Origin: a virus
Length of the DNA: 27,812 bases
Virus record (IMG/VR): IMGVR_UViG_3300025151_000224
Coordinates: 1-27,812 of that record
Strand: one strand, 5' to 3'
Each line of letters opens with the position of its first letter. Position 1 is the stretch's first letter. The translations under genes and the position numbers were made by a program. The notes below the pieces were generated by a model. It saw nothing but the letters and a program-made list of their open reading frames with translations. It made no database searches and was not told the DNA's origin. Positions 1 to 27,812 of this stretch are shown piece by piece.

Positions 1-99
1 GAATTTATTATCATATTAAATTACCCATATCATCAGTTTTATCAATAAATAAATCTGTAGTGATTTCTGTACCTGCAAAACAAATTATGTTATATACCA
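1..99. repeat. Left copy of 99-bp terminal direct repeat
   Basis: The first 99 bases are identical to the last 99 bases of the window. A repeat of exactly this length at contig ends is what a de Bruijn assembler with k = 99 leaves when it closes a circle, so I read it as an assembly overlap, not a biological terminal repeat. It contains the 3' end of the large tail gene and the ATG of the dockerin-domain gene. A true 99-bp direct terminal repeat is possible but less likely. Confidence 0.93.
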
Positions 100-2845
100 T
101 ATCTTCAAATAAATTAGGCAAACCTATTGCAGTAAGATCTGTAACTACATTTCCATTTTCATCCCATCTAATACCCCATACTTGATCAGGTATATATGGT
201 GTATCTAAAACATCATCACTAGAAGGAAATGATTCATCAGGTCTTATTTCTTTAATTGTAGGAATTTCATTTTTTATAAATTCTGCTAATACATCTACTG
301 CAGCAAAATCACTTGAAGCTAATATGTTAGGATTAGGCTTAACCCACACATTAGTTTCCACATCATCTCCATAAAATGTAACATGCCTATCTGCTGTAAT
401 ATATCCAAATAATAATTGATGTAATTGCTCACATTCTATAGTAACCATATCTAAAGTTTTATTAGTAGATGTAACTATAAAATTAGGAAATACAACTTGA
501 CCATTTATTTTTTCATTATCTTCAAAAACACCTTCTACATAATTATAAACATAATTGATTCCAAATGGTTTTACATCTCCTAGTAGCTTGTCAAATTCTA
601 CTATATCACCAACCTCAATAGGCAAACCAGCTGATAGTGGTAATTTTACTGTCATAATTAAATGCTGATTTTTATGATAATCTAATAACCATTGACAAAA
701 TTTATCAGCAGTTAAATCATCTCTTATGTATTTACCCCTATCATCATCAACTACTAATGTAGATAAAGAATGATCAGGCTCTAAACCATAATAATCAAAA
801 TAATCTGCATTATTTTCTTGCTTTATTACAGATTTACCAAATTCATCATTAGCATAATCTATTTTATATTTTAATTCTACTTTTGTTTTTACATCTTCTA
901 TTTTAGTTCTTTTATAAGAAAAATCTATAATTTTAGATTCTTGTATTATATGATCAGAACTTGCATTACTAGATGGAATTGTATCAAACTTAAAACTACC
1001 TTGATTATTAAAATGTGGTATAAAAGGTGATGCTGATGCTATGCCTTCTATTAATTTTTTAGAATTAATTTTTTTACTAACAGTAAATGAATATTGCATA
1101 TCAGAATATAGAGTAGGTATAGTAGATATGTAATCTGTTGTAGAACCTAATTCATTCTCTAATATATGCTCTATTATACTAGGTGCAGTTGGTGAATTAA
1201 CTTCTGATGATAATCTTCCTCCTACATTAACATAAAATTTTGATTTAAATACATCTTGTATCATAATTTCAAATGTCATAGATAATTTATTTAAAATAAT
1301 ATCTAAATCAACTATCTGTGGATTGTCCACAACACCAAAAACTATTCTAAAATCATTAGGAATATTAGAAATTGATTCTATTAATTCATTATTAGCAAAA
1401 CCATTAATAATACTAAATGTTTCAGAATCACTTGCTCCACTTATTGCTGGATTTGGATTAGTAAATGTATAACTACCTTTTAAACCTATGCGTGATGATC
1501 TTAAATCTATATCAAAATTTCTACCATTACCCATATTTGCATAAGTTGTTATAGTAGTGAATAAATGTCCATCACTACCACTTACATCACCAAAATATTT
1601 AGTTGCAACTATGCTTCCATCAGGATCAATTGTAATATATATTGGTTTTATAGGTAAATTAAAATCTCTAAATATATCTGTATTAACTATATTTGTAGGT
1701 ATAGGATTTATAGTAAAAGATACTAAAATGCTTTGTCCATAATTATTTTGTGATTGAATCCAAAAAGTTTTACCTAATATATTTAATGCACCATTATTAT
1801 TAATAAAATCATTTGTTCCTGATACTGTTATACTAGATGTTAAGCCTGCTCCTTCAACAAAACCATGACCTAGATAATCATAAATAACTGCATCTGTAGT
1901 ATCTGCATTAACAGCAAGAGTTTGTATTTTTGGCTCAATTTTAACATGTGCATTATTATTAGCTAATGCTGTTATACCTGTAGCATCAGATAATTTAAGT
2001 ATTATTTTATTATCTGTGTTATTATTTGTATATAATTCACCACTTGTATATACATTTTCTAAACCAAATATACTATAATCTTGTGTTTTTGCTAATTTAT
2101 AATAGTAATCATCATATACATATAATCTTGCATCAGTTAAATTTACAGGAATACTATCTACCTGTATTGTTAAATTTTGCTCATTATAATAATCTTCACC
2201 TTCTGTTAAAGGGCTTATTAATACACAAGGGCTTCTATCTACATGACCATAAACCATAGGAATAGGTTTATCTTTATATTTATCAGGTATATCTGAACCT
2301 GATCCTAAATAATTTTCAGGCAAAGGCAAATCTTTATGTAAATATGCTTGTGATCTATCTTCTAATTCTATTTTTACTTTTTCATCTGTATGTGTATATC
2401 TTCTAACTGTTCCTGTATATACTTGAAATGTTCTATCTTGCTGACTAGAATTATTTGGATCAAAAGGGACAACATCAAAAGAATATATATCTACAGTTGA
2501 TGGTGATGACCAAAATATTCTAACTTCTGTATTCATTAAAGAACCAAATTTTTCATCTATTTCATCTGATAATCTTGTTCCTTGATATTCTACATTACTG
2601 CAATCTAAAGTAACTGAACTTATTTTATATTTTCTTGTTTCTAAATCTATTGATTCTTTTAAAGATGGAACATTTAATAAAAGAGGTTTAAAATTTATAT
2701 TAAGTCTTGGTAGTATATTGCCACTATTTGTTGATAAATGTATTTTATTTTGTTCATCTTGATTTCCTATGACAATTAATGGAACAATACTAGTATGATT
2801 ACTTTGTATATCATTTTTAAAATTTGCAGGTATTCCTAGTGCCAT
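11..2845 (-). CDS. Large tail protein, probable baseplate hub / tail-tip protein (944 aa)
   Basis: Probable tail-tip or baseplate-hub protein, the largest gene in the genome. The N-terminal 200 residues have a beta-rich pattern ending in a PIPMVYG stretch (about residues 194-200) that I associate with phage tail-hub proteins; a central region is rich in Asn, Asp and Ser; residues around 560-800 again look like a hub domain, with GDIVEFDKLLGDVKPFG. No peptidase or lysozyme motif was seen. It begins directly after the tape-measure stop with a good TTGGAGT ribosome site, the position at which siphophages encode distal-tail and hub proteins. Its TGA stop overlaps the ATG of the dockerin-domain gene once the circle is closed. 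The role rests on position and general pattern; the exact subfamily is not identified. Confidence 0.75.
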   Translation of the reverse strand: MALGIPANFKNDIQSNHTSIVPLIVIGNQDEQNKIHLSTNSGNILPRLNINFKPLLLNVPSLKESIDLETRKYKISSVTLDCSNVEYQGTRLSDEIDEKFGSLMNTEVRIFWSSPSTVDIYSFDVVPFDPNNSSQQDRTFQVYTGTVRRYTHTDEKVKIELEDRSQAYLHKDLPLPENYLGSGSDIPDKYKDKPIPMVYGHVDRSPCVLISPLTEGEDYYNEQNLTIQVDSIPVNLTDARLYVYDDYYYKLAKTQDYSIFGLENVYTSGELYTNNNTDNKIILKLSDATGITALANNNAHVKIEPKIQTLAVNADTTDAVIYDYLGHGFVEGAGLTSSITVSGTNDFINNNGALNILGKTFWIQSQNNYGQSILVSFTINPIPTNIVNTDIFRDFNLPIKPIYITIDPDGSIVATKYFGDVSGSDGHLFTTITTYANMGNGRNFDIDLRSSRIGLKGSYTFTNPNPAISGASDSETFSIINGFANNELIESISNIPNDFRIVFGVVDNPQIVDLDIILNKLSMTFEIMIQDVFKSKFYVNVGGRLSSEVNSPTAPSIIEHILENELGSTTDYISTIPTLYSDMQYSFTVSKKINSKKLIEGIASASPFIPHFNNQGSFKFDTIPSSNASSDHIIQESKIIDFSYKRTKIEDVKTKVELKYKIDYANDEFGKSVIKQENNADYFDYYGLEPDHSLSTLVVDDDRGKYIRDDLTADKFCQWLLDYHKNQHLIMTVKLPLSAGLPIEVGDIVEFDKLLGDVKPFGINYVYNYVEGVFEDNEKINGQVVFPNFIVTSTNKTLDMVTIECEQLHQLLFGYITADRHVTFYGDDVETNVWVKPNPNILASSDFAAVDVLAEFIKNEIPTIKEIRPDESFPSSDDVLDTPYIPDQVWGIRWDENGNVVTDLTAIGLPNLFEDMVYNIICFAGTEITTDLFIDKTDDMGNLI

Positions 2846-4456
2846 TTATGATACTCCAAAATCATTACCTTTTCTAATAGCTTCTTTTATCTGCTCTGCT
2901 AATTCACCTTCTACATAATCTTGGCTCATAACATTACCTGATACATTTACTGTTACTGATCCACCTGATGGTGCATTTGGTGCTGGATCACCACCTAATG
3001 GTGTAATCTGCACTCTTTCCCTGCCTGATGGATTATCACCTACTCTAATTAATTGTTCACCACTTGTAATAAAATCACCACCTGTAGCAAATGATTGTAT
3101 TTCACCTAGTTGCTGACTAATATTAACCACATTGGCTAAACCTGATGCTATAATAGCTGCACCTGTTGCAAATCCAAAAACACCACCTTGTGCAAATGCT
3201 TTATTAGCACCAGCATATGTATCTGCTATTGCTTGTGCTTGTGCTAATCTTGCTGATAATTGTGCAGAGCCTTTTGATGCAGTATTTAATTTACCTAATG
3301 CACCTAATGTTGCTCCAACTGCTTTCACTTCTAAATTTAATTGTTCTTTTGTTCTTTGTTCTTCTTCTTGTGCAAATGTAGCACTAACAACCTTTTGTTT
3401 TTGCAATAGTCCTAAACCTGTTTTTCTGACTTCATTCATTTTAATCATAGGTGTTTCAGAACTTTCCATAGCTTCATTAATAATTTTTATTTTTTCTGCT
3501 GCTGATTCTGATTCATTTCCTAAAGTATTAAAAAAACCTACATCATTACTTAAAGATTTAGCTAAATCTGCAAGTTCAACAAATGTTAAACCTTCTATTT
3601 CTTTTCTGAAATTACTAATTTGTTCTGTGTTTATTTGTTCATCTGTTGCTAAAACAAGTGGCTGATCATTTATACTATTTACTGTATTTAAAACACTAGT
3701 TAATGATTTAGATAAATTAATTAATGCTGTTGTTCCTAAATTTACTGCTGGTTCTAAAAATTCACCAAATGATGCAGATAAATCAGTTGTTGCTGTGCTT
3801 AATTGTGCTATTTTATCTTTAGTATCTAATTGTTCTTCACCTAATTTATTTACAAGACTATTAGCTTCAGCCATAGCTGCATTTACAAAAGCTGTTTTTC
3901 TTTGTTGGTCTGTTAATTGTGAACTTGTAATGCCTAGTGATGCTGCATAATCTTTGTTAGCTTTTTCAGTATCAACCATTATACCTAAATTATCAAGCAT
4001 AAGTTTGGATTGCCTTCCTAAACCTGTAACCAAACTATCAATGGATTGTACTGTATCTATACCTAATGATTTACCAAGCCTTTGTGCTACATCAAACATT
4101 TCAGCCATTTGATCTTCTGAATCTGTAATACCAAGTAACATAGCATTATTTGCTTTAGTCATTAAAGTTATAGAATCTATAGTTCCATCTGTAGCATTTT
4201 TAAAATTTTGAAAAGCTGATGTTGAAAAACCTGATGATTTAGCAAGATTATCAAAACCTCTTTGCACACCTTGCAGATTAGCTGCTAATGTAATTGATTC
4301 ACCAATCTGTTCTGTTATTTTTTGATACCCAACAAATGCAGCAGCAGCCAAACCTGCTCTTTTAGCTAAACCACCTAAAGAACCATTTAAACTTTTTATA
4401 TTCTTTTCTGCTTTTTTAGCACCTCTTTCTTTTACATCTATAAAAAAACTAGGCAT
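2846..4456 (-). CDS. Tape measure protein (536 aa)
   Basis: Tape-measure protein, which sets tail length and fills the tail tube. The N-terminus (KKAEKNIKSLNGSLGGLAKRAG) leads into an Ala-rich helix, followed by long helical stretches with repeated Gln, Ala, Leu and Ser, and phrases typical of the family such as TGLGRQSKLMLDNLG (about residues 163-177). A Gly/Ala-rich hydrophobic segment lies near residues 415-445, as in many tape measures. At 536 residues it is short; at about 1.5 angstrom per residue this predicts a tail of roughly 80 nm. A strong AGGAGGAATCAA site precedes the ATG, which overlaps the upstream chaperone gene by 8 bases. Immediately following the tail chaperone pair is the classic position. 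Confidence 0.9.
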   Translation of the reverse strand: MPSFFIDVKERGAKKAEKNIKSLNGSLGGLAKRAGLAAAAFVGYQKITEQIGESITLAANLQGVQRGFDNLAKSSGFSTSAFQNFKNATDGTIDSITLMTKANNAMLLGITDSEDQMAEMFDVAQRLGKSLGIDTVQSIDSLVTGLGRQSKLMLDNLGIMVDTEKANKDYAASLGITSSQLTDQQRKTAFVNAAMAEANSLVNKLGEEQLDTKDKIAQLSTATTDLSASFGEFLEPAVNLGTTALINLSKSLTSVLNTVNSINDQPLVLATDEQINTEQISNFRKEIEGLTFVELADLAKSLSNDVGFFNTLGNESESAAEKIKIINEAMESSETPMIKMNEVRKTGLGLLQKQKVVSATFAQEEEQRTKEQLNLEVKAVGATLGALGKLNTASKGSAQLSARLAQAQAIADTYAGANKAFAQGGVFGFATGAAIIASGLANVVNISQQLGEIQSFATGGDFITSGEQLIRVGDNPSGRERVQITPLGGDPAPNAPSGGSVTVNVSGNVMSQDYVEGELAEQIKEAIRKGNDFGVS

Positions 4457-4844
4457 TTGATTCCTCCTGTTTCTTTTTCATACAATAATTATATTCTTCT
4501 TCTATAACAAGAAAATCATCAACTATATCTGCTGGTGTTTCATATAAACTAGGATATGCACTACAAGAAAAAGTTTTACAATAATTATATTCTTTTATCC
4601 TGTTTTGCATGTTTGGATCAACTAATAATTCAGGATCAGTAAAGAAAAATAACTGACTATATAATGCTTCACCCAAATTAAACCCTTTTTCTTGTGCTAT
4701 GTCATATAGTTTTATAATTTCATCATATACATCAGAAATTGACCTATATTCAACACTTTTATTAGTTGATAGCTGTTTTGCTACATATGGAAAAGAAACC
4801 CCTGAATATGCACCTTTTTTAAGATCATTAAAACTTACCCACAC
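4449..4844 (-). CDS. Tail assembly chaperone, downstream (T-like) part, probably made by -1 frameshift
   Basis: Second half of a tail assembly chaperone pair, comparable in position to lambda T or the C-terminal part of gpGT. The frame carries no ATG at its 5' end; the only independent start is a GTG preceded by AAGGA. The reading frame is however open upstream to an A9 tract at the end of the preceding gene, and is exactly the -1 frame relative to it. Slippage would add nine residues (IENALLRIN) and give a fusion of 229 residues. Within the 131 residues, aromatic residues and acidic patches (VDDFLVIEEEYNYC) are seen but no known enzyme motif. The gene sits between the tail tube and the tape measure, as expected. 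It could alternatively be translated on its own from the GTG. Confidence 0.75.
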   Translation of the reverse strand: MWVSFNDLKKGAYSGVSFPYVAKQLSTNKSVEYRSISDVYDEIIKLYDIAQEKGFNLGEALYSQLFFFTDPELLVDPNMQNRIKEYNYCKTFSCSAYPSLYETPADIVDDFLVIEEEYNYCMKKKQEESNA

Positions 4845-4867
4845 ATTAATCCTTAATAGTGCATTTT

Positions 4868-5137
4868 CTATTTTTTTTTATTAGCTGTTTCAAATACTGC
4901 ATTAGCAATAGCTATAATTTCATCAGTTGAATACTTATTTAGTTCTTCTTCATCTAAATCTGTATATTTTAATACAATACCACCCCACCAACTGAATGCA
5001 GGATTTGCACTTTTTGCAGTTTCTTCTATCATCATGTCATTCAATTCACATCTCATTTTCCATGTAATAGTTTTTATAGATACTTCAAACTTTTTAAAAT
5101 CTTGCTGTTCTTTTGGTTCTATTTCTATAGTATTCAT
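4868..5137 (-). CDS. Tail assembly chaperone, upstream (G-like) protein (89 aa)
   Basis: Small acidic protein between the tail tube gene and the tape measure. By position and size it is the G-like tail assembly chaperone, which binds the tape measure and recruits tube subunits during tail assembly. The N-terminus is acidic (MNTIEIEPKEQQDFKKFEVS), the middle holds ANPAFSWWGG, and the last codons are AAT followed by three AAA and TAG. The AAA run is an obvious slip site (see separate entry). The gene starts one base after the tail tube stop. Sequence identity with named families is not recognisable to me; the call depends on context and the frameshift arrangement. Confidence 0.75.
   Translation of the reverse strand: MNTIEIEPKEQQDFKKFEVSIKTITWKMRCELNDMMIEETAKSANPAFSWWGGIVLKYTDLDEEELNKYSTDEIIAIANAVFETANKKK
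4871..4879 (-). promoter_or_regulatory. A9 slippery site for programmed -1 ribosomal frameshift
   Basis: Nine consecutive A on the minus strand immediately before the TAG stop of the first chaperone gene. In the -1 frame two TAA stops lie just upstream, so the alternative frame opens exactly at this tract and then reads without a stop into the next gene (AAA AAA ATA GAA AAT). Tail chaperone genes in long-tailed phages commonly use this kind of frameshift. No stimulatory downstream structure was identified by eye. Confidence 0.72.
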
Positions 5138-5138
5138 T

Positions 5139-6212
5139 TTATAATGTAGCTAATGCATTATTTGTAAATACTTCAGTTTTTAAACCAAATGTTCCATCAT
5201 TTACACATTCAAAAGGCAAATTGTGATATAAACCACTTTCTGATAAATCTAATGTAGGATCACCTGTATATTGTATTTCAGCAGTTATTTCCATTTCACC
5301 ATCTGCATCAGGTGCTGAATTACCAACAATCATATTTAAAGTAAGTGTATCACCATCTAAAAAATCTTGTATTACATTGTTAGTTGCACCATAATCAAAT
5401 TCATCATCATATTTTATAGTTAAATCACCTGTTATAGCATATTCAGGAAAAGCATACCCTTCTGCATTTCCATTAGCATCAAATCCAAATCTATTAACAC
5501 CATTAGCTATATTTAAATTAAATGATTTTAGTATAAATGTTTGTGTAGCATTATCATCTACATCTAATGTTCTTGTAGCCATTTCCATAATATTAAAATA
5601 TGTAGTTTCTGCTGCAACAAATGTTCCATCAAATGTTTGCTCTAATACTGAACCTGTAGAAACAGGATTAGAAAATCCACTAAAATAATTTCCTGACATG
5701 GAAAGTAAACCATTATTTGATGCTACATCTCCTGATAATGTTAAATCAGAGCATACAACACCTGTAACTTTTATACCCTCTCCTGCTGCTGGATAATAAG
5801 CTAAATTACAAGAATGTGGAACACCTGAACTTATTGTTCCACCCATAGATGTAGTAGATGCACCTGAAAATGTTTGTATATGAACTGTAGAACCTGATGT
5901 AGTTGGTGTTTGTCCTACTAATGCTAAATGCTGTGCTAAAGTTTTAGGTGTAGCAATCATTTCAAAAGGCATTGTTACAGTTCCACCTTTAGCATTTACA
6001 ATAGTATCACTTTTATGTTTCATAGCACCTCTGCCTGATAAAAGTCTTGATTCTCTTGCAATATTAAATGTTGGTTTTTGTGCTTGTATAACAGGCTGTG
6101 TTAAATATGCTGTTCCATCATTACCTGCACTATCTAACCCAACACCAAATGATGTTTCTGCTTTTAACCCATATTTTACAGCACTTACAGGCACAACTCT
6201 AGTATCTGCCAT
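5139..6212 (-). CDS. Major tail tube protein (357 aa)
   Basis: Probable major tail (tube) protein, polymerised into the tail shaft. It is beta-rich and rich in Gly, Ser and Thr, with the sequence opening MADTRVVPVSAVKYGLKAETSFG, a phrase type (YGLKAETSFGVG) often seen at the start of tube proteins in which the first strands contact the next ring. There is a long central region of alternating hydrophobic/polar residues. A strong AAGGAGATAA site precedes the ATG, consistent with high expression. It lies between a tail-terminator-like gene and the chaperone pair, the normal place for the tube protein. Length is on the long side for a tube protein, possibly because of an added Ig-like domain. Confidence 0.8.
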   Translation of the reverse strand: MADTRVVPVSAVKYGLKAETSFGVGLDSAGNDGTAYLTQPVIQAQKPTFNIARESRLLSGRGAMKHKSDTIVNAKGGTVTMPFEMIATPKTLAQHLALVGQTPTTSGSTVHIQTFSGASTTSMGGTISSGVPHSCNLAYYPAAGEGIKVTGVVCSDLTLSGDVASNNGLLSMSGNYFSGFSNPVSTGSVLEQTFDGTFVAAETTYFNIMEMATRTLDVDDNATQTFILKSFNLNIANGVNRFGFDANGNAEGYAFPEYAITGDLTIKYDDEFDYGATNNVIQDFLDGDTLTLNMIVGNSAPDADGEMEITAEIQYTGDPTLDLSESGLYHNLPFECVNDGTFGLKTEVFTNNALATL

Positions 6213-6397
6213 TATTTATCTCCTTTTTTGCTTGATTTTACTACTTTAGCCATGCCTTTTTTTATAAGACTTTCAGCATCTTCTTTACTTAAATCTACAA
6301 CTTCACCTTGCTTTAATTTCTCCAATTTAGCCATAGAAAAATTAACTGAATTTGGATTTATTCTAAAAATTTTATCTTGTAAACCTTGTATTTTCAT
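6212..6397 (-). CDS. Small hypothetical protein in tail operon (61 aa)
   Basis: Short basic protein of unknown function. The core reads MAKLEKLKQGEVVDLSKEDA followed by a helix and a Lys-rich C-terminus (SLIKKGMAKVVKSSKKGDK). The pattern (a turn with GEVV, then a helix with DAESLIKKG, then a strand) resembles small structural proteins found between the tail terminator and tube genes of other phages, perhaps a tail-completion or tube accessory factor. The stop codon shares one base with the tail tube ATG (TAATG), so translation is probably coupled to the tube protein. Confidence 0.6.
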   Translation of the reverse strand: MKIQGLQDKIFRINPNSVNFSMAKLEKLKQGEVVDLSKEDAESLIKKGMAKVVKSSKKGDK

Positions 6398-6407
6398 CTA
6401 AAATTCC

Positions 6408-6872
6408 TTATACACTTGCAGTAATATTACAACTAAAACTTAATTTAATAGTATGCAAACCTTCAATATTTTCTTCTTCACCTTCTTTAGTATTTACTTC
6501 CATATTATTTATAATTGCATTAGCCCATTGTAGAGTTGTACTACCTACTGTTGTTTGTTTTGTTTTATTCTCAAAAATTAATTGATGCAATCTTTCACCA
6601 TCATTATATAATTTTTTATAAAATGTTTCATTAGGATTCATTTGCATAGTATATAGTGCAATATCTACAAAATAATTTCTTGAATGTGCATCAACTACAT
6701 ATTCAAATTGTTCTGCATTTGTTCCCCACAATCTAACAGAAAAGTTGCTATTATCTTTTTCATTTATTTCAGGTGATACATAAACTTTAGCACCTTTATA
6801 TTCAGCCCTAATAATATCTTTTAGTGGGTCTATAACAAAATTATAAAATATATTTTCACTTGTTATAGGCAT
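6408..6872 (-). CDS. Tail terminator / tail completion-like protein (154 aa)
   Basis: Probable tail terminator, which caps the tube and joins the tail to the head. The protein has a helix-strand start (NIFYNFVIDPLKDIIRAEYKG), then strands and a DAHSRNYFVDIALYTMQ segment, then a C-terminal strand with LHTIKLSFSCNITASV. This alpha/beta layout, about 150 residues, and a location just upstream of the tube gene fit the U-like terminator fold, but no diagnostic motif is available by eye. It overlaps the preceding connector gene by a single base (stop and start), suggesting coupled translation. Confidence 0.6.
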   Translation of the reverse strand: MPITSENIFYNFVIDPLKDIIRAEYKGAKVYVSPEINEKDNSNFSVRLWGTNAEQFEYVVDAHSRNYFVDIALYTMQMNPNETFYKKLYNDGERLHQLIFENKTKQTTVGSTTLQWANAIINNMEVNTKEGEEENIEGLHTIKLSFSCNITASV

Positions 6873-8152
6873 TATATACCATATCCCCTTCTAGTTAGTT
6901 GAATACCACCTGATTCTGCATTTGTTATTTTTCTATGTTCTGAATATACTTCTATTTCCCATTGATCATTTTCAGCCATAGCAGCACCTTGAAATCTTAC
7001 ATACAAACCACCTAAACCACCATATGTTTCTAGTCTACCTGTAACAATATTATCAGTATCTTCTGATCCTAGTAGTTTATCATTACCATAATATTCTACT
7101 TTAACCTTTGCTACACCATAAGCACCAGCAGTAGTGCAAGTAATTCTTAATAAATCAAATAATTCACCTACATAATAACCTGCTGTTTCTATTATATCCA
7201 TAGTGCCAGTTTTTGTGATATTCCTCACTTTACCCTTGCTATCATCTGCATCTACTTCATAAGATAATTTTGCTTCACCTTTATTCAACTTATCAACAAG
7301 TCCTGTACCATCTGTGTTAGTAACTAATTGATGATAGTAATCTGCATCTTCTTGTCTATTGTTAGTTCTTAATAAATTAGATGCACATATATAGCTTGTT
7401 GCCTTTATTAAAATAGCATCATATTCTGTAGTGCTACTAGAATGTGTTGTATTTGCATCATATTGTGTATATTTTGGAATAGGTGTTGGATACCTTCTAT
7501 CTAGCAAATTATTAAGTTCCATTGATGCATTAACAAGCATTTGATCAAAATATGTTGTGCTATCTACACCTGCTTCAATTAAATAATCAGCAGGATTTTT
7601 AGTATCTACAAAAATTACACACAAATCTAATAGTGCATCATAAAAAAAAGTAGCACCATCAGAAGCTGAACTTGAATCTTGTATGCTTTCAGTTACATCT
7701 ACTATAAGTTTCACACCACTACCTATAACATGTTTTACAGCAGTAGTTCCAAACATACCCCTAGATACAGCATTTACACCAATAACTGTTCCACTATCTA
7801 TTGATGTAATAATCATATATTCATCATTTACTTTTATAATATCACCTGTTGCAAGTCCTGTAGATGATCCTACTGTCATTGTAACTGCATCTTCATTCAT
7901 TGAACCACCTAATGTAGTTCTGTTAGAAGTATCACTATCTACTAATTTAAGTTTTGGTAGCTTTGCACCATCCCAAAAAAGATTAGTTACTAATCCTGTA
8001 TTATTAGCATAATATATATCTATAGTAGAATCATAGGCATCTGTAAATCCTAATTCCCAACCATAAACAACTCTTTTAACATCAAATTGGCTATATGCTG
8101 GATAATACATTTCAAGATCAGATTGTGATGCATATTTAAAATCTGTAGCCAT
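6872..8152 (-). CDS. Head-tail connector-like structural protein (426 aa)
   Basis: Structural protein, probably a head-tail adaptor with added domains. A module at residues 80-151 (TVGSSTGLATGDIIKVNDEY, then VSRGMFGT and H141) is the same type as one at residues 155-220 of the 507-residue protein two small genes upstream. The central helical part (MLVNASMELNNLLDRRYPTP, about residues 205-225) looks like connector proteins that carry LLDRRYP-type phrases. The C-terminal third is beta-rich with Gly-rich turns (YGGLGGLYVRF). It is followed by the tail terminator. The adaptor call is inferred from the central segment and gene order; virion membership is more certain than the exact role. Confidence 0.62.
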   Translation of the reverse strand: MATDFKYASQSDLEMYYPAYSQFDVKRVVYGWELGFTDAYDSTIDIYYANNTGLVTNLFWDGAKLPKLKLVDSDTSNRTTLGGSMNEDAVTMTVGSSTGLATGDIIKVNDEYMIITSIDSGTVIGVNAVSRGMFGTTAVKHVIGSGVKLIVDVTESIQDSSSASDGATFFYDALLDLCVIFVDTKNPADYLIEAGVDSTTYFDQMLVNASMELNNLLDRRYPTPIPKYTQYDANTTHSSSTTEYDAILIKATSYICASNLLRTNNRQEDADYYHQLVTNTDGTGLVDKLNKGEAKLSYEVDADDSKGKVRNITKTGTMDIIETAGYYVGELFDLLRITCTTAGAYGVAKVKVEYYGNDKLLGSEDTDNIVTGRLETYGGLGGLYVRFQGAAMAENDQWEIEVYSEHRKITNAESGGIQLTRRGYGI

Positions 8153-8155
8153 TAT

Positions 8156-8230
8156 CTACTTCCTTCTTTTTGGTGTTTTCTTTTTAGGTCTTCCTACTTT
8201 TTTACCATATGTTCCTTTACCTTTAGGCAT
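8156..8230 (-). CDS. 24-residue Lys/Arg-rich micro-protein with AT-hook-like core
   Basis: A very short but convincing gene: MPKGKGTYGKKVGRPKKKTP followed by KRRK. Twelve of 24 residues are Lys or Arg. The KVGRPKKK segment matches the AT-hook core (GRP flanked by basic residues) that binds the minor groove of AT-rich DNA. I recall similar MPKGKGTYG-type micro-proteins near structural genes of environmental phages. The ATG follows the preceding micro-gene within four bases and the stop lies three bases before the next ATG, so it fits exactly between its neighbours. It may bind packaged DNA or be a virion component; function unknown. Confidence 0.65.
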   Translation of the reverse strand: MPKGKGTYGKKVGRPKKKTPKRRK

Positions 8231-8233
8231 AAT

Positions 8234-8368
8234 TTATCCCCTTTTTTTTAGTTTTTTTATATTACCACTTGCAGTTCTTGCAAATCTATGTGTTTTAGTT
8301 TCCCTAGATGGTATTAATGTACCATAATATCTTTTACCACCAAATAACCAACTAACTTTTTTAGCCAT
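8234..8368 (-). CDS. 44-residue basic micro-protein
   Basis: Short basic protein starting MAKKVSWLFGGKRYYGTLIP and ending in KKLKKRG. It has an AGGAGTAAATT ribosome site before the ATG, and fills the space between the 507-residue structural gene and the AT-hook-like micro-gene with no frame interruption. The mix of aromatic residues and Lys/Arg suggests binding to nucleic acid or to an acidic partner. No family is recognised. Together with the following 24-residue gene it forms a pair of micro-genes within the structural operon. Confidence 0.6.
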   Translation of the reverse strand: MAKKVSWLFGGKRYYGTLIPSRETKTHRFARTASGNIKKLKKRG

Positions 8369-8378
8369 AATTTACTCC

Positions 8379-9902
8379 TTACTTTAATCCTATTACTTCT
8401 ATTACTGCATTAATTTTACTATTAACACTTCTTCCTGCTACTGAAACCAAGCTATTACCTACTGTATTAGCATATTCATTACCACCTGAATGTGCTGATC
8501 CATAATTAGCATCTACAACAAAGTTTGCATTAGGTGGACAGCCTTGCAAATCTATAGCACCTGTTTCATAATTTATTGTTCCTGTACAAGCACCTTGTAT
8601 ATTACCATGACCATCATCATAGAAAAATGCAGTAGTATTTGGAACTGATACATTTGATCTTTTATCATTTATTGTATCTACAGGTAGCTTTGCAGGAACA
8701 GCAGCTTCTATATCACCTACAGCCATGCTAATAGCACCAACTCCAAAAGGTGTAGTTCCACTTGCAGGTGCAGTTATTGATATTGCTGATGTTGATAAAT
8801 GTTGTCCTGATGTAAATCTTATATCACCATCTACTATACCAACAAAAACCTTTTTATTTAAAAGATTAGAACTTGTTGTATAAAATTGTGCATCTAGTGC
8901 TGCTTGAATCTTTTGTATTAATCCATTTACACCACCAAAATTACCATTTGTAGAATCTGTTGTAAATGTTAGTGTATGATCTGAACCACCATCTACTGCT
9001 ATATCAAAAGCATAAGCAGTTGATGCATCTAAACCTGTAGATGTTGATGCTGTGATCCCTGATAACCCTAGTTCTTGATACCCTGCTTCATAAAACTTGC
9101 CTGATACTGAACCTGCTACAATTCCATCTGCTTCACCTTCTGTTCTAGCATAACCAAAAAAGTTCATAGCCTTGAACAAACCACTGCTTGAACTTTGAAC
9201 AGTAGTATATTTATCAAAATCTGCATAAGCATTAAAGAATGGAAATCTAATTGCAGTATTATCAGAATGTGATGCTTTAGCTGATCCATGTGTTCCTCTT
9301 ATTACTGTAAGCGTATCAGAGTTTATATCTGTAACTTCCATTATTTCATTTTCTACTCTTATTAAATCACCTACTTTAAAAAAATCTGCATCATCTACAT
9401 CTATTTCTGTTTCTGTTCCATCAATAGCTTCTGCAACTAATTGTGCATCACCACCTGCAGGGTTATTAACTGCAACATACATATTAGAATCAGGTGCTTG
9501 GTTTGTAAGTTGATAAGCATTTGCACCTGAACCATCAGTAGAACCAAAGTTTATTTGCCTAAAGTTTGGTAACATCATATAATCACCAACAGCTAGTAAA
9601 AATGTTTGATTAGATAAACCACCTGATCCATCTGTATTAGTATCAGGAGTTCCATCAGCCCATTGTTCTGTTCTAATTTGTATTTCAGCAGATACTATGC
9701 CTGTGTTTTTAATTATCAATGTTTTACAATCTTCTAAAACAGATTGACCTTTTGAGCCACCAAGCACCAATGTAATAAAGCCATTAACATTATCACATTC
9801 TTGCCTTACATTAAAAACATCTTCATACTCACCTGTTTTTGTTGCAGTTAATGTATCTCCTCTTCCTGTTGTTATACTTGTTGTTGTTGTAAAACTTGGC
9901 AT
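8379..9902 (-). CDS. Large beta-rich structural protein, possible adsorption/fibre protein (507 aa)
   Basis: Probable virion structural protein. Three regions can be distinguished. Residues 1-150 are beta-rich with many Thr, Gly and Asn. Residues 155-220 form a compact module (IDVDDADFFKVGDLIRVENE, then VIRGTHGSA) shared with the 426-residue connector-like protein. Residues 291-337 (STAYAFDIAVDGGSDHTLTF) resemble a surface insert of bacterial flagellar hook and flagellin proteins. Lys and Arg are sparse, and the protein is acidic overall. Its place after two fibre-like proteins suggests a cell-surface adsorption or head-decorating role. The exact function is not determined from sequence. Confidence 0.62.
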   Translation of the reverse strand: MPSFTTTTSITTGRGDTLTATKTGEYEDVFNVRQECDNVNGFITLVLGGSKGQSVLEDCKTLIIKNTGIVSAEIQIRTEQWADGTPDTNTDGSGGLSNQTFLLAVGDYMMLPNFRQINFGSTDGSGANAYQLTNQAPDSNMYVAVNNPAGGDAQLVAEAIDGTETEIDVDDADFFKVGDLIRVENEIMEVTDINSDTLTVIRGTHGSAKASHSDNTAIRFPFFNAYADFDKYTTVQSSSSGLFKAMNFFGYARTEGEADGIVAGSVSGKFYEAGYQELGLSGITASTSTGLDASTAYAFDIAVDGGSDHTLTFTTDSTNGNFGGVNGLIQKIQAALDAQFYTTSSNLLNKKVFVGIVDGDIRFTSGQHLSTSAISITAPASGTTPFGVGAISMAVGDIEAAVPAKLPVDTINDKRSNVSVPNTTAFFYDDGHGNIQGACTGTINYETGAIDLQGCPPNANFVVDANYGSAHSGGNEYANTVGNSLVSVAGRSVNSKINAVIEVIGLK

Positions 9903-9912
9903 TTCTTACTCC

Positions 9913-10698
9913 TTATCTAATATGGTAATAAACATCTAAATTTATAGATACATCACTTGTATCTGTTGCATTTTCTATAAATGCTATAACAACTTTTCCA
10001 CTATCTATATTTGCTGAATCTAGTGTCATAGTTCCTGTTTTTATAGTTGTTGCTGTAGCTGATGCAGTTCCACTAGCACAAACTACACCTGCTGATAAAT
10101 CTCCATGATTTGAACTTGTATCTAATGTATAACTTAATAAATGCATGTTGGTTGTAACACTTCCATCTGCTGTAACTAAAAATCTTATAGCATCTAATGT
10201 AATGTTGTGTTGAATAAACCAGTAATATGCTACTGCATTTTCTTGTGCAGTAAGTCCACTAACATCTAATGTTGTTGCAGGATCAGTTCCATTTCCAAAA
10301 GCATTGTCTGCTGCTAATGCTGTTTCAAAATGCATGTTATTTGCTACAAGTGGATAATGGTAGCCTGCTGTTGGTGTAAGGTCATAAGTTCCCATAGATT
10401 TGTGCATTGTAAGCACATTTGCTAGTGATGCACCTGCTTTTACAGTAGAATCTGTTGTGTTAGCTTGTAATATCTGATCACCACCTGCTGTCTGCACATT
10501 AAAATTACCTGTAGCATCTAATGCTGTGCTAGTTGGTTTTACACTTAATCCTGCTTTACCTATGGCTACTGCACTTGATACACCATCACCTGATTCTATA
10601 ATTCTGCTAGAGTTATCAAATCCTGTATTAGAAGATTGACTAACTTGCATTATTCTTTTGTAAAAGTTTGCTAATGGATTTCCTTGAAATGTTGGCAT
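9913..10698 (-). CDS. Fibre-like structural protein (261 aa)
   Basis: Thr/Ser/Ala-rich beta protein starting MPTFQGNPLANFYKRIMQVS. The N-terminal helix-like part with GNPLANFYKRIMQ looks like a virion-anchoring segment, while residues 30-110 carry the short repeated phrases of fibre shafts (SVKPTSTALDATGNFNVQTA). The C-terminal part (from about residue 150) reads as a jelly-roll-like beta domain, ending in VSINLDVYYHIR. Low in Cys and Lys. It lies between two other proteins with fibre character and is probably part of the same adsorption structure. No named family recognised. Confidence 0.55.
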   Translation of the reverse strand: MPTFQGNPLANFYKRIMQVSQSSNTGFDNSSRIIESGDGVSSAVAIGKAGLSVKPTSTALDATGNFNVQTAGGDQILQANTTDSTVKAGASLANVLTMHKSMGTYDLTPTAGYHYPLVANNMHFETALAADNAFGNGTDPATTLDVSGLTAQENAVAYYWFIQHNITLDAIRFLVTADGSVTTNMHLLSYTLDTSSNHGDLSAGVVCASGTASATATTIKTGTMTLDSANIDSGKVVIAFIENATDTSDVSINLDVYYHIR

Positions 10699-10702
10699 AT
10701 AA

Positions 10703-11551
10703 TTATCCTGTATAAATTGATGATGGTAAACTTGTTGCTTTTAAAATAAATGGTGGATGTGATACACTATGTGTGCTTCTTAATCCATAAGATAAATAGG
10801 CTGTTTTAGTAACACCTGCTGTTGAAAAACCTACATAAAATGTATTACTAGCACCTTCACTAGCTAATTGAGATGACTCTAACACCCATTTAACAGTAAG
10901 TATATCATCATCTACTTCATCATCTGTAAAATAAACACCACTAAAATCATACTCAAATTGTTGTCCTATTGAATTATAAGTACTATTATCACTTAACCCT
11001 ACATCAATATTAGTATCTGTAGATGATACATTGATAAAACAGCTTAACTCAATCTCTACCTTACCACTTGGAGGAGTATTAAATGTTATTTGATGTGTAG
11101 AAGATTCTACAGTTAAGCTGTTTTGTATTTCATGTGTTACATGTACATCTGTTGGCTGTAAATATGTATATCCTATTATTTGACCACCAAGTGAATCTAC
11201 ATATGTTTTTACTGTTCTATTAGATGGTATTACTGCATTAGAATTATCTGATACTGCTGATCCTGCTAATGATGTCATTTCAGAACCACCTGCTATACTA
11301 AACTTATCAGTATCTAATGAATCTACATTTGTAATATCATTATCACCAAAATCTACATTTCCACTCATAGTTCCACCTGCTAAAGGCAGTTTAGTGCTAT
11401 CTGATGCAGATACACCTTCAGTAGAGCCTAATACCTCTAAATCTTTTACCCTTACTTTTTCTGTAGATATTTCAAGGGCTGAAACTTTATCACCTGATTT
11501 AACAGGTCTTAAATTTTCATCTATAGTGTTTTGCAAGGTTAAATCATTCAT
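10703..11551 (-). CDS. Tail-fibre-like protein (282 aa)
   Basis: Fibre-type protein. Residues 56-75 contain the phrase LPLAGGTMSGNVDFGDNDIT, a pattern found very widely in phage tail-fibre shafts (LPLTGGTMTG family). A short N-terminal region (residues 1-45) may attach it to the virion, and the C-terminal 150 residues form a beta-rich domain with Ser/Thr-rich loops that is the likely receptor-binding tip. Its ATG overlaps the stop of the 73-residue gene (ATGA), so it is co-transcribed with the lysis cassette. This location, upstream of connector genes and far from the tail tip genes, is unusual for a tail fibre; it might instead be a head fibre. Confidence 0.65.
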   Translation of the reverse strand: MNDLTLQNTIDENLRPVKSGDKVSALEISTEKVRVKDLEVLGSTEGVSASDSTKLPLAGGTMSGNVDFGDNDITNVDSLDTDKFSIAGGSEMTSLAGSAVSDNSNAVIPSNRTVKTYVDSLGGQIIGYTYLQPTDVHVTHEIQNSLTVESSTHQITFNTPPSGKVEIELSCFINVSSTDTNIDVGLSDNSTYNSIGQQFEYDFSGVYFTDDEVDDDILTVKWVLESSQLASEGASNTFYVGFSTAGVTKTAYLSYGLRSTHSVSHPPFILKATSLPSSIYTG

Positions 11552-11769
11552 ATTTTTTTATCTAAATCTTTTATTAATTGCTTCATAGCATCAATCTCAT
11601 ATTGCATATCTTCACATTTTTTTAAAGCCTTTTCTGCTGCTAAATCTGCATCATTAGGCAACTCCATGTATTTAAGCATTTTATCTAATTTAAATACTTT
11701 CATAATGTGATCTGTAATTTTAGGCATCACATACTTTAAAACCATAGGCATAAAAGAAGCAGAAATCAC
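11548..11769 (-). CDS. Small helical protein after lysis cassette (73 aa)
   Basis: Mostly helical small protein with a GTG start preceded by a good AGGGAAAAA site. The N-terminus (MISASFMPMVLKYVMPKITD) is amphipathic and could associate with membranes. The C-terminal half (AAEKALKKCEDMQYEIDAMK) has a heptad pattern suggesting a coiled coil. It overlaps the stop of the preceding gene by 4 bases and the start of the fibre gene by 4 bases. Possible lysis accessory protein or chaperone for the adjacent fibre; not identifiable from sequence. Confidence 0.55.
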   Translation of the reverse strand: MISASFMPMVLKYVMPKITDHIMKVFKLDKMLKYMELPNDADLAAEKALKKCEDMQYEIDAMKQLIKDLDKKI

Positions 11770-11966
11770 TTTTTCCCTAAATCCTTAATTACATCTTCTA
11801 CTACTGATAATATACCTTCTGCTAATTCAATTTCATCTTTTTCACTTATAAGAGGTATATCTATTTTAGAAGCTAAATTTTTTGCTAATTCTTTTTTATT
11901 TGCTTGTAATTGAGCAATAACATAATTAATACATACTGCTTTAAACTTTTTTATAAATGTTTTCAT
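11766..11966 (-). CDS. Small helical protein in lysis region (66 aa)
   Basis: Basic N-terminus (MKTFIKKFKAVCINYVIAQL) followed by a Lys-rich linker and an acidic helix (EKDEIELAEGILSVVEDVIK). Not clearly transmembrane; residues 7-19 are only moderately hydrophobic. Its ATG shares a base with the stop of the upstream membrane-protein gene (TAATG). Likely co-translated with the membrane cassette and possibly partnering with one of its members. Function unknown. Confidence 0.5.
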   Translation of the reverse strand: MKTFIKKFKAVCINYVIAQLQANKKELAKNLASKIDIPLISEKDEIELAEGILSVVEDVIKDLGKK

Positions 11967-12265
11967 TATTTACCTTTCATTGTTAAGTCTATATAAACTT
12001 TTAAATCTGATTTTATTTCACTACACCACTTTTTAATCTTTTCTGTATCATCTCTTTCCTGATCAAAACGCAGATGCATTTCTTTTTTTACTTCATCTAA
12101 TTCTTTTAACAAATGATCATGGCGTGTATCAAAGCGATTTAGTGTTCCTTCAACCTTATCTTTTAAAATATACCTCATAACCCATGCTAACATCCCCATA
12201 GATGCTACAGCTATTGCAATAGGAAAACCTAATTCTTGCACTAATTTTATAGCTTCATCTGTCAT
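11966..12265 (-). CDS. Holin-like membrane protein, YvrJ-type, second paralogue (99 aa)
   Basis: One transmembrane helix at about residues 12-33 (LGFPIAIAVASMGMLAWVM), then a long charged helix likely to form a coiled coil. The LG-F-P-I-A-I-A phrase is shared with the 92-residue protein at the head of this cassette (LGIPVAVA), so the two appear paralogous; a GFPIA-type phrase is also known from small YvrJ-type holin-like proteins. Probable role in lysis or membrane signalling during infection. The codon use is peculiar: three arginines (in NRFDTRHDH and HLRFDQ) use CGC, CGC and CGT, although CG is almost absent from the rest of the genome. An AAGGA site precedes the ATG. Confidence 0.65.
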   Translation of the reverse strand: MTDEAIKLVQELGFPIAIAVASMGMLAWVMRYILKDKVEGTLNRFDTRHDHLLKELDEVKKEMHLRFDQERDDTEKIKKWCSEIKSDLKVYIDLTMKGK

Positions 12266-12573
12266 TCACTAAACATCCTTCTCTTGATGTACTCTATATC
12301 ATCATTATTATTTCTGATATTTGCTTCTAAATAATCTAATCTTGTATCTTGTTTTATATCACTTGGTATAGGTGCATCCTGCAAGTCTTTAATTTCTTTA
12401 ATTGTTTGTGTATTTCTATTGGCTTCATTTTCAACAAAAGACATTCTAGTAGTAAGCTGACTATATCCCCAAACCATAGCAGAAATAAATCCAACCACTT
12501 GTATAATCATAGGCAAACTGATATTTAAACTTGTTTTATCACTAATTCTATTATTCATCTTTGTCATTGCCAT
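12262..12573 (-). CDS. Single-span membrane protein with coiled-coil tail (103 aa)
   Basis: A hydrophobic segment at about residues 19-40 (SLPMIIQVVGFISAMVWGYS) is followed by a polar helix rich in Glu, Asn and Arg with heptad spacing, giving the layout of spanin-like or holin-accessory proteins. The start is uncertain: the first ATG overlaps the upstream gene by 23 bases, while an ATG five codons later would give a tighter 8-base overlap; neither has a strong ribosome site. Part of a run of four consecutive membrane-protein genes. A two-component spanin inner-membrane subunit is one possibility, but no nested or adjacent lipoprotein was found here. Confidence 0.6.
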   Translation of the reverse strand: MAMTKMNNRISDKTSLNISLPMIIQVVGFISAMVWGYSQLTTRMSFVENEANRNTQTIKEIKDLQDAPIPSDIKQDTRLDYLEANIRNNNDDIEYIKRRMFSE

Positions 12574-12961
12574 ATATCAAATTTTTGCCTTGGACAATTT
12601 TAGAATCTTTACCCTGTATTCTAATAGATTTGTCATCCATTATGATTTCTTTACTACCTTCATTTGAATCTGTAATGTGTGTAACAAGTTCTTTAGCAAT
12701 AGATACAAGTGGGTCTTCTTTTTCTGCACCTGTAATTCTTTGTAATACTGTAATAAGTCCAATAGTAACAGAAGATACAAGCCCTGATATTACTGCTAGT
12801 TGTGATTCACCTAATGTTTTTGCTGAATAAATTAAAGCACCTACCATAAGACAAATACTAGGTAAAGCTAGAATAGAAACTACATAAATAGCCCTATCCT
12901 TCATAATTCTTTGCTTTACTTCTCTCTGCTTTATTTTAGCATCTATGTCTTTTTTATTCAT
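12551..12961 (-). CDS. Two-span membrane protein, holin candidate (136 aa)
   Basis: A charged N-terminus (residues 1-22) is followed by two hydrophobic helices at about 24-46 (AIYVVSILALPSICLMVGAL) and 53-74 (LAVISGLVSSVTIGLITVL), then a polar C-terminal tail of about 60 residues. This two-helix hairpin with charged ends is compatible with a class II holin, although the long tail is atypical. The ATG overlaps the preceding stop (ATGA). It follows the lysozyme and the first YvrJ-like gene, so a lysis function is the simplest reading. The hydrophilic tail (DDKSIRIQGKDSKIVQGKN) has repeated short strands and may bind a partner. Confidence 0.6.
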   Translation of the reverse strand: MNKKDIDAKIKQREVKQRIMKDRAIYVVSILALPSICLMVGALIYSAKTLGESQLAVISGLVSSVTIGLITVLQRITGAEKEDPLVSIAKELVTHITDSNEGSKEIIMDDKSIRIQGKDSKIVQGKNLIYGNDKDE

Positions 12962-13236
12962 TTTTTAAGGCTGTTTTCTTTAAAAACATTAACAACTTCT
13001 AAAAAAGTTCTATATATAGCTTTCATTTCTGTATTAGTTTCTATTATGGTATTAGTAAATTGTTTTTGAACATTTATTAATGTAACTAAAATATCTTCCT
13101 GCCTTTTAGCCTGTTCATCTAGCTTCTGTATCAATTTTGTATTTATAAAATTTATTAAATAAAAACAAAAATAACCTAGCACACAGGCTACTGCTACAGG
13201 TATGCCTAAAGAATTTATTAATTCTATTACATCCAC
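12958..13236 (-). CDS. Holin-like membrane protein, YvrJ-type, first paralogue (92 aa)
   Basis: One transmembrane helix at about residues 10-31 (LGIPVAVACVLGYFCFYLIN) preceded by a short acidic N-terminus and followed by a long amphipathic helix. It shares the LG-I/F-P-V/I-A-V/I-A start of the transmembrane helix with the 99-residue protein three genes downstream. It starts with GTG, a few bases after the lysozyme stop; the ribosome site is weak (GAGAGC), suggesting coupled translation with the lysozyme. Holin or holin-accessory function is inferred from the neighbouring lysozyme. Confidence 0.62.
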   Translation of the reverse strand: MDVIELINSLGIPVAVACVLGYFCFYLINFINTKLIQKLDEQAKRQEDILVTLINVQKQFTNTIIETNTEMKAIYRTFLEVVNVFKENSLKK

Positions 13237-13238
13237 TA

Positions 13239-13646
13239 TTAACCATGCTCTCTAACAATAGTAGCTAATCTTTTTGCTCTGTTAGGTGTTTGTTTTGACC
13301 ATAAACTATCCAGCATTTCATCTGCTGCTTCCTTCCATTCTGCATCCTTCATATGTGCTATAGCTTTTTTGAATTTAGAAAAACCATGCACACCTAATTG
13401 GAAACACATTTCAACAACTACACCTTGCACTTCAGGAGGTAGTTCATCATACCAAGCCCATTTATTTGCAAGTTCTAAATGTAAACTAGAAACCCTACCT
13501 GCTAATATATGCAAAGATTCTTCTTCAGAAATCCAAGTAAAACCATGACCTATAGTCCAAACTCCCATAGTGCATTGATATGGTGTTCTTTCAAACCCTT
13601 CATTAGCACCTATTCTTTTAACAAGTGATTTAAAATCAGGAATCAA
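13239..13646 (-). CDS. Endolysin, phage-type lysozyme (GH24, 135 aa)
   Basis: Muramidase that cleaves the glycan strand of peptidoglycan at the end of infection. The catalytic pattern of the family, Glu then eight residues, Asp or Cys, five residues, Thr, is present as E16, C25 and T31 in NEGFERTPYQCTMGVWTIGHG (residues 15-35, first 20 shown as EGFERTPYQCTMGVWTIGH). The C-terminal part contains the usual CFQLG and family-typical W-RAKRLA helix. There is no signal peptide, so export depends on a holin. Start is TTG, overlapping the preceding stop; a GGGG site lies about nine bases upstream. It is compact for the family (about 140-160 residues). A Gram-negative host is suggested but not proved by this type. 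Confidence 0.9.
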   Translation of the reverse strand: MIPDFKSLVKRIGANEGFERTPYQCTMGVWTIGHGFTWISEEESLHILAGRVSSLHLELANKWAWYDELPPEVQGVVVEMCFQLGVHGFSKFKKAIAHMKDAEWKEAADEMLDSLWSKQTPNRAKRLATIVREHG

Positions 13647-14131
13647 AGGTATTTAACCCCAATTTTAAATGTAAGATCATCTGCTGCAAATGTTTCTGAT
13701 GCTTGTTGCAATATTGCACATATATATAAACTTCTACTAGAATCACCACTTACTATACAACCAATACCATCATTAGCAGGATCAGTAATACAAGCAATAC
13801 TTGCATTATCAGTATAATCAGCACCACCTAAATAATCAGCAGTAACTACAGGTATAATGCATTGAACATCATCAATAACTGTATCTGCTGCATTAGCTGA
13901 TGCATTTTTTGCACCTAATGTTGTAGAATTAGTAGTTAAATAAATAGCCATATCAGGCTCATCACTACTTCTATCTATGATTGTTACACTTTTTATTTCA
14001 GCAGAACTATTTGCATCAGGAAAAAAATTAGGAATTTCAGTTGATATAAATAAGCAATCACCTACAACATATTCAGAAGTATCAAGAGATGGAGTTACTT
14101 CTAATAAATTTAATGCTGTTTTATTAGCCAT
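13643..14131 (-). CDS. Probable capsid-associated structural protein (162 aa)
   Basis: Beta-rich protein low in Lys and rich in Asp, Thr, Ala and Ser, with several Cys (in GDCLFIS, QCIIP, IACITDP, GCIVSG and YICAIL). It has a strong GAGGAGG site in the 3' end of the preceding small gene, suggesting high expression. The position two small genes after the major capsid protein, together with the size and composition, suggests a head decoration or head-stabilising protein. No named family is recognised, and the role is inferred from context. Confidence 0.55.
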   Translation of the reverse strand: MANKTALNLLEVTPSLDTSEYVVGDCLFISTEIPNFFPDANSSAEIKSVTIIDRSSDEPDMAIYLTTNSTTLGAKNASANAADTVIDDVQCIIPVVTADYLGGADYTDNASIACITDPANDGIGCIVSGDSSRSLYICAILQQASETFAADDLTFKIGVKYL

Positions 14132-14132
14132 A

Positions 14133-14288
14133 TTAAACCTCCTCTACTTTCCACCCTTTTGCTTTATATCTTTTCATCATAGCAGGGTCAATATCAGTTC
14201 TTTGTATAATTTTTCCATTATCTTTAACTATATTATAAGTTACTGATTTTTTTTCAGTAGCTTTTTTTGTAGATTTCTTTTCAGCCAT
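14133..14288 (-). CDS. 51-residue Lys-rich protein in head operon
   Basis: Starts MAEKKSTKKATEKKSVTYNI and ends MMKRYKAKGWKVEEV. The N-terminal 14 residues are a Lys/Thr/Ala-rich tail, followed by a small alpha/beta segment (TYNIVKDNGKIIQRTDIDPA then a helix). The ATG directly abuts the TAG stop of the preceding gene, and its 3' end carries the GAGGAGG ribosome site of the next gene, so it is tightly embedded in the operon. It may bind DNA or an acidic capsid surface; small proteins of this type often lie between capsid and connector genes. No family recognised. Confidence 0.6.
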   Translation of the reverse strand: MAEKKSTKKATEKKSVTYNIVKDNGKIIQRTDIDPAMMKRYKAKGWKVEEV

Positions 14289-14558
14289 CTATTTATTCTC
14301 CTTATAAGGTTTATTAAGTGTTCCATTTCCAAAACCAGCAAATGTACCTACATTATCTGCACCCTTGCCTTTTTTATTTCTTTCAATCCTATTACCTACT
14401 TCACCAATATAATCTAAATACTTCATTGGTTTACCCTTGTAATATGCTTTTTGACCTTTTTCTTTATCTTGATGTAATTCTAATTTTTTTTGTGGATCAA
14501 GATCAACACCTGTTCCAAGTGCATTATGTAAATTTCCTATATCTTTTTTATTTGTCAT
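14289..14558 (-). CDS. Hypothetical basic protein downstream of capsid gene (89 aa)
   Basis: Hydrophilic, Lys- and Gly-rich protein, with little predicted secondary structure beyond a short helix (DYIGEVGNRIERNKKG). The C-terminus is Gly/Asn-rich (NVGTFAGFGNGTLNKPYKEN). No hydrophobic core is obvious, so it may be a partly disordered head-interior or internal virion protein. It lies after the major capsid gene behind a stem-loop, and is followed without a gap by the 51-residue gene. Unrecognised. Confidence 0.55.
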   Translation of the reverse strand: MTNKKDIGNLHNALGTGVDLDPQKKLELHQDKEKGQKAYYKGKPMKYLDYIGEVGNRIERNKKGKGADNVGTFAGFGNGTLNKPYKENK

Positions 14559-14567
14559 ATTTTAATA

Positions 14568-14603
14568 ATATGAGGGCAAGGCACCTCAACCCCACCCTCA
14601 TAT
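14568..14603 (-). terminator. Stem-loop after the major capsid gene (weak terminator or processing hairpin)
   Basis: A perfect 9-bp stem (ATATGAGGG with CCCTCATAT) and an 18-base loop lie in the 56-base gap after the capsid stop. On the minus strand it is followed by ATTATTAAAA, not a clean U run, so it may be a partial terminator or an RNA-stabilising hairpin that raises capsid mRNA relative to downstream genes. Eleven bases (TATGAGGGCAA) are shared with the strong terminator near 25.44 kb. Confidence 0.55.
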
Positions 14604-14614
14604 CTATTTATTTA

Positions 14615-15529
14615 TTATGCAACTTCTGTATCTACTTCAACACCATGCAAATCAACTAATTCTAATGCCTTGTAATAAGCATTAGCAACTAAAGTTGTTT
14701 TAGCATAAGCTTCTTCCCTTTCAGTAGCCATTTGCACAAAATTACCACCACCAAAATCAATGTAACCACATCCAATAGCAGTTTTAGCAAACACACCACC
14801 TCTTTTTCTTCCTGTTGCACCATCTGCTACAGCAGTAGTAGTAAATAAATTAATACCTGCTATGCTAGTTACAAAACCATCTCCTAAAAATTGCTGTCTA
14901 ACTCCATCTGCTGCTGTAAAAGCACCATTAGATGTAGCTACTGCTGCAACACCACCAATTTCATTTGATAGTCCATTAGCACCATACATTTGCTTTGGAT
15001 GAAAAACACCTGCAAATGGTCTAGGTGCATCATTAGATTCTAAAGATGCTACAGCATCCATTAACAATCCAAAATTTAAACCATCATCATGTCCTACTGC
15101 TGTTGCAAATCCATCTAATAAAGAACACATATCTACATCAAATTTTCTTGCAACATCATTACCTAATTGCATACCTGCATTAACAAGTAATGAATCTGCA
15201 TTACCATGTGCTGATAAATCTGTTATTTCTGCTCTGATTGCATTTCTTAAAACTGTGCAATCAACAGCAGTTGTTTCTATATTTGTTAAATTAGCAATAG
15301 TATCTTCTGCACCACTTGCTTGTGCATCTACACCAAAATTTGCATCTGTTGGATCATGTTTTGTATAGATTGGAAATCTAACTGTGCTTGTTCCTTGTGG
15401 TGCTGCTGACATTGTAATTAATGAGGGCATCACACTAGCTTTATTAAATTGAACAATAGCTGCTGCAACTGTTTGTCCTAAACCACCTGCTGCAACTCCT
15501 ACATCTGTTACTGTTTGATCTTGTGCCAT
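14615..15529 (-). CDS. Major capsid protein (304 aa)
   Basis: Major head protein, probably of the HK97 fold. It starts MAQDQTVTDVGVAAGGLGQT and continues with an N-arm, the phrase TVRFPIYTKHDPTDANFGVD (about residues 49-68) typical of the E-loop region, a long helix with NDVARKFDVDMCSLLDGFA (spine helix), and a late LFTTTAVADGATGRKRGGVF stretch typical of the A domain. It has few Trp or Cys and is rich in Ala, Gly and Thr. The AAGGA site and following hairpin suggest strong expression. It directly follows the scaffold gene, as expected. The absence of a removable N-terminal delta domain agrees with the separate scaffold gene. Confidence 0.85.
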   Translation of the reverse strand: MAQDQTVTDVGVAAGGLGQTVAAAIVQFNKASVMPSLITMSAAPQGTSTVRFPIYTKHDPTDANFGVDAQASGAEDTIANLTNIETTAVDCTVLRNAIRAEITDLSAHGNADSLLVNAGMQLGNDVARKFDVDMCSLLDGFATAVGHDDGLNFGLLMDAVASLESNDAPRPFAGVFHPKQMYGANGLSNEIGGVAAVATSNGAFTAADGVRQQFLGDGFVTSIAGINLFTTTAVADGATGRKRGGVFAKTAIGCGYIDFGGGNFVQMATEREEAYAKTTLVANAYYKALELVDLHGVEVDTEVA

Positions 15530-15547
15530 AATTTATAAATCCTTATA

Positions 15548-16126
15548 TTATTTTTTATTTAAGTTCCCCCAACTGTATCCTGCTACAGTATTACTTAAAT
15601 GCTTTTCACAGGCTGCTGGGTCTTTCATAGCCCATTCCTCAATAGTGCTATATCCACCAAATTCACCCTTTGCAGTTTCACCTGCCCTAGCTGAAGTTGT
15701 TTTATTTGAATTTGCTACCACTTGTTCTTCCTGAACAAACTTCTGCAAATTAGCCATGCTCATACCATCTGTGATATATCTTCTATCTTCAGAAACTTGA
15801 TTAACAAGCCCTTCTCTAATAGCAGATAAATCATTTTTATAAACCTCATTTTGTTCTTTGAACTTATTAAGTTGTGAATTAGTTTCATTGTATAAAGCTT
15901 CAAATTCTTGATTTTTCTTCATAGCTTCCTGCCTTGCATTCTCTTGTGCTGATTGCATCTTTTGTAGCTGTGCTTTTAAATCTTCATTTTCAGTCTTAAA
16001 CTGATTCTTAACTTGATTTACTTCTGCAAACCTATCATAAGGTACATCATTTTTATTAGCTTGTGTGCTAGGATTTGTTTCACTGTTTCCTTCAGTTTGT
16101 GGTTGAGACTTTGTTTCTTCTGACAT
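15548..16126 (-). CDS. Capsid scaffolding protein (192 aa)
   Basis: Scaffold that guides capsid assembly and leaves before DNA packaging. The N-terminus is polar and Asn/Gln/Thr-rich; residues 30-105 form a long coiled coil (NQVKNQFKTENEDLKAQLQK) as in Phage_GP20-type scaffolds; the phrase VPYDRFAEVN (about residues 28-37) is typical of these proteins. The C-terminus is a short helix-turn region ending WGNLNKK that may contact the capsid protein. It precedes the major capsid gene. Ribosome site AGAGGAATTAAA. No protease domain is fused to it. Confidence 0.85.
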   Translation of the reverse strand: MSEETKSQPQTEGNSETNPSTQANKNDVPYDRFAEVNQVKNQFKTENEDLKAQLQKMQSAQENARQEAMKKNQEFEALYNETNSQLNKFKEQNEVYKNDLSAIREGLVNQVSEDRRYITDGMSMANLQKFVQEEQVVANSNKTTSARAGETAKGEFGGYSTIEEWAMKDPAACEKHLSNTVAGYSWGNLNKK

Positions 16127-16169
16127 TTTAATTCCTCTTTTGTGAGTTAAAGTTATGGTTTAATTTAAG

Positions 16170-16616
16170 TTAGCCAATATTAAATCTACCACCTTTTATT
16201 TTATTAAGCCTTTTTTGCACATATTTATCAGCTTTTTTTAATACAAATTTTTCTACAGGTTTAGGTATAGGTTTTGATTCACTTGATATAACTCTTTTTA
16301 ATTTAGCAAGTTGTTTAACTTTAGCACCTTGTGCTACTGTTCCAAATCTAAAACCATTACTTGCAAGTTTAAATCCTTGAAAATCATTTAATAAATCTCC
16401 TGATAAAACAGGTGCATTACTTTGTGAAAATTTTGCAGAAATTCTTTTAATTTTTCTTGATTTTTTTGCTATATCATATTCTGCTGTATATTTACCATAT
16501 GATTTACCATCTACTTGCTTTGCACCTTTACCACCACCAGCAGGATCAAATATAAACTTTCTATATTTCATAACAACTTCTGATGCTATTTCTCTAAAAA
16601 ATTTAATATCTAACAT
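16170..16616 (-). CDS. Head morphogenesis-region protein, possible virion morphogenesis family (148 aa)
   Basis: Basic protein with phrases resembling the phage virion-morphogenesis / HK97 gp10-like proteins: PVLSGDLLNDFQ (about residues 69-80) followed by an FRFGTVAQGAKV strand and a Lys-rich end. Many Lys residues throughout (KKSRKIKRISAKF). It is located between the Mu-F-like gene and the scaffold gene, earlier than usual for a tail-completion protein, so the exact role is unsure. ATG overlaps the preceding stop by one base. Moderate confidence that the gene is real, low confidence in the family. Confidence 0.55.
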   Translation of the reverse strand: MLDIKFFREIASEVVMKYRKFIFDPAGGGKGAKQVDGKSYGKYTAEYDIAKKSRKIKRISAKFSQSNAPVLSGDLLNDFQGFKLASNGFRFGTVAQGAKVKQLAKLKRVISSESKPIPKPVEKFVLKKADKYVQKRLNKIKGGRFNIG

Positions 16617-17344
16617 TATTTCTCAAACTTTTCAGGATTATACCCTTGATCTTCAGGTGATGATGATACTTCTTCCCATTTATGTCTGCAATTCCATATT
16701 TCATTATTCATATCACCAAATCTATTGATTATTTGTTGCCTAGTAGCTTGACCTAAATTAATTTTTTTTACACACTCATCTCTAGTTTTATTATCATAAG
16801 CACCTATATAAATATATTTTGTGTTAGCAGGTGCTTTTTCAGCCATCATATTAGTAACTGAATTGCTGTATTGATTAAAGCCTGTTTGTATTTCTTTCTG
16901 TATATTTTCTACTGAATATCCTAATTCTTCTAATCTGCTTTTAGAATCTTTTAATATTTCATTTGGAAATTTACCTGTAGATATACCATCAACAATTATA
17001 CTTCTTATATCATTACCAACTACATCTGTATATCTTGATGATAATTTACTATCAACACTATTTAATAGTCCTCTTAATGATTGCTCTGTTAATGGTGGTG
17101 TTGTTCTATATGTATTTTCTAGTATACTAACTACACCTGATTGTAATATAGTATTTCTTGCCTTTTTTTGTTTAAACTCTAATGCTTGACCTACATTAAT
17201 GCCTGATAATATTTCTATAGCTTCCTCTGATGTTTTACCCTCTACAAGTTTTAATAGTGCAGCAAAAACTTCATCAAATGATTGTTCAAATTTTTTAGCT
17301 AATTCACTTGCTTTAGCATCTAATTCATCATGTATATCAGCCAT
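16616..17344 (-). CDS. Minor head protein, Mu F / SPP1 gp7-like (242 aa)
   Basis: Probable minor head protein that acts with the portal in early head assembly and DNA ejection. The N-terminal 180 residues are mostly helical, and the C-terminus contains the family-typical pattern: AYDNKTRDECVK, a spaced region and NEIWNCRHKWEEV (about residues 183-225), with the conserved D-x-x-T-R-x-x-C and N-C-R-H elements. The gene lies just after the portal and the small ARHKC gene. It overlaps the upstream gene by 8 bases (start inside its 3' end). Length is slightly shorter than typical family members. Confidence 0.75.
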   Translation of the reverse strand: MADIHDELDAKASELAKKFEQSFDEVFAALLKLVEGKTSEEAIEILSGINVGQALEFKQKKARNTILQSGVVSILENTYRTTPPLTEQSLRGLLNSVDSKLSSRYTDVVGNDIRSIIVDGISTGKFPNEILKDSKSRLEELGYSVENIQKEIQTGFNQYSNSVTNMMAEKAPANTKYIYIGAYDNKTRDECVKKINLGQATRQQIINRFGDMNNEIWNCRHKWEEVSSSPEDQGYNPEKFEK

Positions 17345-17639
17345 TTAATAACTCTGTAACTGATTTGCCTGATTCCCAAAACCTACATGACCAATATCTA
17401 GCTTTAGTTTTATCTTTAGGTGGGTTGCTATCACATTTATGTCTAGCCCTGAATGATTTTCTTCTAGCAGGACTATCTCTTTTTATAGATAAATTAGGAT
17501 CACCAAATGTAACCCTAACTATATTATCATTGTTGTTTTTAACAAATACTTCAAACTTCTTTCTACCAAAAGATGGTGAACCTTTTGCTATCCTTCTAGG
17601 CTTATTTAATGTTACTTGTTTACCTCTATATTCAGGCAT
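17337..17639 (-). CDS. Conserved basic protein between portal and minor head genes (100 aa)
   Basis: Very basic protein with several rigid motifs: TLNKPRRIAKG (10-20), KKFEVFVKN (27-35), VTFGDPNLSIKRD (43-55), RRKSFRARHKCDSNPP (59-74) and ARYWSCRFW (80-88). I recall proteins of this type in many uncultured marine phage genomes, next to or fused with head maturation functions, but I cannot name a confirmed function. C69, H67 and C85 could bind metal. Its ATG overlaps the portal stop by a single base. It is present where a prohead protease is often found; no other protease gene is visible in this genome. Confidence 0.65.
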   Translation of the reverse strand: MPEYRGKQVTLNKPRRIAKGSPSFGRKKFEVFVKNNNDNIVRVTFGDPNLSIKRDSPARRKSFRARHKCDSNPPKDKTKARYWSCRFWESGKSVTELLNG

Positions 17640-18979
17640 TATACAGGTGTAGTTAGTGCTTCAAGTAATGGTGATGTTGGTGCTTCTTCCATTTCTTCTT
17701 CTGCACCTGATAGTTCAAATAAATAATCTTCTGCTGTTTCTTTATCAGGAAACCTGTCAGGGTCTCTATGCATAAGTATGGTTGCTCTATCTATAAGTCC
17801 ATTAGCTAAATCCCAATCCCATCTTTCTCTCTGTTCTTTATCAGATAATATTTCAACTGATTCTTCATAATCTACATTTAATAGTGAACCAGCATCTTTA
17901 CCTAATTCTACTGCAATAATTCTTTCTTCTACTTCAAATAGCTTATGTTCTATTCTTCTGTATTTTTCTACATCTGATTTTCTGCTATCCATAAGTTCCT
18001 GATTTCTTAATCTTAATGCTACACCTGATTCTGCTGTTGATCCTTCTACAAATGAAACAGATAAATGATAGTTTTGTGCTAACATTTTATATGAACTTTC
18101 TATAGATGCTGTAAGTGCAGGAACACTATTAGGTGGTGCAACCATATTTAAAGAGCCATCAAATCCCAAAAAACTCCATTTGTCTTGACCTATTTCTAAT
18201 TTATCTTTTTCTATGTTGCTACCTGTTATAAAACCAAATCCAAATGATTGGAACATAATATTAGCATTTTTATTAAACTCTGCTACATTACATGCTTCAT
18301 TTGTAGCAATTAAATCTAATGATGCATCTGTATCAAAGTATGATGATTCAGGTTTACCATTAGAATAACATTCAACAAATGGTAGCATTGAATATGGATT
18401 AATCATTTCAGGATTATCAGGATCAACTATTTTTTTACCTGTTCCTTTTTCATAAACAAAATGATTATCTGCATCCCAATATGCAAATAATTCAGGAGTT
18501 GTATCTAATACATTACCTCTAACTGATAATGGATATGTAATTGCTGATGGTGTTAGTGGGTCATCAGAATCATTATACATAACTTCCCAATCTCTAATTA
18601 TATCATATTCTATTTTATCATTTCTCCATGTTGGTTTTATCAGCACAACTTCTAACAAATTACATAATTTTTCTAGCCTTTGCATTTTGTGATCTTTTAA
18701 ATGAAACATATCAACTATATCAGGGTTGGTATATAACCTTTTAGGTGAATTCATATACACTAGGCTAATCCTATCTATAATTCTTTTGGTTATGTTAATA
18801 TTAGGACATGGTATCTGACTTACTAGGCTTTCAGAAAAATAACTTTTAGTATAAACTTCAGTTCTGCCTTTATAATAATCATATGCTTTTTCTCTAGTTT
18901 CTAGCCATCTTTTTTGCTCTTGATCCTGATAAGCTACTTTTGACATTTCAACCATTAGCTGTGCAGTTGATGGAATCAT
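17639..18979 (-). CDS. Portal protein, SPP1 gp6-like (446 aa)
   Basis: Portal ring subunit through which DNA is packaged and ejected. The N-terminus is helical (MIPSTAQLMVEMSKVAYQDQ). The middle contains the wing-like region with Trp-rich strands, and the phrase LAQNYHLSVSFVEGSTAESG followed by ALRLRNQELMDSRKSDVEKY (roughly residues 305-350) is characteristic of SPP1-type portals. The C-terminus is acidic (GAEEEMEEAPTSPLLEALTT). Directly downstream of the large terminase, with an ATGA-type overlap. Its size is close to the usual 450-500 residues for the family. Confidence 0.9.
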   Translation of the reverse strand: MIPSTAQLMVEMSKVAYQDQEQKRWLETREKAYDYYKGRTEVYTKSYFSESLVSQIPCPNINITKRIIDRISLVYMNSPKRLYTNPDIVDMFHLKDHKMQRLEKLCNLLEVVLIKPTWRNDKIEYDIIRDWEVMYNDSDDPLTPSAITYPLSVRGNVLDTTPELFAYWDADNHFVYEKGTGKKIVDPDNPEMINPYSMLPFVECYSNGKPESSYFDTDASLDLIATNEACNVAEFNKNANIMFQSFGFGFITGSNIEKDKLEIGQDKWSFLGFDGSLNMVAPPNSVPALTASIESSYKMLAQNYHLSVSFVEGSTAESGVALRLRNQELMDSRKSDVEKYRRIEHKLFEVEERIIAVELGKDAGSLLNVDYEESVEILSDKEQRERWDWDLANGLIDRATILMHRDPDRFPDKETAEDYLFELSGAEEEMEEAPTSPLLEALTTPV

Positions 18980-20208
18980 CTTGATATACTCCCTGTTATT
19001 GGTTTTATAATTGGGTATTCAAAATCAATAGCATATCTAATCCCATCAGAAAAGTGTGTTCTATCTTTGTTAGATTTGTCTATTTCCCTTGTACCTTCTT
19101 TATTAACTGTTTGTTCTAAATCTGTGATCAACCCCTTACATCTAGGATCAATTATTAAATCTTTTTCACATAGCTTATTAACTGCATTAACTGAATCTAC
19201 AACTCTAGGTGCTTTTGGTTTTACCTTAACATCAAAACCACCTTGTCTTAATATATCATGATCTGTATGTAATGCTGATGTATGTCTTTGATTAGCTGGA
19301 TCAGGATAAGCAATATATTTATTATTAGGATATTTTTTCTTAATTTCTTGCACCATTCTTTCAGTTAAGATTTCATTTCCTCCACCATGATGTAATTCAA
19401 CTTCATCAAACACCCTGACTTTTGGAGAGTGCTGATAGGTTTGGAATATTGATGCAGCCATAGGGCTGACATTGAAATCAAGAGAAATCCTGATTGGTAG
19501 CTGTGGATTGTATTGGTTTTCTTTGACATTATCCTCCCTTGTAAATTGATAATATGTAGCACCCTGTTGCAGGTTTACAAACTCACCATTCAAATATGCT
19601 TTTAATAAGTTCTCATCATAGTTTTCTTTCAAGCTATTAATAAATTCTTCAGGCAACATAGTATTATCTTCTGTTTTACCCCTGATTAATTTATAACCAT
19701 CTTTAGGATTATCACCCCAATACTTATAAACAAATTTAAAGCCTTCAGGTGTTCCACTACCAAATGCTGTTAATGTGTTACCATCTCTTAACCTTGATAG
19801 TAGCATCTTCCATGCTCTATCATCTCTTAACTGATCTGCTTCATCTATACCACCAGCAGCTAAATTTAAACCAGCCCATCTTTCTGAAGATTCACAACTT
19901 CTCATAATAACATCACACCATCCACCCTTCCAATACACCCTGTATTTAGTTGATGTAGCACTATAATCATAATCAAAACCTGCCTGTCTTAATACTGTTT
20001 CAAAGGTGGGTTGCAATACATCTCTGACCATAGGGTAAGTTGGTTCTGCAAGTAATATAGTTTTACCAGCATTTTTAGCACATTGATTTAGTGCCATTAA
20101 ACAAAAACCATAAGTTTTACCTGAACCATACCCACCTATTAAGAATGGATATTTATCCTCACACATAACATAATCTAATTGATGTTGAAATAATTTAAAG
20201 GAGTTCAA
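18976..20208 (-). CDS. terL: Terminase large subunit (410 aa)
   Basis: ATP-driven DNA packaging motor and headful nuclease. The Walker A motif GGYGSGKT lies at residues 25-32, Walker B plus catalytic Glu in GGIDEAD at 119-125, and the coupling motif SGTPEG at 151-156. The C-terminal RNase H-like nuclease has candidate metal-binding Asp residues in SLDFN (D244), YPDPAN (D303) and HFSDGIRYAIDF (D388). The start codon is TTG preceded by GAAGGG about seven bases upstream, overlapping the small subunit by 14 bases. The order small subunit, large subunit, portal is canonical. Confidence 0.95.
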   Translation of the reverse strand: MNSFKLFQHQLDYVMCEDKYPFLIGGYGSGKTYGFCLMALNQCAKNAGKTILLAEPTYPMVRDVLQPTFETVLRQAGFDYDYSATSTKYRVYWKGGWCDVIMRSCESSERWAGLNLAAGGIDEADQLRDDRAWKMLLSRLRDGNTLTAFGSGTPEGFKFVYKYWGDNPKDGYKLIRGKTEDNTMLPEEFINSLKENYDENLLKAYLNGEFVNLQQGATYYQFTREDNVKENQYNPQLPIRISLDFNVSPMAASIFQTYQHSPKVRVFDEVELHHGGGNEILTERMVQEIKKKYPNNKYIAYPDPANQRHTSALHTDHDILRQGGFDVKVKPKAPRVVDSVNAVNKLCEKDLIIDPRCKGLITDLEQTVNKEGTREIDKSNKDRTHFSDGIRYAIDFEYPIIKPITGSISR

Positions 20209-20506
20209 CCTTAAACCCTTCAGGTAATTCTGTTGTAGTTATTTCCTGCTTTTCAGTTTGTCCTAGATACTGCTTTCCTAACCATATAAGAAGTGTAGCA
20301 TTACCACTTAATGCACTATCTATTTGTGCTTTTCTCAACTTCTTTTTTAACTGTGATCTGCCTTTTGTAATATTTGTGGAATAACTTTTACTAATCAGGT
20401 CTTTACTACATCCAAAGAAATCAGCTATTTCTGTATTGGTTAAACCATAAGATGCTAACTTTTCTAATTCCAATGTATCAATATCATACTTTTTAGGTCT
20501 AGCCAT
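20195..20506 (-). CDS. terS: Terminase small subunit (103 aa)
   Basis: DNA-recognition subunit of the packaging motor. The N-terminal half has a helix-turn-helix typical of small terminases (KLASYGLTNTEIADFFGCSK, about residues 16-35), preceded by MARPKKYD, a very common start in this family. A central helix (LRKAQIDSALSGNATLLIWL) leads to LGKQYLGQTEKQE and a C-terminal strand. These features recur in small terminases of many phages. It is the first gene of the late head block, after a 73-base non-coding gap. Confidence 0.88.
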   Translation of the reverse strand: MARPKKYDIDTLELEKLASYGLTNTEIADFFGCSKDLISKSYSTNITKGRSQLKKKLRKAQIDSALSGNATLLIWLGKQYLGQTEKQEITTTELPEGFKVELL

Positions 20507-20579
20507 ATTCTTTTAAGATTTCCTCATAATTTTGGAAGTTAATTTATAATAAATAACTTGTATAATTAAAAGAATTTGT
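20507..20579 (-). promoter_or_regulatory. Gap before small terminase; possible late promoter
   Basis: A 73-base gap, one of the few in this genome, separates the early genes from the packaging genes. It is very AT-rich and contains TATTATAAAT, a fair -10-like sequence, with only a poor -35 match (TTTTAA) 17 bases upstream. No terminator-like hairpin is seen. A late promoter is expected here because gene function changes, but the sequence support is weak. Confidence 0.2.
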
Positions 20580-21203
20580 TTATAGCTCAAATAAATCTTG
20601 TTGCTCTGTATCTAATTTTGTTTTTATCTCCATAGCTAAATTAAATATATGCAATCCATCTTTAGGATGCACACAATTTCTTAAAGCTAATGTTTTATTA
20701 ATGCCTTTATATTTTGAAATATCAATACCTAATTTTTTTTCTAATATATTATTTTTTTCTTTAAAATTCCTTGTTTCTTTTTTTTGACCACCTATAAAAA
20801 AATTACTCCAATAATAGTGTTCTTTATATAAATATGGTTTTATCAATGGATCATACCAGCTTATCACATTTTCTACAACCCATCTTTTTTTAAAATATCC
20901 TTGTAATAATAATATTTCCTCATATAACATCATATTAGGATAGACAGGTGGATTTTGATGATGAGCTGCTTTTCTAGCTCTACTATGTGTAGGGCAAGGA
21001 GGGGAAGCCCAAATAAAATCATATTCTTCAAAATGATCTAATAAATATTGATGTGCATCTCCTACAACAATATTATCATTAGGAAAAAAGTCTTGATATA
21101 TTTTAGCAATATCAGGGTTAAGTTCTACTGCTGTTACCTCAATATCCCCCCCCCATAATTTTCTATTTCCACCAATACCAGCATATAAATTTAATATTTT
21201 CAT
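20580..21203 (-). CDS. C5-cytosine DNA methyltransferase, compact (207 aa)
   Basis: Methylates cytosine at carbon 5 using S-adenosylmethionine. Motif I is at LNLYAGIGG (residues 4-12), motif IV with the catalytic Cys at SPPCPTHS (67-74, C70), and motif VI at VVENV (109-113). The protein ends soon afterwards, at 207 residues against 300-450 for stand-alone enzymes, so the target-recognition domain is very small or unusual. Codons for W17-G18-G19-D20 form a run of nine G, which could slip and turn the gene on and off. It overlaps the RusA gene by 4 bases. Possible roles are protection from host restriction or DNA modification for control. The link to the CG shortage in this genome is discussed separately. 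Confidence 0.85.
   Translation of the reverse strand: MKILNLYAGIGGNRKLWGGDIEVTAVELNPDIAKIYQDFFPNDNIVVGDAHQYLLDHFEEYDFIWASPPCPTHSRARKAAHHQNPPVYPNMMLYEEILLLQGYFKKRWVVENVISWYDPLIKPYLYKEHYYWSNFFIGGQKKETRNFKEKNNILEKKLGIDISKYKGINKTLALRNCVHPKDGLHIFNLAMEIKTKLDTEQQDLFEL
21146..21154 (-). repeat. Nine-G homopolymer inside the methyltransferase gene
   Basis: Nine consecutive G on the coding strand, in the fifth of the gene nearest the start. It is the longest G or C run I noticed in the AT-rich window. One-base slippage would shift the frame after residue 19, upstream of motif IV, and inactivate the enzyme. Such tracts drive phase variation in bacterial methyltransferases. Confidence 0.9.
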
Positions 21204-21610
21204 ATTTCCTCTATTATTATTTCAGTTCTAGGTTGCTTACTATAAACCTTTTCAGCTTGTATTCTGCATATCTGACTATCATCTAATATCATTCTATCTT
21301 TGCCCTGAATAGTATCACATATCATCTTCAATAAATTATCTAAATCAGGTATATTTGTATGATATTCAGGAACTCCATCTTTTAAAACATTTGCATATTT
21401 ACCTGTTCTAAAGTGTTTTTTTGGTCTAGGCATATAGAATGTAGCAAAAAGCATAATCTGCCCTTCTAGGGGTCTTTTTGGCTTAAATCTAGCTATTTGT
21501 AGCCATATCTGTTTCTTATCTTTAGCACTTGGATCATACATTCTACCTGATCTAGTGCTTCTATGTCTTTTTAAAGCAATAGGTTTGCCTTTTATTGTAA
21601 ACTTAATCAA
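21200..21610 (-). CDS. rusA: Holliday junction resolvase RusA family (136 aa)
   Basis: Endonuclease that cuts Holliday junctions and branched DNA, needed to tidy concatemers before packaging. The family core IPDLDNLLKMICDTIQG (residues 87-103) contains two acidic ligands (D89, D91), and a third cluster follows at ILDDSQI (D110, D111), as in Escherichia coli RusA with its three metal-binding Asp residues. The N-terminus MIKFTIKGKPIALKRHRS is typical. Start is TTG, overlapping the small lipoprotein stop by 8 bases, with a weak ribosome site, suggesting translational coupling. It precedes the methyltransferase. Confidence 0.9.
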   Translation of the reverse strand: MIKFTIKGKPIALKRHRSTRSGRMYDPSAKDKKQIWLQIARFKPKRPLEGQIMLFATFYMPRPKKHFRTGKYANVLKDGVPEYHTNIPDLDNLLKMICDTIQGKDRMILDDSQICRIQAEKVYSKQPRTEIIIEEI

Positions 21611-21749
21611 CTATCTTAACATAGCAAGGATTCCAACTTTCATTACCACAATCAGAACCAGCAGCTTCAAGTGGTGCAATAGTGCAACTTGCTAAAAATA
21701 TTGTTATTAGTGCAGTTAAATATCCTAGTATAAACCATTTGTATTTCAT
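21603..21749 (-). CDS. Small lipoprotein with lipobox (48 aa)
   Basis: Short gene not fitting any large frame: MKYKWFILGYLTALITIFLA, then SC and 26 more residues. A Lys-bearing N-terminus, a hydrophobic stretch and the lipobox L19-A20-S21-C22 indicate lipoprotein export and acylation at C22. The mature part has only 27 residues with two further Cys (C34 and C42, in SDCGNE and NPCYVK), which could form a disulphide. AGAGGA precedes the ATG at six bases, and the ATG overlaps the preceding TGA stop (ATGA). Possible jobs include superinfection exclusion or an outer-membrane spanin partner; location among replication genes favours the first, but this is a guess. Confidence 0.7.
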   Translation of the reverse strand: MKYKWFILGYLTALITIFLASCTIAPLEAAGSDCGNESWNPCYVKIVD

Positions 21750-22096
21750 TTATCATCCTCTTTTTTAATTGTAAAACTAATATTTATATCTTTTTGTAAA
21801 ATGTTTTTAAAAACAGTTGTTATCATTGATTTATCATTTTCTAATATTTTTAATTGAAATTTATGCCCATTAATAAGTTCAATAAATAAAGTGTTTATGC
21901 TAAATGCTTTTGCATTAATATTTTCAAGAAAATTTGAACACTTAGGATTAACTTTTTCTAATTCATTTATCAAAAGATGCCAATGTAATTTTATATCTTC
22001 TAATGTTATATCATTATGGCTTCTATTTATTGCATCTGCTACATCTAATAAACTTTTTGATATTTCATATAATGCCTGTTTATTTGTTTTCAACAT
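21746..22096 (-). CDS. Hypothetical early protein (116 aa)
   Basis: Helical N-terminal half (MLKTNKQALYEISKSLLDVA, then DAINRSHNDITLEDIKLHWH) and a beta-rich C-terminal half ending SFTIKKEDDK. No enzyme or DNA-binding motif is apparent. The last residues repeat the ending of the preceding nuclease gene, sharing a 21-base exact repeat that also holds the ribosome site of the next gene. AGAGGA lies eight bases before the ATG. It overlaps the nuclease gene by 17 bases. Function unknown. Confidence 0.6.
   Translation of the reverse strand: MLKTNKQALYEISKSLLDVADAINRSHNDITLEDIKLHWHLLINELEKVNPKCSNFLENINAKAFSINTLFIELINGHKFQLKILENDKSMITTVFKNILQKDINISFTIKKEDDK
21756..21776 (-). repeat. 21-base direct repeat, copy 1
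   Basis: Exact match to 22105-22125. On the coding strand it encodes the TIKKE ending of the 116-residue protein and includes the AGAGGA ribosome site of the following lipoprotein gene. In a window this AT-rich a perfect 21-base match at equivalent positions in two adjacent genes is unlikely to be chance. Confidence 0.85.
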
Positions 22097-22628
22097 CTTG
22101 ATTTTCCTCTTTTTTAATTGTAAAATATATTGGCTCTTGCCCTGTTAATACTAAATCTTGTTTAGGTATTATGTAATATGGTTCATTGTTACTTTCATAT
22201 TCATCTGTTTTAAAATCATTTTCATTTATCAATCTAATTAAGTTTTTAAAAGATATTAAATAAAATTTATCAAAATTATAAATAAAAAAATAAACATCTA
22301 ATACTCCTTCAGGATGCAAATTATCCCACCATTTATAACTCTCTAACTCTTTCATTTTTGGTTTAAAATTATCACCACATTTTTTACATTCTAGGAAAAA
22401 ACTTTTATTGTTTTTAATAACTATAAAATCAGGTATATTCCTTATTCTTCTAGGTACTGAAGTAATATTTTTAATTTTATTATTATTTTCATCACCATCT
22501 ATACCAATCCTGATAATATTTATATTTTTCTTACCATAATACTGAATAGCAGCAATCTCATCATCTTTTTGCTTCATTCTTTCTTCAACAGGACTATCAC
22601 TATTAGCATACTTCTTTGTTGTTTCCAT
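22080..22628 (-). CDS. PD-(D/E)XK-type nuclease (182 aa)
   Basis: Probable restriction-like or VRR-NUC-type nuclease. The conserved core is IPDFIV at residues 65-70 (D67) followed by FFLECK at 77-82 (E80, K82), the D...E-x-K arrangement, and a Lys-rich helix with ELESYKWW after it. N-terminal basic and acidic helices and a C-terminal domain of about 80 residues flank the core. Such nucleases act in phages as junction resolvases or recombination exonucleases. It lies three genes after the replication initiator and two before RusA. AGGAGAGTT precedes the ATG. Specific substrate cannot be told from sequence. Confidence 0.75.
   Translation of the reverse strand: METTKKYANSDSPVEERMKQKDDEIAAIQYYGKKNINIIRIGIDGDENNNKIKNITSVPRRIRNIPDFIVIKNNKSFFLECKKCGDNFKPKMKELESYKWWDNLHPEGVLDVYFFIYNFDKFYLISFKNLIRLINENDFKTDEYESNNEPYYIIPKQDLVLTGQEPIYFTIKKEENQDVENK
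22105..22125 (-). repeat. 21-base direct repeat, copy 2
   Basis: Exact match to 21756-21776. Encodes the TIKKE stretch near the end of the PD-(D/E)XK nuclease and contains the AGAGGA ribosome site for the 116-residue gene. Confidence 0.85.
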
Positions 22629-22635
22629 AACTCTC

Positions 22636-22713
22636 CTAATTTAAAAATACAAATAATAAAAAACCAATGATGCAACCTAACCAGCATCCAAATATAAAAC
22701 AGGCAAAACTCAT
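22636..22713 (-). CDS. 25-residue hydrophobic membrane micro-protein
   Basis: Very short frame, MSFACFIFGCWLGCIIGFLL followed by FVFLN, consisting almost entirely of one transmembrane helix with G9, G13, G17 spaced at four-residue steps and three Cys (C5, C10, C14). Its ATG overlaps the TGA stop of the zinc-knuckle-like gene (ATGA), and it ends eight bases before the nuclease ATG. The exact fit between neighbours and coherent membrane character suggest a real gene, but at this length chance cannot be excluded. Confidence 0.45.
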   Translation of the reverse strand: MSFACFIFGCWLGCIIGFLLFVFLN

Positions 22714-22871
22714 AGATTATCATCTTCTTGTGGCAAATCTAATTCTACACCACAATCATCACAGATTATAAAAGCATGTACATTTATATCAGGTTCAGCA
22801 GGTTGGTAAAATGTGTTTTTATGCTCACATGATTTTTGTCTATCTATATGGTAATCATACACTTTTGACAT
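22710..22871 (-). CDS. 53-residue protein with possible zinc knuckle
   Basis: Reads MSKVYDYHIDRQKSCEHKNT, then a loop, then AFIICDDCGVELDLPQED. C15 and H17 together with C37 and C40 in IICDDCG form a likely four-ligand zinc site of the ribbon type. A strong AAGGAGATTAA site precedes the ATG, and the gene overlaps the initiator gene stop by 17 bases. It fills what would otherwise be a gap. Possible zinc-dependent DNA- or protein-binding factor in the replication block; no named family. Confidence 0.65.
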   Translation of the reverse strand: MSKVYDYHIDRQKSCEHKNTFYQPAEPDINVHAFIICDDCGVELDLPQEDDNL

Positions 22872-23610
22872 TTAATCTCCTTGTATTTAATATTTCTTTT
22901 CTTTCTTCTTCTGTAGCTATATCTTCATTATTTATTTTAGGTGCAACATATTTAGGTATTACAGGTCTAGCTATTTCTTCTTTTTTATTATTACCAAAAT
23001 CATTATCAGCCCACCTTTTTAATCTTCTTGATATATCCCAAGTAGCTTGTTGTTCAAACTTCATCTTTGTATTGCTCTTATTAGGCTCTGACCAATAATT
23101 GAAAAAATTCTCTATTGTATCTTTATTATATTGATTGTTGTGTTTTTGCAAAGAATCTTTAAATAATAACATTCTTTTATTTATATCATTTACTTTAGTT
23201 TTGTTTAGTTTAGTATTGTTTAGTGCTTTAGCATTGGTTGATTTTTGCTTAACCTTTGCTGAAGCAATACCACCTAATCTACCTGCTTTCTGTCTTTTTT
23301 TCTTCTTAATATCCATACATTCTAATCTTCTTTTAAGTGATTTAGAATAAAACATTGAATGCCCTTTTATTTCAAATAAATCATAGTTTTCTACAATATC
23401 TTGAATCTTTTCTTTATCAACTCTCAAATCAAATGAAATACTATCTATATCATCAAATGTTAAGGTATAATCTTTCTGCTCTCTTAATATTTCTATTATT
23501 CCAAAATAAACACCATAACCTTCCATGCCATATTTCATTCTAACCTTCATTAGCCTTTGATCATTTCTAGCATTGGAATCATGGCTAAAATAATATGCAT
23601 CTTTAGACAT
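22855..23610 (-). CDS. Phage replication initiator-type protein, Lin1244/Lin1753 N-terminal domain (251 aa)
   Basis: The first 95 residues match the pattern of the Lin1244/Lin1753 (DUF4373) domain: YYFSHDSNARND (6-17), a helix with MKYGMEGYGVYFGIIEILRE (25-44), and a DLRVDKEKIQDIVENYDLF stretch. These proteins replace DnaD- or O-like initiators in many phages and probably bind the origin and recruit host helicase. A basic hinge follows (KKKKRQKAGRLGG, about residues 101-113), then a C-terminal part with a TMKFEQQATWDISRRLKRWA motif seen in related replication proteins. A strong GGAGGAATTAA site precedes the ATG. No phage helicase, primase or polymerase is seen, so the host enzymes must be recruited. 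Confidence 0.82.
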   Translation of the reverse strand: MSKDAYYFSHDSNARNDQRLMKVRMKYGMEGYGVYFGIIEILREQKDYTLTFDDIDSISFDLRVDKEKIQDIVENYDLFEIKGHSMFYSKSLKRRLECMDIKKKKRQKAGRLGGIASAKVKQKSTNAKALNNTKLNKTKVNDINKRMLLFKDSLQKHNNQYNKDTIENFFNYWSEPNKSNTKMKFEQQATWDISRRLKRWADNDFGNNKKEEIARPVIPKYVAPKINNEDIATEEERKEILNTRRLNVKSV

Positions 23611-23755
23611 TTAATTCCTCCCTAATTGCATATACCATAAAAGCTGATATGATAGTTAAGATTAAAAGTGGTAACCATACATTACCAGCAAAAAAGTGGT
23701 AAATAGTTAGCATTGTTGATAATATTAATAATAGTATTGATAATATATATGTCAT
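23603..23755 (-). CDS. 50-residue two-helix membrane protein
   Basis: Starting at MTYILSILLLILSTMLTIYH, it has two hydrophobic helices (about 3-19 and 27-44) and ends IREELNV. An AAAGGGC site precedes the ATG by seven bases, matching the site used by the first early gene. The same frame extends 13 codons upstream to an ATT preceded by AGGGAGAG, so a longer form (adding IGFSLPAQHKGQK) is possible. It overlaps the initiator gene by 8 bases. Might be a membrane anchor or inhibitor; unrecognised. Confidence 0.6.
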   Translation of the reverse strand: MTYILSILLLILSTMLTIYHFFAGNVWLPLLILTIISAFMVYAIREELNV

Positions 23756-23774
23756 TTTTTGCCCTTTGTGTTGT

Positions 23775-23807
23775 GCAGGGAGAGAAAACCCAATTAACTC
23801 TCCCTGC
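23775..23807 (-). promoter_or_regulatory. 10-bp perfect inverted repeat covering a ribosome-site-like sequence
   Basis: Arms GCAGGGAGAG and CTCTCCCTGC pair perfectly across a 13-base loop, in a 58-base gap between early genes. On the transcribed strand the first arm holds AGGGAGAG followed by TTAATT, the same layout as AGGAGAGTTAATG before a neighbouring gene, so the hairpin would hide a ribosome site. There is no U run on this strand. On the plus strand five T follow, but nothing is transcribed that way. Confidence 0.65.
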
Positions 23808-23813
23808 TTTTTA

Positions 23814-23963
23814 TTATAATGAAACATCAGAACCATGTGGTAGCTTTTCAATAGATACCTGAAATGCATTAGACAAATCTCCAATAATTTTATCTAACTC
23901 TTTCTGTGCAGTATCTAAATCCTCCTCAAAAACATCCACTATTATATTTGCTCTGTATCTCAT
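23814..23963 (-). CDS. 49-residue early protein
   Basis: Begins MRYRANIIVDVFEEDLDTAQ, then a charged helix (KELDKIIGDLSNAF), then VSIEKLPHGSDVSL. A strand-helix-strand pattern is plausible. The ATG shares its first base with the TAA stop of the SpoVG-like gene (TAATG), the same coupling used by the three preceding genes, which strongly supports the start. Acidic overall. Function unknown; possibly an accessory factor of the recombination proteins before it. Confidence 0.65.
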   Translation of the reverse strand: MRYRANIIVDVFEEDLDTAQKELDKIIGDLSNAFQVSIEKLPHGSDVSL

Positions 23964-24238
23964 TAGAATGGTGTATCTTCTTGTGAAATGATTGGTGCTT
24001 CCATTTCCTGATGATAATAACTGATAGCTTTTACTGTAATTTTATCTTTTAGTTCTTTATCAGCATGTATTATAAGATCATATTTATCATCTTTTTTTAT
24101 GCTAGGAAATCCAACAAATAAACCATCATTACCATCAACTATTCTAAAGCCCTTCATTGTAAAACCTTCTTCTGTTTTTACATCAAAATAAGCTAATGTT
24201 TTACCCCAGCTACCCCTAGTCATTCTTTCAATATGCAT
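23963..24238 (-). CDS. SpoVG-like protein (91 aa)
   Basis: The centre, FRIVDGNDGLFVGFPSIKKD (residues 31-50), closely matches the signature of SpoVG (VIDGNNGLFVAMPSKR), and the surrounding strands and the final helix (ITVKAISYYHQEM) follow the same order. SpoVG is a small nucleic-acid-binding protein with regulatory roles in several bacteria. Here it lies between a single-strand annealing protein and the initiator, suggesting a DNA-binding role in recombination or control. AGGGAGAG precedes the ATG, which overlaps the upstream stop (TAATG). Length is similar to bacterial SpoVG. Confidence 0.82.
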   Translation of the reverse strand: MHIERMTRGSWGKTLAYFDVKTEEGFTMKGFRIVDGNDGLFVGFPSIKKDDKYDLIIHADKELKDKITVKAISYYHQEMEAPIISQEDTPF

Positions 24239-24780
24239 TACAAACTCTCCCTGTTATTTTCTCTGTTATATTCTGTTATTTTTTGATTCATTTTAGTTAA
24301 AAAACTTTCAGTTGCACTTAAAGAATCTGCTTTCAGCCAAAAGTCTTTAATCTCTTTTTTCTTACCATCAAAACAAGTATGTGATAATAATTTATCAAAT
24401 TTTTCTTTTTGATTTTCTGTTTTTTGATAAGCTGGTGTTGCTTGTTTATATTGAGCATTTTTAACTTCATCTGCACTTGCAAATGAATCTTCAACACCTA
24501 TACCCATACAAGCTAATGCTCTACCTATTGCTGATGTTTCAGCATTTTCTAAAGCAGAAGTTTTGTTAATTTGACTTGATCCAATTACTTCTTCAGCATG
24601 ACCTGTAAATTTCCTGTTTGAATTTTCTATTTCAGGTATAACTGTTGCTTTGAATATAAAGCTATTATCTGTAGCCTTTAATTCAGTTATTATACTACCT
24701 TTAGGATAATGCTCATTAAAAAATATTATCCTATCTTTTACCATTACATAGTCTTTTCCATGTATTTGTATTTTCTTCAT
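24238..24780 (-). CDS. Single-strand annealing-type recombination protein, Rad52/Erf-like (180 aa)
   Basis: Probable phage recombination mediator that binds ssDNA and anneals complementary strands. The start, IHGKDYVMVKDRIIFFNEHY (about residues 6-25), and the phrase ENAETSAIGRALACMGIG (78-95) are typical of a phage family related to Rad52, Erf and Sak. The C-terminal 70 residues are Lys- and Gln-rich and probably flexible. It lies between the regulator and the SpoVG-like gene; a PD-(D/E)XK nuclease and RusA further downstream complete a recombination set. The family name is inferred from memory of motif patterns; an ssDNA-binding role without annealing activity is an alternative. Confidence 0.7.
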   Translation of the reverse strand: MKKIQIHGKDYVMVKDRIIFFNEHYPKGSIITELKATDNSFIFKATVIPEIENSNRKFTGHAEEVIGSSQINKTSALENAETSAIGRALACMGIGVEDSFASADEVKNAQYKQATPAYQKTENQKEKFDKLLSHTCFDGKKKEIKDFWLKADSLSATESFLTKMNQKITEYNRENNRESL

Positions 24781-24983
24781 TAACTCTCCTGATTGTTATT
24801 AGGAAATAAAACATCTTTGTTTATTCCTAGTATTTTTGAAAACTTATCCATCAAATTGTTGGATAGCTTTTGTTGCCCTTTTTTAATTAAAGAATAATTA
24901 CACCTGTGAACCCCTGCCTGTCTGCATAACCAAGCAGGAGTTCTATCCCTCATCTTTAATATTTTATCTACATTATCTAACAT
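24780..24983 (-). CDS. Cro/CI-type helix-turn-helix regulator (67 aa)
   Basis: Small XRE-family DNA-binding protein. The HTH lies at about residues 16-40 (AWLCRQAGVHRCNYSLIKKG), with the following helix LSNNLMDKFSKILGI typical of the family. The size resembles a Cro protein. Candidate binding sites are the AAACAA/TTGTTT elements upstream of the first early gene. No oppositely oriented CI repressor or integrase accompanies it, so it probably controls timing of expression rather than lysogeny. Its stop overlaps the next ATG (TAATG). Confidence 0.85.
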   Translation of the reverse strand: MLDNVDKILKMRDRTPAWLCRQAGVHRCNYSLIKKGQQKLSNNLMDKFSKILGINKDVLFPNNNQES

Positions 24984-25044
24984 TTAACCAAATTGCCTTA
25001 ATTTTTATTTTACCATTAATTCTAGTTTTAAGATATACAACCAC
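24984..25044 (-). other. Short AT-rich gap before the regulator
   Basis: A 61-base gap between the first early gene and the regulator. It contains a weak -10-like TAAAAT but no convincing -35, and only a distant AAGG as ribosome site. No hairpin with a T run was seen. Confidence 0.4.
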
Positions 25045-25329
25045 TTATGCAACCTCCTTATACCAACCACAATGCCCTTCAGGTTTATTTGTAAAATATA
25101 ATTGAAACCAAGTATTTTTAAAAGAACCATCTTTTTTTAATTGTCTACCATCTAAAGTAAATACAGTAAAATCACCTCTAACTTCTGCATTAATAGATTC
25201 TACTTGATATGGAAATCTTCTATCAGAACCCATACCATTACCAAAATCAATAATTATTTTTTCATCAATTTTAGGCATTTCTGCAATAAAATTAGTAACA
25301 TAATTCCAATCATTTTTAAACTTTTTCAT
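25045..25329 (-). CDS. First early gene, hypothetical (94 aa)
   Basis: Small protein beginning MKKFKNDWNYVTNFIAEMPK, with beta-rich core (VRGDFTVFTLDGRQL) and ending GHCGWYKEVA. I choose the ATG preceded by AAAGGGC at seven bases; an upstream in-frame extension of 16 residues has no ribosome site and would begin at or before the likely transcription start. As the first gene after the early promoter it could be a host-takeover or anti-defence protein, but the sequence gives no motif to test this. Confidence 0.6.
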   Translation of the reverse strand: MKKFKNDWNYVTNFIAEMPKIDEKIIIDFGNGMGSDRRFPYQVESINAEVRGDFTVFTLDGRQLKKDGSFKNTWFQLYFTNKPEGHCGWYKEVA

Positions 25330-25364
25330 ATCTTTGCCCTTTATGTTGTTTGTTTGCATACTTA

Positions 25365-25394
25365 AATATAAAAACAATTATTAATACAAACCAA
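25365..25394 (-). promoter_or_regulatory. Candidate early promoter
   Basis: On the minus strand TTGGTT (25394-25389) and TATATT (25370-25365) are 18 bases apart. The -10 matches the consensus at five of six positions; the -35 is weak. It would start transcription near 25358, leaving a short leader before the AAAGGGC site and ATG. Position directly after a terminator and before the first early gene supports it. Confidence 0.4.
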
Positions 25395-25405
25395 ACAATT
25401 TGTTT
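25393..25405. promoter_or_regulatory. Candidate operator palindrome AAACAA-T-TTGTTT
   Basis: A 6-bp inverted repeat with a one-base centre touches the -35 of the candidate early promoter. Further half-sites (AAACAA or TTGTTT) occur at 25372-25377 and at 25346-25355. Such spacing suits a small Cro-type dimer, of which one is encoded four hundred bases downstream. Chance occurrence in AT-rich DNA is possible. Confidence 0.35.
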
Positions 25406-25427
25406 AGTTTTATTATTTATAGAGGAG

Positions 25428-25465
25428 AAAAAAATGCTATGAGGGCAAATTCATAGCATCTTTTT
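25428..25465. terminator. Strong two-way rho-independent terminator
   Basis: A 9-bp perfect stem (ATGCTATGA with TCATAGCAT) and 8-base loop is flanked by seven A on one side and five T on the other. On the minus strand it is followed by seven T, an excellent terminator for the tail operon; on the plus strand it also has a T run. It separates the tail genes from the early promoter. Confidence 0.85.
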
Positions 25466-25518
25466 GTGTCATCAGGCTGTTACTTGGAGAGCTGATTAGG
25501 AGGGCATGTTTGAGTTTT

Positions 25519-26553
25519 TTACCACACTTCCCTGATAGTCATGCTACATGAATATAGGTTTGGTGCTTGTTGTTTAAATTGAAAACTATTTTGATCAAAC
25601 ATACATATAGCAAATTGATCAGGATTATTATTAGTATTATCAGGTTGAAATATAAAAGGCAATCCAACACTTTTATTTATAACTTCAGAGAAAAAATTAG
25701 GATTGGCATTTTCATCTAATAAAGAAAATGAACTTTTATTTTCACCATCATAATATGATGCACCTGTATAATTATCACCTGCTGCATTTTGTCCACTTGA
25801 TGGCTGTGTATGTTCAAAATTTGTTAGATTAGATATTTCAGGAAACACATCTTTATCTTGTAAGTATGAAAATGATAAATTCCATACCCTTCTACCACTA
25901 ACAGAAAGTGGTGCTGTTGTAGGTACAGATGTATCTATATGCCATGCAGGAAAACCATTACCCCAATTAGGCTGTTTTTTCCAATAGCTATTAGTAAGTG
26001 TTGATCCACCTTTTGTTTCTAATGTTTTAGTTCCATCATATTCTCTAGTTAAAGTAAGATTTAAATCAGGGCTATGTGGCATATCATAATAATTTCCCAT
26101 TATACAACTTGATAATATTCTATCTTCAAATACATTAGCTATTTGCAGTTGTATTTCTGTAAAATCTGAAAAACCATTAAATAGCCTAATAGAACAACCA
26201 TCTCTAATAGGTTCAGATTCACCTTCAAAATTAAAAATTATATCTCCATAATTTTCACTAGGAATACCTCCTGCACCACCACTGCTATCTACTCTTAAAA
26301 ATTTAACTTTTCTCCCTCCAAAATTATGACCTAACAATGCTATAAAGTTATTGTTTGAAAAAGCACCATGTGTTATAACAAAACCTGCATTATAATCTGA
26401 TCCTGAAAATGATAAATTATCAGAGTTAATTGCTATAGTATTTATAGGACTGGTTCTGTAAATATTATTTAAAGAACTATTAACTCCTGTAGAATGTAGA
26501 TATTCTAAAATATTTATAAAAAATCTTGGTCTGCCTACTGATTGATATGCCAT
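25519..26553 (-). CDS. Tail-region structural protein, last late gene (344 aa)
   Basis: Beta-rich protein with a distinctive start, MAYQSVGRPRFFINILEYLH, and many aromatic residues and Asn/Gly/Ser. Phrases like GHNFGGRKVKFLR (about residues 74-86) and RVWNLSFSYLQDKD (223-236) suggest a distal-tail or baseplate component; I recall a GRPRF(Y/F)IN start in tail proteins of uncultured marine phages. TAGGAGT precedes the ATG. Being the last gene before the terminator suggests an adsorption or tail-completion role. Exact function unknown. Confidence 0.6.
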   Translation of the reverse strand: MAYQSVGRPRFFINILEYLHSTGVNSSLNNIYRTSPINTIAINSDNLSFSGSDYNAGFVITHGAFSNNNFIALLGHNFGGRKVKFLRVDSSGGAGGIPSENYGDIIFNFEGESEPIRDGCSIRLFNGFSDFTEIQLQIANVFEDRILSSCIMGNYYDMPHSPDLNLTLTREYDGTKTLETKGGSTLTNSYWKKQPNWGNGFPAWHIDTSVPTTAPLSVSGRRVWNLSFSYLQDKDVFPEISNLTNFEHTQPSSGQNAAGDNYTGASYYDGENKSSFSLLDENANPNFFSEVINKSVGLPFIFQPDNTNNNPDQFAICMFDQNSFQFKQQAPNLYSCSMTIREVW

Positions 26554-26562
26554 AAATTACTC

Positions 26563-27081
26563 CTAATATGATGTTCCTGTAGATATAGATGTTACCTGTG
26601 GTGCAGGTGTAGGTGTAGCTAAAACTATATCATCTAATTGTTCTTGTGATATTTCTCCTGATAAATATTCATCTGCTAATATTTGATTAGGTTTTTTACT
26701 AGGCAAAATTATTGTTCTAACAATAACTCTATCTTTTGTATATGTAGTATCCATATCATCTATATTTATTGTAGCATCTTCTGCATTAGTATTTACATTC
26801 TGTATGTAATCATTTTGCTCATTTATAGTTACAGATATAAAATCTGCATTAGAATCTACTGCTCTTACAGATGTTATTCTAAATTCTCCTACATAATCAA
26901 ATAAATCTGCTAATATTCCTGTACCTAGTGGATAAAATATAACCCTGTTATTTTTAGCAGTTACTACAAATGAATCAGTTGTTTTATCTGTTATTTCTAT
27001 TGCACCTGTAAAGTTTATTTGTATTGCTCTAATATCACCTTGCACACTACAATTACCATCACCATAATATAAATTAGCCAT
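26563..27081 (-). CDS. Tail-region structural protein (172 aa)
   Basis: Acidic beta-rich protein with regularly spaced strands, starting MANLYYGDGNCSVQGDIRAI. A C-terminal helical hook reads YLSGEISQEQLDDIVLATPT and may dock onto a neighbour. The gene overlaps the dockerin-domain gene by 8 bases and has a TAGGAGA site. It is probably a tail-tip component co-expressed with the dockerin-domain protein and the 344-residue protein. No named family. Confidence 0.6.
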   Translation of the reverse strand: MANLYYGDGNCSVQGDIRAIQINFTGAIEITDKTTDSFVVTAKNNRVIFYPLGTGILADLFDYVGEFRITSVRAVDSNADFISVTINEQNDYIQNVNTNAEDATINIDDMDTTYTKDRVIVRTIILPSKKPNQILADEYLSGEISQEQLDDIVLATPTPAPQVTSISTGTSY

Positions 27082-27727
27082 GTAAAATTCTCCTACTCAA
27101 TTCAATTACATCATGCTTTGTTATTTCATCAGTTTTATTTATATCAGCATATTTAGGTTTATTAATTGTCTTGCCTTGCACTACATGGTCTGATAATGCT
27201 ACTAAATCCCTTAAATCTATAACACCATCACCATTTACATCACCTAAATTATTTGATGGCTTATATTCAAATCTAACAAATATTTCTTGTGCTATAGAAT
27301 TATTAACAATTACTTGAAATATTATATCAAATGTTTGATCTTGACCTGAATCTTGTATTTTAAATAATTCTGTTTCAAAATTAACAAATTCTAATATTTG
27401 CTGGGTAGCATCTACATCTAATTCTAAAGGTATATCAATTTTATTTAATAATATATCTACACCTTCATTATAGGTTTTTACTTTTAAACTAGCATTGTTA
27501 TAATATATTTTTTCATCATCTTTATCTGTTTCAATACCTAAATTAAATGTAATATTTTCTACTGATAAAACACCATCTACTATTGATGGAATTATTAAGG
27601 TGCTATCTATAATAATACCATTCTTTCTAATTACACCTATTCTTTGACCATTAGTATAACTTAAAGTGCCTAAATAATACTTATCTTCTACTTTTGCAGG
27701 TTTTATATTTGCTGAATTTATTATCAT
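27074..27727 (-). CDS. Tail protein with C-terminal dockerin-like calcium-binding domain (217 aa)
   Basis: Residues 1-155 form a beta-rich domain (TYNEGVDILLNKIDIPLEL and VIVNNSIAQEIFVRFEYKP) resembling cohesin-like or Ig-like folds. Residues 161-217 look like a type I dockerin: two 12-residue EF-hand-like loops, D163-VNGDGVIDLR-D174 and D195-INKTDEITKH-D206, each followed by a helix (LVALSDHVV and VIELSRRIL). Dockerins bind Ca and dock onto cohesins in cellulosomes. In this phage the domain may join tail proteins or bind a host surface glycoprotein. The ATG overlaps the TGA of the large tail gene across the circle junction. Confidence 0.85.
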   Translation of the reverse strand: MIINSANIKPAKVEDKYYLGTLSYTNGQRIGVIRKNGIIIDSTLIIPSIVDGVLSVENITFNLGIETDKDDEKIYYNNASLKVKTYNEGVDILLNKIDIPLELDVDATQQILEFVNFETELFKIQDSGQDQTFDIIFQVIVNNSIAQEIFVRFEYKPSNNLGDVNGDGVIDLRDLVALSDHVVQGKTINKPKYADINKTDEITKHDVIELSRRILHG

Positions 27728-27812
27728 ATTAAATTACCCATATCATCAGTTTTATCAATAAATAAATCTGTAGTGATTTCTGTACCTGCAAAACAAATTA
27801 TGTTATATACCA
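27714..27812. repeat. Right copy of 99-bp terminal direct repeat
   Basis: Identical to positions 1-99. Together they show that the contig is circular; the unique genome is about 27,713 bp. The part from 27724 onward duplicates the 3' end of the large tail gene, so it should not be counted as a separate gene fragment. Confidence 0.93.

Follow-up and report, generated by a model that had tools for sequence, protein, structure and literature searches.

Phase variation has mostly been studied in bacteria, and the receptor-binding proteins of phages are a recent exception. Poly-G tracts have reportedly been listed in many phage genera, and hence the occurrence of such tracts in phages is not in itself new. 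Two reports describe experimental demonstration of poly-G phase variation of receptor-binding proteins in Campylobacter (Fletchervirus) phages (PMC11868660, PMC11959909). Phase-variable methyltransferases are well known in bacteria, an example being the poly-G Type IIG enzyme cj0031 of Campylobacter (PMC4889913). Orphan phage methyltransferases are among the most often variable genes of cryoconite phages (PMC7468147), and a 2026 review of prokaryotic methyltransferases, in the part of its text covered, names no phase-variable phage enzyme (PMC13076061). Poly-G switching thus has precedents both in phage receptor-binding proteins and in bacterial methyltransferases, but no prior report of the combination, a phase-variable phage methyltransferase, was found in the open-access literature, most subscription papers lying outside this scope.

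The locus described here lies in a viral contig of 27,812 nucleotides (the window, by which we mean the whole stretch of DNA analysed). Slippage-driven phase variation of its methyltransferase gene has good support across the gene family and is probable in this phage. The locus resembles the Fletchervirus system in having a poly-G tract in a phage coding region, the length of which would set the reading frame and give rise to a mixed phage population. In Fletchervirus, switching affects a receptor-binding protein and was established by experiment, whereas the gene here is a methyltransferase known from metagenomes, which places the locus outside that class. As with the mod/phasevarion enzymes and cj0031, a simple-sequence tract within the gene would switch a DNA methyltransferase, but those enzymes are bacterial and, for the most part, adenine methyltransferases from restriction systems, whereas this one is a 207-amino-acid C5-type protein in a phage, with no restriction-system nuclease noticed beside it (the neighbours are a RusA-like and a terminase small subunit-like gene). 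The orphan phage methyltransferases of the cryoconite study are likewise phage-borne and taken to counter host restriction, but the part of that article drawn on describes no switch for them (PMC7468147).

The window is a tailed-phage contig, with matches to terminase subunits, a RusA resolvase, a replication initiator and major head, tail tube and tape-measure proteins. The stop codon of the RusA gene overlaps the start codon of the methyltransferase gene (ATGA). Residues 1 to 113 of the methyltransferase matched PF00145 (E value of 1e-7; 32 bits against a curated cut-off of 22), and the open reading frame (ORF) matched phage DNA methyltransferase families, including phrog_363. An AlphaFold model with a pLDDT of 92.6 aligned over nearly its full length with DNMT3A (Z of 15.3), M.HhaI (Z of 14.4) and M.HaeIII, the range of Z scores being 13.9 to 15.3. 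Motifs I, IV (Pro-Cys) and VI (Glu-Asn-Val) of C5 methyltransferases were present in order on the methyltransferase fold, and the motif I glycines, the motif IV Pro-Cys and the motif VI Glu-Asn were invariant across 80 aligned homologues. The best reading of the sequence is a predicted orphan phage C5-type methyltransferase. The coordinates of these features are given in Table 1.

Table 1. Positions of the proposed switch, the methyltransferase gene and its neighbours in the window.
Feature	Position	Strand	Basis
G9 tract, proposed slippage switch	21146..21154	-	Run scan and frame arithmetic
C5-cytosine-methyltransferase-like gene, 207 aa, ON (in frame) here	20580..21203	-	PF00145, phrog_363, AlphaFold model
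Motif I, LYAGIGG, residues 6-12	21168..21188	-	Invariant columns, 80 homologues
Motif IV, SPPC, residues 67-70, presumed catalytic Cys70	20994..21005	-	S67, P69 and C70 invariant
Motif VI, ENV, residues 111-113	20865..20873	-	E111 and N112 invariant
Methyltransferase body, diverged allele in L008 and L009	20600..21118 (approximate)	-	Sliding identity
RusA-like resolvase gene	21200..21610	-	PF05866, E value of 9e-23
Terminase small subunit-like gene, next downstream	20195..20506	-	phrog_309, E value of 9e-7

A run of nine Gs at W-G-G 17-19 of this gene had been reported in an earlier note on this DNA and was confirmed between motifs I and IV. The run reads as C9 on the plus strand and as G9 on the coding strand, occupies exactly nucleotides 50 to 58 of the ORF and encodes W17, G18, G19 and the first base of D20, in a loop between strand 1 (residues 2 to 6) and strand 2 (residues 22 to 27). 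In a contig with a GC content of 30%, it was the sole G or C run of six or more nucleotides within the 27.8 kb of the window, and 3 of 400 sequences simulated at that length under a first-order Markov model contained a G9 or C9 run. GGG represented 27 of the 533 Gly codons counted (5%), and the tract contained the single GGG-GGG pair among the Gly-Gly pairs counted. As in known poly-G phase-variable genes, the tract is a long homopolymer within a coding region and its length sets the frame. Frame arithmetic indicated that the methyltransferase frame would be open with 9 Gs (or with 6 or 12), while with 7, 8, 10 or 11 Gs translation would end at 20 to 23 amino acids, a product that would retain motif I, which lies upstream of the tract, as its sole motif and would lose motif IV with Cys70, so that no enzyme would be made.

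The exact switch haplotype was detected in three other contigs, which are the nearest relatives with an intact gene. All four contigs had an in-frame G9 tract without the synonymous interruption that, according to the earlier note, would have spoken against a switch. Comparison of the window with two further relatives of this phage (L008 and L009) detected 88 to 100% identity over RusA and the first ∼85 nucleotides of the methyltransferase gene, 47 to 78% over the body of the gene and 95 to 100% just past its end. These identities indicate that a diverged allele has taken the place of the body in L008 and L009 and that the start of the gene, with the tract, has been retained. Bacterial mod alleles have differing recognition domains behind a common repeat tract, and the exchange of the body behind a retained switch may parallel this arrangement.

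Relatives were sought in IMG/VR by a scan for the coding motif GIGGNRKLW, whatever followed it, which returned at least 120 stretches, and by scans for tracts, which returned 19 and 45 stretches. Among the motif matches listed, the length of the G run after the Trp codon was mostly 2 to 4, and long tracts were present in L048 (G12, at the contig end) and L052 (G7, two codons further on). Contigs were sorted by frame across the tract, with a tract defined as a run of at least 7 and no contig entered more than once. Tract-bearing contigs (n = 46) were in frame in 35 cases and out of frame in 11, whereas among the matches listed all 120 tractless contigs were in frame and none was out of frame (Fisher P = 2.8e-7, for contigs that are not all independent). 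One of the OFF contigs, L194, was found apart from the other ten. Without it, the tract-bearing contigs formed 27 protein clusters; the representative was an OFF copy in 8 of these, and two others contained both states. A rough background of broken copies was provided by L041, L066, L102 and L161, in which the gene was in frame at the linker and ended early further on.

The ten OFF copies other than L194 had an intact downstream frame of 174 to 195 amino acids. Comparison of L178 (G9, OFF) with L182 (G8, ON) detected 10 synonymous and no nonsynonymous differences over 174 codons, and 42 synonymous differences and 1 nonsynonymous difference were detected over 175 codons between L189 (G9, OFF) and L164 (G8, ON). 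The OFF copies are under purifying selection and exhibit no decay, which indicates that they were switched off recently, that switching back is frequent or that slippage still allows their expression. Comparison of tract lengths between relatives, as proposed in the earlier note, therefore yielded both in-frame and out-of-frame lengths, and in the gene family these give ON and OFF alleles. The proposal of a slippage switch held for the family, in which there were near-identical ON/OFF pairs and two tract lengths in one genome, but was not mirrored in the window's own clade, where the tract was G9 throughout; its operation in this phage is deduced from the gene family.

No tract was present in the nearest cultured phages inspected (two Vibrio phages, one Gordonia phage and one Flavobacterium phage), and the plasmid search gave no match. 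Only three matches came from the genome collection: a Woesearchaeota genome and two MAGs, one of Campylobacterales and one of Elusimicrobia. The Campylobacterales MAG (G001, ∼2.6 Mb; tract L162) contained this methyltransferase gene with an in-frame G9 tract as well as many other runs of eight or more Gs.

Two tract lengths were detected in a single contig, IMGVR_UViG_3300033463_000374. This contig is classed in IMG/VR as lacking end repeats, but its ends overlap by 160 bp and are identical save for C9 versus C10 in the tract. Other contigs were broken at or near the tract. L002, which encodes a protein 80% identical to that of the window, starts at the base following the tract. Both ends of L048 (IMGVR_UViG_3300002449_000050) lie in homopolymers, with the G12 tract at 12395-12406 followed by the contig end three bases later and with a C7 run (L048:1-7) that immediately precedes motif I of another methyltransferase, identified by eye as Dcm-like. 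Mixed tract lengths could cause such breaks, but we treat the breaks as supporting evidence only, because they could equally result from low-quality reads over the Gs.

It could be argued that mistakes in sequencing or assembly at long G runs gave rise to the OFF alleles and the contig breaks and that the tract is simply two rare GGG codons. G homopolymers are error-prone, and poor reads could account for the ends of L002, L048 and L150 at or near the tract. Errors would not, however, be expected to concur between samples, and G8 was present in L182, L183, L186 and L187 from four different samples, with G9 in L178. Moreover, a survey of 1.155 Mb of phage contigs sampled regardless of the tract detected 13 runs of eight Gs or Cs, 7 of which were inside open frames of 132 to 543 codons that passed straight through them. 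Nor would errors explain the recurrence of the tract in distant lineages or the scarcity of tracts of length 7, both of which are described below. Overall, we consider error an improbable explanation; some of the OFF copies could nonetheless stem from misassembly.

Recurrence of the tract was examined on a tree built on the part of the gene after the tract, by a quick search without bootstrap and without distinction between gain and loss; tract presence required 17 changes, and at least 9 of these were forced by well-supported branches. In L052 and the L166 group, the tract sits two codons further downstream, which argues for a separate origin. A single contig, the out-of-frame L194, had a run of 7 beside the Trp codon, versus ∼37 contigs with a run of 8 or more. 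This near-absence of length 7 is the opposite of the expectation from codon usage, under which GGG is rare and 7 would be favoured over 8 or 9. Apart from the tract itself, no G or C run longer than 8 was present in the survey of phage contigs, and a control scan for runs at motif IV detected none, with a pattern (W-[AS]-S-P-P-C-P) that may be stricter than the test pattern. We rejected a chance origin of the tract because long runs were scarce in the background, length 7 was nearly absent and the motif IV scan was negative. Separately, contig L050 was observed to have three G8 runs within 240 bp (at 2139, 2355 and 2368), outside long open frames.

A further explanation is programmed slippage by RNA polymerase or the ribosome, whereby ON and OFF genomes would both make some enzyme and the length of the tract in the DNA would matter little. 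Polymerase can slip on long G runs, and continued expression of this kind would fit the purifying selection on OFF copies. The DNA length differs, however, between near-identical relatives and inside one contig, and most copies are in frame, which would be needless under such a mechanism. Programmed slippage is therefore very unlikely to be the main explanation, and it can coexist with phase variation. Hardly credible is the last alternative, a Gly-Gly loop required by the protein, with GGG codons arising by neutral chance and OFF genes dying: the loop follows motif I and W-G is found in many homologues, but loop length and residues vary, W-S, W-E, W-T, W-K and W-D are common too, GGT and GGA, which constitute 89% of the Gly codons of the window, are both unused at the tract, and the OFF genes exhibit no decay.

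Under phase variation of the methyltransferase, with the G9 run as a switch of the contingency type, the tract would gain or lose a G at a raised frequency during phage replication, presumably in a reversible manner. The descendants of one phage would then be a mixture of ON phages, with cytosine methylation at the target of the enzyme if it is active as predicted, and OFF phages without such methylation. ON phages would most likely evade host restriction, and OFF phages may avoid modification-dependent defences or a cost of the enzyme. A hedge against restriction, as suggested in the earlier note, is a plausible purpose for such a switch. We regard as evenly balanced the wider proposition that a poly-G switch has arisen separately in numerous unrelated phages at the same loop of a small C5 methyltransferase, that these phages retain the switch when the body of the enzyme is exchanged and that some of them possess another gene switched by poly-G/C, whereby mixed modification states would hedge against both restriction and modification-dependent defences. 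If this is true, a recurrent phase-variable phage methyltransferase would amount to a hedge by phages on how their own DNA is modified, and this would bear on the coexistence of restriction and anti-modification defences.

A second G9 tract was observed in L154 (IMGVR_UViG_3300008218_000007) at positions 9489-9497, ∼1 kb from the methyltransferase tract, and L159 likewise had a second tract at 10737. The tract in L154 is within a PAPS-reductase-like gene whose frame is broken just after it (62 amino acids, followed by 204 amino acids in another frame), and is a candidate for a second switch in the same phage. A general association of tracts with PAPS-reductase-like genes was rejected, as the tract was present in one phage only. 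Elsewhere in the window, a 217-amino-acid ORF at 27074-27727 had a C-terminal match to dockerin type I (PF00404, E value of 4e-9), which is unusual near phage replication genes.
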